Source: Lysobacter enzymogenes (GTDB lineage: Bacteria > Pseudomonadota > Gammaproteobacteria > Xanthomonadales > Xanthomonadaceae). Taken from it: a stretch of 64,000 bases of DNA. The notes under the pieces were generated by a model. The model saw nothing but the letters and a program-made list of their open reading frames with translations, was not told the origin of the DNA and did no database searches. A program made the translations under genes and the position numbers. Positions 1 to 64,000 of this stretch are shown in pieces. The first letter of the stretch is position 1. The number at the start of each line of letters is the position of its first letter. The stretch lies in contig NZ_FNOG01000004.1 in the NCBI RefSeq assembly GCF_900106525.1, positions 227,464-291,463 of the forward strand. The letters are read 5' to 3'.

Positions 1-300
1 ATCGCGCAGGCCCAGCAAGATCGGCAGGCCGGCGGCGACGAGCCGTTCGTGGACCGCGTCGACGTCTTCGACCTCGAAGTTCAACAGCAAGCCGCCGACC
101 CGGCCGCGGCCGGATTCGGGGATGGTGTGGTGGGCGCCGTCGAGCACGGCCAGATTGATCGACGGGTCGTCGGCCGATTGCAGGTGTACGTACCAGTCGG
201 CGGCGAACAGGGCGACGAAGCCGAAATGGGCTTGGTAGAAGGCGGCGGTGCCGGCTACGTCGGCGGTCATGATCACGGGGTAGTAGCTGCTGATCTTCAT
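1..300 (-). CDS. VOC family (glyoxalase-fold) protein, 3' truncated by window edge
   Basis: Reading leftwards from the ATG at 300, the frame is open to the window edge. It begins [20 protein letters not shown] and continues with FYQAHFGF, the typical first beta-alpha unit of a vicinal oxygen chelate (VOC) module. A second module follows, containing [20 protein letters not shown]. The C-terminus lies outside the window. VOC proteins include dioxygenases, glyoxalases and antibiotic-sequestering proteins, and nothing here fixes the substrate. The gene is divergent from a TetR regulator, and two palindromes sit in the 83-bp gap between them. The simplest reading is that the TetR protein represses this gene and itself. 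Confidence 0.85.
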
Positions 301-334
301 GGGAGCGGCCTGTGCTTGTCGGGTCCGGGGCTTT

Positions 335-353
335 TACATACAGTCTGTATGTA
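335..353. promoter_or_regulatory. Perfect 19-bp palindrome, probable TetR operator 1
   Basis: TACATACAG-T-CTGTATGTA is a perfect inverted repeat around position 344. It lies in the gap between the divergent VOC and TetR genes, 35 bp upstream of the VOC start codon. A second, near-identical site is centred 31 bp away, about three helical turns, so two dimers would bind the same DNA face. Binding by the neighbouring TetR protein is inferred from position and symmetry. Confidence 0.75.
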
Positions 354-366
354 GGACTTCAAATTA

Positions 367-383
367 ACATACAGGCTGCATGT
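367..383. promoter_or_regulatory. Second palindrome (operator 2) abutting the TetR start codon
   Basis: ACATACAG-G-CTGCATGT centred at 375 matches operator 1 with one mismatched pair in the half sites. It ends at the base before the TetR ATG at 384, where a Shine-Dalgarno sequence would normally lie. Occupancy should block expression of the regulator itself. No good ribosome-binding site is visible here, so the transcript may be leaderless or weakly translated. Confidence 0.7.
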
Positions 384-986
384 ATGGAAACGCCCAATCC
401 CCGCCGCTCGTCGGCCCGCGCCGTGCGCAGCAATCGCGAACGCAGCGAGGGCACCCGCCGGACCTTGCTCGAGGCCGCGCGTTCGCTGTTCGTCGAGCGA
501 GGCTATGGCGACACCTCGACGCCCGAAGTCGCCGCGCTCGCCGGGATCACCCGCGGTGCGCTGTATCACCACTTCACCGACAAGCGCGACCTGTTCCGGC
601 AGGTGCTGGAAGCCGAGGCCGAGGCCGTCCGCGAGGACATCCTCGCCTCCACCCAGTCCGACCTGAGCCCGCAGGCCGCGCTCATCAGTGGCGCGCAGGC
701 TTATCTGCGGACCATGACCATGCCCGGCCGCACCCGCCTGCTGCTGGTCGAAGGCCCGGCGGCGCTGGGCCTGGAGCAATCGCTGGCGATCGATCAGGCC
801 AACGCCGGCAGCACCTTGCGCGAAGGCCTGGCCGACGCCTTGGGCAACGAGAACGTCGACTTGGACGCCCTCGCCCGCCTGCTCTCGTCCGCCTTCGACC
901 GCGCCGCGCTGGAAATCGACGCCGGCGCCGACGCGGTGCGGATGCACCACACGATGGTGTGGCTGGTGCGCAAGTTGGTTACGTGA
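384..986 (+). CDS. TetR/AcrR family transcriptional regulator
   Basis: This 200-residue protein has a classic TetR N-terminal DNA-binding domain. RRTLLEAARSLFVERGYGDT is followed by the HTH segment TPEVAALAGITRGALYHHF and then TDKRDLFRQVLEAEA (about residues 24-75). The rest is a helical ligand-binding and dimerisation domain of the usual length. The start at 384 is chosen because the homologous region begins soon after it; an in-frame ATG 72 bp upstream would put the operators inside the coding sequence. The two CATACAG-type palindromes immediately upstream suggest autoregulation and control of the divergent VOC gene. The inducer is unknown. Confidence 0.9.
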   Translation: METPNPRRSSARAVRSNRERSEGTRRTLLEAARSLFVERGYGDTSTPEVAALAGITRGALYHHFTDKRDLFRQVLEAEAEAVREDILASTQSDLSPQAALISGAQAYLRTMTMPGRTRLLLVEGPAALGLEQSLAIDQANAGSTLREGLADALGNENVDLDALARLLSSAFDRAALEIDAGADAVRMHHTMVWLVRKLVT

Positions 987-1254
987 GGACTTCGCGGCCC
1001 CACCGGCTGCATGGCGCTTACTCACGGGCGCCGCAGGCGCAATCGATCGTCCTCGAGTAAGACGTAGCGCCCAGCCGCGATTCGCACCAATCGATCCGGT
1101 TCCGATGCCCGGCGCTCCCTCGCTCAGCAAACAAAGGGGCGACAATCGCGGCAGCGAACATCGACCGCCGCAAACCTGCTGACAAGCCCTGTCAGCACCC
1201 CCGCCCCACACTCCTGTCGACCCGAACCCACGGCTTCGCCGACAGGAATCCGCC

Positions 1255-1626
1255 ATGCCCGATTGCGCTTTCGTTCTGCTCTACGTCGACCGCCCCGACC
1301 TCAGCGCGGCGTTCTATGCCGGATTGCTCGGGCGCGAGCCGCTGGAGGTCTCGCCGACGTTCGCTCTGTTCAAGCTCGAATCCAGCATGCGCCTGGGCCT
1401 GTGGTCGCGGCATACCGTCGAACCTGCGGCGCAGGCGGCTGTTGGCGGGGTCGAGTTGGGCTTCCCGGTGGCCGATTACGCCGCGGTCGATGCGATGCAC
1501 GCCGATTGGCGCGACCGCGGCTGGCCGATCGCGCAGGCTCCGGTAGAACTGGACTTCGGCCGGACTTTCGTCGCGCTCGATCCGGACGGGCATCGCCTGC
1601 GGGTGTTCTCGCCTGCGCCGGAATGA
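1255..1626 (+). CDS. VOC family protein, PhnB/antibiotic-resistance-like
   Basis: A single-module VOC-fold protein of 123 residues. It begins MPDCAFVLLYVDRPDLSAAF, includes the first-strand/helix pattern FYAGLLGREP, and ends with the strand motif FVALDPDGHRLRVFSP that is common to glyoxalase-superfamily proteins. Proteins of this size usually dimerise to form the binding pocket. Some relatives bind aromatic antibiotics, others are uncharacterised, and the substrate cannot be read from the sequence. It lies between the TetR gene and the convergent AmpR-like gene and appears monocistronic. The 268 bp upstream (987-1254) show no gene or clear motif. Confidence 0.8.
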   Translation: MPDCAFVLLYVDRPDLSAAFYAGLLGREPLEVSPTFALFKLESSMRLGLWSRHTVEPAAQAAVGGVELGFPVADYAAVDAMHADWRDRGWPIAQAPVELDFGRTFVALDPDGHRLRVFSPAPE

Positions 1627-1666
1627 AAAAACCGGCGCCGCGTCCGCGTCGTCGATGACGCGGACG
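1625..1666 (-). terminator. Hairpin between convergent genes, candidate terminator
   Basis: CGTCCGCGTC (1641-1650) pairs perfectly with GACGCGGACG (1657-1666) across a 6-nt loop. An A-run at 1626-1631 lies to its left, so a leftward transcript from the AmpR-like gene would end in a U-run after a 9-nt GC-rich gap. That spacing is longer than ideal. The hairpin may also act on the rightward VOC transcript without a U-tract. Confidence 0.45.
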
Positions 1667-1800
1667 GCCCGCAGAAGCGAAGCGCCGGACCGATGCAGGC
1701 CAGCCTTGGCCACAACGGCGAATGCGAAAAAGCGATTGCCGCGCTGGCAACCTTCGCGCTAACCGCAGCGCTGCAGCCCGCACCGCTTACCCGTGCGGAC

Positions 1801-2673
1801 TCACTCCGCGCAGGCCCGATGCAACCAGGCGGCGAACGCCGAAGCGCCGTCGCCGGCCGGCTTCAGCGCCAGCCGTGTCAGCCAGTAACCGCCGGCGTCG
1901 AGCGTGGTCGCGAACGGCTGCACCAGCAGCCCTTGCGCGATCTCGCGCGCGAACATCGACGGCGGCGCCAGAGCCACGCCCAGATTCTGCAGCGCGCATT
2001 GCACCATGGTCAGCGACGAGTCGAAGATGGTCCCGTTGATCGGGCCGCACGGCACCGCCTGCGCCGCTTCGAACCACAGCCGCCAGTCGTCGACGAAGTA
2101 CGAGCGCAGCAGAGCGAAGCGCGCCAGTTCGGCTGGTTCGCGCAATTGCTGAGCGATCGCCGGCGTGCACAGCGGCGCCAGCGGTGCGCCCATCAGGAAC
2201 CGGCTCTCCATGCCGGGCCAGGTGCCGCGGCCGAAACGCACGGCGTAGTCGAGGCCTTCGGCGGCCGGGTCGACGCGGTTGTTGTGGGTGCTCAGGCGCA
2301 CGTCGACCGACGGGTGCAGGCGCGCGAACTCGGCCAGCCGCGGCAACAGCCAGCCGCAAGCGAAGGTGCCGACCGCGCCGACGTGCACCACCTCGCGCGC
2401 CAGGCCATCGCCGACCCGGTCGAGCGCGTTGTCGATGCGGTCGAAGGCTTCCTGGATCGCCGGCAGCAGGCTCAGGCCCTCGTCGGTCAGCGCCAGTCCG
2501 CGCGGCAGGCGGCGGAACAGCTCCACGCCGAGTTGATTCTCCAGCAGCCGCACCTGATGGCTGACCGCGGCCTGGGTGACGTTGAGCTCGTCGGCCGCGC
2601 GGGTGAGGCTGAGCGCGCGCGCGGCGGCTTCGAAAGCCTTGAGCGCGCCGAGATTGATACGGGTGTGGGCCAT
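1801..2673 (-). CDS. ampR: LysR family regulator of the AmpR type
   Basis: A 290-residue LysR-type regulator. The N-terminal winged HTH (about residues 8-65) includes LNVTQAAVSHQVRLLENQLG. The effector domain carries VGAVGTFACGWLLPRLAEF and LSTHNNRVDPAAEGLDYAVR, both close to the AmpR/GcvA branch. AmpR proteins sense muropeptides from peptidoglycan recycling and control a divergent class C beta-lactamase gene. Here the divergent 500 bp contains no beta-lactamase, so this is an orphan AmpR-like gene, and its target may be elsewhere (a beta-lactamase-fold hydrolase lies at 15.3 kb but is not adjacent). The subfamily is well supported; the exact function is inferred. Confidence 0.85.
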   Translation of the reverse strand: MAHTRINLGALKAFEAAARALSLTRAADELNVTQAAVSHQVRLLENQLGVELFRRLPRGLALTDEGLSLLPAIQEAFDRIDNALDRVGDGLAREVVHVGAVGTFACGWLLPRLAEFARLHPSVDVRLSTHNNRVDPAAEGLDYAVRFGRGTWPGMESRFLMGAPLAPLCTPAIAQQLREPAELARFALLRSYFVDDWRLWFEAAQAVPCGPINGTIFDSSLTMVQCALQNLGVALAPPSMFAREIAQGLLVQPFATTLDAGGYWLTRLALKPAGDGASAFAAWLHRACAE

Positions 2674-3173
2674 CGCCGCTCCGGGAAACGCCGGTCGTCA
2701 GAGACCGGTGCAAGAAAAATTTGGGGCTGGCCCAAGAAATCGTCGCGGCGCGCGCGCAGCGGCGGGAGTGCAGGAATTCAAAGCCGCGCCGTCCGGGCTG
2801 TCAACGTGATGCGGGCGTTTTCGGGCGCGTTCGCCGCATTGTGCACGCTTGTGCTGGGGCTGGCACGGTGGGATATGCGGTTGTGGATGGGCGCCGCTAT
2901 TGCCGTTACAGAGGTGTGGCCGGCGCAACGGTGTTGTTTCGGTCGAACAGCGCGGATCGTCGGCGCGCGCGATGCGTTGCGAGACGGTTGCAGTCGGCGT
3001 GGCAAGAATGTCGTTCGCCGGAAGCCGGCCGTGGGCGAATACGCGGAATAAGGTTGAGTCGCGGGATGTCGAAGGAGCGCGGTCGCGGCTTGCGCCGCTC
3101 CTACAGGTAGCCCAGGTGAGTTTCGAGAGGTGGGATGCAGTGTAGTTCTGCGCCTGCGTAGCTCAGCGGCGAT
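2674..3173. other. 500-bp non-coding gap upstream of the AmpR-like gene
   Basis: No convincing gene is visible. Several reading frames stay open because of high GC, but none has a recognisable domain or a good start. The right end holds one REP element (3079-3107). The left part must contain the promoter of the AmpR-like gene, yet no divergent gene is present to share it. Confidence 0.6.
3079..3107 (-). repeat. REP element (single)
   Basis: GCGGTCGCGGCTTGCGCC followed by GCTCCTACAGG is one copy of the REP family that recurs through the window. Its core CGGCTTGCGCCG can fold into a short hairpin, and the GTAGGAGC end defines orientation. It lies in intergenic DNA downstream of the leftward metallopeptidase-like lipoprotein gene. 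Confidence 0.8.
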
Positions 3174-4103
3174 TCACCCTTGCGCCGGCGTCGATTCGCC
3201 GCCCGCCACGACCTCGATACGTTTCTCCAGCAGATACCGATACCACTGCGCCTGCACCGCTTCGATCGGCCCCAGTTCCGCTTCGAACTCGGCTACGCCG
3301 CCGCGCCCGCGCAGCAGGCGGCGGTAGGCCGCGGCGTAGGCGCCGTCGCGGTAGTGGAACAGGAAGTGGGTCAGGCTCCAGTACTCCAGGTAGTACACGT
3401 TGAGATGTTTGCCGCCGATCGGCGGCCCGCTGTTGTCGATCAGTTGCCGCAGCGGAATCAACAGGCCCGAGCTCAGGTCGCGCTCCAGCGAGCCGGTCAG
3501 CGGCAGCTCGTCCAGCCACCAGATCGGATAGGCCTGCGGGTCGATCGTGCCCGGCCGCAGTTGCGCGCCGTCGAGGCGGCTGGCGCCGAAGTAGCTGGCC
3601 ACGCCTTCGTTGATCCATTTGGCGCGCGAGAAGCCGGCGCGCTCGGCATGCAGTTGGTGGGTCGCCTCGTGCAGCATCCAGTGGTACGGATTGGCGGCGT
3701 CCGCGGCGAAATAGGCGTGGCAGTAAGGCCGGCGGTAGTAGGCCTCGGCCCAGGGCATGGCGGTGTTGAAGGCGCTGAACTGGGCGCGGTCGCGATACAG
3801 GATCAGGCGCAGGCGCGCATCGGCCGCGGCCGGCGGCAGGGCGAAGAATTCGCCATAGGCGCGGTACAGGGCTTCCACCGCGGTCGCCACCTGCACGGTC
3901 TGTCGCGGCGTGGCGGCGCTGAAGATGACGAAGTGGTCGGTGCGGTACTCGCGCGCCTGCGGTGGCAACGGCGTGGCGGCCGGCGCGGATGCCGCGGGCT
4001 TGGGCGCCGACCCAACGCCGCGCTCCGGGCCCGAGCACGCCGCGCACAGCGCGCAAGCGGCGAGCATCCCTCCAGCGGCCACCATCCCGAGCCTCGTCCG
4101 CAT
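3174..4103 (-). CDS. Putative gluzincin-like metallopeptidase lipoprotein
   Basis: A 309-residue protein with a lipoprotein-type signal: MRTRLGMVAAGGMLAACALC, with a lipobox at LAAC (Cys17) or at Cys23. The body has the zinc motif HEATH at 145-149 in the context YHWMLHEATHQLHAE, and a downstream glutamate in WINEGVASYFG (Glu166) that fits the third ligand of gluzincins. This resembles the DUF1570-type peptidase_MA families. The start at 4103 is supported by AAGGAG seven bases upstream. It probably acts in the periplasm or at the outer membrane. The substrate is unknown, and the catalytic claim rests on motif geometry only. Confidence 0.75.
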   Translation of the reverse strand: MRTRLGMVAAGGMLAACALCAACSGPERGVGSAPKPAASAPAATPLPPQAREYRTDHFVIFSAATPRQTVQVATAVEALYRAYGEFFALPPAAADARLRLILYRDRAQFSAFNTAMPWAEAYYRRPYCHAYFAADAANPYHWMLHEATHQLHAERAGFSRAKWINEGVASYFGASRLDGAQLRPGTIDPQAYPIWWLDELPLTGSLERDLSSGLLIPLRQLIDNSGPPIGGKHLNVYYLEYWSLTHFLFHYRDGAYAAAYRRLLRGRGGVAEFEAELGPIEAVQAQWYRYLLEKRIEVVAGGESTPAQG

Positions 4104-4243
4104 ACGCCTCTCCTTGCGTTCCCGCCGCCAGCCTAACCCGCGCTGCGGCGGCCGCGAAGTGGCCTGCCCGCGCCGGCCAAACTGGCCCTGTCGCCGCGCC
4201 GCGCGGCGCCGCACAGTCGCCGCGGACTTCCTGCGAGCGCGCT

Positions 4244-4888
4244 ATGCACGGTTTCGCCACCTCCCGTTGCCTGAGTGCGTCCCTGTGCGCCGGCGCGTTG
4301 GCCTCGCTACTGGCGTTGGCGCCGACGCAGGCGCAACGCGCCGCTTCGGCGGCGCCGCAAGCTACCGCGCAGCAAACCTCCGCGCCGCAACCATCTGCCG
4401 CCGCTTCGCCAGGACAACACGATTTCGATTTCGAAACCGGCCTGTGGCGCACCCAGGTGCGGCGCCTGGCCAAGCCGTTGAGCGGTTCGAGCCAATGGCT
4501 GGACTACACCGGCACGACCCACGTCGTGCCGCTGCACGGCGGCCGCGCCAACCTCGCCGAACTGGCCGTCGCCGGCCCGGCCGGGCGCATCGACGGCGTC
4601 GCCCTGCGCTTGTACGAACCGGCCACGCGCCGCTGGCGCATCCACTACGCCAGCCTGCGCGACGGCGCGCTGACCGCGCCCCTCGCCGGCGGTTTCGCGC
4701 GCGGGCGCGGCGAATTCTTCGGCGCCGACACTTTCGACGGCCGGCCGATCCAGGTGCGCTTCCGCATCCACTGCCCGCATGCGGATCGCTGCCTGTTCGA
4801 TCAAGCCTTCTCCGCCGATGGCGGCCGGCACTGGGAAACCAACTGGCAAGCCGTCGATACGCGCATCGCCGACGCCGCCAGCCGATAG
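4244..4888 (+). CDS. Secreted calycin-like protein, first of a tandem pair
   Basis: A 214-residue protein with a signal peptide (about residues 1-31, ending in PTQAQ) and a low-complexity Ala/Pro/Gln linker. The globular part starts DFDFETGLWRTQVRRL and ends SADGGRHWETNWQAVDTR. The same two end motifs occur in the next gene (FDFFLGTWQVRYRRL and SADGGKIWETNW), so the two are paralogues. The W-containing opening strand and repeated short beta segments resemble lipocalin-like DUF1579 proteins. No catalytic residues are evident. It is probably co-transcribed with the gene at 4935, 46 bp downstream. Confidence 0.75.
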   Translation: MHGFATSRCLSASLCAGALASLLALAPTQAQRAASAAPQATAQQTSAPQPSAAASPGQHDFDFETGLWRTQVRRLAKPLSGSSQWLDYTGTTHVVPLHGGRANLAELAVAGPAGRIDGVALRLYEPATRRWRIHYASLRDGALTAPLAGGFARGRGEFFGADTFDGRPIQVRFRIHCPHADRCLFDQAFSADGGRHWETNWQAVDTRIADAASR

Positions 4889-4934
4889 CCCCACCCCGGC
4901 GCGCCCACCGCCTTCATCGCCCTCAGGAGCGTTC

Positions 4935-5537
4935 ATGACCACCCCGCACGACGCCTTGCGCCGCACGCTGCTGCGCGCGCCCTTCCTCGCCGCCGTCGCC
5001 GGTGTCCTGCCTGCGTCGCCGGCCGTCGCCGCCGCGTCCGATGCGGCGAGCGACGCAACCCACCCCGACGATCCCGCGCACGCCTTCGATTTCTTCCTCG
5101 GCACCTGGCAGGTGCGCTACCGCCGGCTGCGCGAACGGCTCGCCGACAACCACGACTGGGAAGAATTCGAAGGCATCTGCAAAACCCAGCCGCTGTTCGC
5201 CGGGCTGGCCAACTTCGACGAAAGCACCGTCAACCGCCCCGGCCTGCCCTACCACGGCCTGGGCCTGCGCAGTTTCGACCCGGCCACGCGCACCTGGGCG
5301 GACTGGTGGCTGGACACGCGCAACCCGCAGCGCCTCGACCCGCCGATGATCGGCGGCTTCGCCGGCGGCGTGGGCACCTTCTACGGCGAAGACGAATGGC
5401 GCGGCGCCAAGGTCAAGGTGCGCGGGCTGTGGAAGGACATCCGCGCGGACGGGCTGCAGTGGGAACAGGCCTACTCGGCCGATGGCGGCAAGATCTGGGA
5501 GACCAATTGGGTTTCGCGTTATCGGCGCATCGCCTGA
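4935..5537 (+). CDS. Exported calycin-like protein, second of a tandem pair
   Basis: A 200-residue paralogue of the preceding gene. The N-terminus has a twin arginine (LRRTLLRAPFLAAVAGVLPA) and an AVAA cleavage region, so Tat export is possible although the full Tat consensus is absent. The mature part opens with HAFDFFLGTWQVRYRRL, carries FDPATRTWADWWLDTRNP, and closes with QAYSADGGKIWETNWVSRY. Many tryptophans at regular intervals suggest a beta-barrel of the DUF1579/lipocalin type. AGGAGC lies seven bases upstream of the ATG. The function is unknown, and substrate binding rather than catalysis is the likelier role. Confidence 0.75.
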   Translation: MTTPHDALRRTLLRAPFLAAVAGVLPASPAVAAASDAASDATHPDDPAHAFDFFLGTWQVRYRRLRERLADNHDWEEFEGICKTQPLFAGLANFDESTVNRPGLPYHGLGLRSFDPATRTWADWWLDTRNPQRLDPPMIGGFAGGVGTFYGEDEWRGAKVKVRGLWKDIRADGLQWEQAYSADGGKIWETNWVSRYRRIA

Positions 5538-5570
5538 GACGCGCAACCGTGCCGACTCCGGCGTGGTCTC

Positions 5571-6341
5571 TCAGGGCGGCGGATCGGCGCAACTGCAACT
5601 GGGGTGCAGCTGCGCGCATCGCGCCGGAACCCACCACCGCTGGCGATAACCGCCGTCCGCCGTCGGCTGCAGATGGACGACACCGCGCGCCGCGCCGAGC
5701 AGCCAGCCCTGGCCGAGCGGCTGGATCGAATAGGGCGTCACCGGCCACCAGTCGCGGCTGCGGTACAGGCGCTGCACGCGGCCGCTGTCCAGATCCACCC
5801 GCACCACGCCGTCGACGACCAGCAATAGCCAATCCTTCTCGCCGCTGCGCAGCGCCGCGATTGGGGCGGCGTCGAGCTCGGCCAGGCGATGGATGCGCCA
5901 GCGGCGTGCGTCGCGGCGTTCGAATCGCAGGACCGCGCCTTGGTTGGTGCCCAAGTGCGCCAAGCCTTCGGCGACGAGGACCTCGCCGCGATACCGCGTG
6001 GAAGCCACCGGATTAACGTACTCGACCTGGAAACGCGCGCCGCCGTCGCGCGGCAGCCATTCGATCCAGCCGCCGAATTCGCCGCGGTTGTAGCCGAGCA
6101 AGGCGCCGTCGGCCAACACTTCGCGCACCGCGAGATAGCGATGGCGGCGACGTTCCGACCGCAGGACCAGCGTGCCATCGGCCGCCGCGTTCACGCTCCA
6201 GTCCTCGAGCGAACGATTGGCGCAGTACTGCCCCGCTTCGCTCATCGGCGGATCCATCGCGACCCATCCCGGCGGTGGCCGGCCATCCGCGCCCACCGTC
6301 ACCGCGCCCATCGCCGCCAGCATCCATGCCATCGCCGCCAT
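5571..6341 (-). CDS. Secreted protein of unknown function, propeller-like, paralogue of next gene
   Basis: A 256-residue protein beginning MAAMAWMLAAMGAVTVGADG, a short signal-like segment. AGGAGA is six bases upstream of the ATG. The core has strand-rich repeats such as LRFERRDARRWRIHRLAELD, WLLLVVDGVVRVDLDSG and LGQGWLLGAARGVVHLQ, suggesting a small beta-propeller or stacked sheets. It ends with a Cys-rich tail, CAQLHPSCSCADPPP. The gene to its right (6379-7176) shares all these elements, so this is a tandem duplication on the same strand. No catalytic motif was seen and no function is assigned. Confidence 0.7.
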   Translation of the reverse strand: MAAMAWMLAAMGAVTVGADGRPPPGWVAMDPPMSEAGQYCANRSLEDWSVNAAADGTLVLRSERRRHRYLAVREVLADGALLGYNRGEFGGWIEWLPRDGGARFQVEYVNPVASTRYRGEVLVAEGLAHLGTNQGAVLRFERRDARRWRIHRLAELDAAPIAALRSGEKDWLLLVVDGVVRVDLDSGRVQRLYRSRDWWPVTPYSIQPLGQGWLLGAARGVVHLQPTADGGYRQRWWVPARCAQLHPSCSCADPPP

Positions 6342-6378
6342 CGTTTTCTCCTGTGGGAATACCCGCTCCCTGCCGCCG

Positions 6379-7176
6379 CTAACGCTCCAACCGCTGCGGC
6401 CTGCACTCGCACTGCGGCGCGGACAGGCGCCGGCAACGCTCGGGCACCAGCCATTGCTCGCTGAAGCGGCCGCCGAACGCCATCAGCCGGATCACGCCGT
6501 GGCCGCTGCCGATCAGCCAGCCCGTCCCCGACGGTTGCAGGGTCTGCGGCTGCAGCCGTGGCCATTGCGCATTGCGGTGCAAGGGCTGCGGGCGCTGCGC
6601 GGCCAGGTCGATCCGGACCAACCCGGTGCGGGTCAGCACCACCCAGTCGCGGCGGCCGCTGCGCGCGGCCGCGACCGGCATCGCGTCGAGTTCGAACAGG
6701 CGGTGGATGCGCCAGCGCTGCGCGTCGCGCCGTTCGAAGCGCAGGATCGCGCCCTCGTGGCGGCCGCCGCGCTCGCGGCCTTCTGCGACGAACACATCGC
6801 CGCCGAATTCGGTCGCGGCCTGCGGGCGGATGTCGGCGTTGCTGAGCACGAAGCCGGCCGCGGCCTGGCGCGGCGTCCATTCGACCCGGCCGTCGTCGCC
6901 GAAGCTCATCGCGCCGTCAGCCAGTTCCACTCGCAACGGCGGCGACGGCTGCGGCGGCGCGATGCGCACGCGGCCGCCGGCGTCGGCGCGCACGTCCCAG
7001 GGATGCAGCGCGTCGACCGCGCATTGCCACTGTGCGGGGTTTTCGGGGGCGGCGATCGCCGCCCAGCCCTTGGGCACCTCGCCGACGCCGACCGAGGCGC
7101 CCGGCGCGCCGGCGGCGCTGGCGGCGCCCGCGGCCAGCGCGCACGCCGCCGCCCATGCGATCCGACTTTGCCGCAT
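6379..7176 (-). CDS. Secreted protein of unknown function, paralogue of previous gene
   Basis: A 265-residue protein with a signal peptide (MRQSRIAWAAACALAAGAAS followed by AAGA). Its core segments LRFERRDAQRWRIHRLFELD, WVVLTRTGLVRIDLAAQ and PSGTGWLIGSGHGVIRL match the neighbouring paralogue line by line. The C-terminus again carries spaced cysteines (CRRLSAPQCECRPQ). Sequence divergence is substantial, so the duplication is not recent. It lies upstream of 5571-6341 with a 37-bp gap, so one leftward operon is likely. The paired cysteines imply a disulphide-stabilised periplasmic or extracellular protein. Confidence 0.7.
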   Translation of the reverse strand: MRQSRIAWAAACALAAGAASAAGAPGASVGVGEVPKGWAAIAAPENPAQWQCAVDALHPWDVRADAGGRVRIAPPQPSPPLRVELADGAMSFGDDGRVEWTPRQAAAGFVLSNADIRPQAATEFGGDVFVAEGRERGGRHEGAILRFERRDAQRWRIHRLFELDAMPVAAARSGRRDWVVLTRTGLVRIDLAAQRPQPLHRNAQWPRLQPQTLQPSGTGWLIGSGHGVIRLMAFGGRFSEQWLVPERCRRLSAPQCECRPQRLER

Positions 7177-7326
7177 CCGTCCCCCGACGTGGCGCCGCGA
7201 AGGCGCGGCCCGTGCAGTATCGCCGATCCGGCCATATCCGGCCGCGCCGCCGCCGGCGGCCTGACGCGGCCGCCGCGACTGCCTACAATGCCCGCCCCCC
7301 AACCCGTTCGGAACGCCGCACGCCGC

Positions 7327-8199
7327 ATGGATATCGTCATCAACGAATCGCTCAAGGCCTACATCGACCCGCTGACCCCGGAGGAACACGAAGCGCTGGA
7401 GGCCAGCCTGCTCGCCGAGGGCTGCCGCGACGCGCTGATCCTGTGGGGCGACGTGCTGGTCGACGGCCACAACCGCTACGGCATCTGCAAGCAGCACGGC
7501 CTGCCGTTCCAGACCGTGCAGAACAAGCGCTTCAAAACCCTCGACGACGTTCATTTGTGGATGATCGACCAGCACCTGGGCCGGCGCAGCGTCTCGGACT
7601 TCCAGCGCGGCGTGCTGGCGCTGCGCAAGCGCGAGATCCTGGCCGAGCGGCGCGCGCGCGCCGAGGCCGAACGCGCGGCCCAGGCCGAGGCCGAAGAAGC
7701 CGCCGCCGCGAGCGCGCAGGCCGCAGGCGACGCGCCGCCGTGGTCGGACGATGCCGCGTTCAAGGCGCCGGTGCTGGACAGCCGTCAGGCGCTGGCCAAG
7801 GCCGCGCGCCTGAGCAACAGCCAGGTCGGCATGATCGAGACCATCCACAAGCAGGCCGCGCCGGAAGTGGTGGCCGCGGTCAAGTCCGGCGCGATTTCGA
7901 TCAACGCCGCCGCCGCGGTGGCGACGCTGCCGGAAGAAGAGCAGCGCGCCGCGGCCCTGGCCGGCGGCGCCGAACTCAAGCAGGCGGCCAAGCGCGTGCG
8001 CGAGTCCAAGCGCAAGCCGCGCGAGGCCAAGCCCGAGGTCGAAATCGAGGAAGAAGCCGCGCCGGCGAAGTTCGTGGCGAACGCCGACGAGAGCGAAGAA
8101 TTGCAGGCGCTGCGCCAGCGCGTGGCCGAGCTGACGGCCGAGAACGAAGCGCTGAAGCTGGAAGTGGTCGGGCTGCGCGTGGCGCTGGGCCGCGACTGA
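7327..8199 (+). CDS. ParB-like N-terminal domain protein (plasmid replication/partition-related)
   Basis: A 290-residue protein. Residues 1-90 resemble the ParB/sulfiredoxin-fold domain: LTPEEHEALEASLLAEGCRD, then ILWGDVLVDGHNRYGICKQH, where the DGHNRY box matches the conserved GxHR-like loop. A long Ala/Glu-rich helix (about 95-140) follows. Then comes an HTH-like stretch, ARLSNSQVGMIETIHKQA, and a final leucine-zipper-like helix, LRQRVAELTAENEALKLEV. Chromosomal ParB-domain proteins of this architecture occur in xanthomonads and are often annotated as replication/partition-related. No parA partner lies nearby, so a role in chromosome partition is not implied. DNA binding is inferred. Confidence 0.75.
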   Translation: MDIVINESLKAYIDPLTPEEHEALEASLLAEGCRDALILWGDVLVDGHNRYGICKQHGLPFQTVQNKRFKTLDDVHLWMIDQHLGRRSVSDFQRGVLALRKREILAERRARAEAERAAQAEAEEAAAASAQAAGDAPPWSDDAAFKAPVLDSRQALAKAARLSNSQVGMIETIHKQAAPEVVAAVKSGAISINAAAAVATLPEEEQRAAALAGGAELKQAAKRVRESKRKPREAKPEVEIEEEAAPAKFVANADESEELQALRQRVAELTAENEALKLEVVGLRVALGRD

Positions 8200-8335
8200 A
8201 GCCAGCGACTAAACTAACGACGCGCCAAGCAGGCGCGATCGGATTGCGCTGACGCCGCCCGGGCCGCGCCCGGGCGATGCGTCCGACATCGGCGCGGCCT
8301 CGCCGCGCCCACGCCGCCGAGACCGTGCGCGGCGC

Positions 8336-8626
8336 TTACTCCGCCGGCTTCTCGCACTTGCCGTCGCGCATCAGCGCCCATTCTTCGCAGACGCGGCCGT
8401 CGGGCAGATGGCACAGGCCGTATTGGCCTCCGTCCTTGCCGGTGCGGATCTCCAAGGTGCCGCCGAGCTTCTGGCAGTGCACCGAGGCCGGGTTGGCCAT
8501 GCCCACGCCCTTGGGCGCGGCCTCGGCCTGCGGCGCCTTCGGCGCGGCCGGTTCGGACGGCGTGCTGCAGGCGCTCAAGGTCAGCAGTGCGAACGGCAGG
8601 AGGGCGGCGAGCGGGCGGGCGATCAT
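8336..8626 (-). CDS. Small DUF333-type lipoprotein
   Basis: A 96-residue protein. The signal peptide ends in the lipobox LSAC (Cys20), followed by a Pro/Ala-rich linker. The C-terminal domain MANPASVHCQKLGGTLEIRT continues with DGGQYGLCHLPDGRVCEEWA and LMRDGKC. The pattern NPAxxxCxxxGG...G.C..PDG..CE.WA is the DUF333 signature, seen in small lipoproteins sometimes called putative hemolysins. Four cysteines probably form two disulphides. It should sit in the outer membrane facing the periplasm. Its biochemical role is unknown. Confidence 0.85.
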   Translation of the reverse strand: MIARPLAALLPFALLTLSACSTPSEPAAPKAPQAEAAPKGVGMANPASVHCQKLGGTLEIRTGKDGGQYGLCHLPDGRVCEEWALMRDGKCEKPAE

Positions 8627-8745
8627 GGCGGCGTCCTTGGGGGCGGTCGAAAACGGCCGCCACTATACGGCGGCGCGCGTTGATGCCCGGGTGAAGGTGC
8701 GACGCCCCGCCCGCACGAGCGCGGCAAGCGGCCGCGCCGCTCGCC

Positions 8746-9735
8746 TCAGGCCGCCTTGACCGCTACCGCCGCCTCGGCCTGCATCAGCGTCTGCGCCTGA
8801 TCGGCCCAACGCACATCGGCGCCGCTCGGCGGATAGGTGCTGAGCATCGTCCATTGGGTTTCGCCGTCCACCTGGTCGGCAAAGCGCCCCTGCCACTGCT
8901 GCGGCGACAGCGGCAGCGCGTTTTCCAGCACCACGGTCAAGTTCAGCAGCGCATGCCGCGCCAGCAGGTGCGGGAACCATTCCTTGTCGACGTAGAACGA
9001 GGTGCGAAAACCGGTGCCGACCGCGCGGTAGTCGAACGCCGACGGCGGCAGCGAGGGCACGTAGTCCCAGTAGTTGTAGACGCGGATGCTCTGGCTGGCA
9101 TCGATCCGGCCGGCGTAGGCGCTGGCCCAACTGTCTGTGCCGACCATCGGGCTGGCGAAGTTGATGTTGAGCGCCGTGATGGGCTGGCTCACCGCGACGT
9201 CCAGCGAGAACAACTGACTCAGGGCCGCACCGAGGCTGTGGCCGGTGATGTAGAGCTGGGTCGGCCGATACTTGGCCAGCAGCGCGAACAGTTGCTGGCG
9301 CATCGACGCGCTCATGCCGCCGCCGGTGCCGTCGTAGATGCCGTAGAAGCCGGAAGACACCCACGGCGTCGGGCTGATGCTGTTCTTGGTCGGCACGAAC
9401 TCGGTGGGAATGAAATGCACGTCCTCCCAGGCGTCGAGATCCGAATCGGTGCCGCGGAACGCGAAGATGCAGGTGCCCGGCTCGCTCAGCGACTGGAACA
9501 CCAGGCCGAACGATTCGACCGCGCCCGACAGCGCGATCGCGTCCCACCCGGTCCAACTGTCGACCATGCGATAACCGCTGGGCGCGACGACGGGTTTCTG
9601 CGGATCCTGGAAGTAGGCGTACGCGGCCTTGGACGCGATCGCCAGGGCCAAGGTGAGATCGGTGTCGAGCACCGGATTGGCGGCGTACGCCCCTGCCTCG
9701 GGGATCGCGCGGACAGCGGCATTGCTCGCATTCAT
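8746..9735 (-). CDS. Class 3 lipase family protein
   Basis: A 329-residue alpha/beta hydrolase of the lipase class 3 type. FRGTDSDLDAWEDVHF (residues 93-108) is the characteristic segment preceding the nucleophile, and LYITGHSLGAALSQLFSLD contains the elbow GHSLG with Ser167. Later regions supply VYNYWDYVPSLPP, consistent with the catalytic aspartate, and a histidine further on. No signal peptide is evident: the N-terminus MNASNAAVRAIPEAGAYAAN is polar, so the enzyme may be cytoplasmic or exported without a cleaved signal. The start at 9735 gives a normal-length protein. Triacylglycerol or phospholipid esters are the likely substrates. Confidence 0.85.
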   Translation of the reverse strand: MNASNAAVRAIPEAGAYAANPVLDTDLTLALAIASKAAYAYFQDPQKPVVAPSGYRMVDSWTGWDAIALSGAVESFGLVFQSLSEPGTCIFAFRGTDSDLDAWEDVHFIPTEFVPTKNSISPTPWVSSGFYGIYDGTGGGMSASMRQQLFALLAKYRPTQLYITGHSLGAALSQLFSLDVAVSQPITALNINFASPMVGTDSWASAYAGRIDASQSIRVYNYWDYVPSLPPSAFDYRAVGTGFRTSFYVDKEWFPHLLARHALLNLTVVLENALPLSPQQWQGRFADQVDGETQWTMLSTYPPSGADVRWADQAQTLMQAEAAVAVKAA

Positions 9736-10082
9736 GGAAGGGTTCCGGCTGGGGAGGTGGATCGGAACAACGCGGATCGATGCAGTCGCGAACGCGCGCC
9801 GGCCGCGACCCGCAATCCGGCGGGCGGCGCGCGACAAGCCACGTCCTGTGACGGATTTTGCGGATCGGCGAGGGCTTGCCGTCCGCGCGGCATCCATAAG
9901 TACGCGCAACGGCGGCGACAGCGGACAGCGGTCCGGCCTGCAGCGGCGAAGAAAATCGAGCGGAAGAACATTGCGCGAAAGCCGTCGCAAAAAATCGCAG
10001 GAAAACCGCGCGCAAAAAAAGGCCGCGCTGAGCGCGGCCATAAACCCCGCCAAGGACGGGGTCTGGGATCGAATGAACAGGA
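9736..10082. other. 347-bp intergenic region upstream of the lipase gene
   Basis: No gene was recognised. The right end carries the terminator of the leftward beta-helix gene (10014-10039). A second small hairpin, ACCCCG ... CGGGGT (about 10044-10062), lies between that terminator and the stop codon. The left part should hold the lipase promoter, but no clear -35/-10 pair stands out. Confidence 0.5.
10014..10039 (-). terminator. Rho-independent terminator of the beta-helix gene
   Basis: On the leftward strand the stem GGCCGCG/CGCGGCC (10021-10039, 5-nt loop) is followed by seven U residues, encoded by the A-run at 10014-10020. It lies 43 bp beyond the stop codon of the beta-helix gene. Confidence 0.85.
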
Positions 10083-12230
10083 TCAGGGCGCGTCTTCGAG
10101 CACCACATCGTCGAGCAGGAAACTCGCGCCGGCGTGCGCGCCCGAATCGCTGGAGCCGATCAGCAGCACCCACACGCTCGCGGTCTGCGCCGGCGGCTGC
10201 ACGTTGGCCACGACCTGACGCCAGTCGTCGCTGTCGGCGCCCAGCGCAACGTCGCTGTAGGAGGTGTCGTCGTCGCCGGTCGCGGCGGTGCCGTCCTCTT
10301 TCAGCCAGCGCAAGCGCACGCGCGCGTTGGCCGGCAGCGGCGCGGTGCCGGCGACATGGCGCACCCAGAAGCTCAGGCGCTTGGCGCCGCCGTCGGCCAG
10401 ATAGCCCGGGTGGTTGGCCACCGACACGCCCCAGTAATTGTCTTGCGCCACCACGCGCAGGCTGTACCCGCTCGCATGACCCTCGTTCGCGCGATCCACC
10501 GCGCTGCCGTACCACGCCGACCACAAGCCGATGGACTGCTCCAACGTCGCGGTCTGCGCGTCGATCAGATTGAACGCGGCACCGTCGGTGGTGCTGCCGG
10601 CATCCTGCAGGTACGGCGCGGCCTGCCAGGCCTTGAAGCCGATCGCCTCGCCGTAACGCTTGGCGAAGCGCCACGGGCCGTAGTAGTGGTTGTTGGCGAA
10701 GCGGTTGCCGTTGTTGAACATCACATCGTTCTGCACCTGCCGCACCGTGTACGGCGACCAGGCGATGTTGTCGGTGCCGGTCGCGTACAGCGCCTGCGCA
10801 CCGCAATAACTGGAGCTGCCGCAGGGCACCGCGGCCGGATCGAAGTAGAACTCGTTGCCGGTCACCTCGATGTTCTGCGCGCGCCAGCGGCAATCGCGCT
10901 GCAGGGTCGGGTTAGTGCCGATCTGGGTGTAGCACGGGTGTTGGTTGCTGACCGGATCGGGATAGCTGCTGGGATGCTGCGGGTCGGGCCGCACGATCAG
11001 CGCCGGGTGCACGAACGGGGTGCAGTAGCCGGTGCTGGTGTTGCCGTGGGAGTTGCAGAAGCGGTTGGCGTTCTCGTAGATCGACACGCCGGAGAAATTG
11101 TTCTCGAAGTAGTTGTCGTACACCCGCAGCTTGTCCGAGCCGCTGATCGCCGAAGGCAGGCGCGCGTCGCCGCCGGATTCGGACAGGTAGATCGCCGGCG
11201 CCGGCGCGCCGCGGTCGGCGCCGCCGGACACCCAGCCATTGCCGATGAAGGTGTTGGCGCGGATGGTGGCGTTGTAGCTGATCTCGTACCACAGCCCGAC
11301 GCCGTCGTTGCCGCGCACAAAGTTGTTCTCGAACAGGAAGTCGATGTTGTTGGTGTCGGCCCACAGCCCGGTGCCGCGGTTGCCGTGGACGTAGTTGCCG
11401 CGCACGCGCGCGCCGCGCACGTCCCAGAACTTTCCGCCGCCGGTGCAGCCGCACTTGGTCGAGGCTTCCCAGTCGTCGGTGTTGTTGCCGGCGATCTCGT
11501 TGTCTTCCAGCACGATGTCGACGATGGCCGAGCGCCCCGGCACCGGGTTGGTTTCGCTGATCGGCTCGCTCTGCAGCGGCGGGCGGTACATGCTGAAACC
11601 GTACTGGCCGTTGTTCTTCAGGCAGTTGCGCCGCACTTCGTTGCGGCTGCCGAGGAACACGCCGGCGCCGTCGTTGTCGACGATGGCGTTGTCTTCGACG
11701 ATCCAGTGCTCGCCGGCGTCGTGGTTGACCACGCCCTGGTCGAAGTTGTCGCGGCCGCGGCCGAAGTTGCGCACGGTCAGGTGGCGGATCGTCACGTTGG
11801 GGACGTCGCCGGTGAAGGCGTAGAGGTTCTTGTTCTTGCCGTCGAGGATCGCGCCGGGCGCGCCGAGGTAGGTGTTGCCGGCGCGGGCGATGATCTGGCT
11901 GTAGATGTGGTCGCCCAGGGTGTGTTCGCCGGTTTCGAACCAGAAGGTGACGCCGGTGCGGGCGAAATCGAAGCCGCTGTTGTCGCCGGCCGGAACCACG
12001 ATGGCGCCGGACGGCGCCTGGGTCGGGCCGGGACGCAGCGCTTCGCAGTAACGCGCGGCCGGCTCGGCGGGCCACGCGAGGCCGGCGTGGGCCTGGCCTT
12101 CGCCGCCGATGCGCGCGGCGCCGGGCGCGGCGGCCAGCGCAAGCGCCGGCGCGGTCAACGTGGCGGTCAAGGTCAATACCGCCCACCACTGCGGGCGGCG
12201 GTTGCGGAAAGCTTCGGACGGGTGGCTCAC
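10083..12230 (-). CDS. Large secreted right-handed parallel beta-helix protein
   Basis: A 715-residue protein starting at GTG 12230, with AGGGGAA eight bases upstream. A signal peptide covers about residues 1-34 (ending ALALAAAP). Residues about 90-450 hold repeated short strands and turns such as VTIRHLTVRNFGRG, HWIVEDNAIVDNDGAGVFLG, VRGNYVHGNRGTGLWADTNN and LRVYDNYFENNFSGVSIYEN. This is the Asn-rich ladder pattern of PbH1/pectate-lyase-like helices. The C-terminal part (about 600-715) resembles a carbohydrate-binding beta-sandwich (NYWGVSVANHPGYLADGGAK; VWVLLIGSSDSGAHAGASFL). A polysaccharide lyase or hydrolase role is plausible, but no catalytic set was identified. Confidence 0.8.
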   Translation of the reverse strand: MSHPSEAFRNRRPQWWAVLTLTATLTAPALALAAAPGAARIGGEGQAHAGLAWPAEPAARYCEALRPGPTQAPSGAIVVPAGDNSGFDFARTGVTFWFETGEHTLGDHIYSQIIARAGNTYLGAPGAILDGKNKNLYAFTGDVPNVTIRHLTVRNFGRGRDNFDQGVVNHDAGEHWIVEDNAIVDNDGAGVFLGSRNEVRRNCLKNNGQYGFSMYRPPLQSEPISETNPVPGRSAIVDIVLEDNEIAGNNTDDWEASTKCGCTGGGKFWDVRGARVRGNYVHGNRGTGLWADTNNIDFLFENNFVRGNDGVGLWYEISYNATIRANTFIGNGWVSGGADRGAPAPAIYLSESGGDARLPSAISGSDKLRVYDNYFENNFSGVSIYENANRFCNSHGNTSTGYCTPFVHPALIVRPDPQHPSSYPDPVSNQHPCYTQIGTNPTLQRDCRWRAQNIEVTGNEFYFDPAAVPCGSSSYCGAQALYATGTDNIAWSPYTVRQVQNDVMFNNGNRFANNHYYGPWRFAKRYGEAIGFKAWQAAPYLQDAGSTTDGAAFNLIDAQTATLEQSIGLWSAWYGSAVDRANEGHASGYSLRVVAQDNYWGVSVANHPGYLADGGAKRLSFWVRHVAGTAPLPANARVRLRWLKEDGTAATGDDDTSYSDVALGADSDDWRQVVANVQPPAQTASVWVLLIGSSDSGAHAGASFLLDDVVLEDAP

Positions 12231-12558
12231 GGCGCGGTTCCCCTGCTGAAAGTTCGTGGCGGCGCGCGGTCGCAACAACGGCCTCGCAAACACTCCCCAG
12301 ACGAGTGCGGCGCGCTCGTGGATTGCAGCCGAGCGCGTCATGACGCAACAGTGGAGGCTGTCACCTCCCCTCCAGGCTGTGATCGCGGTCGCGTACCGGC
12401 GATGGCACGAATGGTCCGCAGTTGCGCGTTCGCCGGCCCCGCTTTGCGCAAGCGGCGCAATCGCGCTCGCGGGCAGGCGACGCCGCGATCGCGGGACAAC
12501 GTCGGCGCCGCCGCGCCGCTAGCGTGTGCGCACCTTCCGCCGTAGACAGGAGCGCGCC
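12231..12558. other. 328-bp divergent intergenic region
   Basis: It separates the leftward beta-helix gene from the rightward NTF2-fold gene and must contain both promoters. No open frame with a plausible start and domain was seen, and no strong palindrome was recognised. An ACAGGAG Shine-Dalgarno sequence precedes the NTF2-fold gene. Confidence 0.5.
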
Positions 12559-13077
12559 ATGGATCTCTCGCACTATCGTTTCCGCCGCATCGCCTTGGTT
12601 CTCGCCAGCGCCATCGCATTGGGCGGCGCCAGCGCCGCCGCCTGCGCCGCCGGGCCGGGCGCCAGCGCGAACATCAGCGCGAACGCGCCGCAGAACCCGC
12701 TGCACCGCTGGTGCGCGCGCCAGTTCGACACTGCCCAGCGCGTGGACATGGAATCCTTCCGCGACTACGACGCCGAAACCTTCCGCGCCGGCCACGACGC
12801 GCGCGCGGTGACCGTGTTCGACAGCGGCGCGGTGCGCACCGGCATCGACGCGATCATGGCCGCGCTGGCCAGCCACTTCCAGAACCGCGAGGCCAAGTGG
12901 AGCTGGAGCGAGCGCTATCGGGTGGTCGACGGCTGCCGCTCGGCCTACATCGTGTACGAGACCGTGTACGAAATCCCGCGCATCGGTTATCGCCAGCGCG
13001 CGATGACCGGGGTGACCTACACCCACGACGGCTGGCAGTGGCTGGCGGTGGCCGACCAGGGCACGCGTCTGCCTTGA
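12559..13077 (+). CDS. Secreted NTF2-like (SnoaL/DUF4440-type) protein
   Basis: A 172-residue protein with a signal peptide (RRIALVLASAIALGGASAAA CAA region, about residues 9-31). The mature part has the cone-shaped NTF2 pattern: an N-terminal helix, FRAGHDARAVTVFDSGAVRT, then GIDAIMAALASHFQNREAKW, and final strands RVVDGCRSAYIVYETVYEIP and MTGVTYTHDGWQWLAVADQG. Such proteins are SnoaL-like enzymes or binding proteins, and secreted forms are uncharacterised. AGGAG lies nine bases upstream of the ATG. A strong bidirectional terminator follows at 13107. Confidence 0.8.
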   Translation: MDLSHYRFRRIALVLASAIALGGASAAACAAGPGASANISANAPQNPLHRWCARQFDTAQRVDMESFRDYDAETFRAGHDARAVTVFDSGAVRTGIDAIMAALASHFQNREAKWSWSERYRVVDGCRSAYIVYETVYEIPRIGYRQRAMTGVTYTHDGWQWLAVADQGTRLP

Positions 13078-13106
13078 GCGCGGCGGCGCCTGAGAAAAAG
13101 CCTGAG

Positions 13107-13134
13107 AAAAAGGCGGCCGTGCGGCCGCCTTTTT
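13107..13134. terminator. Bidirectional rho-independent terminator
   Basis: AAAAAGGCGGCC and GGCCGCCTTTTT form a perfect 12-bp inverted repeat around a GTGC loop. It sits between the convergent NTF2-fold gene and the 113-residue secreted-protein gene, and gives a U-tract in both directions. Confidence 0.92.
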
Positions 13135-13153
13135 CGTCATCGCGCGAGCGCGC

Positions 13154-13495
13154 TCAGATCACCTTGCAGCAACGCACATAGGTCTGCACGTTGCGCGGCG
13201 TGCTGTTCTGGTTGTCGACCCATGTCCGCCAGCCGTTGCTCAGCGGGATATGCATCACCCAGATGCCGGGCACGCCGAGGCTGCCCTCGTGGAAGTAGTA
13301 GCCGCCGCCGGTGGCGGTGCGGTCGGAGGGACAGTACGCATCCACCGCGGTCCAGGTGTTGAACGGCGCGGGCGTGACAGCGGAGGTGTAGTTGGCGCAG
13401 TCCAGGGTCGCGGCGGTCGCGGCCGGCACGGCGGCGGCGAGCACGGCGGTGAGCGCGCAACGGATCAGGGCATGACGGGAAGTGCGGCGATTCAT
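13154..13495 (-). CDS. Small secreted protein, unknown function
   Basis: A 113-residue protein with a clear Sec signal (RHALIRCALTAVLAAAVPAA TAA). The 84-residue mature part starts ATLDCANYTSAVTPAPFNTW and includes CPSDRTATGGGYYFHEGSLG, VPGIWVMHIPLSNGWRTWVD and a terminal YVRCCKVI. Four cysteines and many aromatics suggest a compact disulphide-bonded beta domain. The TATGGGYYFHEG segment is reminiscent of small secreted proteins found in myxobacteria and Lysobacter, but I do not recognise the family. It is monocistronic, ending at the shared terminator. Confidence 0.7.
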   Translation of the reverse strand: MNRRTSRHALIRCALTAVLAAAVPAATAATLDCANYTSAVTPAPFNTWTAVDAYCPSDRTATGGGYYFHEGSLGVPGIWVMHIPLSNGWRTWVDNQNSTPRNVQTYVRCCKVI

Positions 13496-14015
13496 GTTCG
13501 GCTCCTTGAGTTGAGTGAGACCACACTGACGCCGGCGCGCCGCGTCGCGGCCTGCGCCGGGCTTGCGGCCGCGCGCACGGCCGCAGCCGTCCGCGCGCGG
13601 CCCGCAAGACGGGTCGCGCGATATCGGTGGGAAGCGATATCGGCGGGAAACGGGCGGGCGGCGGCGAGCGCCGCGCGCTCAGGCGCGGGCGAGTCCCGCG
13701 CGCAATGCGGATCCGGTCATAGGCAGTCCTTCGCTATCCAGTCCAGGCCCGCGGCATCGGGATCGCCCCGACGCCGCGCAGCGACAAACGGGTACAACGC
13801 GCCGCCGCCGCGCGGGCGGACAGCGCAATGCCGCGCCGCGTCCCGAAGCCCCTGTAGGACCGGCGCGAGCCGCGACCGCGACAACCCGACTGCGCCGCAA
13901 CCTTCGTCGTAGCTGCGTTGTCGCGGTCGCGGCTTGCGCCGCTCCTACAGGGGGATTGCAACCGTCGTCGCGGCGGACGTATCCAAGGTCGTAAACCCAG
14001 GCCAGGACCATCGCC
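13496..14015. other. 520-bp intergenic region with a REP doublet
   Basis: No gene was recognised. The right half holds an inverted REP pair (13851-13951). The left half is extremely GC-rich and shows no clear promoter. Confidence 0.55.
13851..13951. repeat. Inverted REP doublet
   Basis: One REP copy (CCTGTAGGACCGGCGCGAGC then CGCGACCGCGACAAC, 13851-13885) faces an inverted copy (GTTGTCGCGGTCGCGGCTTG then CGCCGCTCCTACAGG, 13917-13951), separated by about 31 bp. The left copy has GGACC where other copies have GGAGC. The arms could form a long cruciform or RNA hairpin upstream of the alpha/beta hydrolase gene. Confidence 0.85.
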
Positions 14016-15137
14016 ATGCGCACAACCCCCGCCCTGCTCGCCCTGCTGCTGTCCGCCGCCTGCGCCGCCGCGCCGGCCGCCGCCACCGAATGCAAGGACA
14101 CCGGCAAATACGCCGAAGCCCGCGCAGTCATCGAGGATCTCGACCGCATCGTCGCGCCCAGCGGCGTGCAGGAAGCCTATGCCGCGCCGATCGGCGGCAT
14201 CCAGCAGTGGATCAACGTGCGCGGCCAGGATCGCGACAATCCGATCCTGCTGTTCGTCCACGGCGGCCCAGCCTCGCCGCTGATCCCGGCCCTGTGGCAG
14301 TTCCAGCGCCCGCTGGAGGAATACTTCACCGTGGTCAACTACGACCAGCGCGGCGCCGGCAAGACCTACACCCTGCAAGATCCGCAGAGCTACGCCGACA
14401 CCATCCACATCGCCACCTACGTCGACGACGCCATCGAAGTCGCCGAACACGTGCGCAAGCGCTACGGCAAGCGCAAGATCGTGCTGGCCGGCCACAGTTG
14501 GGGCACCATCGTCGGCATGCAGGCCGCGCTCAAGCGTCCGGACCTGTTCTACGCCTACGTCGGCATCGGCCAGGCGATCAAGGTGATGGAGAACGAGCAG
14601 CTCAGCTTCGACTTCGGCATGCAGCAGGCCTTGGCCCGCGGCAACACCGCTGCGGTCGAGGAGATGAAGACCATCGCGCCCTACCCTGGCGACCAGCCGG
14701 TGACCCGCGAACGCATCATCACCGCGCGCAAGTGGTCGCAGTACTACGGCGGGCTGACCGCCTACCGCGACGAATCGCCGTACTACTACCGCGCACCGAA
14801 GCTGTCGCCGGACTACAGCGACGATTGCGAACGCGCCGCGGTCGACGCCGGCAATGTGTTCACCCTCGGCAAGATCCTGCCGGAGTTCCTGGCGGTGGAC
14901 ATGAGCGGGGTGCGCGAATTCCCGATCCCGGTGGTGATGTTCATGGGCCGCCACGACTACACCACGCCGGCGCAGCCGGTGGAGACCTGGCTCGGCCGGG
15001 TCAAGGCGCCGTACAAGCGCGGCGTCTGGTTCGAGCGCTCCTCGCACATGATGCAGTGGGAAGAGCCCGGCAAGCTGCTGACCAGCCTGCTGACCTATGT
15101 GCGGCCGCTGACCCAGGAGCCGCCCGCCGCGCGCTGA
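14016..15137 (+). CDS. Secreted alpha/beta hydrolase, proline-iminopeptidase-like
   Basis: A 373-residue protein with a signal peptide (about residues 1-24, ending PAAATEC). It carries the oxyanion motif HGGP (82-85), NYDQRGAGKTYTL typical of the prolyl aminopeptidase (S33) branch, and the nucleophile elbow GHSWGT with Ser161. The acid is probably in FMGRHDYTTP and the histidine in ERSSHMMQWEEP. Substrate choice between peptides and esters cannot be fixed. An in-frame ATG with a poor Shine-Dalgarno sequence is used because the signal peptide begins there. A strong hairpin follows the stop codon. Confidence 0.85.
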   Translation: MRTTPALLALLLSAACAAAPAAATECKDTGKYAEARAVIEDLDRIVAPSGVQEAYAAPIGGIQQWINVRGQDRDNPILLFVHGGPASPLIPALWQFQRPLEEYFTVVNYDQRGAGKTYTLQDPQSYADTIHIATYVDDAIEVAEHVRKRYGKRKIVLAGHSWGTIVGMQAALKRPDLFYAYVGIGQAIKVMENEQLSFDFGMQQALARGNTAAVEEMKTIAPYPGDQPVTRERIITARKWSQYYGGLTAYRDESPYYYRAPKLSPDYSDDCERAAVDAGNVFTLGKILPEFLAVDMSGVREFPIPVVMFMGRHDYTTPAQPVETWLGRVKAPYKRGVWFERSSHMMQWEEPGKLLTSLLTYVRPLTQEPPAAR

Positions 15138-15153
15138 AGCCGCATCGCACTGA

Positions 15154-15186
15154 GCGCTCGGCCCGGCCTCGCGCCGGGCCGAGCGC
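15154..15186 (+). terminator. Strong 14-bp hairpin after the hydrolase gene
   Basis: GCGCTCGGCCCGGC pairs perfectly with GCCGGGCCGAGCGC across a CTCGC loop, 17 bp after the stop codon. There is no U-tract, so it may act as an mRNA-stabilising or rho-assisted end rather than as a canonical terminator. Confidence 0.5.
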
Positions 15187-15305
15187 AGCGGTGTTCGCCG
15201 CCGCAACCGCGCGCCGAGCCGGCGCATCGCTGTCCTGGCCCACCCGCTTCGCCCCGCCCTGGCGCGACGAAGTCCGATCGCCCGAGCCGGTACGGAGAAT
15301 CCGCC

Positions 15306-16388
15306 ATGCATCGCTCGTTGCTGCCGCGTCTGCTGCTGTCGCTGTCGTTGCTGCACGCCGCCGCGGCGGCCGCCGCGATTCCGGAACGCTTCATCGCCGA
15401 ATACGCCCAGGCCCACGACTTCAGCGGCACCCTGCTGGTCCGCCAGCGCGGCCAGCCGGATTATCGGCGCAGCTTCGGCCTCGCCCAGCGCGCGTTCGCG
15501 GCGCCCAACGCGGCCGACACCCGCTACAAGATCGCCTCGATCACCAAACTGTTCACCGCGGTGCTGGTGCTGCAGGCGCACGAGCAGGGGCGCCTCGACC
15601 TGGACGCGAGCATCGGCCGTTACCTGCCCGACTACCGCGGCCCCGCGCGCGACCGGGTCGAGCTGCGGCAGTTGCTCAACCACACCTCCGGCCTGAGCAA
15701 CTTCGATCAGGTCAAGACCGCCGAGCAGGCATTGCGCGAAGGCCTGCCGCCGTATCAGAAGCCCTACACCAGCCAGCAGTTGCTGGACCGATTCTGCAGC
15801 GGCGCGCTGGTGCACGCGCCGGGCAAGGTCTTCGACTACAACAACGGCGACTACGTGATCCTGGGCAAGATCCTCGAGCGCGCCTACGGCCGCAGCTACG
15901 AACAGATCCTGCGCGAGCGCATCCTCGATCCGCTGGGGTTGCGCGACACCGGCGTGTTGCGCTCGCAGGCGCTGGTCGCGCGGCTGGCCGACACTTACTA
16001 CCACCTCGAACCCGGCGGCCCGCTGCGCCGCGACCCGCCGATGTATCCGGAGAACTGGTATGCGGCCGGCGCGCTGTACTCCAGCGCCGACGACACCCTG
16101 GCCTTCGCCGAGGCGCTGTTCGGCGGGCGCCTGCTGCGGCCCGAATCGCTGGCGCTGATGCTGAGCCCGGGGCTGGACCACTACGGCTACGGGCTGTGGA
16201 GCTACACCGTGCAAAGCGCCGACGGCGCGCACCGCATCGCCCGGCGCCCGGGCGCCATCGCCGGCGCGCAGGCGCAGCTCTATCGCGATCTCGACGCGGA
16301 GCTGACCGTGGTGATCCTGGCCAATACCGACAGCGTCGATCTGGACGAATTCGCCGCCCAGATCGGCCAGCGCGCGACGGCGCCGTGA
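15306..16388 (+). CDS. Secreted serine hydrolase, class C beta-lactamase fold
   Basis: A 360-residue protein with a signal peptide (RLLLSLSLLHAAAAAAA). It has the penicillin-binding fold motifs SITK (Ser78-Lys81) in YKIASITKLFTAVLVLQ, and the Tyr motif YNN (178-180) in GKVFDYNNGDYVILG. The third motif region reads HRIARRPGAIAGA, so the usual KTG/HxG box is altered. The family covers esterases, D-aminopeptidases and EstB-like enzymes more often than true beta-lactamases. It could act on peptidoglycan-derived or ester substrates. Antibiotic resistance cannot be inferred. Confidence 0.85.
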   Translation: MHRSLLPRLLLSLSLLHAAAAAAAIPERFIAEYAQAHDFSGTLLVRQRGQPDYRRSFGLAQRAFAAPNAADTRYKIASITKLFTAVLVLQAHEQGRLDLDASIGRYLPDYRGPARDRVELRQLLNHTSGLSNFDQVKTAEQALREGLPPYQKPYTSQQLLDRFCSGALVHAPGKVFDYNNGDYVILGKILERAYGRSYEQILRERILDPLGLRDTGVLRSQALVARLADTYYHLEPGGPLRRDPPMYPENWYAAGALYSSADDTLAFAEALFGGRLLRPESLALMLSPGLDHYGYGLWSYTVQSADGAHRIARRPGAIAGAQAQLYRDLDAELTVVILANTDSVDLDEFAAQIGQRATAP

Positions 16389-16397
16389 GCGCCGCGC

Positions 16398-17000
16398 TCA
16401 GCCCGCGGCGAAGAACATCAGATAGACGAAGCGCGCGTTCTCGGGGCGGTCGCCGAAACCCGGGCCGGCCGTGTGCCACAGCCACGGCCGCAGCAGCACC
16501 AGGCGGTTGAAGCGCATCGGTACGGTCATGGTCGGCTCCCAGCAGCTGTCGTCCATGCCGTCGCGTTCGATGATGTCCTGGTGCGCTTCGTCGATCGAGG
16601 CGTAGCCCAGTTTCGCCAGCTCCTGGTCGTTCATCGGCCGGCGGTCGGTCTGGGTGCGGCGGTGGCGGAAGAACTCGGTGCCGCCGCGGCAATCCTCCGG
16701 CCGGCTCAGGTACAGCACGCCGGACCAATAGCCCGGGTCCACGTGCACCTTGCCGCGGCCTTCGTCGCTGGCCTGGGTGATGCGGAACTTGGCGTGCGAG
16801 CCCAGCGGCGAGATGGTCTTGACCCGTTCGCCGACGATGCTGGAAACGTGCTGGTCCAGGCCGTCGAGTTCGATGCGCTCCTGCGAATTGCGGCCCGGGA
16901 ACGCGCCTTGCTGGTCGGGATAGGTCAGCCGGAGGCCGGCCTGGCGCAGTTCTTCGGCGTGGCCGAAGAAATCGTCGACGACGATCAGCGAAGTGGTCAT
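16398..17000 (-). CDS. 2-oxoglutarate/Fe(II) oxygenase-like protein (DUF6445-like)
   Basis: A 200-residue cytosolic protein starting MTTSLIVVDDFFGHAEELRQ, the usual opening of prolyl-4-hydroxylase-like double-stranded beta-helix proteins. A metal motif HVD (His86, Asp88) lies in KVHVDPGYWSGVLYLSRPED, and a distal histidine lies in LRPWLWHTAGPGFGD (His176). A final strand is ARFVYLMFFAAG. This HxD...H set is the Fe(II)-binding pattern of the superfamily. Family members are often near tailoring or repeat-protein genes, but here the neighbours are unrelated hydrolases. The substrate is unknown. It is convergent with the beta-lactamase-fold gene, whose stop codon is 9 bp away. Confidence 0.7.
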   Translation of the reverse strand: MTTSLIVVDDFFGHAEELRQAGLRLTYPDQQGAFPGRNSQERIELDGLDQHVSSIVGERVKTISPLGSHAKFRITQASDEGRGKVHVDPGYWSGVLYLSRPEDCRGGTEFFRHRRTQTDRRPMNDQELAKLGYASIDEAHQDIIERDGMDDSCWEPTMTVPMRFNRLVLLRPWLWHTAGPGFGDRPENARFVYLMFFAAG

Positions 17001-17287
17001 GCGGCTCACAGTCCTGGACGCGCCGCGGTCGGTGGCGCGCCGGTCATGGTAGGCGATGGCGCCGGGATTGGCGACCGCGCGGCGATGCGGGCCGATACGA
17101 GCGTTCGCAACGCCGGTGCGCGGGTCGCTGCGACCGACGCGCTCGCTTGCGGCATGCCCGCGGCCGCTCCTGCCCCCGCCCTTTGGTGCAATACCCAAGC
17201 CTGCCGCGCGGGTCCAGCATCGATGCGTTGTCCGGACGGCCCGGCGCCCGCCGCGGCCGCGCACACGCCCTGGGGAGGGAAACGCGC

Positions 17288-18421
17288 ATGTTCCGCAGCA
17301 CGCTCCGATGGTTTTCCGCCAGCGCCGCGACGCTGGCCCTGGCCGCCGCCGGCGGCTTCGCCGCACTGGCGCCCAGCAACGCCTACGCGCTCGATTGCGG
17401 CGCCAACAACGGCTACACCTGCCAGGGCGCGGCCAGCCAATACGCCGGCGGCTTCGCACCCGGCGTGGGCAGCGGCGGCTTCGGCGGCGGCGACTGCGTC
17501 GCCACGCGCACGCCGGTGGTGTTCATCGCCGGCAACGGCGACAGCGCGATCAGCTTCGACATGCCGCCGGCCGCAGTGACCGGCTACGCCACGCCGGCCA
17601 ACTCGGTCTACGACGAGCTCAAGGCGCGCGGCTACAACGACTGCGAACTGTTCGGCATCACCTACCTCGACGCCGACGAACGCGCCGCGCCGCAGTACAA
17701 CTACCACCAGCCGGCCAAGTACCAGGTGCTCAAGACCTTCATCGACAAGGTCAAGCTCTACACCGGCCGCAGCCAGGTCGACATCGTCGCCCATTCGCTG
17801 GGCTCGTCGATGGCGCTGGCGATGCTGCGCTATCACGGCTACCAGGCCAGCGTGCGCCGCTTCGTCAACATCGGCGGCGGCCTGCGCGGCCTGCAGACCT
17901 GCCTGAGCACCGGCTACCAGTCGCCGTACGCGCCGACCTGCAACGCCGAGGCCTACGCCTTCCCCTACGACTACTACACCTTCGGCCTGTACCCGAGCAC
18001 CGGCGTGGCCTTCTACGGCTACAACCGCTGGACCGGCAGCGGCAGCAACAGCCTGCGGGCGATGCCGGCGTTCTACAGCGGCATCGCGTTCTACACCATC
18101 ACCGCCGGGCGCTACGACCAGATCCAGTGCTTCACCACCAGCTATTCGGCCGGCTGCGCCGACAGCGCGCTGTTCGCCACCGCCAGCAACCTCAAGGCGC
18201 AGGTGGACATCGGCTTCGGTTCGTCCGCGTACGCCTACGACTGGGACTGGAGCGACGGCAGCCCGTACAACATCGGCGGCGGCGACACCAGCAGCGGCGT
18301 CGGCCATTTCCGCTCCAAGACCAACGCCGGGCGCATCGTCTACAACATGCTCGCCACCACCTGCACCACCGGGTGCGCGAACGGCTACGTCGGCGTCAAC
18401 GGGCCGGCGACCAACCGCTGA
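17288..18421 (+). CDS. Secreted lipase / PHB-depolymerase-like alpha/beta hydrolase
   Basis: A 377-residue protein with a long signal peptide (about 1-35, ending NAYALDCG). The elbow AHSLGS places the nucleophile at Ser170 (VDIVAHSLGSSMALAMLRYH). The AHSxG form, rather than GHSxG, is shared with lipase class 2 and with the PhaZ7-type extracellular depolymerase for amorphous polyhydroxybutyrate. The segment CVATRTPVVFIAGNGDSAIS forms the first strand and oxyanion loop. Seven or more cysteines suggest disulphides, as expected for an extracellular enzyme. GGGAGGG precedes the ATG. The exact substrate is uncertain; lipid or polyester hydrolysis is likely. Confidence 0.8.
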   Translation: MFRSTLRWFSASAATLALAAAGGFAALAPSNAYALDCGANNGYTCQGAASQYAGGFAPGVGSGGFGGGDCVATRTPVVFIAGNGDSAISFDMPPAAVTGYATPANSVYDELKARGYNDCELFGITYLDADERAAPQYNYHQPAKYQVLKTFIDKVKLYTGRSQVDIVAHSLGSSMALAMLRYHGYQASVRRFVNIGGGLRGLQTCLSTGYQSPYAPTCNAEAYAFPYDYYTFGLYPSTGVAFYGYNRWTGSGSNSLRAMPAFYSGIAFYTITAGRYDQIQCFTTSYSAGCADSALFATASNLKAQVDIGFGSSAYAYDWDWSDGSPYNIGGGDTSSGVGHFRSKTNAGRIVYNMLATTCTTGCANGYVGVNGPATNR

Positions 18422-18435
18422 GTTGCCGGGTATCT

Positions 18436-18600
18436 CCCTGTAGGAGCGGCGCGAGCCGCGACCAACCGCAGCGACGCCATACCACGTTCCTCGCCGAAGC
18501 CCGGACAATCGGGCTTCGGCTTTTCTGCTTTACCGGACTTCGGATCGATCGCTTGCGTGCGTCGCTGCGGTTGGTCGCGGCTCGCGCCGCTCCTACAGGG
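18436..18600. repeat. REP doublet with perfect 40-bp arms around a terminator
   Basis: Positions 18436-18475 and 18561-18600 are perfect reverse complements over 40 bp, each holding a REP core (GGAGCGGCGCGAGCC). The 85 bp between them contain a rho-independent terminator. Arms this perfect, longer than the usual REP, suggest recent duplication or ongoing homogenisation. The whole block lies between the convergent lipase and 168-residue-protein genes. Confidence 0.9.
18493..18524 (+). terminator. Terminator of the secreted lipase gene, inside the REP doublet
   Basis: GCCGAAGCCC and GGGCTTCGGC form a 10-bp perfect stem with an 8-nt loop, followed by TTTTC. It lies 71 bp after the lipase stop codon and nested between the two REP arms. 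Confidence 0.88.
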
Positions 18601-18613
18601 GTTTCGCGCAGGC

Positions 18614-19120
18614 TCAGCGATTGGCGTCGTTCTCGTGGCAGCTGAGCTTGGCGTAGCGGCCCACCGGCAGGGACAGGCCGAGGTTGCGGCCGGTCAGTTC
18701 TTCGGCCGGGTCGTACTTGGGCTGGAAGGTGCAGGCGTTGGCCTTGGCGAATTTTTCCATCGCCGCGGTGCTGCCGGCCACCCGCACCACCGCGCTGACG
18801 CCTTCGTCGACGCAGCAGCCGATGTACTGGCTCATGTATTCCTCTTCCACCAGCACCAGGCTCTGGCCCATGAACGGCGCCGGCTTCTTGAGCACGCGGT
18901 AGTCGGTGTAGTCGGCGCGCACGCTGGGCTTGAGGTCGAGATAGCCGGCCTGGATGTAGGCCTGCAACGCCGGGCCCGACGGCGCGACGCGTTCGCCCTT
19001 GGCGCGGTCGTAGCGCAGCGCGTCGGTGAGGCCTTTTTCCAGGGCCGCTTCGTCGGCAGCGAACGCGGCCAGCGGCAACAGCGCGCAGGCCAGCAGGGCC
19101 AGGGCGACGGGACGTTTCAT
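18614..19120 (-). CDS. Secreted protein of unknown function
   Basis: A 168-residue protein with a signal peptide (MKRPVALALLACALLPLAAF AA). The mature part is helical at first (EAALEKGLTDALRYDRAKGE), then has SGPALQAYIQAGYLDLKPSV and a segment with paired cysteines, YIGCCVDEGVSAVVRVAG. It ends YAKLSCHENDANR. AAGGAG lies 11 bases upstream of the ATG at 19120. I do not recognise the family. Size and cysteines fit a soluble periplasmic protein. It stands alone between two REP doublets. Confidence 0.7.
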   Translation of the reverse strand: MKRPVALALLACALLPLAAFAADEAALEKGLTDALRYDRAKGERVAPSGPALQAYIQAGYLDLKPSVRADYTDYRVLKKPAPFMGQSLVLVEEEYMSQYIGCCVDEGVSAVVRVAGSTAAMEKFAKANACTFQPKYDPAEELTGRNLGLSLPVGRYAKLSCHENDANR

Positions 19121-19190
19121 GCGGCGCGATCTCCTTATCGGGGCGCGACAGACTAGCATCCGCACCGCTGCGGTTGCGCGCTGTTAGCTT

Positions 19191-19292
19191 CCTGCAGGAG
19201 CGGCGCGAGCCGCGACCGCGACAACACCGGTACGACGAAAGTTTCGGCGCAGTTGCGTTGTCGCGGTCGCGACTCGCGTCGCTCCTACAGGA
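19191..19292. repeat. Inverted REP doublet
   Basis: A REP copy at about 19191-19225 (GGAGCGGCGCGAGCC core, then CGCGACCGCGACAAC) faces an inverted copy at 19257-19292 (GTTGTCGCGGTCGCGACTCG core). The inner 31 bp resemble those of the doublet at 13851-13951, including the GCAGTTGCGTTG segment, so the doublet is conserved as a unit (BIME-like), not only the single REP. Confidence 0.85.
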
Positions 19293-19306
19293 GGCTTGAC
19301 GGAGGC

Positions 19307-19666
19307 TTAGCCGCAGGCGTTGTCCGGCATCAGCGGCCGCACTTCGCATTCCAGATCCCAGCCGTCGCCGTGGGCGTCGAGGAAGCGGCGCGTCAGTGCG
19401 GTCGCGGCGTCGAGGTCGGGCGCTTCGAACAAGGCGTAGCCGCCGATCACTTCCTTGCTCTCGGCGAACGGGCCGTCGGTGGCGGCGACGCGTCCGCCGC
19501 GCAGGCGCAGGCGCCGGCCGTTCGCGCTCGGCATCAGGCCGGCGGTTTCGATCAGCACGCCTTCGCGGGTCATCGCTTCCATCAGCTCGCCCATCTTGGC
19601 CAGCAGCGGCTCGTCCGGCGGGCGGGCGGTGGTTTCGTCAATACGGATCAGGGACAAAAAGCGCAT
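19307..19666 (-). CDS. YciI-like (DGPF domain) protein
   Basis: A 119-residue protein of the YCII-related family. It has the signature DGPFAESKEVIGGYALFEAP (about residues 65-84), an N-terminal strand MRFLSLIRIDETTARPPDEP and a helix MGELMEAMTREGVLIETAG. The start at 19666 is preferred over 19678 because GGAG sits six bases upstream of it. DGPF proteins are ferredoxin-like dimers, often encoded beside ECF sigma factors, but no sigma factor is adjacent here. A CACGTG-containing palindrome lies in the upstream region. The function is unknown. Confidence 0.85.
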   Translation of the reverse strand: MRFLSLIRIDETTARPPDEPLLAKMGELMEAMTREGVLIETAGLMPSANGRRLRLRGGRVAATDGPFAESKEVIGGYALFEAPDLDAATALTRRFLDAHGDGWDLECEVRPLMPDNACG

Positions 19667-19745
19667 GGGCAGCTCCATCGGTTCGGGGTCGGTCGGGCCC
19701 GGCGGAGCGGGCCCTTACCGACACGACGAATGGGCGTTCCCCATT

Positions 19746-19775
19746 TCGACACGTGTCGACCGGCGTCGACACGTG
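19746..19775. promoter_or_regulatory. 14-bp palindrome with a direct repeat, candidate operator
   Basis: TCGACACGTGTCGA (19746-19759) is a perfect palindrome. Its left ten bases, TCGACACGTG, recur as a direct repeat at 19766-19775, 20 bp away (two helical turns). It lies about 80 bp upstream of the YciI-like start codon and beyond the stop codon of the FG-GAP gene, so control of the YciI-like gene is the likely role. Confidence 0.5.
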
Positions 19776-19792
19776 CGTCTTTCAACGCGCGG

Positions 19793-21550
19793 TCAGCGCT
19801 TGCGCCAATAGCGCAACAAGCGCATCGGCGTGCGCGCCGGCGCCGCGGTGAAGCGCCGCGACAGGCCGCCGCGCCGATTCTGGCTCTGGAACTGCCGCTG
19901 CTGCGCCAGCGCCTGCCGGCGCTGCAGCATCTGCCGTCGTTGCCACTGCGTCTGCCGCTGCGTCTGGCCCTGGCGCTCGCTGCGCGCCGGGTCCAGGATC
20001 CGCACCTGCCGCGGCACCTGCACCGGCTTGTTCACCGGCAGCGGCGATTGCGCGGTCGGCGGGCTGATCATCGCCGCCGACGCCGCGGTCAGCGGCTGGT
20101 TCTGTTCGGTCCGGCAATCCTGCGAGCTGATCGCCGCCTGCTGGCAGCCGCTGCCGTAGTAGAACATCACGCCTTCGTAATTCGCAGCCACCGCCACATC
20201 GCGACAGCCGTCGCCGTTGAAATCGCCATAGGCGAGTTCGCCCTGATGTCCGCCGATCTGGGTCGGACCGTGCGAGGTTCCGTTCCACTGCGGCGCGGCC
20301 AGGGCACCGTCGCGCTGCAGGTGATACGCCAGCACCACCTGGTCCTCGGGCAGGCCCGGCGCCTGCTGCACCGACACCAGGTCGGCGCGGCCGTCGCCAT
20401 CGAAGTCGGCCACCAGCAACTGCGATTTCATCGGATTCGCCGGGAACGGTTGCGCCGCGGAGAAACCGCCGCCGGGCAACTGCGTGTAGACGTTGGCCGA
20501 CCCCTCGTAGTATCCGCCGGTGACGATGTCCAATCGGCCGTCGCCGTTGAAGTCGCCGACGCTGGCTTCCAGCGGCAGCCAGCCCGGCCACGCCCCGATC
20601 ACCGTGGCCTCGCCCAGGCCGCCTTGCGGCAACTGCCGCCGCCACATCAGGCGACGCGGGCCGAACGGCTTGTCGGCATCGCTGTAGACGATGTCGCGCC
20701 GGCCGTCGCCGTCGAAGTCCAGCACGCCCGCCACCCGCACGTCGGAGCGGCCGAGCGGCAGTTCCGCGGTGCCGCGGATGCCGCCCTGGCCGTCGCTGTA
20801 CAGTACGCGCAGACGCTCGCAGCTCGTGCCGCCGGACTCGCGCACGCATTCGCCCGGCGCGGCGGTGCGCGCGACGATGCCGACGATGTCGTCGTGGCCG
20901 TCCTGGTCGATGTCCATACCCATGGTGCGGCCGACGAGGGTCTCGCCGAACCACTGGCGCAAGCTCAGGCCGCCGCGGCCGTCGGACAGCAGTACGTTGA
21001 ACCCTGCCGCCGGCGCATCGTTGGTATATCGCGCGCGCGGGACGACGATGTCCAGCGCGCCGTCGCCGTTCAGATCGAGCAGCTGCAAGGTCATCTGGCG
21101 GAAGCGGCCGTCGTGCGGAAAACGCCAGACCTGCGGCGGCAAGGCCAGGCCGCCCTGCGGCTGCTGCAGGAACACGTGGACGCTGTTGTCCTGGGTCGTG
21201 GCGACGAGGTCGTCGCGGCCGTCGCCGTTGACGTCGCCGACCGCCACTTGATCGAAGATCTGATAGCCCTCGTATCCCATTGCGTCCTCGGCGATCGTCG
21301 GGCGATAACGCGGCCCTTCGGTCAAGGCATAGCCGCCGGACGCACTCGCGTTCGCGCCCGTCGCCGCCGCTGCGGCGTCGCGCAACCGTGCCGGCGCCGG
21401 CGCGCCGCCGATCGGCGCGCCCTGCTCCGATGCGGCGATCTGAGCCACCGGCGGCGCCGGCCGGGCCTCCGGCGCGCGCGCGGACGACAACGCCGCCGCC
21501 AGTCCGGCCACGCCGACGCTCGCCCAAACCTTCCAGATCAACCCACGCAT
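19793..21550 (-). CDS. FG-GAP/VCBS repeat protein, second of a tandem pair
   Basis: A 585-residue protein with one N-terminal hydrophobic segment (MRGLIWKVWASVGVAGLAAA) acting as anchor or signal, then a Pro/Ala-rich linker. Residues about 105-470 hold seven or more Ca-binding loops of FG-GAP/VCBS type: DVNGDGRDDLV, DLNGDGALDIV, DIDQDGHDDIVG, DFDGDGRRDIV, DFNGDGRLDIV, DFDGDGRADLV and DFNGDGCRDVAV. This is a seven-bladed propeller like those of integrin-alpha-type proteins. The C-terminal tail is Gln/Arg-rich (RQTQWQRRQMLQRRQALAQQ) and probably disordered. It is paralogous to the gene at 21590. Ligand binding at the cell surface is inferred. Confidence 0.85.
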   Translation of the reverse strand: MRGLIWKVWASVGVAGLAAALSSARAPEARPAPPVAQIAASEQGAPIGGAPAPARLRDAAAAATGANASASGGYALTEGPRYRPTIAEDAMGYEGYQIFDQVAVGDVNGDGRDDLVATTQDNSVHVFLQQPQGGLALPPQVWRFPHDGRFRQMTLQLLDLNGDGALDIVVPRARYTNDAPAAGFNVLLSDGRGGLSLRQWFGETLVGRTMGMDIDQDGHDDIVGIVARTAAPGECVRESGGTSCERLRVLYSDGQGGIRGTAELPLGRSDVRVAGVLDFDGDGRRDIVYSDADKPFGPRRLMWRRQLPQGGLGEATVIGAWPGWLPLEASVGDFNGDGRLDIVTGGYYEGSANVYTQLPGGGFSAAQPFPANPMKSQLLVADFDGDGRADLVSVQQAPGLPEDQVVLAYHLQRDGALAAPQWNGTSHGPTQIGGHQGELAYGDFNGDGCRDVAVAANYEGVMFYYGSGCQQAAISSQDCRTEQNQPLTAASAAMISPPTAQSPLPVNKPVQVPRQVRILDPARSERQGQTQRQTQWQRRQMLQRRQALAQQRQFQSQNRRGGLSRRFTAAPARTPMRLLRYWRKR

Positions 21551-21589
21551 AAATACCGCCCCCTGTGAAATGATCGCCGTGCCTCAGCG

Positions 21590-23221
21590 TCAATACGCCG
21601 CCGTCCGCGAGCCTTGCGCCTGCCCGCGCATCCGCGCGCGAACCTGCGCGTGCGCCCACTCGCGCGCCTGCGCCTGAGGCGCCGGCGATTCGGCCCGCGT
21701 CGCCGCTGCAGCGTCCAGCGTCGCGCTCTGCGCACCCGCGCCCTGGACGACGGTACTTTGCTCGATCCGGCAATCCTGCGAGCTCATCTGCGCTCGACCG
21801 CAGCCGCTGCCGTAGTAGATCGCCAAGCCTTCGTAATTGGCCGCCACCGCCACATCGAGGCAACCGTCGCCATTGAAATCGCCGTGGGCCAGATCTTCTC
21901 CGCCGCGCATCTGGGTCAGCGCATGCGATTGGCCGTTGTATTGCGGCGCGCTAAGCCCGCCGTCGCGCTGGAGCTGGTAAGCCAGCACATCCACGTTGTC
22001 CGGCGCCTCCGGCGGATGCTGCACCGAGACGATGTCGTCGCGCCCGTCGCCGTCGAAATCGGCGACCAGCATGTGCGACTCCACCTCATGCGCCGGATAC
22101 GGCTGCGGCGCCGCGAACCCGCCCGACGGCAAGCGCAGGGACAGGGTCGAACCGCCGGCCTGGCGGCTGCCGGTGGCGAAGTCGAGCCGGCGGTCGCCGT
22201 TGAAGTCGCCCACGGCCACGTTGATCGACGGCCACACCGGCAACTCGCCCAGCCTCACAGCCGTCCCTAGCCCGCCTTGCGGCAGTTGCCGCCGCCAAAA
22301 CAGGCCGCGAGTGCTGGGGGCGATGGCGGTTTCGCGATAGATCAGGTCGCGACGGCCGTCGCCGTCGAAATCCAGCGCCTGCACCACGACGATCAGGGGC
22401 TCGCCCAGCACCCGATGATCGATCGCTCGCACGCCGCCGTTGCCGTCGCCGTACATCGTGCGCAGCCATCGGCACAGATCGCCGGCCGGACGGCCGCAAT
22501 CGCCGGCCGCGCCGGGCCGGTTGACCAGTCCGACGATGTCCTCGATGCCGTCCTGGTCGATGTCCATGACGTAGCCGATGCCGCTCTCCGGGGAGAGGCC
22601 CTGCAACTGCCGCTTGGCGAAGCCGCCGTGGCCGTCGGAGAGCAGCACCTCGAGTACGCCCGACGGCTCGCCGTGCACGTACGGGCGCGGCGAGACGATG
22701 TCCTTGGCGCCGTCGCGGTTGAGATCGATCAACATCGCCATGTTGGGCTGCAGGACGCCGCCGTTGGGATAGGCCCAGACCTGCGGCGGGAAACTCAGTC
22801 CGCCCTCGGGTTTTTGCTGGAACATCTGGATCGTGCCGTCTTCGGTGGTCGCGACCAGATCGTCGCGGCCGTCGCCATTGACGTCGCCGACCGCGACCGA
22901 GCCGAAGATCTGATAGCCGTCCTGCCCCAGCGCCGGGTCGGCGACGGTCGGGCGGTAGCGCGTACCTTCGATCAGGGCATAGCCACCGCTCGCGGCCACG
23001 CCCGCCCCCGTCGCCGTCTGGGGCGCGCCGCTGGCGCTGCCGGCAGTGGCGGCGCGCGCCGGTGTCGGAGCGCCGCCAACCGGCGCACTTACGGGCGCCG
23101 AGGAGGCGGCCGATGCCGCCTGCGGCGCCGGCCCGGGCGCCGGCGCGCGGGTCCACGACAGCATCGCCAACAGCGCCACGAAACCGCCGCTGGCCCAAAT
23201 CTTCCAGATCAAGCCACGCAT
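21590..23221 (-). CDS. FG-GAP/VCBS repeat protein, first of a tandem pair
   Basis: A 543-residue paralogue of the downstream gene, sharing MRGLIWKIWASGGFVALLAM, YQIFGSVAVGDVNGDGRDDL and CLDVAVAANYEGLAIYYGSG. Blades carry DxDxDG or DxNxDG loops throughout. One loop is degraded (DFNGDRRLDFATG lacks the glycine at the usual place). The tail is Arg/Gln/Ala-rich and different from that of the paralogue. AAGTAAGG and AGGGGG precede the start at 23221. The 39-bp gap to the next gene implies one leftward operon. The divergent tyrosinase gene is 418 bp away. Confidence 0.85.
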   Translation of the reverse strand: MRGLIWKIWASGGFVALLAMLSWTRAPAPGPAPQAASAASSAPVSAPVGGAPTPARAATAGSASGAPQTATGAGVAASGGYALIEGTRYRPTVADPALGQDGYQIFGSVAVGDVNGDGRDDLVATTEDGTIQMFQQKPEGGLSFPPQVWAYPNGGVLQPNMAMLIDLNRDGAKDIVSPRPYVHGEPSGVLEVLLSDGHGGFAKRQLQGLSPESGIGYVMDIDQDGIEDIVGLVNRPGAAGDCGRPAGDLCRWLRTMYGDGNGGVRAIDHRVLGEPLIVVVQALDFDGDGRRDLIYRETAIAPSTRGLFWRRQLPQGGLGTAVRLGELPVWPSINVAVGDFNGDRRLDFATGSRQAGGSTLSLRLPSGGFAAPQPYPAHEVESHMLVADFDGDGRDDIVSVQHPPEAPDNVDVLAYQLQRDGGLSAPQYNGQSHALTQMRGGEDLAHGDFNGDGCLDVAVAANYEGLAIYYGSGCGRAQMSSQDCRIEQSTVVQGAGAQSATLDAAAATRAESPAPQAQAREWAHAQVRARMRGQAQGSRTAAY

Positions 23222-23639
23222 CCTTACTTCCCCCTGTGCTGTCGCGGCCGGTGCAGCCGGCGCCGCCGTGCGCACAATGGCGGACGACAACGCGCCGGTC
23301 CGCCCGTTACTGGGCGCGATGATATCGGTCGGCCAGAGTCCACCGCCACCGTGGCCGCAGAGGCCCCCAGAAGCCACCGCCGGCGTGCGCGCATTCAGGC
23401 TTTTGTGAAGCCTGCGGCAAATCGCGTGATTGCCGCCGCCGCGCTGTCCGTCGCCGCTCGGCCGCCGCGTTCATTGCTACGCCGCACCGTTGCGGCCGGC
23501 GCAGCGCCCAGGCCGACCGGACAGGGGACATCGCCACGCACGTCTCGCATCGGGCCGCTCAGGTCCGACCGGTCGTGCGCCCGCCCCCCCTCCGCGGCCG
23601 AGCGACGCGTCCGCACCGCACCCCCAAGAGGAGCGCAGG
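23222..23639. other. 418-bp divergent region between FG-GAP and tyrosinase genes
   Basis: It contains both divergent promoters. Long frames remain open here on both strands but lack domain signals. The tyrosinase ribosome-binding site AAGAGGAG lies just before 23640. No strong palindrome or REP was found. Confidence 0.5.
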
Positions 23640-25286
23640 ATGCATTACACCCGCCGCGAGTTTCTGACCACCGCCGCCAGCGCCGCCGGCGCCGCGATGC
23701 TGCCGCTGGGCTCGGCCCTGGCCGCCGCCACCGGCGCCGGCCGCGCCGCCGAGCCGGCGCGCTGGCGCCGCTACGACGTCGCCAGCCCCGAGGGGCAGCA
23801 AATGCTCGTCAGCTACGCGCGCGGCATCGAGGCGATGCTCAAGCTGCCGGTCGACGACCCGCGCAACTGGTTCCGCTACGCCTTCGTGCATTTCTTCGAT
23901 TGCCCGCACGGCAATTGGTGGTTCTACGTCTGGCACCGCGGCTACATCGGCTATTTCGAGAAGATCGTGCGCGAGCTCAGCGGCGATCCCGAGTTCGCCC
24001 TGCCGTACTGGGACTGGACCCGCCATCCCGAGCTGCCCGCGGGCATGTTCGACGGCGTGCTCTCGCCGACCGACCGCGCCTACGCGCCGTTCACCGGCAA
24101 CCTCAAGCTGTTCACCGACTACATCAAGCCGACCATGGCCGGCTACTTCGAGCGCCTCGACGACGACCAGCGCGCGCAACTCAAGCTGCGCGGCTACACC
24201 ACCTTCGAAGAGGCCTGGTGCGACGTCAACGGCTATTACGCGGCCAAGCAGACCGGCCTGACCGGCAACCAGGCCTTCGCGGTGACCTGCGCGGCGCGCT
24301 ATCCGAGCAAGTCCAACGCCAGGCTCGACTGGCGCAGCCAGTTCGCGGTGTCGCGCCTGGTGGTCGGCGCGGGCCTGCTGCCCACCCACTTCCAGGCCGA
24401 GTCGATGGCGCAGAGCTTCACCAGCCCGGTCGCGCCCTCGCATCTGGTCCAGCCGGCGTCGGGACAGAAGTTCTCGATCCTGGAGGGCTATCCGCACAAC
24501 AAGGTCCACAACTACATCGGCGGCGTGCACGCCATCGACCCGGGCCCCTACGGCAACATGACCAACTTCCTGTCGCCGGTGGATCCGATCTTCTTCCTCC
24601 ACCACGCCAACATGGACCGGCTGTGGGACGTGTGGACGCGCAAGCAGCTCGCCCACGGCCGGCCGATCCTGCCCGAGGGCGATCAGGCCAAGGCGTTCAT
24701 GGACGAACCGTTCCTGTTCTACGTCGACGCCGACGGCAAGCCGGTCGGGCCGTCCACGGCCGGCCAATACGTCGACCAGCGCAGGTTCGATTACGACTAC
24801 GGCCCGGGCGGTTACGAAGGCTTTTCCTTCGACGCCGCGGACCGCCGCCGGCTCGGCGCCAGCGCCGAGATCGACGGGCAACTGCACGCCGGCGCCGCCT
24901 CGCTGGCGCTGCCGGCGGCGACCGTGCGCGACCATCAGGACGACGCCGCGCCGCTGATCGCCGAGATCACCATGGAACGTCCCGACGAACTGGCGCTGAC
25001 GCGCGAGTTCGACGTGCTGGTCAACGCGCCGGACGACGTGACCGGCGCCAGCGCCGACAGCCCCTACTACGCCGGCACTTTGGCCTTCTTCGGCCCGACC
25101 ATGCCGGGCATGCAGATGTCGCACAACACCACCTTCGCCCTGCCCTTGCCCAAGACCTTGCGCGCGCTGACCCAGGCCGCCAACGCCAAGAGCGCGGCGC
25201 AACTCAACATCCGCGTGGTGCCGGCCGGCCCGCTGGCAGCCGAGCCGGTCAAGGTGCAGGGCGTGTCGGTGCGTCCCGCCGGATGA
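23640..25286 (+). CDS. Tat-exported tyrosinase family copper oxidase
   Basis: A 548-residue protein with a Tat signal (YTRREFLTTAASAAGAAMLP). CuA ligands fit His84, His90 and His99 in AFVHFFDCPHGNWWFYVWHR. CuB ligands fit His286, His290 and His322 in YPHNKVHNYIGG and PIFFLHHANMDRLWDVW. These are the type-3 copper motifs of tyrosinase/polyphenol oxidase. The C-terminal domain (about 440-548) resembles the covering domain of plant-type polyphenol oxidases (DELALTREFDVLVNAPDDVT). The reaction would be o-hydroxylation or oxidation of phenols to quinones in the periplasm or outside, possibly giving melanin-like pigment. Folded export through Tat suits copper loading in the cytoplasm. Confidence 0.9.
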   Translation: MHYTRREFLTTAASAAGAAMLPLGSALAAATGAGRAAEPARWRRYDVASPEGQQMLVSYARGIEAMLKLPVDDPRNWFRYAFVHFFDCPHGNWWFYVWHRGYIGYFEKIVRELSGDPEFALPYWDWTRHPELPAGMFDGVLSPTDRAYAPFTGNLKLFTDYIKPTMAGYFERLDDDQRAQLKLRGYTTFEEAWCDVNGYYAAKQTGLTGNQAFAVTCAARYPSKSNARLDWRSQFAVSRLVVGAGLLPTHFQAESMAQSFTSPVAPSHLVQPASGQKFSILEGYPHNKVHNYIGGVHAIDPGPYGNMTNFLSPVDPIFFLHHANMDRLWDVWTRKQLAHGRPILPEGDQAKAFMDEPFLFYVDADGKPVGPSTAGQYVDQRRFDYDYGPGGYEGFSFDAADRRRLGASAEIDGQLHAGAASLALPAATVRDHQDDAAPLIAEITMERPDELALTREFDVLVNAPDDVTGASADSPYYAGTLAFFGPTMPGMQMSHNTTFALPLPKTLRALTQAANAKSAAQLNIRVVPAGPLAAEPVKVQGVSVRPAG

Positions 25287-25306
25287 GCGCACCCGCGCCG
25301 CGCGTC

Positions 25307-25343
25307 GCCGCGTTCGCGCGGTGATGTGCGGCGCGAACGCGGC
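25307..25343 (+). terminator. 13-bp perfect hairpin after the tyrosinase gene
   Basis: GCCGCGTTCGCGC (25307-25319) pairs with GCGCGAACGCGGC (25331-25343) across 11 nt. It starts 20 bp after the stop codon. There is no clean U-tract, so its terminator activity is uncertain. Confidence 0.5.
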
Positions 25344-25410
25344 TTGGCTATGCGCTGGTTCGCTCGCAAGACAGCGGTCTATAGTCGTGGCCCGCCTCCC
25401 GCCCGCCGCC

Positions 25411-25929
25411 ATGAACGTCGTCGCCGAATCCGAACGCCTCGCGCGCCTGCGCGCACTGCCGCTGTCGCCGGCCCTGCGGGCGATGGCCGAGGGCCGACTG
25501 CCGCATCCGCAGTTGTGGCGCTGCCAGACGGGCACGCCGTTCTATGTGTATCGCGGCGCCGAAGTGCCGGCGGGGCCGGTGTTGATTCCGTTGTGGGACT
25601 GGAACGACTGGGTGCTGGGCGTGCGCGAGCGGCCCGACGGATTGGAGTTCGTCCGCTTCGATATCGAAATGCCGGACGAAGTCGAATGCCTGGCGCGCAC
25701 CGAAGCCGGGCTGTGGGCGCGGCTGTTCGATGCGCTGTACGAAGACGACCTGGAACTCGAGGAGCTCGAAGCGATCGCGCAAGCGGTGGATTACCGCTAC
25801 TGGCCGCTGCAGTTGCAAAGACGTCAGACGGCAGAGCCGCAATTTGGCACCGATTTGACGCATCCGCAGTGGCTCGAAGAAACGATCGCAGCCGTCGATG
25901 CCGTACAGAGCGTGCAGCCGGGCGCTTAG
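25411..25929 (+). CDS. Hypothetical protein, SMI1/KNR4 (SUKH)-like character
   Basis: A 172-residue acidic cytosolic protein. The segment PVLIPLWDWNDWVLGVRERP followed by GLEFVRFDIEMPDEVECLAR resembles the central strands of SMI1/KNR4/SUKH domains, where an LxxFxxxG-type strand precedes an acidic loop. The C-terminal part is helical (LWARLFDALYEDDLELEELE). SUKH proteins are often immunity proteins to contact-dependent toxins, but no toxin gene is beside it. The start at 25411 was chosen because upstream codons look non-coding. The family call is tentative. Confidence 0.5.
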   Translation: MNVVAESERLARLRALPLSPALRAMAEGRLPHPQLWRCQTGTPFYVYRGAEVPAGPVLIPLWDWNDWVLGVRERPDGLEFVRFDIEMPDEVECLARTEAGLWARLFDALYEDDLELEELEAIAQAVDYRYWPLQLQRRQTAEPQFGTDLTHPQWLEETIAAVDAVQSVQPGA

Positions 25930-26041
25930 ACGAAGCCCCGCTCGACTTCGCGGTTTCGAATGCCCCTCCTCCCGACGCTCCGTATTAGGCGCTAAGGTAG
26001 GGGCAGCCATCAGGAAGGCCGCGACCAAGGAGGACGGGCCC

Positions 26042-27916
26042 ATGGGCAAACTCATTCCCAGCCGCAATGCTTGCCTGCCGCGAATGACCCCAGGCGAACG
26101 ACGCTTCGCCCAGCGCCTGGAGGACAAGCTCGACGAGGCCCATCTGTGCTGGTACGACGTTCCGATAGGCCCGCGCCAGCGCCATCCCGACTTCATCGTG
26201 CTGCACCCCAACAGCGGTTTCCTGATCCTGGAAGTGAAGGACTGGAAACTGGACACCATTGCCGCAATCGACCGCAGCAGCGTCACGTTGCACACCGAAC
26301 GCGGGCGATCCGTTGTCGAGAATCCGCTGGTACAGGCGCGCAGTTGCGCGCTGGAGGTCAAGGCGCTGCTTGAGCGCGATCAGGCTTTGCGCCACCCCGA
26401 AGACCACCGTTACGCCGGAAAACTCGTCTCCCCTTGGGGCTGGGGCGTCGTGCTGTCCAACATTACCCGGCGCCAATTCGAAGAAGCCGGCCTCGAGGAC
26501 GTCATGCCGGCACACTTGGTTCTGTGCAAGGACGAGATCGCCGAGTCGGCGGATCCCGACGCGTTCCACAAGGCCTTAGCGGACATGTTCATGATGCCGT
26601 TCGCCTGCGCATTGACCCCGCCGCAGATCGATCGCTTCCGCTGGGCGCTGTTCCCCGAACTGCGCGTGCCCGAGCAAGGAAAAATGTTCGAATCCCGCGC
26701 CGAATCGGAACCGGATCTTGCACGCGTGCCGGACCTGATTCGGGTGATGGACTTGCAGCAAGAGCAGCTCGCACGCTCGATGGGCGATGGCCACCGGGTC
26801 ATCCACGGCGTGGCCGGATCGGGCAAAACCATGATCCTGGGCTACCGTTGCATCGAACTAGCCAAGCGCTATGCCAAGCCGATCCTGGTCTTGTGCTTCA
26901 ACAAGACCCTAGCCGCGCGCCTGGAACAGATGGTCCGCGGCTCCGGCATCGACGACAAGATCTTCGTCGCCCATTTCCATGGGTGGTGCAGCCAGCAACT
27001 TTCGGCCTACGCGATAAAAAGACCCTCGTCGAACCTGTCGATCGCCCAGTACGCCGACGCGCTGGTCGAGTCGGTGATTCGAAGCGTCGACGGCAATGCG
27101 ATCCCGCGAGCGCAGTATGCCGCGGTACTGATCGACGAAGGTCACGACTTCAAGCCCGAATGGCTCAAACTCGTCGTGCAGATGGTGGACCCGGACACCA
27201 ACTCTTTGTTGCTGCTCTACGACGATGCCCAGAACATTTACGAAGGGCAAGCGCGCAGAAAATTCAGCTTCGCCAGCGTCGGCATCCAAGCTCCAGGCCG
27301 GACCACAATCTTGCGCCTGAACTACCGAAACACTCTGGAAATCCTGGCCACCGCGAAGGCTTTCGCGCAGGAGGTGGTGAGCGAACAAGAAAGCGACGAC
27401 GACCACGTACCATTGATCGCCCCCGAAAGCGCGGGCCGGCGCGGGCCGATGCCAGAGCTGGTCCAGTGCCCAGATCCGTGGGCAGAAGCCGCGCTGATCG
27501 CAGAACACATCCGTACCGCCGTCGCCCAAGGCGCCAGCGCCAACGATTTCGGCATCGTTTGCCGGACCACTCACATCGCCGAACGCGTCGCCAGCAAGTT
27601 GTCGCAAGCAGGCGTATCCCATGCCCTGGCAGGAGCCGATAAGCGTCGTCATCTTTTCGACGGCCCGCCCAGCGCGAAAATCATGACGCTGCATTCGAGC
27701 AAGGGCCTGGAGTTCGACACTATCTTCATTCCCAGCCTGTGCGCGACGCCTCATTCACAAGACGCAGAGGCTTTGAACCGGGAAGCTCGGTTGCTTTACG
27801 TCGGCATGACGCGCGCATTGGGGCGGCTGGTGATACTGCATCACCGGCCCGCACCGATGGTCGAACGAGTCCGCAACGCGATCGCGAACGTCAGACAGGT
27901 GCTGGAAGCCGCCTGA
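26042..27916 (+). CDS. NERD nuclease-domain / UvrD-type SF1 helicase fusion
   Basis: A 624-residue protein. Residues about 17-130 form a NERD domain with the PD-(D/E)XK-like triad Asp50...Glu64-x-Lys66 (HPDFIVLHPNSGFLILEVKD). Residues about 235-620 are an SF1 helicase of UvrD/Rep type: Walker A GVAGSGKT (256-263), Walker B AVLIDEGHDF, motif ILRLNYRNTLEIL, and the C-terminal motifs MTLHSSKGLEFDTIFIP and LLYVGMTRALGRLVI. AAGGAGG precedes the ATG. Such fusions are thought to act in DNA repair or in defence against foreign DNA. It appears monocistronic, 112 bp after the SUKH-like gene. Codon use is slightly less GC-biased than that of its neighbours. Confidence 0.9.
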   Translation: MGKLIPSRNACLPRMTPGERRFAQRLEDKLDEAHLCWYDVPIGPRQRHPDFIVLHPNSGFLILEVKDWKLDTIAAIDRSSVTLHTERGRSVVENPLVQARSCALEVKALLERDQALRHPEDHRYAGKLVSPWGWGVVLSNITRRQFEEAGLEDVMPAHLVLCKDEIAESADPDAFHKALADMFMMPFACALTPPQIDRFRWALFPELRVPEQGKMFESRAESEPDLARVPDLIRVMDLQQEQLARSMGDGHRVIHGVAGSGKTMILGYRCIELAKRYAKPILVLCFNKTLAARLEQMVRGSGIDDKIFVAHFHGWCSQQLSAYAIKRPSSNLSIAQYADALVESVIRSVDGNAIPRAQYAAVLIDEGHDFKPEWLKLVVQMVDPDTNSLLLLYDDAQNIYEGQARRKFSFASVGIQAPGRTTILRLNYRNTLEILATAKAFAQEVVSEQESDDDHVPLIAPESAGRRGPMPELVQCPDPWAEAALIAEHIRTAVAQGASANDFGIVCRTTHIAERVASKLSQAGVSHALAGADKRRHLFDGPPSAKIMTLHSSKGLEFDTIFIPSLCATPHSQDAEALNREARLLYVGMTRALGRLVILHHRPAPMVERVRNAIANVRQVLEAA

Positions 27917-27947
27917 CCGCTCAGGCCGCGTAGCTGGCTCGCACCGA

Positions 27948-28454
27948 TTACTTGGCGACCACCAACTCGCGCTCGAACGCCTCCGCATCGGCCATGTTCA
28001 AGCCGCTCACGCGCAAGCGCCCGCCGGGGATTTCGCCCTGGATCGTCGCCACATTCACCGCCATCGCGCCGACCACCACGGCGAGGCGCTTGCCGACGTT
28101 GTCGCGGGTGACCTGGGCCAGGCGCTGCGCGCCGGGCTCGGTCAATTGCAGATCCAGCGCGCTTTGGCCGCTTTCGTCGACGCTCAACGCGACCAGGGCG
28201 ACCTGGCCGCGCGCGATCACCGGCACGGGCTTCACCGCCACTTGCGCCGGCTGGCCCGGGTAAGGACGCAGCACCGGAAACGTCCGCGCGCCGGCGGTGT
28301 CGCCGTCGGCCGCCAGATAGAAGGCGACGTCGCCGCGCACCGGCTTGGCGTTGCGCAAGGAGTCGGCCGCCCCGTCGGGCGGCTGCGGCGCGCAAGCGCT
28401 CGCGCCAGCCAGCATCGCCAACGCGAGCATCGCAGCGAGCGCGCGCGCCTTCAT
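27948..28454 (-). CDS. Lipoprotein with a SecD P1-head-like domain
   Basis: A 168-residue protein with a lipoprotein signal (MKARALAAMLALAMLAGASA C, Cys21). Residues about 100-165 match the head subdomain of SecD/SecDF P1. LDLQLTEPGAQRLAQVTRDN is followed by VGKRLAVVVGAMAVNVATIQ and then GEIPGGRLRVSG with an MADAEAFERELV helix. In SecD this sequence faces the periplasm and assists protein translocation. Here it is free-standing and lipid-anchored. It is the second gene of a leftward pair with the M14-like peptidase, four bases away, so they are co-translated. Its role is unknown. Confidence 0.75.
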   Translation of the reverse strand: MKARALAAMLALAMLAGASACAPQPPDGAADSLRNAKPVRGDVAFYLAADGDTAGARTFPVLRPYPGQPAQVAVKPVPVIARGQVALVALSVDESGQSALDLQLTEPGAQRLAQVTRDNVGKRLAVVVGAMAVNVATIQGEIPGGRLRVSGLNMADAEAFERELVVAK

Positions 28455-28458
28455 CGGC

Positions 28459-29385
28459 TCAACCCCGCGCCAGGGCGAAGTCGATCGCCGCGCGCACCGC
28501 CGCGGCCTGGGCCTGGTTGCACTGCTCCGGCGTCGCGCGCGGGCTGTCGGGATAGACCTCGGTGGTGGTGCGGTAGCGCGCGCGGGTGATGCCGGCGCAC
28601 AGGCCAAGTTCGCTCACCGGGTAATCGATGACGCCGCGCGCGACCACCGGCGAGCCGATGATCTCGCCGCTGGCGTCGGCCGGGGCGATGTGGGTGACCT
28701 TTTCGACCTCGGCAATGATCGCCTGCTGGAACTCCGGCTGCGGGTCTTCGCTGTCGCCGACCAGGTAGAAACCGTCGGGAATCTCGCCCTGTTTGCAGGC
28801 CTTGCCGTCGCGCGCGGCCAACGCCGGGCGGAACTCGGTCTCGTCGCTGTCGGTGGTTTCGTGCAGGTCGATGTGCATCGCCGTGGCGTCGCGCAGCGGC
28901 GTCGCCAGCGCCCACAGCGCGGCCGATTCGCCGGCCGGGCTATCGTCGCGGAACGAACGGTTGGGATCGATCGCCTCGGGATTCCAGCGATGGATGCGCT
29001 CGTACGCCCACGGGCTCACGCACGGCGCCACCAGCAGGTTGATGCGGCCGGCATAGGCGCCGGCGTCCTGGTCCAGGAACAGCAGCGCGCCGTGCACGCC
29101 GCTGGTTTCGTAGCCGTGCACGCCGCCGGTGACCAGCATCGTCGGCAGCGCGTCGTTCCAGTTGCGGCTCTTCAGCGCGAACAGCGGGAAGCGGCCGTCG
29201 TCGCCGTAGTCGAGCTCGCCGTACTGGATCTTTTCGTAACGCTCGCCCAGTCGCTCGATGACGCTGGCCACTTCCTCGAAATAGCTGCGATGCCGAACCT
29301 GGCGCGAACGCCATTGCGCGACTTCGGCCGGACCCCAGGGCTGGCCGGGGGTGCCGATGGGATAAAAAGCGGTGGCGGTGCTCAT
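28459..29385 (-). CDS. M14-type metallocarboxypeptidase / deacylase-like protein
   Basis: A 308-residue protein without a signal peptide. The zinc motif HxxE (His90, Glu93) lies in MLVTGGVHGYETSGVHGALL, and the third ligand is His175 in AMHIDLHETTDSDETEF. These match M14 carboxypeptidases and the succinylglutamate desuccinylase/aspartoacylase branch. Other conserved pieces are VSPWAYERIHRWNPEAIDPN with RSF. The start at 29385 begins just before STATAFYPIGTPGQPWGP, with no strong ribosome-binding site. Peptide or N-acyl-amino-acid hydrolysis is likely. The coupled downstream SecD-head-like lipoprotein suggests a joint task, unknown at present. Confidence 0.8.
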   Translation of the reverse strand: MSTATAFYPIGTPGQPWGPAEVAQWRSRQVRHRSYFEEVASVIERLGERYEKIQYGELDYGDDGRFPLFALKSRNWNDALPTMLVTGGVHGYETSGVHGALLFLDQDAGAYAGRINLLVAPCVSPWAYERIHRWNPEAIDPNRSFRDDSPAGESAALWALATPLRDATAMHIDLHETTDSDETEFRPALAARDGKACKQGEIPDGFYLVGDSEDPQPEFQQAIIAEVEKVTHIAPADASGEIIGSPVVARGVIDYPVSELGLCAGITRARYRTTTEVYPDSPRATPEQCNQAQAAAVRAAIDFALARG

Positions 29386-29561
29386 GGCGGCGGCTCGTCG
29401 TTGCAGCGAAGGTCTCGATTTTAGCACCCATGCGCGTGCCCGGCCGCACGCGGGACCGGCCGGCCGGACGCCGCCGGCCGCCACGGCCTGCGTACGCGAT
29501 GAAGCATCGATGCGCACTCGATGCACGCATCACCATCGCCCCGGCGCCCGGCATCCGCCAG

Positions 29562-29593
29562 CACAGCGAAAAACAGCGAAAACAGCGAAAAAA
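29562..29593. repeat. Short tandem ACAGCGAAAA repeats in a divergent promoter region
   Basis: Three copies of CAGCGAAAA, with 9-11 bp spacing, lie between 29562 and 29593 in the 314-bp gap dividing the leftward M14-like gene from the rightward lyase-fold gene. The phased A-tracts, about one helical turn apart, should bend the DNA. No other motif or gene was seen in this gap. Confidence 0.6.
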
Positions 29594-29699
29594 ACAAGTG
29601 TTTCCGCACTTGCCCGGGGCGCCCGTTTTGCTAATCTGCGTCCACCGCGACCGGCATGGCGCCCGCCGCAAACCGCCCCTTTCGCAGCGAAGCCGAGCC

Positions 29700-31202
29700 A
29701 TGTCGCCTCCCCGTCCCGCCTCGTCCCCGGTGCCCGCACGCAGCGCGTCGCGCCGCACCGCCGCGGCGCTTGCGCTCGCGTTCGCCTGCGCGTTCTCGAG
29801 CGTCCAGGCGCAGACGCCCCTGCTCCGGGTCGACTACGAATCGGGCACGATCGACTCCGGCATCCCCGATCTCAGCACCAGCGACGCCAGCGCGGCCGAT
29901 GCCATCTTCGTCAGCGAAACGGCGCGCGCGGGCCGCTACGCCATCGCCCATAAGGTCGTGCTCGACGACCCGGCCTACGTCTCCGAAGGCAAGCCGCGCA
30001 GCGAAAGCGCCGCATTGAGAACGCTGCCGACCAGATACCGCAGCGGCGACCATCGCCGCTACGCGTTCAGCCTGATGCTGAAGGACTGGGAGGACTACAC
30101 GGCGGGCAGCATCGCGTCGGTCGACGTCGTGTGGCAGTTCAAGCACACCCAGGGCGGGCCCGACATGTTCGTCGGGGTCAGGCGCAATCAGCTGATACTG
30201 CGCTATGGCAACAGCCAGTCGGTCCTGATCAACGACATACGTCCCTACGACAACGCTTGGATCGACCTGCGCTTCGACGTGCTCTGGACCGATACCCCGA
30301 CCGGATATTTCACCGCCGACCTGCGCCTGCCCGGCGAAAGCGGCTTCACCCGCAGAGCCGCGGCCTCCGGCATCGTCACTTTGGATCCTACGGCCACCGG
30401 CGCCTTCGGCTATCCCAAATGGGGCCTGTACCGTCCCGATTCGAATTCGACCCGTGGCTCCGCGCGCACCCGCATCGCCCTGCACGACGAAATCTCCGTG
30501 ACCGCCCTGCCCGCCGCGCGCATCCGCTTGAACAAGGCGTTCGCGCCCAGCGGCCGCGCGGATGCCGGCGATCAGTTCACACTCGCGATCGCGCCGCCGG
30601 CGCCGGCCGGCACCGTGAGCGCAACCACCGCCGGCAGCGGCGCGCAAGTGACTTCGCCGCCCGCGCTGCTGGTCGCCGCGAACGGCGGGGGACGCTATGT
30701 GCTGAGCGAAACCGCGGCCGCCAGCGCTCCAGGCACCGACCTGCGCCGCTACCGCAGCACCTACGCCTGCACCAACGCCCTCGCCGGCGGCCAGGCGCCG
30801 CAGGGCGACGGCGCGTCGTTCGCCCTGACCCTGGCCGACAACGACGACCTGAGCTGCACCTTCACCAACACCCGACTGAGCAACTCCGACCTGGCGGTCG
30901 CGGTGACGAATACGCCAGCGCAGGGGCCGAACGATCTGGCGGACGACGGCGTGGTCGCCGGCGCCCTGACCACTTATCGCATCCAGGTCAGCAATCACGG
31001 GCCCGACGCGGCCGCGGGCGCCAGGGTGCGCGACAGCGCGCTGGCCGGGCTGAGCTGCGCCGACCCGGTGCCCTGCACCGGTGCCGCCTGCCCTGCGGCG
31101 ACCGTGCCGATCGCCGAGCTCATGGGCCAGGGCGTGGTGCTGGGCGAACTGGCCGACGGCGCTTCGGTGTCGCTGGACGTGAGTTGCACCGTCGCGCGTT
31201 GA
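29700..31202 (+). CDS. Secreted polysaccharide-lyase-fold protein with C-terminal DUF11-like domain
   Basis: A 500-residue protein with a signal peptide (ALALAFACAFSSVQAQ region). Residues about 45-270 resemble the jelly-roll of heparin-lyase-I-like enzymes (PF14099 type): VDYESGTIDSGIPDLS, AHKVVLDDPAYVSEGKPRSE, VVWQFKHTQGG, ILRYGNSQSVLINDIRPYDN, and WGLYRPDSNSTRGSARTRIA ending the lectin fold. Residues about 275-400 and 400-500 are bacterial Ig-like segments, the last of DUF11 type (LTTYRIQVSNHGPDAAAGAR). It could bind or cleave glucans, alginate or heparinoids. Catalytic residues were not assigned. Ig domains usually act as spacers on secreted enzymes. Confidence 0.75.
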   Translation: MSPPRPASSPVPARSASRRTAAALALAFACAFSSVQAQTPLLRVDYESGTIDSGIPDLSTSDASAADAIFVSETARAGRYAIAHKVVLDDPAYVSEGKPRSESAALRTLPTRYRSGDHRRYAFSLMLKDWEDYTAGSIASVDVVWQFKHTQGGPDMFVGVRRNQLILRYGNSQSVLINDIRPYDNAWIDLRFDVLWTDTPTGYFTADLRLPGESGFTRRAAASGIVTLDPTATGAFGYPKWGLYRPDSNSTRGSARTRIALHDEISVTALPAARIRLNKAFAPSGRADAGDQFTLAIAPPAPAGTVSATTAGSGAQVTSPPALLVAANGGGRYVLSETAAASAPGTDLRRYRSTYACTNALAGGQAPQGDGASFALTLADNDDLSCTFTNTRLSNSDLAVAVTNTPAQGPNDLADDGVVAGALTTYRIQVSNHGPDAAAGARVRDSALAGLSCADPVPCTGAACPAATVPIAELMGQGVVLGELADGASVSLDVSCTVAR

Positions 31203-31539
31203 CCGCTGGCGTTCGCGCCGGCGCCCTCACAGCCAGCGCAGGGCGATCGCCGCAGCGATAAGGTAGCGGCCGAGCTTGGCGGCCGACATCAGGATCGGGA
31301 ACGCGCGCAAGCGCTCGCGCATCGCCCCCGCCGCCCGGGTCGAAGGATCGCCGATCACCGGCACCCAGCGGCGCTGGCCGCCCCGGCGGACGAATGGCGT
31401 TGTTCTGTCGTCCGCGCCGCATCGTCCGCTCTCGCCCTCACCGCGCGGGGCGGCCTTGCGCTCACGGGGAGCCCGGACAGCGCAGGGGTCGCACAGCGGC
31501 CGTCGGCGCCGGTTCCCCTTCGCCTACACAGGGGGCACC
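31203..31539. other. 337-bp region holding a gene remnant and promoter
   Basis: The left part is the decayed YqaA/DedA tail (31228-31370). The right part has no gene and contains the upstream region of the 319-residue secreted protein. Confidence 0.6.
31228..31370 (-). pseudogene. Truncated YqaA/DedA-like gene remnant (C-terminal part only)
   Basis: Read leftwards, this stretch encodes WVPVIGDPSTRAAGAMRERL, RAFPILMSAAKLGRYLIAAA and IALRWL, then TGA at 31230-31228. The intact gene at 32566-32988 ends WVPVIGDPLTLAAGAMREPL, RRFLLLVTLAKLARYLVVAA, VALRWV. The match stops at about 31370, with no upstream start or N-terminal membrane segments. It is therefore a decayed duplicate. The intervening gene (31540-32499) lies between the two copies. 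Confidence 0.8.
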
Positions 31540-32499
31540 ATGAAACGCTACGTTATCGGCCGCACCGGCCGCAGGCTGCATCCGTTGCCGTTGGCCATGG
31601 CCGTGCTGACGGCCGCCGCGCCCGCCATCGCGCAAACGCCCGCGGCGTCCGCCGCACCGCCGCGGATCGAGGAAGAAATCTGCGAACGCGTGCGGATCGA
31701 CGAAGACCGCCTGCACGGCATCCGCGCCGACGAGACCCTGGTCTGCCACGACAAGTCCGAGGTCGAACGACCGCTGCTCAAGGGAACCCCGGATTGGGGC
31801 GTCTACATGCAGGTCGACTACGTCCTGGTCGAAGGCACCAAGGTCCGCTACGTCTACGACCGCCCCGCCGGCAACTGCGTGCGCGACTGGCGCGACTGGG
31901 AAGAAACCGCCGGCGGCGGCGACTACGGTTCGCGCCTGATGTTCACCGCCGTCGCCGGCTCGATGTGGGACTCGTGCGCGTACGAGCGCTCCTACGGCTC
32001 CTGGAACATCACCGCGACCGCGCCGGACGGCGCCACCGGCAGCGTCAACATCCGGATCATGACCGGGTCGGCGAACGCGGGCGCGCACTACGCCGAAGTT
32101 CAGTGCCACTTCGCCAAGGACCTCGCTTGCGTGGGCGGCTCGGACATCCAGATCGCCAAGCTCGGCAAGCAAGTCACGCCCAGGCTGCGGTTGGGGCCGC
32201 TGACCAGCGCGCCGCCGCCCGCCAAGCAGAGACTGAGGTGCACCCACTCCGTGTATATGGTCGCAGGCGAATCGATTCACGAAGAGCCCACTTGCACGAC
32301 CGAAGGCTTCCCACACCCCGAGGTGAGGGTCGACGGCTTGCCCGCGGGCCTGTCCCTGACGCGCGCGGCGCCCCCGCTCGACGACCGACTGGTACTCAGC
32401 GGCCGGGTCGACCGACACTTCCGCGGGCAGGTGACGGTCACCGTGCTCCTGCCCGGCGGACTGATCGAGCGCCGATCCTTCCAGCTCGACGTGGACTAA
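31540..32499 (+). CDS. Secreted protein of unknown function
   Basis: A 319-residue protein with a signal peptide (LHPLPLAMAVLTAAAPAIAQ). Segment 1 (about 45-190) has several cysteines and aromatics: VCHDKSEVERPLLKGTPDWG, then VYMQVDYVLVEGTKVRYVYD and RPAGNCVRDWRDWEE. It then has SWNITATAPDGATGSVNIRI. A second part (about 230-319) looks like an Ig-type sandwich (HPEVRVDGLPAGLSLTRAAP; VTVTVLLPGGLIERRSFQLD), matching putative-Ig/DUF-type C-terminal domains that follow the pattern GLPAGLSL. No family was recognised for the first part. It lies between an intact and a broken YqaA/DedA gene. Confidence 0.7.
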   Translation: MKRYVIGRTGRRLHPLPLAMAVLTAAAPAIAQTPAASAAPPRIEEEICERVRIDEDRLHGIRADETLVCHDKSEVERPLLKGTPDWGVYMQVDYVLVEGTKVRYVYDRPAGNCVRDWRDWEETAGGGDYGSRLMFTAVAGSMWDSCAYERSYGSWNITATAPDGATGSVNIRIMTGSANAGAHYAEVQCHFAKDLACVGGSDIQIAKLGKQVTPRLRLGPLTSAPPPAKQRLRCTHSVYMVAGESIHEEPTCTTEGFPHPEVRVDGLPAGLSLTRAAPPLDDRLVLSGRVDRHFRGQVTVTVLLPGGLIERRSFQLDVD

Positions 32500-32565
32500 G
32501 CCGCCGGCGCGAATCTACGGGAGCGCGCGCGGCTCACGTCTCGGCGCGCGCCGCCCGGCTCGAAC

Positions 32566-32988
32566 TCACACCCAGCGCAACGCGACCGCTGCGACGACGA
32601 GGTAACGCGCGAGTTTGGCCAGCGTCACCAGCAGCAAGAACCTGCGCAGCGGTTCGCGCATCGCCCCGGCCGCCAAGGTCAGCGGATCGCCGATCACCGG
32701 CACCCAGCTCAGCAGCAGACTCCATTGCCCGTAGCGGGCGTACCACGCCTGCGCCCGCGCCAGTTGCGCGGGCTTGACCGGAAACCAGCGGCGATCGCCG
32801 AAGCGGGTCAGTTCGCGGCCCAGCCACCAGTTCACGGTCGACCCGAGCACATTGCCGACGGTGGCGACCGCGACCAACAGCCACGGCGCGTAGCCCTGCA
32901 CGATCGCGCCGGCGAGGGCGGCTTCCGACTGCGCGGGCAGCAGCGTGGCGGCGATGAAGGCGATCAGGAACAGGCCGAGGTAAACCAT
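32566..32988 (-). CDS. YqaA/DedA-family (SNARE-associated/VTT) membrane protein
   Basis: A 140-residue integral membrane protein. Hydrophobic segments lie at about 2-22 (YLGLFLIAFIAATLLPAQSE), 32-55 (PWLLVAVATVGNVLGSTVNW) and 86-105 (YGQWSLLLSWVPVIGDPLTL), with a C-terminal segment FLLLVTLAKLARYLVVAAVA. The G-N-x-x-G and PxxGDP/LxxxAG motifs are typical of the VTT/DedA fold. The short YqaA form is a minimal member. DedA relatives flip undecaprenyl phosphate or phospholipids. The role of YqaA is not established. A second, truncated copy lies 1.2 kb to the left. Confidence 0.85.
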   Translation of the reverse strand: MVYLGLFLIAFIAATLLPAQSEAALAGAIVQGYAPWLLVAVATVGNVLGSTVNWWLGRELTRFGDRRWFPVKPAQLARAQAWYARYGQWSLLLSWVPVIGDPLTLAAGAMREPLRRFLLLVTLAKLARYLVVAAVALRWV

Positions 32989-33020
32989 CGCGGGATTTTA
33001 GCGGCGCCGGCGTTTGGTGT

Positions 33021-33086
33021 TCGCGGTCGCGGCTCGCGCCGCTCCTACAGGGAGCCCATGTAGGAGCGGCGCAAGCCGCGACCGCG
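33021..33086. repeat. Tight inverted REP doublet
   Basis: TCGCGGTCGCGGCTCGCGCC with GCTCCTACA (33021-33049) faces an inverted copy, TGTAGGAGCGGCGCAAGCCG with CGACCGCGA (33059-33086), across about 10 bp. The pair could form a cruciform. It lies downstream of nothing obvious and upstream of the gene at 33260. A matching doublet lies on that gene's other side. Confidence 0.88.
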
Positions 33087-33259
33087 AAAACGCACTCACG
33101 CCGCCACCGCGAAGTCCGACCAACCGCTCCGACCGCACCCCAACCGCTCTCGTGGCCGGAACCGCAGCCACGCAGCGTTGTTCAATTCGCTTCCCGCATC
33201 CCACCCGCCGCAGCGCCACCGCGCGCCGGCGCGCCGCCACCTCCGGCAGGAGACTCGCC

Positions 33260-34264
33260 ATGACCGCACCGACCCAAGCGCAGATCGACGCCGCGCGCAA
33301 CAACCTCGCCATCCTGCGCGAACTCAACCAGGAAGCCGCGGAGCACCACACCCTCAAGATCGTCAACGCCTACGCGCTGCTGGTCGGCGAATCCGACACC
33401 GCCGACCCGGGCCTGCCGTTCGTGCTGGGCGTGTTCGAGAACGTGTTCTCCTACCTGTCCGGCGAAGCCTTCGGGCCGGCCGGCAAGGCCGCCGCGACCT
33501 TGTTCGGCGGCATGATCGCCGGCTGGATCGACAACACGCCGCCGTCGCTGGCCGGCGCGTTCGCCTCCTACGCCACCCGCTACGACGCGACCTGGCGCGA
33601 GCTCAACCACCAGCTCGACAGCTTGAACGATCAGCTCGGCAGCAAGGACCCGGCCACGGTCGAAAAGGCCTGGAACACCCAGATCCAGTTCAACGGCCAG
33701 ACCTCGACCGTCTCCGCCCTGTCCAGCTCCGGCCTGCCGTCGAAAGTCGACAGCAACCGCTTCGACGACATGGTCGACGGCGTGGTGTTCTCGCAAGACC
33801 AGTCGCTGTGGCGCAGCATGCTGCAGGAACACTACGAAGCGCCGTACTACACCTGGTACCACCGCGGCCAGGGCGAGGACGGCAACTACGAAACCCTGCC
33901 GCTGGAATGGGCGCGCTACCGGATGGGCTATTACCCCTACGTGTTCTATTGCTACTACGACTACCAGGGCGGTTACGAGCCGCCGTTCCATTTCATCTGC
34001 GCCAACGAGTACGTGGTCTGCCGCAAGGGCACGAACAACTGGTATTACCTCAACGACGACGCCTGCCGCTATCTGTTCATCGACAGCACGCCGAACTCGG
34101 TGATCAACGCCGACGGGCTGTTCCATCGCGAGGCGGTGATGAATTTCCTCGGCATCAAGCACGTGGAGACGGTGCGTTACTGCACCACCGACAATCCTTT
34201 CGACTGGCGCGAGCCGCCGCGCGCGGCGCGGCCGGATGCGGCGCCGCAGGCAGCGGCGGCCTGA
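33260..34264 (+). CDS. Protein of unknown function between REP doublets
   Basis: A 334-residue protein with no signal peptide. The N-terminal part is helical (AQIDAARNNLAILRELNQEA AEHH). A glycine-rich hydrophobic stretch, GEAFGPAGKAAATLFGGMIA GWID (about residues 72-95), could insert into a membrane. The C-terminal half is very rich in Tyr/Trp/Cys (YRMGYYPYVFYCYYDYQGGY; ICANEYVVCRKGTNNWYYLN). The shape, a helical region with an amphipathic/hydrophobic hairpin plus an aromatic beta domain, would suit a pore-forming or lectin-like protein, but this is speculation. AGGAGA lies seven bases upstream. I do not recognise the family. Confidence 0.7.
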   Translation: MTAPTQAQIDAARNNLAILRELNQEAAEHHTLKIVNAYALLVGESDTADPGLPFVLGVFENVFSYLSGEAFGPAGKAAATLFGGMIAGWIDNTPPSLAGAFASYATRYDATWRELNHQLDSLNDQLGSKDPATVEKAWNTQIQFNGQTSTVSALSSSGLPSKVDSNRFDDMVDGVVFSQDQSLWRSMLQEHYEAPYYTWYHRGQGEDGNYETLPLEWARYRMGYYPYVFYCYYDYQGGYEPPFHFICANEYVVCRKGTNNWYYLNDDACRYLFIDSTPNSVINADGLFHREAVMNFLGIKHVETVRYCTTDNPFDWREPPRAARPDAAPQAAAA

Positions 34265-34324
34265 TACGCGGGTGATGCAGGCCAAACACCGGCGCGGCCT
34301 CGCGGTCGCACCGGCATTTGGTTT

Positions 34325-34390
34325 TCGCGGTCGCGGCTCGCGCCGCTCCTACATGGGCTACCTGTAGGAGCGGCGCGAGCCGCGACCGCG
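34325..34390. repeat. Tight inverted REP doublet
   Basis: The left REP (34325-34353) and its inverted copy (34361-34390) are separated by about 7 bp and share the GGAGCGGCGCGAGCC core. The arrangement is nearly the same as the doublet at 33021-33086, so the 33260-34264 gene is bracketed by two like elements. The rest of the 298-bp gap up to the M13 gene shows nothing else. Confidence 0.88.
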
Positions 34391-34562
34391 CCACCTCGAC
34401 CACGACGCAACCGCCACCCCGCGAGGCCCCGCAAAAACGAAGGGCGGGTCCACGGCCGAATCGACCGAAGCACCCGCCCCTCATCCACGCACGACCACAA
34501 CCGCCGACCGCGCGCTTCAACCTACCGGCACGCTGCGGACAGCGCGCCTCATCTCATCCGCA

Positions 34563-36656
34563 TCACCAAATCCGCACGCGCTGACCCGGCGCGATATACA
34601 TCGCATCGCCCGGCTTCACATCGAACGCCTGGTACCACGGGTCGAAATTGCGCAGCGGCCCGTTCGCGCGGAACTGCGAGGGCGAATGCGGGTTGGTCTT
34701 GATCTGGTTCAGCAGCGCCTCGTCGCGGTACTTGCCCTTCCAGATCTGGCCCCAAGACAGGAAGAAGCGCTGGTCGCCGGTGTAGCCGTCGATCTTCGCC
34801 GCCGGCTTGCCGCCCAGGCTCAGCTGGTAAGCGGTATAGGCCATCGACACGCCGCCGAGGTCGCCGATGTTCTCGCCCATGGTCAGCTGGCCGTTGACGC
34901 ACTGGCCCGGCAGCGGGCAGAACGCGTCGTACTGCGCGCCCAGCGCCTTGGTCAGCTGCTCGAAGCGGCTGCGGTCCTGGTCGGTCCACCAATTGCGCTG
35001 GATGCCGGCGTAATCGGACTTGCTGCCCTGGTCGTCGAAACCGTGGCCCATCTCGTGGCCGATCACCGCACCGATGCCGCCGTAGTTGACCGCCGCGTCG
35101 GCGTTGAGGTCGAAGAACGGCGCCTGCAGGATGCCGGCCGGGAACACGATCTCGTTGAAGGTCGAGTTGTAGTAAGCGTTGACCGTCTGCGGGGTCATGA
35201 ACCACTCGTCGCGGTCGGTGCGGGTGCCGATCCGGCGCACCTGGTCGGCGCGCTGGTAGCGACGCAGCTGCTGGGTGTTGGCCATCAGGTCGCCGGCGAC
35301 GATGGTCACGCTGGAATAGTCCCGCCACTTGTCCGGGTAGCCGACCTTGGGCCGGAAGCTGTCGAGCTTGCGGTAGGCCTCGGCCTTGGTGTCCGCGCCC
35401 ATCCAGTCGATCTTCTCGATGTTGGCGCGCAGCGCCTTGCGCAGGTTTTCGACCAACTTCTGCATCGCCGCCTTGGCCTGCGGCGAGAAGTGGCGCTCCA
35501 CGTACAGCTTGCCCATCGCATCGCCCAGGCCGTCGCTGCCGGTGACGGTGGCGACCGCGCGCTTCCAGTCGTCGCGCTGGGCCTTCTGGCCGCTGAGCAC
35601 GGTGCCGTTGAAGGCGAACGCGGCGTCGTCGATCTCGCGGCTGAGCAGTCCAGCGTTGTTGCGCACGGCGTGGAAGGTCAGGTAATCGCGCCACACCGGC
35701 AGCGGGGTCTTGGCGACCGCCTCGATCACCGGCTGCACCGCGCTCGGCGTGGCGACGTTGACCTTGTCGACCACCGGCATGCCCTGCGCCTTGAGCTGCG
35801 CGGCCCAGTCGTAACCCGGGTACTGCTTGCTCAGCTCGGCGAAGCTGGAGACGTTGTAGGTCTTGTCGCGGTTGCGCAGCTGCGCGCGCTCCCACTGCGG
35901 CTTGGCCAGCGCGGTTTCCAGGTCCAGCACGGCCTGCGCGCGCGCCTTGGCGTCCTTGACTCCGGCGAAGCCGAGCATGCGCTCGATGTGGGCGAGGTAG
36001 GCAGTGCGGATGCCGACGAAACGCGCGTCCTGGTTGAGGTAGTAATCGCGGTCCGGCAGGCCCAGGCCACCGACGCGCAGGCCGACCAAGTACTGGTCAG
36101 GATCCTTGCGGTCCAGGTCGACGCCGAAGCGCAGCGGCGCGCTGGTGCCGTCCAGGTCGGTGTCGCCGAAGGCGGCGATCAGCGCGCCGGCCGAGTCGAT
36201 CTTGGCGATCTTGTCCAGCACCGGCTGCAGCGGCGCGATCCCGGCGGCGTCGCGCGCGGCGCGGTCCATGTAGCTGGCGTAGTAGTCGCGCAGCTTGCGC
36301 TTCTCGCTGCCGGCCGGCAGGTTCTGCTGCTTGGCCAGTTCTTCGATGATCGCGTGCACGTCGGCTTCGGAGTCGTCGCGCAGCTTGTTGAACGAGCCGT
36401 ACGAGGTCTCGTAGTCCTTCAACTGATAAGTCGCCAGCCAATGGCCGCTGACGTAGCGGTTGAAGTCGTCGCCGGGCTTGACGCTGGTGTCGCGCGCGCT
36501 CAGGTCGACGCCGAAGTCGCCGAGCACGGGCTTGCCGGCGGCGGACTTGGCGGCGGCAGGCTTGGCCTTGGCCGCGGCGGCGCCGGCGGCGTGAACGGAA
36601 GGAACGGCCAGCGCGGCGGCGAGCGCCAGGGTCAGGCTCAGGCGGGAAAGGTTCAT
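34563..36656 (-). CDS. pepO: M13 family zinc metallopeptidase (PepO/neprilysin type)
   Basis: A 697-residue protein with a signal peptide (MNLSRLSLTLALAAALAVPS VHA). The N-terminal peptidase_M13_N region runs from about 60 to 430 (VDLSARDTSVKPGDDFNRYV). The catalytic C-terminal part has NEIVFPAGILQAPFFDLNAD, the zinc helix VIGHEMGHGFDDQG (HEMGH) and the downstream ENIGDLGGVSMAYTAYQ, where the ENxxD supplies the third ligand. NAYY and the ending GDAMYIAPGQRVRIW are family-typical. It hydrolyses oligopeptides in the periplasm or outside the cell. A paralogue is at 43564. Length is normal and all key motifs are intact. Confidence 0.93.
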   Translation of the reverse strand: MNLSRLSLTLALAAALAVPSVHAAGAAAAKAKPAAAKSAAGKPVLGDFGVDLSARDTSVKPGDDFNRYVSGHWLATYQLKDYETSYGSFNKLRDDSEADVHAIIEELAKQQNLPAGSEKRKLRDYYASYMDRAARDAAGIAPLQPVLDKIAKIDSAGALIAAFGDTDLDGTSAPLRFGVDLDRKDPDQYLVGLRVGGLGLPDRDYYLNQDARFVGIRTAYLAHIERMLGFAGVKDAKARAQAVLDLETALAKPQWERAQLRNRDKTYNVSSFAELSKQYPGYDWAAQLKAQGMPVVDKVNVATPSAVQPVIEAVAKTPLPVWRDYLTFHAVRNNAGLLSREIDDAAFAFNGTVLSGQKAQRDDWKRAVATVTGSDGLGDAMGKLYVERHFSPQAKAAMQKLVENLRKALRANIEKIDWMGADTKAEAYRKLDSFRPKVGYPDKWRDYSSVTIVAGDLMANTQQLRRYQRADQVRRIGTRTDRDEWFMTPQTVNAYYNSTFNEIVFPAGILQAPFFDLNADAAVNYGGIGAVIGHEMGHGFDDQGSKSDYAGIQRNWWTDQDRSRFEQLTKALGAQYDAFCPLPGQCVNGQLTMGENIGDLGGVSMAYTAYQLSLGGKPAAKIDGYTGDQRFFLSWGQIWKGKYRDEALLNQIKTNPHSPSQFRANGPLRNFDPWYQAFDVKPGDAMYIAPGQRVRIW

Positions 36657-36811
36657 GGGTGGTGCGGTCCCCGGTGGAAACCGCCGAGACTAGCGCAGGC
36701 GGCCGGATGGTGTCGTGGGCCGTTGGTTGGGACCAGGAAAGGCCCGGCCCGGCAGGGTCAGTGGCGGTTTCCGGCAAACCGCGGCAAGGTCGAACGTCAG
36801 AAGCGTGGCAG

Positions 36812-37429
36812 TCAGCGGCGAAAATCCAAAGAAACGGCCATCCCCGGGAAGCGCGCCGCCAGGCGCTCCAAGGCCGCGCCGAGCGCTGTTTCGCTAAGGG
36901 CGGTCTCGGCCAACACGCTGTTGTCCAGTTCGAATTCGATTCGAGTGCCGTCGGGGCGGTCGCTCGGCGTTACGACGCAGGTTCCGATCTGTTCGCCGCG
37001 CTGGAAGCGCAAGTGCACGCCCTGCCCGGCATCGACGGTATCCACGTCCATTTCGCTGCATACCGCGTTCAGGATGCCCAATCCGATCCCGCAGAATTCC
37101 GAACCGATCTCGATGTGCTTCTTGCGCGAACTGCAACCGCGCAAGGTGAGCAGGAACATCTCGGCCACGGTCCACTGCGGATCGTACGGATCGGGAGTCA
37201 GCGGCATGCCGCAGTCGTACCGCACCTCGACGCGCGAGCCGAACACGCGCACCGACACGGTGTTGCAGCGTCCGTCCATGGCCTCGTCGGCGGCATGGCA
37301 AAGCGCCTGCATCGCCAGCTCCGATGCGATATCCGCCTTGCCGGTATCGAAGTACATATGCTGGCGGCGACGCACCGCCGCCATCGCCGACACGACCTCG
37401 ATGTTCTGCGGCGAGAAATGCGATTCCAT
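36812..37429 (-). CDS. Free-standing GyrB-type GHKL ATPase domain protein
   Basis: A 205-residue protein that aligns with the N-terminal ATPase of GyrB/ParE. VSAMAAVRRRQHMYFDTG parallels the VRKRPGMYIG opening. LAMQALCHAADEAMDGRCNT parallels the VVDNAIDEALAGHC helix. VRYDCGMPLTPDP replaces the DGRGIP motif. EFCGIGLGILNAVCSEMDVD parallels the GLHGVG-NALS motif. It lacks transducer, TOPRIM and tail. The key Asn/Asp positions differ (HAADEA; DCGMPL), so ATP turnover is doubtful. AAGGGG precedes the start at 37429. It lies 50 bp downstream of a CGNR regulator on the same strand. It could be a decoy, regulator or partner of a topoisomerase. Confidence 0.7.
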   Translation of the reverse strand: MESHFSPQNIEVVSAMAAVRRRQHMYFDTGKADIASELAMQALCHAADEAMDGRCNTVSVRVFGSRVEVRYDCGMPLTPDPYDPQWTVAEMFLLTLRGCSSRKKHIEIGSEFCGIGLGILNAVCSEMDVDTVDAGQGVHLRFQRGEQIGTCVVTPSDRPDGTRIEFELDNSVLAETALSETALGAALERLAARFPGMAVSLDFRR

Positions 37430-37479
37430 GAGATCCCCTTCGACGGCCAAGCGCTGCCGATCGCATTATCCCACGCCGC

Positions 37480-38043
37480 TCACCCACCGCGCCGCTTGCG
37501 AAACTCGCTGACCTTATGCCGGTTCCCGCACAGCGCCATGCTGCACCAGCGGCGCCGGTGCGACTTGGTCGTATCGTGGAACCACAGCACGCACTCGCTG
37601 TGTTCGCACTGCCGCACCAAGCCGAAATCCAATTCGGCCAACAACTGCGCCGCCGCTTCGCCCAACGGCGCCAGCGCCAGCCACGCGGGATCGCCGACCG
37701 CCGCGCGCCGCAGCGCGGGACCGCCTTCGCCCGGCTCCAGCACCAAGTGACTGTGCATGCGCGCCAACAGCGCGTTGAGCGGCGCCAGTTCAAGCGGCTG
37801 TTCCTGTTTGCGCGCCTGCACCGCGGCGCGGATCGCCTCGCGCAGTTCGCGCGCGCGCTCGGCCAACTGCGGCTGCGGCGCCTGCGCGGCGCCGGTCAGG
37901 CGGCTCAACCAGACGGCCGCGGCGGCATCGTCGCCCAGGTGCTCGACCAGCGCGCCGTCCTCCAGGGTCAGCGTGTTGAGCAGATCCAGCGCAGGTTGGC
38001 CGGCGATCAGCGGCGGCCAGTCGGTCGGTGTCGGCGTAGTCAT
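37480..38043 (-). CDS. CGNR zinc-finger (ABATE-domain) regulator
   Basis: A 187-residue protein. The N-terminal ABATE-like stress-response domain starts LIAGQPALDLLNTLTLEDGA. The C-terminal CGNR zinc finger is CEHSECVLWFHDTTKSHRRR, then WCSMALCGNRHKVSEFRKR: Cys-x4-Cys...Cys-x4-Cys with the CGNR signature. Such proteins are treated as transcriptional regulators, usually beside the gene they control. Here the divergent gene encodes a dehalogenase-type hydrolase 132 bp away, and that gap has two GTAAC-type inverted repeats. Control of the hydrolase and itself is likely. Confidence 0.88.
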   Translation of the reverse strand: MTTPTPTDWPPLIAGQPALDLLNTLTLEDGALVEHLGDDAAAAVWLSRLTGAAQAPQPQLAERARELREAIRAAVQARKQEQPLELAPLNALLARMHSHLVLEPGEGGPALRRAAVGDPAWLALAPLGEAAAQLLAELDFGLVRQCEHSECVLWFHDTTKSHRRRWCSMALCGNRHKVSEFRKRRGG

Positions 38044-38068
38044 CGGGCGGTGTCCTCTGAGCCGCCAA

Positions 38069-38153
38069 TGTAACCATAAAAATAACTGTTGACAAGTTAC
38101 ATAGGGCAGGCCTAGGCTTTTCGTAACCTTTATTCATATCGAATTGAGGTTAC
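38069..38153. promoter_or_regulatory. Promoter and two GTAAC-type inverted repeats between divergent genes
   Basis: TGTAAC (38069-38074) with GTTACA (38096-38101), and GTAACC (38123-38128) with GGTTAC (38148-38153), form two inverted pairs with about 20-bp spacing. A rightward promoter fits TTGACA at 38089-38094 and TAGGCT at 38113-38118 with 18-bp spacing, so the first pair overlaps the -35 box. This stretch is conspicuously AT-rich for the window. Binding by the CGNR protein is inferred. Confidence 0.6.
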
Positions 38154-38175
38154 CAAATTCCCAGGAGCCTCCCCC

Positions 38176-39051
38176 ATGTCGTCCACCCACTTCCCCGTCC
38201 GCCACCGCCACATAGACGCCGACGGCGTGCGCGTTTTCTATCGCGAGGCCGGCGATCCGAACGCCCCGACCCTGTTGCTGCTGCACGGCTTCCCGACCAG
38301 TTCGCTGATGTTCCGCGAGCTGATCGACAAGCTCGCCCACCGCTTCCACCTCGTCGCCCCGGACCTGCCCGGCTTCGGCTTCACCGAAGTCCCCGAACAG
38401 CGCGGCTACGTCTACAACTTCGACAACCTGGGTCGCACCCTGGAAGCCTTCGTCGATGCCCTGAACCTGCAGCGCTACGTGCTGTACGTGTTCGACTACG
38501 GCGCCCCGACCGGCCTGCGCCTGGCCCTGGCCAAGCCCGAGCGCGTGGCCGGACTGATCTCGCAGAACGGCAACGCCTACCTGGAAGGCCTGGGCGATGC
38601 CTGGGACCCGATGCGCCGCTATTGGGCCGACCCCAGCGCCGAGAACCGCGAAGCGCTGCGCCACTTCCTGTCGCTGGAGGCGACCCGTTGGCAGTACGAG
38701 AACGGCGAGCCCGACCCCAGCCTGGTCGCGCCGGAGGCCTATCACCTGGATTACCTGCTGATGCAGCGCCCCGGCAATGCCGACATCCAGCTCGACCTGA
38801 CCCTGGACTACGCCAATAACCTGCCGCTGTATCCGCGCTTCCAGCAGTTCTTCCGCGAACGCCGCGTGCCCACCCTGGTGATCTGGGGCCAGCACGATCC
38901 GTTCTTCATTCCGCCGGGCGCGCAGGCCTGGCGCCGCGATAACCCCGACGCGCAGGTGGAACTGCTCGACGCCGGCCACTTCGCCCTGGCCACCCACGGC
39001 GCGCACATCGCCCGCCGCATCGGCGAGGTGTTCGGCGATTTGCCCGGTTGA
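38176..39051 (+). CDS. Alpha/beta hydrolase with Asp nucleophile (haloalkane dehalogenase/epoxide hydrolase type)
   Basis: A 291-residue cytosolic enzyme. The oxyanion region is LLLLHGFPTSSLMFRELIDK. DLPGFGFTEVP follows. The nucleophile elbow VFDYGAPTG places Asp107 where esterases have Ser, as in haloalkane dehalogenases and epoxide hydrolases. A distal acid lies in VIWGQHDPFFIPPGAQA and the histidine in LLDAGHFALATHG. AGGAGCC precedes the ATG. The product would be an alcohol from a halide or epoxide. The divergent CGNR regulator and shared operator-like repeats suggest induced expression. Fluoroacetate or epoxide specificity cannot be separated by eye. Confidence 0.87.
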   Translation: MSSTHFPVRHRHIDADGVRVFYREAGDPNAPTLLLLHGFPTSSLMFRELIDKLAHRFHLVAPDLPGFGFTEVPEQRGYVYNFDNLGRTLEAFVDALNLQRYVLYVFDYGAPTGLRLALAKPERVAGLISQNGNAYLEGLGDAWDPMRRYWADPSAENREALRHFLSLEATRWQYENGEPDPSLVAPEAYHLDYLLMQRPGNADIQLDLTLDYANNLPLYPRFQQFFRERRVPTLVIWGQHDPFFIPPGAQAWRRDNPDAQVELLDAGHFALATHGAHIARRIGEVFGDLPG

Positions 39052-39154
39052 TCCGCGCCGGTTGCGCGGCCGCTGCACCGCCGCGGGTCGAGATATCGGC
39101 CCGCGGCCTTTATGCTTCCGCCTCCGCGCCAACCGCCGAACCGGACCGTCCGCC

Positions 39155-39997
39155 GTGCCGCATTACTCAGGCCCCCTGCTCACCCGCCCCGACGCCGAGG
39201 CCCTGCACGCCGCGCGCGCGGCCGGCCAGCCCGCGTGGAGCGGTTCGCTCGACCTGGGCCGCAGCCAGGGCCAGGCGCACTTGCACGACGAGGCCTGGGA
39301 ATGGCGCGGCCAGCGCTATCCCTATCCGGCCGCGCTCAAGGACCGCACCGTCTATTACTGGGACGGCGAAGACTTCGCCGCGGTCTCGCGCTTCGCCGCC
39401 TCGCTGATCAAGCTGGTGCCGACCTCGTGGGGCGCGCCGACCTTCGAGATCGACGGCATCAAGATGCTGCCCACGTCCAAGACCTCGCCGCTCGACGACG
39501 CGCGAACCAAGGTCGCGTTGATCCAACCGCGCGGCAAGGCCGTGCTCGACACCTGCGGTGGCCTGGGCTATTTCGCCGCCTGCTGCCTCGACGCCGGCGC
39601 CGCGCGCATCGAATCGTTCGAGAAGAACGCCAGCGTGCTGTGGCTGCGCACGCTGAACCCGTGGTCGCCCGATCCCGACGCGCCCGAGCACGCCGGCCGC
39701 CTGCGCCTGAACCACGGCGACGTCTCCCAAGCCATCGCCGGCCTGCCCGCAGCCGAATTCGAGGCCTTGCTGCACGACCCGCCGCGTTTCGGCATCGCCG
39801 GCGAACTGTATTCGCAGACCTTCTACGACCACCTCGCGCGCGTGCTGCGCCGCGGCGGCCGCTTGTTCCACTACACCGGCAGCCCGAACAAGCTGACCAC
39901 CGGGCGCGATGTGCCGCGCGAAGTGGCCAAGCGGCTGGAGAAATCCGGGTTCAAGGCGGAGCTGGCGTTGGACGGCGTGTTCGCGGTCAAGCGCTGA
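39155..39997 (+). CDS. Class I SAM-dependent methyltransferase-like protein
   Basis: A 280-residue protein starting at GTG 39155. The Rossmann SAM motif is AVLDTCGGLGYFAACCLDAG, followed by the acidic end of strand 2, ARIESFEKNASVLWLRTLNP, then LNHGDVSQAIAGLPAAEFEA and the catalytic-loop motif LLHDPPRFGIAGELYSQTFY. The DPPR motif (a variant of DPPY/NPPY) suggests methylation of a nitrogen atom or an RNA base. The final strands (RLFHYTGSPNKLTTGRDVPR) resemble archaeal-type Trm/spermidine-synthase-like folds. It follows the hydrolase by 103 bp and is probably separate. The substrate is unknown. Confidence 0.75.
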   Translation: MPHYSGPLLTRPDAEALHAARAAGQPAWSGSLDLGRSQGQAHLHDEAWEWRGQRYPYPAALKDRTVYYWDGEDFAAVSRFAASLIKLVPTSWGAPTFEIDGIKMLPTSKTSPLDDARTKVALIQPRGKAVLDTCGGLGYFAACCLDAGAARIESFEKNASVLWLRTLNPWSPDPDAPEHAGRLRLNHGDVSQAIAGLPAAEFEALLHDPPRFGIAGELYSQTFYDHLARVLRRGGRLFHYTGSPNKLTTGRDVPREVAKRLEKSGFKAELALDGVFAVKR

Positions 39998-40060
39998 GCG
40001 CGAGCGCACGCCGCAGATGTCGCGGCGCGCATGCGCGCCATCGCCCGCTGACTGCGCGGC

Positions 40061-41263
40061 CTACTGAGTCACCAAGCCCAGGCCGTATTCCTGCAGGATC
40101 GGATTGATCGGCTGGAACCAGCTTTGCCGGCGGTCCTGCGGAATATCGCAATTGCTCCGATCGGCGCGCGAAGAGGCATTGCCCGAATGCACGCCTTGCG
40201 CCTGCCCTTGCCCGTCGATCCAGGCGCCGCCGGAATCGCCGCCGGCCGAACAGGCATTGCTCTGGGTCAGGCCGTAGATCGCGCCCTCGGGGTAATTGAC
40301 GGTGACCTGCGTCGCGGTGACCCAGCCGCACTGATAGCCGCTGCCGCCGCCGGAGCGGCAGACCGGCGAGCCCAGCGGCGCCTCGACGCTGCCGCGCACC
40401 GGCAGGAAATTGCCCTGATAGTCGGCGACCAGCGCGTACAGCGTCCAGAAGACCGAGGTGCGCACCCAGGCCTGATCCTTGCCCGGAAACTGCGAGGCCA
40501 TAAAGATGCCCACCCAGGCGCTCTCGCCGTCCTTTTCCCACACCTCCTTGCCCGGCTGGCCGCAATGGCCGGCGGTGAGGAAGCCCGGCACCGTGCCCTG
40601 CCTGACCGCGAAAGCGCCGGAGCACCACGAGGGATGCCGGAAATAGATCATGCCGCCGAAGATCGAAACATTGGTCTGCGGCCGCAGCGCGGAGAATTCC
40701 ACGCGCAGCACCGAAGCATCGGCTCCGCTGGCAGCGATCAGATCGGCCGCCGCGCGCTCGCTGCCTTGAGCGACCTGCACCACCACGGCATTGCTGCGCG
40801 GATCGACATACCACGATTGCAGGCTCGACAGATCGCGCGAGATTCCCGCCACGCGCTTGCCCGCCGCCGCCGCATCGAGCTGCGCCTTGGCCGCCTCCAA
40901 CGTCGCCAGGCGATGGCGCACATGGCGCAACTCCACGCCCGCCGGCAGCGCCGCGCGGCCGGCCCCGCTGCTGGCGACGACCAAACGATAGCGGCCGTCC
41001 GCATCCGGCTCGATCCAGCTGCCGGCGAAATCGCGGCCCAAGCGCGCGCGCAAGGCCTCGCCCTGGCCGGCATGAATCCGCTGCGCCTGCCAGGCGCTGG
41101 ACAATTGCGTCGCGGACAATCCGAGCGAGCGCTGCATCGGAACCGCAGCAGCCGCATTCGATAAGCCGCTCGTGGGCGGCGCGGTCTGCGCGAAAGACAT
41201 CGGCAGGGCGCCCAGCGCCACGCCCGCCAACGCACCCGCAACGACAAAGCATTTCGCTTTCAT
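40061..41263 (-). CDS. Secreted S1 protease, alpha-lytic-protease family, with pro-region
   Basis: A 400-residue preproprotein. A signal peptide (about 1-26, ending SFAQT) and a pro-region of roughly 165 residues precede the protease domain, as in alpha-lytic protease. The pro-region contains LRARLGRDFAGSWIEPDADG, a typical pro-domain segment. Catalytic residues: His233 (LTAGHCGQ), Asp263 (FPGKDQAWVRTS) and Ser344 (SAGGDSGGAWID). Cys pairs around PVCRSGGGSGYQCGW match the family. It should be secreted and cleave bacterial or protein targets; Lysobacter uses such enzymes to lyse other microbes. It is 37% or less like the copy at 49147 by eye and differs in the S1-pocket region. Confidence 0.92.
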   Translation of the reverse strand: MKAKCFVVAGALAGVALGALPMSFAQTAPPTSGLSNAAAAVPMQRSLGLSATQLSSAWQAQRIHAGQGEALRARLGRDFAGSWIEPDADGRYRLVVASSGAGRAALPAGVELRHVRHRLATLEAAKAQLDAAAAGKRVAGISRDLSSLQSWYVDPRSNAVVVQVAQGSERAAADLIAASGADASVLRVEFSALRPQTNVSIFGGMIYFRHPSWCSGAFAVRQGTVPGFLTAGHCGQPGKEVWEKDGESAWVGIFMASQFPGKDQAWVRTSVFWTLYALVADYQGNFLPVRGSVEAPLGSPVCRSGGGSGYQCGWVTATQVTVNYPEGAIYGLTQSNACSAGGDSGGAWIDGQGQAQGVHSGNASSRADRSNCDIPQDRRQSWFQPINPILQEYGLGLVTQ

Positions 41264-41502
41264 GCACTACGTTCCTTGTGATCTGGCTCCATGGAAGGCG
41301 GCCGGCGCGAATGCGCGATGGCCGCCTGTGTGATCGGCACTGTGGCAAAACCGTTGGGGCGCTGGTTGTGATCGCGTTAGCGGTGGGTGGCGCCGATCTG
41401 GCGCAAATCCCGCTGCGTACGCGAACGGCGAACCGGCGCACGCTCGCGCAGACACCGGCGTCTCGTGCGCGTTCAGCGCATTAAGTCGCCGCGTCCGATG
41501 GT

Positions 41503-41745
41503 TCAATCGTCGCGATCGCCGCGCTTGGACGGCGGATCTTCACCCGGCAAGGTCTGGTGTCCCTGCCCCGGTGGCAGATCGGCGTTTTGCACATGTTTGC
41601 GCTGCGCGCCCACCCCGTGGGGCGACGTCTCTCCGGGCAAAGGTTGATGGCCCTGCCCGTGCGGCGGTTTGGTATCGGCGTCGTCGGTTTTACCTGAATC
41701 GCGTTTGGAATCGTCGCGATCTGGATCGGAAGTACGCGTATTCAT
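41503..41745 (-). CDS. Small hydrophilic repeat protein, unknown function
   Basis: An 80-residue disordered protein, highly polar, beginning MNTRTSDPDRDDSKRDSG. It contains an internal duplicated motif, GQGHQPLPGETSPHG and GQGHQTLPGEDPPSK, separated by AQRKHVQNADLPP. GAGGAGC is nine bases upstream of the ATG. The low aromatic content and Asp/Lys-rich ends suggest a soluble stress-type or DNA-associated protein, but no family is recognised. It stands alone between the S1 protease and the degenerate NERD gene. Confidence 0.6.
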   Translation of the reverse strand: MNTRTSDPDRDDSKRDSGKTDDADTKPPHGQGHQPLPGETSPHGVGAQRKHVQNADLPPGQGHQTLPGEDPPSKRGDRDD

Positions 41746-41978
41746 CGGGTGCTCCTCGTTGCCGCGCAACCACATTCGTGCCCGGCGCCTGCGCAGACTG
41801 CTGCCGAAGCGGTTAACGCCCGGTTGCCTGCATCGGCGCAGTTCTTCACGAACGGCGAACGTCGCGGGCTACGTGAAGACCGTCACGGTGGCCGGCGCCG
41901 ATCCAAGCGCCGGCAGCCCTTACCCTTCGTTTCCACCGCTTCAGGCGTTATCCTCGCGCCCAAAGGGGGGATACCTTT

Positions 41979-42448
41979 GTGTTGATCAAGATCAAGGACG
42001 ACGATTCGGCCCTGCTCAAGGAACTGGAGCTGCGTGCGGCGGGCACCGGAACGGCCGCGCGCCAAGCCGCCACCGAACTGCGCATCCGCCAGGCCGGCCT
42101 CAAGGGTGAGCGCGATTCCGCGTACCACATCGACTTCCATTTCGAGCGCTCGCCGAACTGGGCGGTCATCCATGACCTGCGCCTGGAGCGCGACGGCCGC
42201 GTCGCCCAGATCGATCACCTGTTGATCAATCGCTGGCTGGAGATCTACGTGCTGGAAACCAAGCACTTCCACGCCGGAATCAAGATCACCAGCGACGGCG
42301 AGTTCCTTGCTGGAGCGCTCAAGGCAAGACCTCCGAAGGCACGGACTCGTCGCCGAAGCAGAACGAATGGTATTTCGCGGTGTTGAGCGAGGTGATGGAT
42401 ACGCCGGATTGGCCCTCGTATATAGCCGAAAAACAAGCCAACTTCTAA
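41979..42448 (+). pseudogene. Broken NERD-domain gene with displaced 3' segment
   Basis: From GTG 41979 the frame encodes the NERD nuclease-related core: ERDSAYHIDFHFERSPNWAV, then IHDLRLERDGRVAQIDHLLI and NRWLEIYVLETKHFHAGIKI (Asp...Glu-x-Lys triad). After TSDGEFL the frame runs into low-quality sequence and stops at 42386. In a shifted frame, the last part (about 42314-42448) reads protein-like: SSPKQNEWYFAVLSEVMDTP then DWPSYIAEKQANF and TAA. Intact NERD proteins of this type extend much further. The locus looks like a deletion or frameshift joining a NERD 5' part to another gene's 3' end. It marks the left edge of an AT-richer insert. Confidence 0.65.
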
Positions 42449-42466
42449 CAAAGCTGGAATGCATAT

Positions 42467-43510
42467 ATGGAAGATATTGAAGCGGAGGTCGAATACCTCG
42501 CTGACGCCATTGAGGAAATTAGCGCGGAACTCCAAGATAAGGAGGTACCTCAACAGCTACTAGAATCCCATCGTGGATTCAATATCCAATACAAGCTATT
42601 CACCGGAAATTCCAAATCCGGAAGCGGTGAAAATTTGTCGATGTTAATTGCTGCCGTATTCAGTGCATCTCAGTTTTTTGTGCAAGTACAAAAACTGGAT
42701 GACATCACCGAAAAGAGCAAAGCTTTAGCCAAGGACAGCCAATCCCTAGCAAATAAAATACTGGCCGACACTCAAAATCGACCCGTTCGATTTTCGCTCA
42801 ACAGTACCACCAAAGAAACCGCAGGCGACATCTCAAGCGCACCAAAGAAAGAGATCGAAAGACAGTATCAAAAACTGAAAGACCAAGTAAAAAGTACATC
42901 CGCTAACGCATCCAGACTAGAAGAACAAGTAAACGGCCTCACCGATAAAGTCTCTGAAGAGATAAAGAACGTACGCAGCGCATATGAAAGAGGAAAAACT
43001 GAGGTAGAAGCCGCAAAAGCCGACTTTACGGAGCTACTCAGCGATTCGACCGGAACCCTACTAAATAGTGATTACAGAAGCAGCGCCGAACGGGAACTTA
43101 GATCAGCGAACACCATGAGAAATTTATCTTTAGCCTTTATGGTCGCCACAATTCTCGTCCTGACCTTGACTTGGATTGACCACGAATCTGCTGAGCTAAC
43201 CTGGCAAACGGCTACAATTAGATTTCTGATTGCCTTGGCTTTCTCTATTCCAGCGGGATACTTAGCCCGCGAAGCAGCTCGGCATCGTGAGCATCACCAC
43301 AACTACCTACAGACATCTTTGAACTTAAAGGCGCTAACCCCCTACATTGCCTCGTTGCCGCCAGAGCAACAGCACGCTTTAAAGGCTGAGATGGCAAAAA
43401 AACTATTCGTCAACACAACCATGCAACCAGGAAATGATCTCGGCCTCATAAATGTGCACGAGCTTCTGCTTCAAATAATAAAGCAAGCAAAAGATCCGAC
43501 CGTGAAGTAG
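42467..43510 (+). CDS. Coiled-coil membrane protein of unknown function in AT-richer DNA
   Basis: A 347-residue protein with GC content clearly below that of its neighbours. The N-terminal acidic helix (MEDIEAEVEYLADAIEEISA) leads to NLSMLIAAVFSASQFFVQVQ. Residues about 125-195 form a coiled coil (NASRLEEQVNGLTDKVSEEI). Two transmembrane segments follow at about 220-237 (SLAFMVATILVLTLTW) and 250-267 (IRFLIALAFSIPAGYLA). A cytosolic tail, LPPEQQHALKAEMAKKLFVN, ends the protein. Only a weak TGGA precedes the start. The topology (coiled coil, TM hairpin, helical tail) recurs in accessory and defence-associated membrane proteins. No family was recognised. Horizontal acquisition is inferred from composition. 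Confidence 0.75.
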   Translation: MEDIEAEVEYLADAIEEISAELQDKEVPQQLLESHRGFNIQYKLFTGNSKSGSGENLSMLIAAVFSASQFFVQVQKLDDITEKSKALAKDSQSLANKILADTQNRPVRFSLNSTTKETAGDISSAPKKEIERQYQKLKDQVKSTSANASRLEEQVNGLTDKVSEEIKNVRSAYERGKTEVEAAKADFTELLSDSTGTLLNSDYRSSAERELRSANTMRNLSLAFMVATILVLTLTWIDHESAELTWQTATIRFLIALAFSIPAGYLAREAARHREHHHNYLQTSLNLKALTPYIASLPPEQQHALKAEMAKKLFVNTTMQPGNDLGLINVHELLLQIIKQAKDPTVK

Positions 43511-43563
43511 CCGCCCTAGCTGGAGCAAATCGCAGCCGAGGCTCGAACTTCATAATTCATTGT

Positions 43564-45582
43564 TCACCATACCTCGCACCGCAACGCCTGCGCCCGCACC
43601 ATCGCATCCCCCGCCTTGCACTGAAACGTCTGCTGGAACACCGGCAGGTTCGACAGCGGTCCATTGACGCGGTACTTGGCGACCGGATGCGGGTCGCCCT
43701 GGATCATCGTGCGCTGGGTTTCCAGGCGGGTTTCGTCGCCGCGGAACTGGCCCCAGGCGATGAAGAACTGCTGCTCGGGGGTGAAGCCGTCGAGGGTCGG
43801 TTCCGGGCCCTTGCCTTCGCGCGACTTCAAGTACGCGCGGTAGGCGATCTTGGCGCCGGCGAGGTCGCCGATGGATTCGCCCAGCACCAGCTTGCCGTTG
43901 TGGTGCAGGCCGGGTTCGATGAAATAGCCCTCGAATTGGTCGACCACGCACTGGCCCTTGGCGGCGAACTGCTTGCCGTCGGCCGGCGTCCACCAGTTCT
44001 TCAAACGGCCTTGCGCGTCGAACTGCGCGCCCTGGTCGTCGAAGCCGTGACTGATCTCGTGGCCGATCACCACGCCGATGGCGCCGTAGTTGACCGCGTC
44101 GGTGGCGTCCACGTCGAACGCCGGCGGCTGCAGGATGCCGGCGGGGAACACGATCTCGTTCTGCAGCGGGTTGTAGTACGCGTTCGAGGTCGGCGGGGTC
44201 ATGCCCCAGCGGCCGCGGTCGGTCGGCTTGCCGACCAGGCGGCGCTCGTCGGCGACGTTCCAGCGCGAGGTCGCAACCAGGTTGTTCCAGGCCGAAGCGC
44301 GGCTCACTTCGACGCCGGCGTAGTCCTTGAACTTGTCCGGATAACCGAGCTTGGCGACGAAGGTGGAACGCTTCTCCAAAGCCTTGCGCTTGGTCTGCGC
44401 GTCCATCCAGTCCAGTTCGCCGATGGTGTCGTCCATCGCCGCGAGGATGTTCTTGACCATCTCCTGCATGCGCGCCTTGGCCTGCGGCGGGAAGTACTTC
44501 TCCACGTACTTCTGCCCCAGCGCATCGCCGAGCTGGGCGTCGGCGAGTTCGGCGCAGCGCTTCCAGCGCGGCTTGATCTGGGTGGCGCCGGTGAGGAACT
44601 GGCCGTTGAAGGCGAAGTTCTCGTCCACGAACGGCTGCGACAGCGTATCGGCCGCAGTATTGAGCACATGCCAGCGCAGATAGGCCTTCCACTGCGCCAG
44701 CGGCGCGCCGGTCACTTCCTTGTCGAACTGGCGCAGGAACGCCGGCTCGGCCACGTTGAGCGCCACGCGCGGCAGCCCGGCGTGCTCGAAATACGCGCCC
44801 CAGTCGAATCCCGGCGCCAGCTTGGACAAGCCGGCGAACGTGGTCGGGTTGTCCTGCCGCCTGGGATCGCGCAGTTGCACGTTGTCCAGCGATGCCTGGG
44901 CCAGGCGCTTTTCGAACTCGAACACCGTCTGCGCGTCGCGCGCGGCGTCCGCGGCCGGCGCGCCGGCCAGTTCGAACACCTTCGCGACGTGGGTGAGGTA
45001 GCGCGTGCGCGCCTCGACGAAACGCGGCTCGGGCTTGAGGTAATAGTCGCGATCCGGCAAGCCGAGGCCGTCGGCGTTGATATGCGCGATGGTGCGCGTC
45101 GGCTCGCGCGGATCCTCGGCGGCCAGGATCGCGAACGGCGCGGCGATGCCGGCATCGTTCAAGCGGGCGATCTCGCGCTGCAATCCGGCGCGGTCGGTTA
45201 TCGCGTCGATCTGCGCCAGCCACGCCCGCAACGGCTCCACGCCGCGCGCGTTCGCCGCCGATTCGTCCATGCACGCCGCATAGAAATCGCCGGCCAGTTG
45301 CCCGGCGCTGCCCTGGGGCCAATCCTTCCGCGCCGACAGTTCGGCCAGGATGTCGCGCACCCGCTCCTTGTTGAGCTCGCCCGACTGCCAGCGCCGGCTC
45401 CAGCGGTCCATGTAGTCGGGGATGGGATTCTTCTGCCGCCACGCGCCGTTGGCGTAAGCGAAGAAGTCCTCGCAAGGCTTGGCGTTGCGATCGATATCGT
45501 CCGGCTGGATGCCGTGCACGGCGCCCAGCGACGCGGTGGAAACTGCCAACAACGCGAACAGCGCAACGCTGGACCTGGCCAC
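43564..45582 (-). CDS. pepO: M13 family zinc metallopeptidase (PepO/neprilysin type), paralogue
   Basis: A 672-residue protein from GTG 45582, with GGGAG seven bases upstream and a signal peptide, SSVALFALLAVSTASLGAVH. The M13_N region starts DIDRNAKPCEDFFAYANGAW. The catalytic half contains NPLQNEIVFPAGILQPPAFD, the zinc helix VIGHEISHGFDDQGAQF (HEISH), and GESIGDLAGAKIAYRAYLKS with the third ligand in ESIGD. It ends GDAMVRAQALRCEVW, as expected for M13. It is a diverged paralogue of 34563-36656. It probably cleaves oligopeptides outside the cytoplasm. Confidence 0.93.
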   Translation of the reverse strand: MARSSVALFALLAVSTASLGAVHGIQPDDIDRNAKPCEDFFAYANGAWRQKNPIPDYMDRWSRRWQSGELNKERVRDILAELSARKDWPQGSAGQLAGDFYAACMDESAANARGVEPLRAWLAQIDAITDRAGLQREIARLNDAGIAAPFAILAAEDPREPTRTIAHINADGLGLPDRDYYLKPEPRFVEARTRYLTHVAKVFELAGAPAADAARDAQTVFEFEKRLAQASLDNVQLRDPRRQDNPTTFAGLSKLAPGFDWGAYFEHAGLPRVALNVAEPAFLRQFDKEVTGAPLAQWKAYLRWHVLNTAADTLSQPFVDENFAFNGQFLTGATQIKPRWKRCAELADAQLGDALGQKYVEKYFPPQAKARMQEMVKNILAAMDDTIGELDWMDAQTKRKALEKRSTFVAKLGYPDKFKDYAGVEVSRASAWNNLVATSRWNVADERRLVGKPTDRGRWGMTPPTSNAYYNPLQNEIVFPAGILQPPAFDVDATDAVNYGAIGVVIGHEISHGFDDQGAQFDAQGRLKNWWTPADGKQFAAKGQCVVDQFEGYFIEPGLHHNGKLVLGESIGDLAGAKIAYRAYLKSREGKGPEPTLDGFTPEQQFFIAWGQFRGDETRLETQRTMIQGDPHPVAKYRVNGPLSNLPVFQQTFQCKAGDAMVRAQALRCEVW

Positions 45583-45966
45583 GGCACGACTCCCGCTGGG
45601 ATAGTCCGGCCACTATAGCCGCGGCGCGCGGCGCGGCCCGTGGCGGAAGTACTGGGCGCCGCGGCGGCGCCCGGTCGCGGCGGCGCGGAAAACCTCAAAC
45701 CGTGCCACGTCCGCGCACGCCGCGGCACCGGTTCATGCACCGGCGCAACCCGCAAGCCGTGTGCGCGATCAGGGTTTGTGCAACAAAAACAGGCTCGCCC
45801 GACGCATCGGCGAAACCGTGATGCCGCGCCGTCCGGGCCCCGCGCCGCCTGCCTACCCTCGCCTGCGGATCGCCCGCCGATCCGCCCGCCGCACCGACCG
45901 CGAGGCCCGCCCAGCGCATCCATTCGGCTTCGCACGACGACACACCCCACCCGACAGGAACCCCTC
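45583..45966. other. 384-bp divergent region between M13 and subtilase genes
   Basis: No gene was recognised. It must carry promoters for both genes. ACAGGAA just before 45967 is the subtilase ribosome-binding site. No REP or strong palindrome was seen. Confidence 0.5.
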
Positions 45967-47478
45967 ATGCGTTCTATCGCCTCTTACGCTCCCACCGCGC
46001 TGCTGCGCGCCCTGCTGCCGTGCCTGGCGCTCGCCGCGATGCCGCTGGCCGCCCAGGCCGCACCGCCTTCGGCCGGCGCCGACCCGGCCGCGCCGCGACA
46101 GATCCTGCCCAAGCCGATCAAGACCCAGCTCGGCCGCTACGACTCGCGCGAGTTCATCGAGGTCAAGTTCGTCGACGGCAGCCAGATCGCCGCGCACAAC
46201 GGCCGCCTGAGCTCGGCCAAGCTCGGCGGCCTCGCCGCGCTCGACAGCCTCACCAGCGGCGCCGGCCCGGTGGCCGCGCTGGAACCGCTGTTCCGCGCCG
46301 ACGCCGCGACCCTGCAGTCGCTGGCCGCCGACACCCAAGCGCAGGCCGGCGCGCCCGACCTGAGCCAATGGTTCCGCCTGCGGGTGAAGCCGGGCCAGAA
46401 CATCGCCCGCGTCATCGACGAACTCAACGCGATGGGCATCGTCGAAACCGCCTACGCCGCGCCGCTGGCGCTGCCGCTGCCGGCCTCGCCCAATTACGAG
46501 AGCAACCAGTACTACAAGCTGCCCGCCGCGCAGAACGGCATCGACAGCGAATACGCCCGCACCCAGCCCGGCGGCAATGGCGCCGGCGTGCGCGTGCTCG
46601 ACATCGAGTACAGCTGGAACACCAACCACGAAGACCTGTCCAAGCTGCGCGCGGCCGGCGCGCGCATCAACAACGGCACGCCGAGCGATCCGTTCAACGA
46701 CAACAACCACGGCACTGCGGTGATGGGCCAGTTGGTCGCCGACAACAACGGCATCGGCGTCACCGGCCTGGTCGACGGCGCGCGCGCGCACGTCACCAAC
46801 GCGATGAACACCGAACGCGGTTACGACCCGGCCAACGCCATCCTGACCGCGGCCAATGCGCTGAGCGCGGGCGACGTGATCCTGATCGAACAGCAGGCCG
46901 CCGGCCCCAGCGCCTGCAACGGCTACGTGCCGGTGGAATGGATCGCCTCGGTGCACGCGGCCATCGTGACCGCGACCAACAAGGGCATCCACGTGGTCCA
47001 GGCCGGCGGCAACGGCAACATGAATCTCGACAACACCGCTTGCTTCGGCTCGCCCTTCCCCGGCGGCCGTGCCGATTCGGGCTCGATCATCGTCGGCGCC
47101 GGCGGCCCGCGCTCCAACACCTGGTGCAGCGACGGCACCGCCGAGCGCGCCAAGCAGTCGTTCTCGACCTATGGTTCGCGCGTCAACGTGCAAGCCTGGG
47201 GCCGCTGCGTCACCACCACCGGCTACGGCAACCTCTACAACGGCGGCGCCAACGCCTATTACACCAAGGTGTTCTCGGGCACCTCCAGCGCTTCGCCCAT
47301 CGTCGCCTCGGCGGTGGTGGCGTTGTCGGGCATCGCCAAGCAGCGCGGCATCACCCTCACCCCGCGGCAGATGCGCGACCTGCTGCGCACCACCGGCACC
47401 GCCCAGACCGGCGGCGGCAACATCGGCCCGCTGCCGAACCTGCGCGCGGCGATCGCGCAGCTCGGCGCGCTGCGCTGA
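45967..47478 (+). CDS. Secreted S8 family serine protease (subtilase)
   Basis: A 503-residue preproprotein. A signal peptide covers about 1-31 (LLPCLALAAMPLAAQAA). A pro-region follows (REFIEVKFVDGSQIAAHNGR and LRVKPGQNIARVIDELNAMG, an inhibitor-I9-like fold). The catalytic triad fits Asp212 (VRVLDIEYSWNTNHEDL), His248 (NNHGTAVMGQLVADNNGIGV) and Ser440 (FSGTSSASPIVASAVVALSG). The oxyanion Asn is probably in QAGGNGNMNLDN. Several cysteines in the mature part suggest disulphides. It resembles secreted subtilases of lytic bacteria. The mature C-terminus ends soon after the fold, with no PPC domain. A strong terminator follows. Confidence 0.92.
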   Translation: MRSIASYAPTALLRALLPCLALAAMPLAAQAAPPSAGADPAAPRQILPKPIKTQLGRYDSREFIEVKFVDGSQIAAHNGRLSSAKLGGLAALDSLTSGAGPVAALEPLFRADAATLQSLAADTQAQAGAPDLSQWFRLRVKPGQNIARVIDELNAMGIVETAYAAPLALPLPASPNYESNQYYKLPAAQNGIDSEYARTQPGGNGAGVRVLDIEYSWNTNHEDLSKLRAAGARINNGTPSDPFNDNNHGTAVMGQLVADNNGIGVTGLVDGARAHVTNAMNTERGYDPANAILTAANALSAGDVILIEQQAAGPSACNGYVPVEWIASVHAAIVTATNKGIHVVQAGGNGNMNLDNTACFGSPFPGGRADSGSIIVGAGGPRSNTWCSDGTAERAKQSFSTYGSRVNVQAWGRCVTTTGYGNLYNGGANAYYTKVFSGTSSASPIVASAVVALSGIAKQRGITLTPRQMRDLLRTTGTAQTGGGNIGPLPNLRAAIAQLGALR

Positions 47479-47482
47479 GCGT

Positions 47483-47519
47483 ACGCGGGCGAAGGGCCGG
47501 CGCCCTTCGCCCGCGTTTT
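47483..47519 (+). terminator. Strong rho-independent terminator of the subtilase gene
   Basis: ACGCGGGCGAAGGGC (47483-47497) pairs perfectly with GCCCTTCGCCCGCGT (47502-47516) around CGGC, followed by TTT. It starts four bases after the stop codon. Confidence 0.88.
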
Positions 47520-47907
47520 GCGGGCCGCATCCGGCGCCCGCAAGCGCAACGCCGTCGTCATGCGACGGTCGCATCGGCGCTATCGACGCCGCGCGCCGAT
47601 CACACGCGCCCATCGCAGCGCTCACTGCGTCTAGCCGCAGCTAGCCGCGCTCGTCCGAACGCACCGTATCGGCGCGATGCAGGCCTCACTCGATCACTGC
47701 CGATGCGCGCAGTTCCCACCGCTTTCGGCGACAACTGCGACTGCGACGACGCAACCGCCAACACCGGCAGGTTCCCGAAAGGCGCCGCGCGCGCGGCAAC
47801 GCCATCCTGCGCGCCGACCCGCTGCACGATCCGCCCGTCACGACCCGACGACGCGCGCGTTCGAACAACGCGGCACTCCGCCGTATCGCCCACCAGGACC
47901 GCGCGCC
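47520..47907. other. 388-bp region between the subtilase terminator and the XRE gene
   Basis: No gene, repeat or palindrome was recognised. CAGGACC precedes the XRE start. One frame extends upstream of 47908 but lacks domain similarity there. Confidence 0.5.
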
Positions 47908-48222
47908 ATGCACGCCTCGCCCCTTCCCGTTCCCAACGCCGTCGCCGCACGCGAATCGCCCGGCGACGCGCCCCACGCCGACGCACCGCCGCTGCGCGGC
48001 CAGGTGACGCTAGACAGCGCCGAACTGCGACGGCTGCGGCAAAGCCGCCTGCTGAGCCAGCAAGACCTCGCCGACGATTGCTGGCGCCGCAACATCCGCG
48101 TTTCGGTCGCCACGATAAAACGCGCCGAATCCGGCCGCGCCGTGCGCTTCCGCATCGCCCACGAACTGGCGCGCTGCTTCGGCGTCCCGGTGATGCGCCT
48201 CGTGCGCGCGACGCCGGCGTGA
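47908..48222 (+). CDS. Small XRE-type helix-turn-helix protein
   Basis: A 104-residue protein. After a disordered N-terminus (about 1-35) the HTH runs LDSAELRRLRQSRLLSQQDL, then ADDCWRRNIRVSVATIKRAE and SGRAVRFRIAHELARCFGVP. The pattern, with SQQDLAD as helix 2, SVATIKRAESG as the recognition helix and FRIAHELARCFGV as helix 4/5, matches the XRE/Cro family. The WRRN insertion resembles the HTH fused to kinase or cyclase sensors in xanthomonads. Here the HTH is alone, without an effector. Its target could be the adjacent 98-residue protein gene. CAGGAC is nine bases upstream. Confidence 0.8.
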   Translation: MHASPLPVPNAVAARESPGDAPHADAPPLRGQVTLDSAELRRLRQSRLLSQQDLADDCWRRNIRVSVATIKRAESGRAVRFRIAHELARCFGVPVMRLVRATPA

Positions 48223-48422
48223 GCGCTCACGTCGCATCACCGAAGTGATCCCGCGCTGAGCCCGCACTGAGCCTATGCGCCGCATAGCGAACGCGAATAC
48301 TGCCCGGGCAGCGAAGCCGCGCATTCGCCCGCACCGCGACGTCAAAGCCTCGCGACCGCCGCGACCGCGCACCGCTCCGCCGCACTCCACGCAACCGACC
48401 ATCACCAATCAGGGGACGACTC

Positions 48423-50367
<1,945 letters not shown>

Positions 50368-50391
50368 CTTCGTAACCGAACCTCCCCCTAA

Positions 50392-50420
50392 GCGCCCCGC
50401 TTCTGCGGGGCGCTTTTTTT
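50392..50420 (+). terminator. Rho-independent terminator of the S1 protease gene
   Basis: GCGCCCCGC and GCGGGGCGC form a 9-bp stem with a TTCT loop, followed by seven T residues, 25 bp after the stop codon. Confidence 0.93.
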
Positions 50421-50723
50421 GTGCGACGCCAACGCAGTTCTGTAGAAGCGGCTCAAGCCGCAGCGATACGCTGCGAATGGATTGCACACTTTCGGACTTT
50501 CGCAAGGCAGCCCAGGTGGCGCAGCAAAAACTGTCGTTGCACGATACGTCGCGCGGCCCGCAGCAACTCAAGCACCAACCACGCGCAGCAGGTCTCCATC
50601 GAAAGACCTGCAATAGCGACACCGAATTATAAGGACCCGCGCGATGCGGCCGCATTCGCGAATCCAAGTCGATTTCGACGCGACTGCATAAGCACACGCA
50701 ACCGTTCACATGGAGAAAGTGAA
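50421..50723. other. 303-bp intergenic region before the 272-residue protein gene
   Basis: Contains a degenerate REP-like element near its left end (50440-50465) and otherwise no recognisable feature. TGGAGAAAG precedes the next start codon. Confidence 0.5.
50440..50465. repeat. Degenerate REP-like element
   Basis: CTGTAGAAGCGGCTCAAGCC then GCAGCG keeps the GTAG head and a GCGGCT/AGCCGC hairpin but differs from the main REP family in the core and tail. It lies just after the protease terminator. It is probably an eroded or distinct REP subtype. Confidence 0.6.
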
Positions 50724-51542
50724 ATGTGGCGAAATCTAATGCTCTCCGCCGTCATCGGTGGCTTGGTCGCAACTACCCCAGCGCAAGCGCAACTCAAAGA
50801 CCCGCCCCCCGAGGTCAGGCGCCAACAGGTACAAACGGATCAACAAGAGCGCCTGCAAGCTCTGACCCGGCGCGGACGCCTCGACGCTTATCGCCAATTA
50901 GTCGATGCCAACAAAGCAGCAGCCTCCACCGCCGGCACCTCGCGCGATGCAGCCATCGACCTGGCGGCCCTGGGACTCACGGCGTCCGAGGTGAACGCGT
51001 TACGCCGCAACAACACGGACCTGTTCGACATAGCCCACCGGTTCTTCGAAGGAACCACGACCACCCCGTCCGAACAGATGCTTCTGGCCGATACCGTCGT
51101 CATCGCCAGGGCCACGCAGGTGCAGACCGGCAAAGCCCGAGTCGACGGCTTCCTATCGGAAATTCCCTTCACGGTGGTGAAACCCCTCAAAGGAACGCGA
51201 GCCGCCGGCGATGTGATCCTTGTTCCGCGAAACTCCGGACCGCTGGGAAACGGCAGCGAAGAGGTCGACTTCTCCGACATACGGTTTACGCCCGACAAAA
51301 CCTATCTGCTGGTGCTCTCGAAGAACTGGTACGAGCAGTACGTAGCCTTGCGGAAAAAACAGCCGGAGAGCCATTTCACCGCGCTGCCGTATCTGGCCTA
51401 TGAGGTGTCCACCACGGGCGCCCTGCTCCCCGGCCCCAGGCCGGCGTTGTCGGGCATCGCGCCGAAAGACCTCAAGTCGATCGAGGCTGAGTTGAACGCA
51501 TCCAGGGACGCGCCCCGGACAAAAATCCCTCGGAAAATCTAA
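50724..51542 (+). CDS. Exported protein of unknown function
   Basis: A 272-residue protein with a signal peptide (MWRNLMLSAVIGGLVATTPA QAQ). The mature part begins with a charged helix (PPEVRRQQVQTDQQERLQAL), then a helical region (AAIDLAALGLTASEVNALRR). A beta domain from about 118 to 215 carries LLADTVVIARATQVQTGKAR, IPFTVVKPLKGTRAAGDVIL and FTPDKTYLLVLSKNWYEQYV. That second half resembles the OB/TIMP-like folds seen in secreted proteins with the pattern D-x-V-V-I-A-...-V...LKG. It could be an inhibitor or binding protein. No family is assigned. Adjacent to a protease gene but separately transcribed. Confidence 0.65.
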   Translation: MWRNLMLSAVIGGLVATTPAQAQLKDPPPEVRRQQVQTDQQERLQALTRRGRLDAYRQLVDANKAAASTAGTSRDAAIDLAALGLTASEVNALRRNNTDLFDIAHRFFEGTTTTPSEQMLLADTVVIARATQVQTGKARVDGFLSEIPFTVVKPLKGTRAAGDVILVPRNSGPLGNGSEEVDFSDIRFTPDKTYLLVLSKNWYEQYVALRKKQPESHFTALPYLAYEVSTTGALLPGPRPALSGIAPKDLKSIEAELNASRDAPRTKIPRKI

Positions 51543-51603
51543 GCAGCTATCACTCGCAACTCACACCGCTCCTGTAGCCGGGACGACGCAACCCACACCG
51601 GCC

Positions 51604-51630
51604 CCCTGTAGGAGCGGCGCAAGCCGCGAC
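51604..51630 (+). repeat. REP element (single)
   Basis: CCCTGTAGGAGCGGCGCAAG then CCGCGAC is one copy of the REP family, in the gap between the 272-residue and the 230-residue lipoprotein genes. No inverted partner is found within this gap. Confidence 0.8.
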
Positions 51631-51746
51631 CACGCCACCCCAGTCACGCCGCAAGACCGATCCGCGTAAAAGCAAGACTAGTCCGATTGACCATTCCCGC
51701 ATGGGCGCCGATGCTCGCTCTCGAAGGCGAACCAAGGAAGGGCAAC

Positions 51747-52439
51747 ATGCGCATTCCATCGTGGATGATCGTAGTCGCGGCAACCCTGGCATTGGCCGCA
51801 TGCCGACAAAGCAACCCGGGCATTGAATCCTCTGGGCAACTGCGGCTGATGTCGCAGCGCCCAGCGTCGATCCCGATCAGCGACTTGGCAGCGGTGGCCG
51901 AATTGTTCGCCAGCCCGAAGGGACGGGATTGGGCCGAATACGATCGGCTATCGAACGTCGCGTGGATCGATCCGATACCGCAACGGCGCGAAGGGCGCTA
52001 TTCCCGACAAGGAAAGGTCTTACTGCTGGGGTTCTCCGAAAGGGATATCCCCAACGGCAAGCCTGGAATGGAGTACGCGGCCGTCAAGCGCAACGAAGGC
52101 GAGTCCCTTCTTACGGCCGGCGGCACGGCCACGACAGTCCAGTCGATTTCTATCAGCAAGCCGTTTTACTCCGACGACTATGCCGGCGTCCTCAAGCGGC
52201 AGTTCGCACCGGATGCAGAAATTTCGACCATCGCTCAACACTGCGCGGCCAATGAATCCGCGGAAGGTGCCGCAATGGGCGCCTTCTATGCGATCCGGCT
52301 GGCGAGCAGCAACGACATTTATGTGCAAGCCAGACAAGAAGATGGCGGCAAGTACACGGCCGGGTTCACCGTGTTCGAGCTGACGCCCACCCGCCCCACT
52401 CGGGCTATCGAAGCGCTGAATTGCAAACCACTGCCATAG
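51747..52439 (+). CDS. Lipoprotein of unknown function
   Basis: A 230-residue protein with a lipoprotein signal, MRIPSWMIVVAATLALAACR (Cys19, lipobox LAAC). The start at 51747 has AAGGAAG nine bases upstream. The mature part includes AAVAELFASPKGRDWAEYDR, VAWIDPIPQRREGRYSRQGK, LLLGFSERDIPNGKPGMEYA and a second region with ISISKPFYSDDYAGVLKRQF. A lone cysteine pair (QHCAANES and ALNCKPLP) could bridge the ends. No family was recognised. It is probably anchored in the outer membrane facing the periplasm. Confidence 0.65.
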   Translation: MRIPSWMIVVAATLALAACRQSNPGIESSGQLRLMSQRPASIPISDLAAVAELFASPKGRDWAEYDRLSNVAWIDPIPQRREGRYSRQGKVLLLGFSERDIPNGKPGMEYAAVKRNEGESLLTAGGTATTVQSISISKPFYSDDYAGVLKRQFAPDAEISTIAQHCAANESAEGAAMGAFYAIRLASSNDIYVQARQEDGGKYTAGFTVFELTPTRPTRAIEALNCKPLP

Positions 52440-52483
52440 TGCGGGGTATCCCTCGCGCGGCGTGGGATACGCCACGCATTGCG

Positions 52484-53155
52484 CTAAGCAGATCGATTAC
52501 GCCGGCTCGGTTTCGGGTTCCGCTTTGATGAGAGGGTCGGCTTGGCGTCGGGACCGCCATGTTTCCAGCGGAAGCCTTTCGTCCAACGCGGTACCGTTTC
52601 ATGGGCATCCTCCAGCCGCCCCGCTTTCAGCAATGCTCGCGCCGCGAAAAATCCAGCCTCCAGCGCCAATATCCACAAAGCGCACCCAAAAAACGTTTTG
52701 CCACTAAGAACAGCCAGCCACGCGAAGCCGAACATCGCGAGAGCGGCGACCATGTAAACGGCGATCAACCCCCTTCGCTCCCAAACCCTTACTCGCGCGG
52801 AGTAATGCCGTTCACTGCGCCAGCGCAGTTCGCCAGTGGTCTCATCCATATCCAAAAACGGCCATGCATAGGCCAAATCTCCCAGAGCCCGTGCCCCCTG
52901 CGGATGGCTGAGAAAGCGGCGAATGAGCGCCGGCGGCAGGACACTGCCGAACAGATGGCGTACCGCCACTTGGAGCCACAGATCGTCGGCCTTATCCGAC
53001 TTCGCCCAAAGATCGAGGAAGTCCTTTCGATCCTGACTGCGGGAACGGCTGAGTCCGAAGACCCCCTTCACCAGCATGAAACCCGCCGCAACGATGGCAA
53101 GCGGCACTATCCATTGCCCGCCGCCTTCCTTCAGTAGTTCGCTCCACACGCGCAT
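52484..53155 (-). CDS. Membrane protein of unknown function
   Basis: A 223-residue protein from ATG 53155 with AAAGGA before it; a longer frame upstream to 53275 lacks a ribosome-binding site and is less likely. A transmembrane segment lies at about 14-34 (QWIVPLAIVAAGFMLVKGVF). A cytosolic region follows (DFLDLWAKSDKADDLWLQVA VRHLFG). Then come two closely spaced segments at about 130-170 (GLIAVYMVAALAMFGFAWLA and FFGCALWILALEAGFFAARA). The C-terminus is basic (FRWKHGGPDAKPTLSSKRNP). AT content is slightly raised. No family was recognised. Confidence 0.65.
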   Translation of the reverse strand: MRVWSELLKEGGGQWIVPLAIVAAGFMLVKGVFGLSRSRSQDRKDFLDLWAKSDKADDLWLQVAVRHLFGSVLPPALIRRFLSHPQGARALGDLAYAWPFLDMDETTGELRWRSERHYSARVRVWERRGLIAVYMVAALAMFGFAWLAVLSGKTFFGCALWILALEAGFFAARALLKAGRLEDAHETVPRWTKGFRWKHGGPDAKPTLSSKRNPKPSRRNRSA

Positions 53156-53311
53156 CGTCCTTTGTGATGATTGTTTCGATCTCCGAGCGGCCACCGGGAA
53201 GCTGGTATCCCTCTGCGCGCAATCCAAACTCACTGCGCCTAGTCGCTCGCCGTCAACACGCAACGGAACAGACAAACGAGGGCGCCGTAGCGCCCTCGTA
53301 TCAATCGGGAA

Positions 53312-53545
53312 CTAGTGCTTCTCATCCTTGGGCGGATGCGGATCGTTCCCATAGCTGTCGCTGTCCTGGATCTTCCCATCCTTCCCATGGATGACGAGTT
53401 CCACCTCATCCTTGCGAGCCAGATCGCGCCCCGCCGCCTCGGCATCGACTTTGCGCTCGTGCACGGAACTGGCCCGCTCGGCGCCTTCGCGCTTGACGGC
53501 CCAGCCTTCGGGGTGGGGGACGACGTGAACGTCTTTCTTCGACAT
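53312..53545 (-). CDS. DUF2188-like small protein
   Basis: A 77-residue protein. MSKKDVHVVPHPEGWAVKRE is followed by GAERASSVHERKVDAEAAGR, DLARKDEVELVIHGKDGKIQ and DSDSYGNDPHPPKDEKH. The pattern VVP-x-x-x-GWAVKxxGxxRxSxxxxTKxEAxxxGRxxAxxxxxELxIHxxDGxI..DSYGxDPxPPxD is the DUF2188 signature. It is small, soluble and widespread, with unknown function. A short gap follows before the repeat array at 53701. Confidence 0.9.
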   Translation of the reverse strand: MSKKDVHVVPHPEGWAVKREGAERASSVHERKVDAEAAGRDLARKDEVELVIHGKDGKIQDSDSYGNDPHPPKDEKH

Positions 53546-53700
53546 GGTCCTTTGTCCTGTTGAGCTTGCGCGCCAGTCGCGCGAGCCGACGCTAGCACCG
53601 GCGATGCGGTCTGCCTGGGCGTTTGTGCAATCCGTGTGCCTGGGCGTGCCGCGTCTTTACGGAAACGAGACGAGGCTCGGATCGAGGCCATGCCCGTTGG
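53546..53700. other. Intergenic stretch leading into the 21-bp array
   Basis: No gene recognised. The last 40 bases (about 53659-53700) can be read as two very eroded 21-bp units (GAGGCTCGGATCGAGG region), so the array may have been longer. Confidence 0.4.
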
Positions 53701-53952
53701 AGCGAAAAGCTCGTGCAGCCGAGCAAGTAGCTCGGCCCACGAGGCTTTTAGCCGCTGGCACCGAGCGGATTTCTCGGCCGATCAAGCGAAATGCCCGGCG
53801 GTTGAAGCTCTGAGCCTGGGCGACCGAGCCCGGAGCGGCATCGATGAGGCTCGTTGCTCGGACGGCCGAGCCCGCCGCTGCATCGGCCGAGCAAAACGCT
53901 CGGACGCCCGAGCTTCGCGCTCCATCGGCCGAGCGTTTTGCTCGGCCGATGG
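53701..53952. repeat. Array of twelve degenerate 21-bp repeats with variable 5-nt loops
   Basis: Exactly twelve contiguous 21-bp units start at 53701. The consensus is AGC-N5-GCTCGG-x-C-G-x-CCG. The five bases between AGC and GCT differ in every unit (GAAAA, AAGTA, TTTTA, GGATT, GAAAT, TCTGA, CCGGA, TCGTT, CCGCC, AAAAC, TTCGC, GTTTT). With the CCG of the previous unit, several units form CCGAGC-N5-GCTCGG hairpins (6-bp stem, 5-nt loop); units 2, 10 and 12 are perfect. Because 21 is a multiple of 3, all frames on both strands stay open and encode seven-residue repeats (RA-xxSxxxA type). Whether it is translated is unclear. Confidence 0.85.
53881..53951. repeat. 23-bp perfect inverted repeat within the array
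   Basis: Positions 53881-53903 and 53929-53951 are perfect reverse complements over 23 bp, with 25 bp between. The loops of units 10 (AAAAC) and 12 (GTTTT) are complementary, so either each unit folds alone or these units pair with one another into one long stem. This alternative pairing is read directly from the sequence. Confidence 0.85.
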
Positions 53953-54035
53953 CGCTTGGCGCAACAAACCGCGCCCCCTGCCCCGCACCGCCGCACCCGC
54001 CCGGCCGGTTCACCGGCGCCAGCCACCTGCGGGGC

Positions 54036-54061
54036 AAAAAAATGCCGCCCGAAGGCGGCAT
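54036..54061 (-). terminator. Rho-independent terminator of the 155-residue protein gene
   Basis: On the leftward strand ATGCCGCC-TTCG-GGCGGCAT is followed by U residues from the A-run at 54036-54042. The TTCG tetraloop adds stability. It lies 42 bp beyond the stop codon and about 85 bp right of the 21-bp array, so transcripts of that gene should end before reaching the array. Confidence 0.9.
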
Positions 54062-54102
54062 AGACATTCGATACCCCGGGCGGGCGCGCCCATCGCGGCG
54101 CC

Positions 54103-54570
54103 TCACGCCGGCGGCGCAGCGGGCTCCCGGCGGGTGCGCGCCCAACGCGCCGACATCTCCTTGCGCAGCCCGTCCAGGCCCTGGTTCTTGCCGGCCACCT
54201 TGAGCAGCCCGTAGGCCTCCAGCGAGAACGCCATGATGTCGGCGCCCAGCGCCAACTCCGTATCGTCGCCGCGCTCGGCCAAACGCTGCAGGCGGTCGAG
54301 CAGCGGGCTCAGGCGGTCGAGCGTGCGCAGGTCCAACAGCGCGCCGGCCAAATCCACGCTGGGCGGGACCACCTGCGGGTTCTGCTCCAACACCCGCACC
54401 GCCTGCCGGCAGAACGTCTCGGACTTGGGGCCCATCTTGGCCAGGCGGCGGCGATCGTCCGGCGACAGCGACACCAGGCCGGACAGCACTGTCTCCAACT
54501 GGGACAAGGCCGCGTGTGCAGTAGCGAGCTGCTCGTCGCTGACTTCGAGGGTAATCAGGTTCTGACTCAT
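54103..54570 (-). CDS. Hypothetical helical protein next to the 21-bp array
   Basis: A 155-residue protein from ATG 54570 (GGAG eight bases upstream). It is almost wholly helical: LITLEVSDEQLATAHAALSQ, LETVLSGLVSLSPDDRRRLA, KMGPKSETFCRQAVRVLEQN, VDLAGALLDLRTLDRLSPLL and DRLQRLAERGDDTELALGAD. The C-terminus is basic (LRKEMSARWARTRREPAAPP). No domain was recognised. Helical bundles of this type occur in phase-separating or scaffold proteins, but this is speculation. It may be functionally linked to the nearby array, or merely adjacent. Confidence 0.65.
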   Translation of the reverse strand: MSQNLITLEVSDEQLATAHAALSQLETVLSGLVSLSPDDRRRLAKMGPKSETFCRQAVRVLEQNPQVVPPSVDLAGALLDLRTLDRLSPLLDRLQRLAERGDDTELALGADIMAFSLEAYGLLKVAGKNQGLDGLRKEMSARWARTRREPAAPPA

Positions 54571-54779
54571 CACGACACTCCATTTCGATTGGGACGCACG
54601 TCGGATCGACGGCGAACAGGATCGTCGCGGAGGCCGCGCGCGATGGGGAGTCGGTGAGCGCCGCATTGCGGGGTCGGAGATTTCTTGGGTGAAAAAGTGT
54701 GCACAACGCAACCGCTACTCAATCCGCTTGCGCAATAGACATACTAGCAATTTCGATTTAATTCCAACTACAAACCTCC

Positions 54780-55010
54780 TTAGGGCATCGACCGAATAGC
54801 AACGACAACCACATCCAAATCATCTGCGAATCGATCGAAGCACTGCGCCAACGCCTCGGCGGATAAATATACAACATCAGCGCCTGCCTCTCCCTGAGGC
54901 TCAGTCAGCTGAGCGAGGAGCCGCAACTGATCACGGACACGAACTAGCTCTTTGAGTCGCCCGTCTATGAGGGCCCCAAAACATACAGAATCATGGCATT
55001 TCACGCGCAT
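54780..55010 (-). CDS. Small hypothetical protein in the AT-rich island
   Basis: A 76-residue protein, MRVKCHDSVCFGALIDGRLK then ELVRVRDQLRLLAQLTEPQG. It continues EAGADVVYLSAEALAQCFDR and FADDLDVVVVAIRSMP. AGGAGG lies five bases before the ATG at 55010. Codon use is mixed and much less GC-biased than in the flanks, fitting the island. It follows the DUF4435 gene by 130 bp on the same strand. It could be an accessory gene of the PARIS-like pair or an unrelated passenger. No family recognised. Confidence 0.55.
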   Translation of the reverse strand: MRVKCHDSVCFGALIDGRLKELVRVRDQLRLLAQLTEPQGEAGADVVYLSAEALAQCFDRFADDLDVVVVAIRSMP

Positions 55011-55140
55011 TAGGAACCCTCCTGGACGAGCCCAGAGGATATCAGCGCATCAGATAAATTCAAAAATAGAATAAAACCTTATTCGAACTGAGATACCACG
55101 AAAATAAAAATAAGCAGAAAATCAGCGGCCGTAGGCAACA

Positions 55141-56070
55141 CTAACTACAGTTCGCTCTGCACTCCCGGTCTGAAGCCAATACAAATTCCGCCAATCCAGC
55201 GGGAAGAGGGGCTCTGGCCGCGAGACTACGATAATCCAAGCTAGCAGGCGTGAATGCCATATCAGTCACCTGCTCATGATGCAGCGTGGGCCGAGCAGAA
55301 CGGACATCATTATAAACAAGATGAACCCAAACCTTAAAAAAATGATACAAAAACTTCCCCCTAATCCACTCACGAGAATTGATCGAACTGAAAAAATCCC
55401 GCGCCTCCTCAATTGCCTCAGCCGGAACTGGATTTTCAGTTCTCACCAACCTCTCCAGACGCTCAGCATCTCGCACAACAGCAGTATCCAGCGAAATATT
55501 AATAGACGAAACTGCCGCATCCCATATATTAACCCCCCCAACCGCCCGCCCCACAGCCCCATGCAATACAAAGCTCGCAGGAAGCACACAAGCCACAAAA
55601 TCATTCATAGCAGCCAGATACTTATCTATCACCCCAGCTCTAGCACTTGGATCAGCGGAAAAATAAATATCCGCCTTCAACAGCGAATCAAGCACATCAG
55701 GATGCACTAAAAAATTTTCAAAAGAATAAGCAGGGGAAATATATATATCGCTATCAGAATGCGCCCCCCGCAAACCATCGTAATCATGATCAACAATAAA
55801 GTATGTACAAGTGCGCAATCCCGTTCGGTCTCGGAGGAGCATCTCCCTAAACTCTAGAGCACTACCCTTACCCCTAGCCACTAATGGCTCCCATTTCAGA
55901 TCAGGGGAAACTCGCCGCAACCAAATATCATAAACAACAAGATCATCCTTCCCTTCAACAACAAACACAAGCATGCATCTATCGAGCCCCCGCAATCGAG
56001 CAAGGGCCGTTTTTAGCACTGCGGGCTTATCCCTCTGAGAACGCAAATATTCACTAGTTATTCGAGTCAT
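55141..56070 (-). CDS. DUF4435 TOPRIM-like protein, AriB-like component of a PARIS-type system
   Basis: A 309-residue protein. The N-terminal half has a TOPRIM-like acidic set: Glu39 (CMLVFVVEGKDDLVVYDIWL), Asp94 and Asp96 (TYFIVDHDYDGLRG), and a conserved YSFENF (Glu118). This is the DUF4435 pattern. The C-terminal half is helical (DFFSSINSREWIRGKFLYHF). In PARIS, the DUF4435 protein AriB is the toxic nuclease released when the ATPase AriA senses a phage anti-restriction protein. Here it starts at the A of the ATPase gene's stop codon (TGATG overlap), so the two are translationally coupled. DNA is AT-rich. Identity with PARIS is inferred from architecture. Confidence 0.8.
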   Translation of the reverse strand: MTRITSEYLRSQRDKPAVLKTALARLRGLDRCMLVFVVEGKDDLVVYDIWLRRVSPDLKWEPLVARGKGSALEFREMLLRDRTGLRTCTYFIVDHDYDGLRGAHSDSDIYISPAYSFENFLVHPDVLDSLLKADIYFSADPSARAGVIDKYLAAMNDFVACVLPASFVLHGAVGRAVGGVNIWDAAVSSINISLDTAVVRDAERLERLVRTENPVPAEAIEEARDFFSSINSREWIRGKFLYHFFKVWVHLVYNDVRSARPTLHHEQVTDMAFTPASLDYRSLAARAPLPAGLAEFVLASDRECRANCS

Positions 56071-57530
56071 CAGAATAACCCCTGCGGAACCTTCGTTACC
56101 TCCAACGCCCCCGCATACGGATCCAGTTCATTATCAAAAACGAAAGGAGAATGCGTAATCGCTAACAATTGACATACAGAACCGGAACGCATCATGTCCG
56201 GGAGAATTCGCCTCTGCCAATCAATTGACAACGACAGCTCGGGCTCGTCAACCAAAACCAGCTTCTGTCTCTCATACAAATACAACTTGGCCAGTATCGA
56301 AACAATCTGCTTCTCACCAGACGAAAGCTGACTGAGGGGAATTGATTTTCGTGTCCAGGAGTTAATGACAGCCACTCGCATTAAATTTTGATCATAGGTA
56401 AATACTTTCTCCTCATTCGAATCGCTTAAATAACTATTGCATGCATCAACAAAGCGCTGAAGCATTGCCTCAGTCTCCTTTGTCTTTTCTATCACACCTC
56501 CGAGTCGGCTTAGAAAATATCTAAGCAACCGCTGATCCTCCGCAGAAATATCCCCAGAAACGTAAAGAGCAGCTATTGCCGATATTCTTTTCTCATTCTG
56601 AACATCAGAAACAGAAGAAACTCTATGACTCTCCACGCCCAACTTAGAATCTCGCGAAATTCGCGACAAAAAACGCCTCAGAGATTCAAGATCGGGCAAT
56701 TCCGCTATGGATGCCGACTCGAACTTAATCTTTCCGGAAAGCGCGTCATCAATGATAGTAGCGCTCGCATTTCTGTACTCCAAATTGGAAATTCTTTCCA
56801 CATCATCTGAGAGCTGAGCCAGACGAAGCTCTACATCTTCTAATCCAAAATTAATCCCTCCCGCATCTAGAGGCACGCTCTTTCTAGATGCAGCTACATG
56901 CCTTGAGCTAGTCGTGGCATACCCCTTTCGCATCCTTGTTCGAGGGCTTAAGAGCGGATTCTCAATTCTCCTATAAGTTGGCAGATACAATATGTCAGCA
57001 TCCCCCAAGGCCGCCGCCACGGAGTCAGAAATCGCACTAAGCTCAACAGTATTATTAAAAGACAACCCTGCCACAATACTGTCAAGGGCCGCATATATAT
57101 CGCCATAATCCATGGGCGTTGCAGAGTACAATTGCCTAAAAATATTACTACTGCGAACCGCTTGCGACTCCCTGCCTAACATATAATCATTATGTATGAA
57201 ATCGTAAAGATCCTCTTCTGAGATCCCAGACTCTCCCGCCAACCTAGTCAATCTCTCGTGTGCATCACCTTTAACGCCCCCAATTGACTCTTTTCGAAGC
57301 AAAACAGGTTCAGTCAAAGTGCAGAACTCGCACTCAATTGATAAAAAATCCAACGATTGCAGCCTATAAAACCGTCGCCGCAAGAATGCATGAAGAGCAT
57401 TCAGTACGGTTGTCTTTCCTGATCCATTACCAGCAATCAATATAAGCAAATTGTCATGGAAATTTATTTCGACATCCTTATACCCATACAAGCCATTTAT
57501 CTTGAACCTACGAATTATTGGCCCAGTCAT
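56070..57530 (-). CDS. AAA/ABC-type ATPase, AriA-like component of a PARIS-type system
   Basis: A 486-residue ATPase of the AAA_15/AAA_21 (OLD-like, SMC-ABC) type. Walker A is GNGSGKT (about 34-40), after FKINGLYGYKDVEINFHDNL. The ABC signature LSSGEKQ lies at about 402-408, Walker B is LVLVDEPE (about 424-431), and the H-loop is AITHSPFVF. The middle contains helical and coiled segments. The start is ATG 57530 with GAGG seven bases upstream; a TTG six bases further is possible. In PARIS, AriA forms a cage that holds AriB and senses viral triggers. The coupled DUF4435 gene downstream supports that reading. It may be transcribed together with the glycosyltransferase, which ends 42 bp upstream. 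Confidence 0.82.
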   Translation of the reverse strand: MTGPIIRRFKINGLYGYKDVEINFHDNLLILIAGNGSGKTTVLNALHAFLRRRFYRLQSLDFLSIECEFCTLTEPVLLRKESIGGVKGDAHERLTRLAGESGISEEDLYDFIHNDYMLGRESQAVRSSNIFRQLYSATPMDYGDIYAALDSIVAGLSFNNTVELSAISDSVAAALGDADILYLPTYRRIENPLLSPRTRMRKGYATTSSRHVAASRKSVPLDAGGINFGLEDVELRLAQLSDDVERISNLEYRNASATIIDDALSGKIKFESASIAELPDLESLRRFLSRISRDSKLGVESHRVSSVSDVQNEKRISAIAALYVSGDISAEDQRLLRYFLSRLGGVIEKTKETEAMLQRFVDACNSYLSDSNEEKVFTYDQNLMRVAVINSWTRKSIPLSQLSSGEKQIVSILAKLYLYERQKLVLVDEPELSLSIDWQRRILPDMMRSGSVCQLLAITHSPFVFDNELDPYAGALEVTKVPQGLF

Positions 57531-57571
57531 AGTCAATCCTCAACTTATAGCACGGCACATTAATAATCCCC

Positions 57572-58996
57572 TTAACGAGGCCATTTCTCAGCGACGGTCA
57601 GAATTCCGCGGGAAAAAAGCCCAAACTCTTTTTCTAGCCGTTGCATTTCCACTTCTTGAAAATCACTGCACAAACGATTTTTTAGAAACTCGACCGCATC
57701 GATCGCCGCACTTAATAACCGGCCACTACCATAATCACTGAGATATATCCCCGTTTGCACATCTAACCCGCGTACTGTCGGCCCTAATTCCACTCGCAGC
57801 ATCTCAAATTCAAACTCGGCTTTCGCTTCTTCATCGAGAGCACGCAATGCCTGATCCAAATCAAGCTCGAAGTTAGTAATAGCCCAGTTCGCCTCCGACA
57901 TCCGAGCTCCTGTCTTACATTGCCCCTGCACCACTTCCCCCCGCCTTAAATCCCGCAGCACCTGCTCAGCCACCCCACGCCAAGCCCCGGGATCTCGCTG
58001 CCCTCGCTCGTCCTCGACCATATCGAACGTCTCATAGACGTTGATCCCATGCTCAGGCGGCAACAAATGCCGGTTATTCCCAACCCCGTTGGTATAAACC
58101 GGACACCCTTGGTGCACCGACTCCAACACATAGAACCCAAACGGCTCCGGGAACCGGTTATAGGCCAACCCAAACCGACACCCGCGCATCAGCCGGAACA
58201 ACGCCGCTTGGCTCAGGTGCGGCACGCGCACGAAGTAATCGGCGCAGCTGCGCCCGGCCGGGGCCAGCATCGCGTCCAGGCCGCGACGGACGTCTTCGGT
58301 CAGCGAGTGCTCGGAGACGAACAGGCGTATCGGCGGCAGCGGCGCGGTGCGCAGTTCGTTGAGCCAGTAGAGGATGCTCAGCGTCGCCAGCCAGTCTTGT
58401 TTGCCCGGTTGCAGGGCGTGGCCCCAGACGGTGGCGCCGCTGTCGAGTTCGCGCAGCAGCGCGGGCGGCAGGTCGGCGCCGTGGGCGAAGCCGGGGTGGC
58501 CGTCGGGGTATTCGACGCTGGGCAGCGGCAGGCGGATGGACTTCGTGCGCATCAGGCCGCGCGGGTTGAGCACGCGGCGTTGGCGCCAGTTGGGGAAGGC
58601 GAACAGCGATCGCAGCACGTCGGCGAGGTACGGCGAGTTGGCGAGGTGCAGGTCGACGGCGGGGTTGGCGATCCAGGCGCCGGCGCCGTAGGCCAGGCCG
58701 TGGTAGAGCACGGCGTTGTGGCGCGCCCAGCCGCGCGCGGGCGAGCGCGCGGCGGTGCCGGTGGCGTCGAACAGGGCGATGTGCGGGGGCGCGTCGGCGT
58801 CGAAGCGGGTCAGTTGGCCGGCCAGGCCGTAGGGCAGCATGGCCTCTTCGCCCAGGTCGTTGCGCGGCGGTTCGAACGATCGCACGTCCCAGCCGTTGCG
58901 GGTCAGGATCGGGCCGATGGCGTGGTTGACGTAGCCGACGGAGTGGAACGGGGGGCCGCCGCTTTGCGACAACATCAGTGCGATGGTATTCGACAT
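57572..58996 (-). CDS. Glycosyltransferase (GT4-like), 3' third in low-GC DNA
   Basis: A 474-residue protein with a Rossmann-like N-terminus (MSNTIALMLSQSGGPPFHSV) and the C-terminal GT-B motif region RFPEPFGFYVLESVHQGCPV YTNGVGNNRHLLPPEHGINV, where PEPFGFYVLESVHQGCPV matches the EPFG-x3-LEA-type nucleotide-sugar loop. GC falls sharply in the coding DNA of about the last 150 residues (57572-58150), while the first two thirds are as GC-rich as the genome. The gene thus looks mosaic, with its 3' end joined to the island holding the ATPase. Start at ATG 58996. Sugar donor and acceptor unknown. Confidence 0.75.
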   Translation of the reverse strand: MSNTIALMLSQSGGPPFHSVGYVNHAIGPILTRNGWDVRSFEPPRNDLGEEAMLPYGLAGQLTRFDADAPPHIALFDATGTAARSPARGWARHNAVLYHGLAYGAGAWIANPAVDLHLANSPYLADVLRSLFAFPNWRQRRVLNPRGLMRTKSIRLPLPSVEYPDGHPGFAHGADLPPALLRELDSGATVWGHALQPGKQDWLATLSILYWLNELRTAPLPPIRLFVSEHSLTEDVRRGLDAMLAPAGRSCADYFVRVPHLSQAALFRLMRGCRFGLAYNRFPEPFGFYVLESVHQGCPVYTNGVGNNRHLLPPEHGINVYETFDMVEDERGQRDPGAWRGVAEQVLRDLRRGEVVQGQCKTGARMSEANWAITNFELDLDQALRALDEEAKAEFEFEMLRVELGPTVRGLDVQTGIYLSDYGSGRLLSAAIDAVEFLKNRLCSDFQEVEMQRLEKEFGLFSRGILTVAEKWPR

Positions 58997-59224
58997 TCCT
59001 TGCCTGCCCCGCCGAGGTGTGAGGCGCGACGGGATGCAGGGGTGTGCCCATCGACCCCGCCGGTCGCGACTGCGAATCCGTGCTGTGCGAGTCTTACATG
59101 CCCTGGCCTGCGCCGTCATCCGCCTTTGGCGCGGGACGTGACGGACGATCCGCGCGGATCCGGCGGCAAGGCCGCGCCGGCGGCGTTGCCGGCGCATCTT
59201 TTCTTCGCCGCGAAGCCTCGCGGC

Positions 59225-61321
59225 TCACGCGCTGTCTGTCTGCGCTTCGTCGGCCTCCGCCTGCGCCGCGATCGCTTGCATCCATTCGCTCCGGAACGCC
59301 TCGAACTTTTCCATCGCCGCTTTCATCTCGGCTTGGGTCATCGAGGTGCGTTGGAAGTACCAGCACACCGCCATCCATTCGGGCGATAGCCACGCGGGGG
59401 CGTGCGAGCTCTCGAGCTGGTCGGCCATCAGATGCATCTGGAACGGATACAGCAGCGCGAACACCAGGTCCAGCGCGGTCGGCGTCGCCCCCTGCCACAA
59501 ACGCAGTTCGACCAGATAGTCGCCGCCGACGCCCGCACGCAGCCCGGCCGAGCCGGTGAAAAACCGCGACAGCGCCGACTCGTCGGCGAACAGCACGCCG
59601 TCCCGCGCGCCCGTGGTGGCGTAGGGCAAGGCGTTGAGGATGCAGGGAACGATGGTCTTGCCGATGCCTTCGGGGAGGTGCTGTTCCAGGATCTGCGGGT
59701 AGCGCTCCAAGGCATCGGCCAGGCGTTTGACCTGTTTGATGTTTTCGCGGCATTCCTTTTCGAAGTAGTACGCGGCCACCGGGTGGTTGGACGACAGTGT
59801 GTGGTTCTTGCACTCGAACACGAACAGGAAGTCGCCCCAGGCCAGCAGCGCGTCGTACTGGTATTGCTGGTCGTCGAGCTTGACCGTCGGCGCGCCGGCC
59901 TTCAGGCCCAGGCGCTGGAACAGGTCGAGAATGCGGCGCTCGAAAGCCTCGCCCTTGCCTTCGACCTGCGCCGTTTCGTGTTCGTCCAGCCGTGCTTTGG
60001 AGGCGATGGCCGACAGCACCACCTGCGAGATCAGCGAGGTCGCCAGTGCATAGGCCACGACGATCAGGTCGCCGCCCGTGGTGGCGATCAGCGGTTGGTC
60101 GAAGAGATCGCGGCTGGAGCGGTGCAGCGTGACATGCGACAGGAAGGTTTCGGCCTTGTCTTCGCTCAGGCCGCAGGCGGTCAGTTCGGCCAGCAGATCG
60201 GCCCGGGCGTAGCGCAGCCAGAACGCGTTTTCCTGCGCGCCGGCCGAGTCGTTCTGCACGCGCCGCCGGATCGCGGCATAGCCGCGGATCCATTCGATCA
60301 TGCGCAAGCCGGAGAACACCTGCTCGGAGGTGGTCGCGTCGATCGACAGCAGATGCGCCATCGATTCCACTGCCAGCGCTTCGTCAATGGACAGATACGT
60401 CTCGGGCGGCAGGTGGTGATCGCCGGAATTCTTGAGGGTGCGCTTGGACAGTCCCCGCGCCATGATGCGCAGATCGTTGCTGATCCGGTCCATCAGGCGT
60501 TCGTTGGCGCAGATATCGGGAAACTCGCGCTCGCCGTCGAGTTCCAGGACGTGGCCGTAGCGGCTCACGCCGGGTTCGCCGTACCGTTCGCCCACCAGAT
60601 GCCGCACTTCCGCTTCGCTCAACGGCCGCAGCCGGGCGCCCCGGAACCGTACTTTCTGTTGTGCGCCGTCCCAGTTGCGCCATGAGTTGGCGTAGAGGCC
60701 GTAGCCGTTCATGCGCTGGACGTCGGCCTCTTCGATGGCCGGGCAATCCGGGACCCGCACGTGGCCTTGCGCGTCGAACCACTTGCCGCGGTAGGCCTCC
60801 ATCATCACGGTGTTCTTGACCAGATCCAGCAAGGCGCCCAGGGCCACGTCGGGATCGAGCCGGCGGCCGTCGGGCGCCTGGATCATCGGGTTGGCGACGC
60901 CTTCGCCGCTGACGATGGCCTTTTCCATCTGCGCGTTCAAATAGCGCGATTCGCGGCTCGCCAGTTCCAGCATGCTCGCGACCCGCGTAGCCCCGCTCAT
61001 CGGCTTCCAGGGGCCGGTGTCGATCTCTTTGAGGATTCCGGCGAAACCGGCTTCGACCAGGGCGAGGTCGGCGGTGTGGGCCTCCAGCGCCGAGGCGTGG
61101 TCGCCCTGCCCCGCTGCGCGCAGGTAGGCGGCCAGCTGCGACAGCAGCTCATCGCGGGCGGCGAGTCCTTTGCCGCCGTGCTTGAACAGCATCGACTCGT
61201 TGATGCGCACCAGCTCGACCAGCTTCTCGCCGTCGAATGTCGCAATCGCATCCATGTGCGCTTTCAAGCTCGCCCATGAAGTGTCCTTCAAGGCCGCCTT
61301 GACTGTGTCTTGGCTCAGCAT
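59225..61321 (-). CDS. Large protein with C-terminal PD-(D/E)XK nuclease signature, unknown system
   Basis: A 698-residue protein. Residues 1-440 are helical with no recognised domain (MLSQDTVKAALKDTSWASLK; DRISNDLRIMARGLSKRTLK). From about 455 a restriction-endonuclease-like core appears: EGKGEAFERRILDLFQRLGL, then QYQYDALLAWGDFLFVFECK with Asp490, Glu503 and Lys505 (D...ExK), and Glu458 or Glu461 on the first helix. A C-terminal helical part follows (CRENIKQVKRLADALERYPQ). GC is normal for the window. It neighbours a PARIS-like pair and a mosaic glycosyltransferase, so it may be a defence nuclease. No named family fits the whole protein. Confidence 0.75.
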   Translation of the reverse strand: MLSQDTVKAALKDTSWASLKAHMDAIATFDGEKLVELVRINESMLFKHGGKGLAARDELLSQLAAYLRAAGQGDHASALEAHTADLALVEAGFAGILKEIDTGPWKPMSGATRVASMLELASRESRYLNAQMEKAIVSGEGVANPMIQAPDGRRLDPDVALGALLDLVKNTVMMEAYRGKWFDAQGHVRVPDCPAIEEADVQRMNGYGLYANSWRNWDGAQQKVRFRGARLRPLSEAEVRHLVGERYGEPGVSRYGHVLELDGEREFPDICANERLMDRISNDLRIMARGLSKRTLKNSGDHHLPPETYLSIDEALAVESMAHLLSIDATTSEQVFSGLRMIEWIRGYAAIRRRVQNDSAGAQENAFWLRYARADLLAELTACGLSEDKAETFLSHVTLHRSSRDLFDQPLIATTGGDLIVVAYALATSLISQVVLSAIASKARLDEHETAQVEGKGEAFERRILDLFQRLGLKAGAPTVKLDDQQYQYDALLAWGDFLFVFECKNHTLSSNHPVAAYYFEKECRENIKQVKRLADALERYPQILEQHLPEGIGKTIVPCILNALPYATTGARDGVLFADESALSRFFTGSAGLRAGVGGDYLVELRLWQGATPTALDLVFALLYPFQMHLMADQLESSHAPAWLSPEWMAVCWYFQRTSMTQAEMKAAMEKFEAFRSEWMQAIAAQAEADEAQTDSA

Positions 61322-61514
61322 CGTCTCCCCCCGAGACGTTGTCCCTTCACTGGGACGTCAGTTCGATCCGATGGCGGCCGGTCTTTGCGTCCGGCGCGCC
61401 GTCATGGTCGAACGTGAAAAATCTTCCGTTCCGGCCACGGCACTACAAGGCCGAACTACAGGACGAAAGGCCGAGGCAATGCGCTTCGGCCCCACGCCTG
61501 ACATCGAGCAACGA

Positions 61515-62072
61515 CTATCCCCGCCAGTTGGCGTGCGCGCTCCAGAACTCCACGCTGCGCTTGTAAGCCTCGCGATCCAACGCCACCCCCGACCCGCCCT
61601 CCTCCACGCCCAGCGCATTGCGCATCATCGTGATCGGCGCCATCGGCGTTTCCATCGGTTCGGCGGTGTACATGCAGCCGACCACGCCCCAGTCGGCGTC
61701 GATGACCGTGCCTTCTTTCGCCAGTTGTTCGCGGTCGTAGAGGATGACGATGAGGTAGTCGGCCACCGGCGGGTCGATGTCTTCGAACCAGCGCGTCAGC
61801 ACCGGCAGTTCGTCCTTGGTGCGGGCGTCGTAGCCGCTGCGCAGCAAGTGGCGGTTGGCGTCGGTGATCGGCACGGCCAGGCAGCGGGTGCTGGTCCAGT
61901 TGCGGTGCACGTGCAGCTTGCAGAACGGGGCGTAGCCGTCGAGCACGGCCAGTGGCGGCACTTCGTTGAGGTGGCGCTCGAACTGCTCGGGGGTGATGTC
62001 CTGGATGGTGTTGCGGCGCGGTTCGCGCGGGAACAGGCGCGGGCGGGCGAAGTCGGTGAGGAAGATGGTCAT
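61515..62072 (-). CDS. DUF3228 family protein
   Basis: A 185-residue protein beginning MTIFLTDFARPRLFPREPRR NTIQDITPEQFERHLN. It continues GYAPFCKLHVHRNWTSTRCL, VPITDANRHLLRSGYDARTK and DELPVLTRWFEDIDPPVADY. The final part is ITMMRNALGVEEGGSGVALD REAYKRSVEFWSAHANWRG. These are the conserved blocks of DUF3228, a cytosolic protein of unknown function widespread in proteobacteria. The start at 62072 fits the normal N-terminus. It is monocistronic, between the nuclease-like gene and a REP doublet. Confidence 0.88.
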   Translation of the reverse strand: MTIFLTDFARPRLFPREPRRNTIQDITPEQFERHLNEVPPLAVLDGYAPFCKLHVHRNWTSTRCLAVPITDANRHLLRSGYDARTKDELPVLTRWFEDIDPPVADYLIVILYDREQLAKEGTVIDADWGVVGCMYTAEPMETPMAPITMMRNALGVEEGGSGVALDREAYKRSVEFWSAHANWRG

Positions 62073-62188
62073 GCGGCCATTATCCGGGCGACGGTGGGGT
62101 TGGGCGAGCGGTGGCGGTCCGCGGGGCCGCGTTGGTTCGGGCGGGTTGTTGCGGTGGGGTTGTTGGGGGCGCCGGAGGTTGTGGGGGC

Positions 62189-62268
62189 GCGGTCGCGGCT
62201 TGCGCCGCTCCTACAGGGGGATCGCGTGGGTGGATCGCTATTTGTAGGAGCGGCGCGAGCCGCGACCG
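62189..62268. repeat. Inverted REP doublet
   Basis: GCGGTCGCGGCTTGCGCC with GCTCCTACAGG (62189-62217) faces TTGTAGGAGCGGCGCGAGCC with GCGACC (about 62241-62268) across about 24 bp. It lies between the DUF3228 gene and the phospholipase stop codon, so it could stabilise the phospholipase mRNA end. Confidence 0.88.
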
Positions 62269-62275
62269 TGGGCGT

Positions 62276-64000
62276 TCAGATCGCGGCGCCGCTCAACAGC
62301 GGATCGGTGCGGCTCACCCGCCCGGTTTCGATATGCCCGGCCAGTCGCCGCAGGAAGCCGGCCGGTGCGTCGCTGGTGATGCTCAGGTCGTACCAGCCGG
62401 CGCTGTCGGCGAACGACCAGTGCACATCGACGCTCTGGCCGGGCGCGAGGCGGTAGCTGCGCGCGGGTTCGGCGCTGTAGGCGTTGGCGGCCACGCGCAC
62501 GGTGCAGGCGGCGGCGCCGCTGTTTTCGATCGCCAACGCCAGGCGTGCGCGCGGTTTGTCGTACACCGCGATCACGTCCGGGCGCGCGCCGCGCGCGTCG
62601 ATGCGGCCGGCGTAGCGGCGGAAATAGCCGTTGGGCCCGTACACGACAAGGCCGTAGGCGCCCTGGGCGTCGGCGATCCAGTAGTCGCTCAGCTGTTTGC
62701 CGGATTCGACGGTGTAGGTCCACGGGCCAGCGTCGCCGTTGTCGGCGTAGACCTGGAACACCGCGGCGCGCGGGCCTTGGTTGGCGAACTCCAGCCAGAA
62801 CTCGCGCTGCGCCGGTTCGCTCCACGAGGTGACGTAGAGGTCGTAAGGCACGGCGCGCGCGGGTTTGATGCCGCGTTCTTGCGGCGGCAGTGCCGGCGAG
62901 GCGGCCGGGTAATCGGGCTTGGCGTAGTAGTACTGTTTCCAGTACGCGTCGTTCATATGCGCATCGGCGGCGGCGACGTCGCGCGCGGTCGCGGGCACGG
63001 CGGTGTCGGCGCCGTCGAAGTCGAACAGCGCGGTGAGGTCGCCGCACACCGCGCGCCGCCATTCGCTGATGTTCGGCTCGGCCACGCCGAAGCGCGTTTC
63101 CAGGAAGCGGATCACCGAGGTGTGGTCGAACACTTCCGAGCTGACCCAACCGCCCTTCGACCACGGCGAGATCGCCAGCATCGGCACGCGGTGGCCCAGG
63201 CCGATCGGCAGGCCGGAGGTGGCCTCGATCTCGCCGGTGGTGTGCACGGTCGAGGCGCCGCGGCCCTGTTGCCACGGCGGCGTTGGCGGCGGCACGTGGT
63301 CGAAGAAGCCGTCGCATTCGTCGTAGGTCAGCAGGAACACGGTCTTGGCCCAGACCGCGGGATTGGCGGTCAGCGCTTCGATGACCTTGGCCACGTACAG
63401 CTCGCCGAACGCCGGGCCCCACCACGGATGCTCGGACGAGGAGAACGGCGGCACCAGCCACGACACTTGCGGCAGCTTGTCGTTGAGCGCGTCTTCGCGC
63501 AGCTTGTCGAGGCCGCGCACGGTCATCGCGCGCTCCCACAGCTGCGAGGCGCGCGGCGCGTTCTTGAACTGGCTGAACCAGGCCAGCGCGTTGCAGTCGT
63601 AGTTGTTGTTGTCGTCGATCTTGTAGCGGCTGAGCAGGAAGTTCAGCGCGGCGTTGTAGGAGCCCGCCGCGCCGTTCTGGTAGATCCGCCACGACACGCC
63701 GGCCTGTTGCAGGCGCTCGGCGTACGTGGTCCAGCCGACGCTGCCGCCGGTGTCGGCCATGTCGTTGCTGGTGTGCACGCCGCTGCCGTCGGCGTTGGCC
63801 GAGGCGCGGCCGCTCATCAGGTACAGGCGATTGGGATTGGTCGGCCCGAGCATCGAGGCGTGATAGGCATCACACACGGTGAAGCTGTCGGCCAGCGGGT
63901 AGTAGTACGGCAGGTCGGCGCGGGTGAAGTAGCCCATCGCCTGCGGCCATTGCACCTGCATCCAGCGGTCGTTGCGGCCCTGGTTCCAGCAATCGTGCAG
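62276..64000 (-). CDS. Phosphocholine-specific phospholipase C family protein, 5' truncated by window edge
   Basis: 574 residues of an enzyme that continues beyond position 64000. Recognisable phosphoesterase (PlcH/PlcN-like) blocks are YYPLADSFTVCDAYHASMLG, PTNPNRLYLMSGRASANADG, LPQVSWLVPPFSSSEHPWWG, TVFLLTYDECDGFFDHVPPP and RVPMLAISPWSKGGWVSSEV FDHTSVIRFLETRFG. The catalytic Thr and early metal ligands lie upstream, outside the window. From about residue 380 come two DUF756-like C-terminal beta domains (YTVESGKQLSDYWIADAQGA; YSAEPARSYRLAPGQSVDVH). It is probably Tat-secreted and hydrolyses phosphatidylcholine or sphingomyelin. The reading frame is complete to the edge. Confidence 0.9.
   Translation of the reverse strand: MHDCWNQGRNDRWMQVQWPQAMGYFTRADLPYYYPLADSFTVCDAYHASMLGPTNPNRLYLMSGRASANADGSGVHTSNDMADTGGSVGWTTYAERLQQAGVSWRIYQNGAAGSYNAALNFLLSRYKIDDNNNYDCNALAWFSQFKNAPRASQLWERAMTVRGLDKLREDALNDKLPQVSWLVPPFSSSEHPWWGPAFGELYVAKVIEALTANPAVWAKTVFLLTYDECDGFFDHVPPPTPPWQQGRGASTVHTTGEIEATSGLPIGLGHRVPMLAISPWSKGGWVSSEVFDHTSVIRFLETRFGVAEPNISEWRRAVCGDLTALFDFDGADTAVPATARDVAAADAHMNDAYWKQYYYAKPDYPAASPALPPQERGIKPARAVPYDLYVTSWSEPAQREFWLEFANQGPRAAVFQVYADNGDAGPWTYTVESGKQLSDYWIADAQGAYGLVVYGPNGYFRRYAGRIDARGARPDVIAVYDKPRARLALAIENSGAAACTVRVAANAYSAEPARSYRLAPGQSVDVHWSFADSAGWYDLSITSDAPAGFLRRLAGHIETGRVSRTDPLLSGAAI

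Follow-up and report, generated by a model that had tools for sequence, protein, structure and literature searches.

The array at positions 53701-53952 of the window (the whole stretch of 64,000 nucleotides that was analysed) is one member of a family of non-coding arrays built from 21-bp dyad-symmetric units. It combines a regular geometry with constraint on the inner arms of the units, is free of coding and RNA-pairing signals, and is linked in the genome to the gene of a 155-aa protein. We propose that the array is a non-coding element that acts as a platform for putative cooperative DNA-protein binding, linked to the 155-aa gene, and we give this reading a probability of about 0.46. An earlier description made from the letters alone (the sequence-only reading) had offered a structured RNA, a DNA-binding array or a coding minisatellite, and the second of these appears to fit best of the three. 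The features of the region are:

53312..53545, minus strand: DUF2188 gene (Pfam PF09954, 83.9 bits), downstream of the array and on the same strand as the 155-aa gene
53701..53952: array of 12 × 21-bp dyad units, consensus AGC-N5-GCTCGg-nCGaCCG (word class A)
54042..54061, minus strand: intrinsic-terminator-like hairpin and T-run, separating the array from the 155-aa gene
54106..54570, minus strand: 155-aa protein, predicted all-helical, of an unnamed family (MSQNLITLEV...), the conserved neighbour of the array
54783..55049, minus strand: open frame with an XAC0095-family domain (NF047335, 54.7 bits; cut-off 34 bits), upstream of the 155-aa gene

Along the minus strand the order is XAC0095-domain frame, 155-aa gene, terminator-like hairpin, array and DUF2188 gene. 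Farther upstream, two adjacent frames at 55144-57536 (minus strand) match AriB (55 bits) and AriA (111 bits) in PADLOC, and would make up a PARIS-like defence pair beside the module. According to the excerpt of the source available, XAC0095 of Xanthomonas citri is described as an interaction partner of HrpG and as the neighbour of XAC0096, which interacts with VirD4 (PMC2883993).

The window array parses into 12 contiguous units, all of exactly 21 bp, with none of 20 or 22 bp. Its identity at lag 21 is 0.511, which 0 of 2000 dinucleotide shuffles reach (mean 0.276, sd 0.030, maximum 0.385); the shuffle maximum over lags 8-60 is 0.40 (300 dinucleotide shuffles of the array), and in a sliding window the lag-21 signal extends over 53670-54009. 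This bears out the exact 21-bp periodicity noted earlier, and the 12 five-nt centres are indeed all distinct, with an A+T content of 62% against 24% in the remainder of the unit. TRF detected just the 3' part of the array, in two rows with scores of 53 and 112. In its own genome (G000) the array is single-copy, the second match being the same array read in reverse, and other 21-bp arrays with other words are present.

For the constraint on the unit, the detailed measurements come from a single species pair. The arrays of G000 and G005 align without a gap over 252 bp and differ at 78 positions (31%), while their alignable flanks differ at 46 of 208. The differences avoid AGC (positions 1-3) and GC (positions 9-10), which together differ at 3 of 60 positions, against 29 of 60 for the five centre positions. 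The dyad is therefore under constraint, as the sequence-only reading had proposed; of the conserved stem parts that it named, AGC-N5-GC, the best-conserved part of the window-array unit, holds, and the GCTCGG arm does not, being present in 4 of the 12 units (units 2, 8, 10 and 12). Across 11 close array pairs, two of which use the same array (L052), substitutions fall on 193 of 1417 high-information columns, 348 of 1782 low-information columns and 1280 of 7870 flanking positions, the flanks being partly coding. The two closest pairs give no contrast between high- and low-information columns, and their low-information columns diverge at about the rate of the flanks, which does not support the suggested source of loop diversity. 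To judge from these counts, the centres are variable A+T-rich spacers, with no sign of hypermutation or of a diversification engine.

In 8 of the 11 close pairs (two of the eight contain L052) the net lengths of the two arrays are no more than 5 bp apart. Longer net changes are +69 bp with two 21-bp insertions (L080/L095), −23 bp with one 21-bp deletion (L124/L138) and +33 bp in scattered pieces (L099/L119). The claim that the array reflects something other than simple slippage is thus upheld in part, by the constant length in 8 of 11 pairs, and weakened by the 21-bp gains and losses in 2 of 11; in these alignments whole-unit change does take place, at a slow pace. The same indels would be expected of a neutral or selfish satellite, made of tandem copies by slippage and persisting by chance in an intergenic gap; the constant length and the conserved inner arms count against such an origin, to which we return with the words of the arrays.

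When the DNA of the window array was compared with 20 genomes of the genus, 4 gave matches, including the source genome: 272 bp at 71% in G005, and two short stretches, 52 bp in G014 and 43 bp in G019. The 155-aa gene is more widespread (11 of the 20 genomes by protein search), and in all nine loci nearest to the window gene (L036-L044) it is followed by a 21-bp array, with differing words. GCTCGG-type words occur in G000, G005, G017 and G019, TTCGCGAA-type words in G010, G004 and G013, and a GACTCGCGAGAGC word in G015, and the array of G009 is degenerate. The arrays of G013 and G009 (L042 and L043) end in a common AATGTCTTTTTTACTCAT stretch, in reverse ATG-AGT-AAA-AAA-GAC-ATT, which may be read as a T-run or as a start-like codon run.

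We extended the search to contigs carrying the 155-aa family and analysed the best 80 of 170 loci, from Gamma- and Betaproteobacteria, which are not independent because several come from one strain. Among these best 80 loci, 56 have a 21-bp array within about 400 bp of the gene, 44 of them downstream and 12 upstream; 4 additional arrays lie farther away in these loci, and in 21 loci no array was found at the threshold used. Arrays have 6 to 23 units, mostly 9-18. A lag-21 excess above 0.15 was found in 66 of the 80 loci, and an excess at any of the control lags 15, 18, 24 and 27 in 4 (L064, 0.411; L119, 0.216; L121, 0.153; L111, 0.151). In this set, arrays occur, among others, in the gammaproteobacterial genera Lysobacter, Pseudoxanthomonas, Luteimonas, Rhodanobacter, Dokdonella, Thermomonas, Stenotrophomonas, Arenimonas and Hydrocarboniphaga and the betaproteobacterial genera Zoogloea, Accumulibacter and Aquabacterium, and both Tahibacter loci are without one. 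An open frame on the opposite strand, picked by length, follows 18 of the 44 downstream arrays, which argues against a plain promoter operator.

The geometry is common to arrays of different sequence. Parsed unit lengths (1076 units from 78 arrays) were 21 bp in 942, 22 bp in 83 and 20 bp in 51. Unit-to-unit distances in the chain parse (11 to 51) were 21 in 726 cases, 22 in 26, 20 in 11, 23 in 8, and 18 or 24 in none; distances that skip a unit numbered 32 at 41-43 and 35 at 41-44, and off-register distances were 5-8 bp off in 5 cases and 9-12 bp off in 3. This count leaves out arrays averaging fewer than 7 exact units, as well as L037, L039 and L059; fewer than 6 was the cut in the dyad, covariation and word-class counts, and L039 was dropped from one further count. 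The dyad sites are thus spaced at integral helical turns with a tolerance of about ±1 bp, and since shifts of ±1 occur and shifts of ±3 do not, helical phase fits and codons do not. Shifts of a full turn (9-12 bp) are no commoner than shifts of half a turn, a scarcity that pure helical phase by itself does not require. In these 78 parsed arrays, a set that includes two loci twice (L037 = L059, L039 = L060), the best dyad axis has a pairing of 0.32-0.65, with about 0.5 as the typical value, and the median axis one of about 0.26.

A unit of seven codons would be accounted for by a coding minisatellite of seven-residue repeats, and two of the six frames run through the 252 bp without a stop. The forward offset-1 frame is open in both the G000 and the aligned G005 array, as a stop-poor repeat can be without being a gene. 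The earlier statement that all frames stay open and encode repeats on both strands does not stand, the six frames holding 4, 0, 1, 1, 1 and 0 stops. Departures of ±1 from the spacing number 37 and departures of ±3 none, the G000/G005 differences are spread over the codon positions as 24, 30 and 24, with no codon bias, and neither of the two window frames tested has a Pfam match. With stops in four of six frames and a reading frame that is not kept through the array and its homologues, coding is a very improbable explanation. Long open frames do cover the array on both strands, at 53636-54214 (plus) and 53657-54706 (minus); they are probably spurious and could be mis-annotated as repeat proteins.

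The same helical phase would suit a topological or bending element, in which A+T-rich and G+C-rich axes alternating every 10.5 bp make a curved or wrappable DNA with no word-specific reader, gyrase or nucleoid proteins being candidate wrapping factors. The A+T-richer dyad centre has a mean A+T of 0.56, the other 0.28 and the array 0.34 (78 arrays), a contrast inflated by the choice of the richer centre, and a position past terminator-like sites and ahead of a frame on the opposite strand is common among the arrays. However, both centres are G+C-rich in some arrays (L054, L098 and L127), and recurring words require more than bending, so we regard this explanation as rather improbable.

We give a similarly low rating to a structured RNA, in which the array would be transcribed and each unit would form a short hairpin with a 5-nt loop, as a sponge or in the manner of a guide RNA. 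Each strand folds better than its 100 dinucleotide shuffles (z = −5.7 and −6.3), yet good folding is trivial for palindromic tandem repeats. The placing of an array beside a protein gene resembles TIGR-Tas loci, as far as these are described in the excerpt of PMC12045711, and covariation over all columns of the 78 arrays (two loci twice) is weakly positive (combined z 2.9, control −1.3). At the stem columns, on the other hand, Watson-Crick pairs are no more frequent than when right arms are redealt among units: 3822 observed and 3834 permuted of 5842 in 48 downstream arrays, and 796 and 803 of 1267 in 11 upstream arrays, the test covering the window and the loci of the 155-aa family scan and leaving out L037-L056, L152 and L160. 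G-U pairs (480) do not significantly exceed A-C pairs (410; per-array mean difference 1.46, s.e. 1.19), no Rfam family reaches its gathering score over the array, and a spacing of 21 ± 1 has no obvious RNA reason. In addition, a terminator-like site on the gene strand precedes the array in 24 of the 44 downstream loci (of the best 80 of 170), against 4 of 44 on the opposite strand. In the 2 kb around the window array there are 4 such sites, two of them inside the array, where shuffles predict 2.1. The structured-RNA option of the sequence-only reading therefore finds no backing in within-unit stem covariation, G-U asymmetry or Rfam. As the arms vary independently, half-sites of a DNA-binding protein fit better than base-paired stems.

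The words of the arrays fall into about ten classes, each palindromic in its own letters and recurring across genera; the clustering cut is arbitrary, ten clusters of at least two arrays hold 56 of 65 arrays, and some members are loose (e.g. L096 and L116 in class A). Most related arrays use words other than the consensus given in the sequence-only reading, which accordingly is not what they share; to judge from the arrays compared, what they have in common is the period, the dyad and the gene neighbour. Array pairs with a similarity above 0.6 make up 3.8%, 6.9% and 10.0% of those at protein identities below 0.50 (two bands pooled), 0.50-0.55 and 0.55-0.60, with 0%, 0.4% and 0% in a column-shuffled null for the same bands. 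On a tree of 56 proteins the word classes need 18 changes, between the least possible number of 9 and a shuffled mean of 37, and classes A and B each change at least 5 times.

One such change can be seen in the syntenic loci of G000 (class A) and G010 (class C), where identity is 80% in the gene, 69% from its stop to the array, 73% in the 130 bp before the DUF2188 gene and 86% in the DUF2188 gene. The two arrays align with a score of −37, within the range of five shuffles (−31.5 to −52). Since the arrays align no better than shuffled sequence between alignable flanks, whole arrays have been replaced. This, together with the likeness of units within an array and the separate word of each locus, is what a neutral satellite would also produce. 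Nevertheless, we consider a satellite unlikely, given that a spacing of about 21 is found in arrays of different words, that dyad symmetry is general, that word classes recur between genera and that in 56 of the best 80 of 170 loci the array lies beside the same gene family.

In the own genome, 12 period-21 calls were made in 2.45 Mb (39%) of 6.26 Mb, and 4 of them have a dyad score of at least 0.40: the window array, L155, which adjoins the genome's second 155-aa gene, L152 and L160. L271 was added as an array by eye (dyad score 0.33). A further 60 calls came from the remaining periods between 14 and 30, and 6 of these reach a dyad score of 0.40 (periods 16, 18, 22 and 30, at most 2 each), so that in the genome scan the combination of dyad and period is not exclusive to 21. 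The calls inspected as DNA were the window array, L155 (via L051, the same place), L152 (three pieces), L160, L271 and L176, the last of which lies inside an open frame; the period-21 calls L140, L147, L163 and L195 and all calls at other periods were counted without inspection of the DNA. Exact CTTGCGCGCAAG (class-B) sites number 5 in the 6.26-Mb genome, all inside two arrays; a backwards-pattern control also counts 5, and it is therefore their place and not their number that is informative. Exact class-A words number 6, of which 3 are in the window array (control 3), and class-B words occur in three separate arrays of the own genome.

Three of the five arrays counted in the 2.45 Mb sit away from a 155-aa gene. 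Arrays of the CTTGCGCGCAAG type lie near XAC0095-family genes in the own genome (L152, 435-1059; L155, 12135-12747; L271, 15906-16200), and all 4 XAC0095-family matches of this genome are within about 1.5 kb of an array. The array of L160 (9606-9987; C15, about 29.6-30.0 kb), a strong 21-bp dyad array with AAATTT-like centres and unannotated flanking frames, adjoins neither a 155-aa nor an XAC0095-family gene. Elsewhere in the genus, six XAC0095 loci have an array with no listed 155-aa match nearby (L216, L217, L219, L221, L223 and L225), and by eye the units in these six and in L271 are degenerate versions of the CTTGCGCGCAAG type. Of 30 XAC0095 loci scanned, 17 have no array in a stretch of roughly 3 kb; L218 was left out of the analysis of XAC0095-domain frames (stop in the domain).

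The 155-aa protein has no match in Pfam, NCBIfam or PADLOC. Its AlphaFold2 model is all-helical (pLDDT 90, pTM 0.70), and a Foldseek search with it against solved structures gave no match at E ≤ 0.001 and none that was informative. The segment KSExFCRQ is invariant, x excepted, in 59 sequences of the family. In other collections we found one weak plasmid match, and none in the phage collection. The protein is not an obvious reader of the words, because close relatives (82% identical, in G000 and G010) adjoin arrays of unlike words. The G005 gene (L044) carries a frame disruption, which could be a sequencing error or decay, beside a conserved array.

The geometry behind the binding-platform reading is that of palindromic sites repeated every 21 bp, which brings all the dyad axes onto the same face of the helix; a second dyad lies between units, so that half-sites of alternating orientation follow one another at intervals of about 10.5 bp. 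Most likely, a symmetric protein, dimeric or oligomeric, would bind these half-sites cooperatively on that face and touch the arms on either side of the A+T-rich N5 centre (in the window array, AGC-N5-GC). The word differs between arrays of one genome, which would call either for one tolerant binder or for several binders. Candidate purposes are local chromosome organisation, insulation past the terminator of the gene, or a target for the module's own protein.

A bolder proposal, which we consider doubtful, is that the 155-aa gene, with its conserved helical protein, and the helically phased array form an undescribed two-part module, in which the palindromic word of the array serves as an exchangeable address taken from a limited set. 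If so, one genome would hold the same or different addresses, whole addresses would be exchanged at a fixed locus, and an address might, for example, place its locus under one of several protein assemblies with a role in nucleoid binding, partition or defence. Bacterial intergenic tandem repeats are usually filed as slippage products; the period, symmetry and gene neighbour, common here despite differing sequence, point to an unrecognised chromosomal binding element, and a search of open-licence papers yielded no description of such arrays. The arrays also offer a handle on a protein family with no Pfam or NCBIfam match, and as the words are short and known, the binder could be fished directly.

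VNTR minisatellites are tandem units in intergenic gaps that vary in number. The present arrays are likewise intergenic and gain or lose whole units in 2 of 11 species-level pairs, but differ in being constant in length within 5 bp in 8 of 11 pairs and dyad-symmetric, with a spacing of 21 common to arrays of different words and a link to one gene family.

REPs are high-copy short extragenic palindromes, according to the excerpt of PMC3733652. The present units are short extragenic palindromes as well; unlike the REP/BIME elements described there, they are contiguous and found at about five places in 2.45 Mb, the exact class-B word lies solely inside arrays, and the whole-genome word searches and the period scan of 39% of the genome did not find many dispersed copies. 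CRISPR arrays, in the same excerpt, have repeats of 24-48 bp with regularly sized unique spacers between them (PMC3733652), in contrast to a unit of 21 bp with a 5-nt variable centre.

TIGR-Tas loci, as far as the excerpt of PMC12045711 describes them, carry an array upstream or downstream of a single-protein gene, with repeats conserved within a locus and differing between loci; some form palindromic stem-loop arrays with locus-specific repeats, and the units yield 36-nt RNAs with two spacers of about 9 nt and are accompanied by a Nop-domain protein (PMC12045711). Measured against that excerpt, the present module is similar in having one protein gene and a long array, locus-specific repeats and palindromic parts. 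It differs in its unit of 21 bp with a single variable 5-bp centre, which does not match the 36-nt, two-spacer plan, and the 155-aa protein has no Pfam match and no Foldseek match at E ≤ 0.001 to set beside the Nop domain, a remote fold being possible.

ARG boxes, plasmid iterons and centromere arrays of the parC/parS type are tandem operators or iterons at helical spacing. The present arrays differ from these in being chromosomal, in having 6 to 23 units and in lying often after the terminator-like site of a gene; their word varies between arrays and is replaceable en bloc, and their cognate protein is putative. They resemble them in having dyad or direct sites at approximately integral helical turns, with a variable centre, on one face of the helix.
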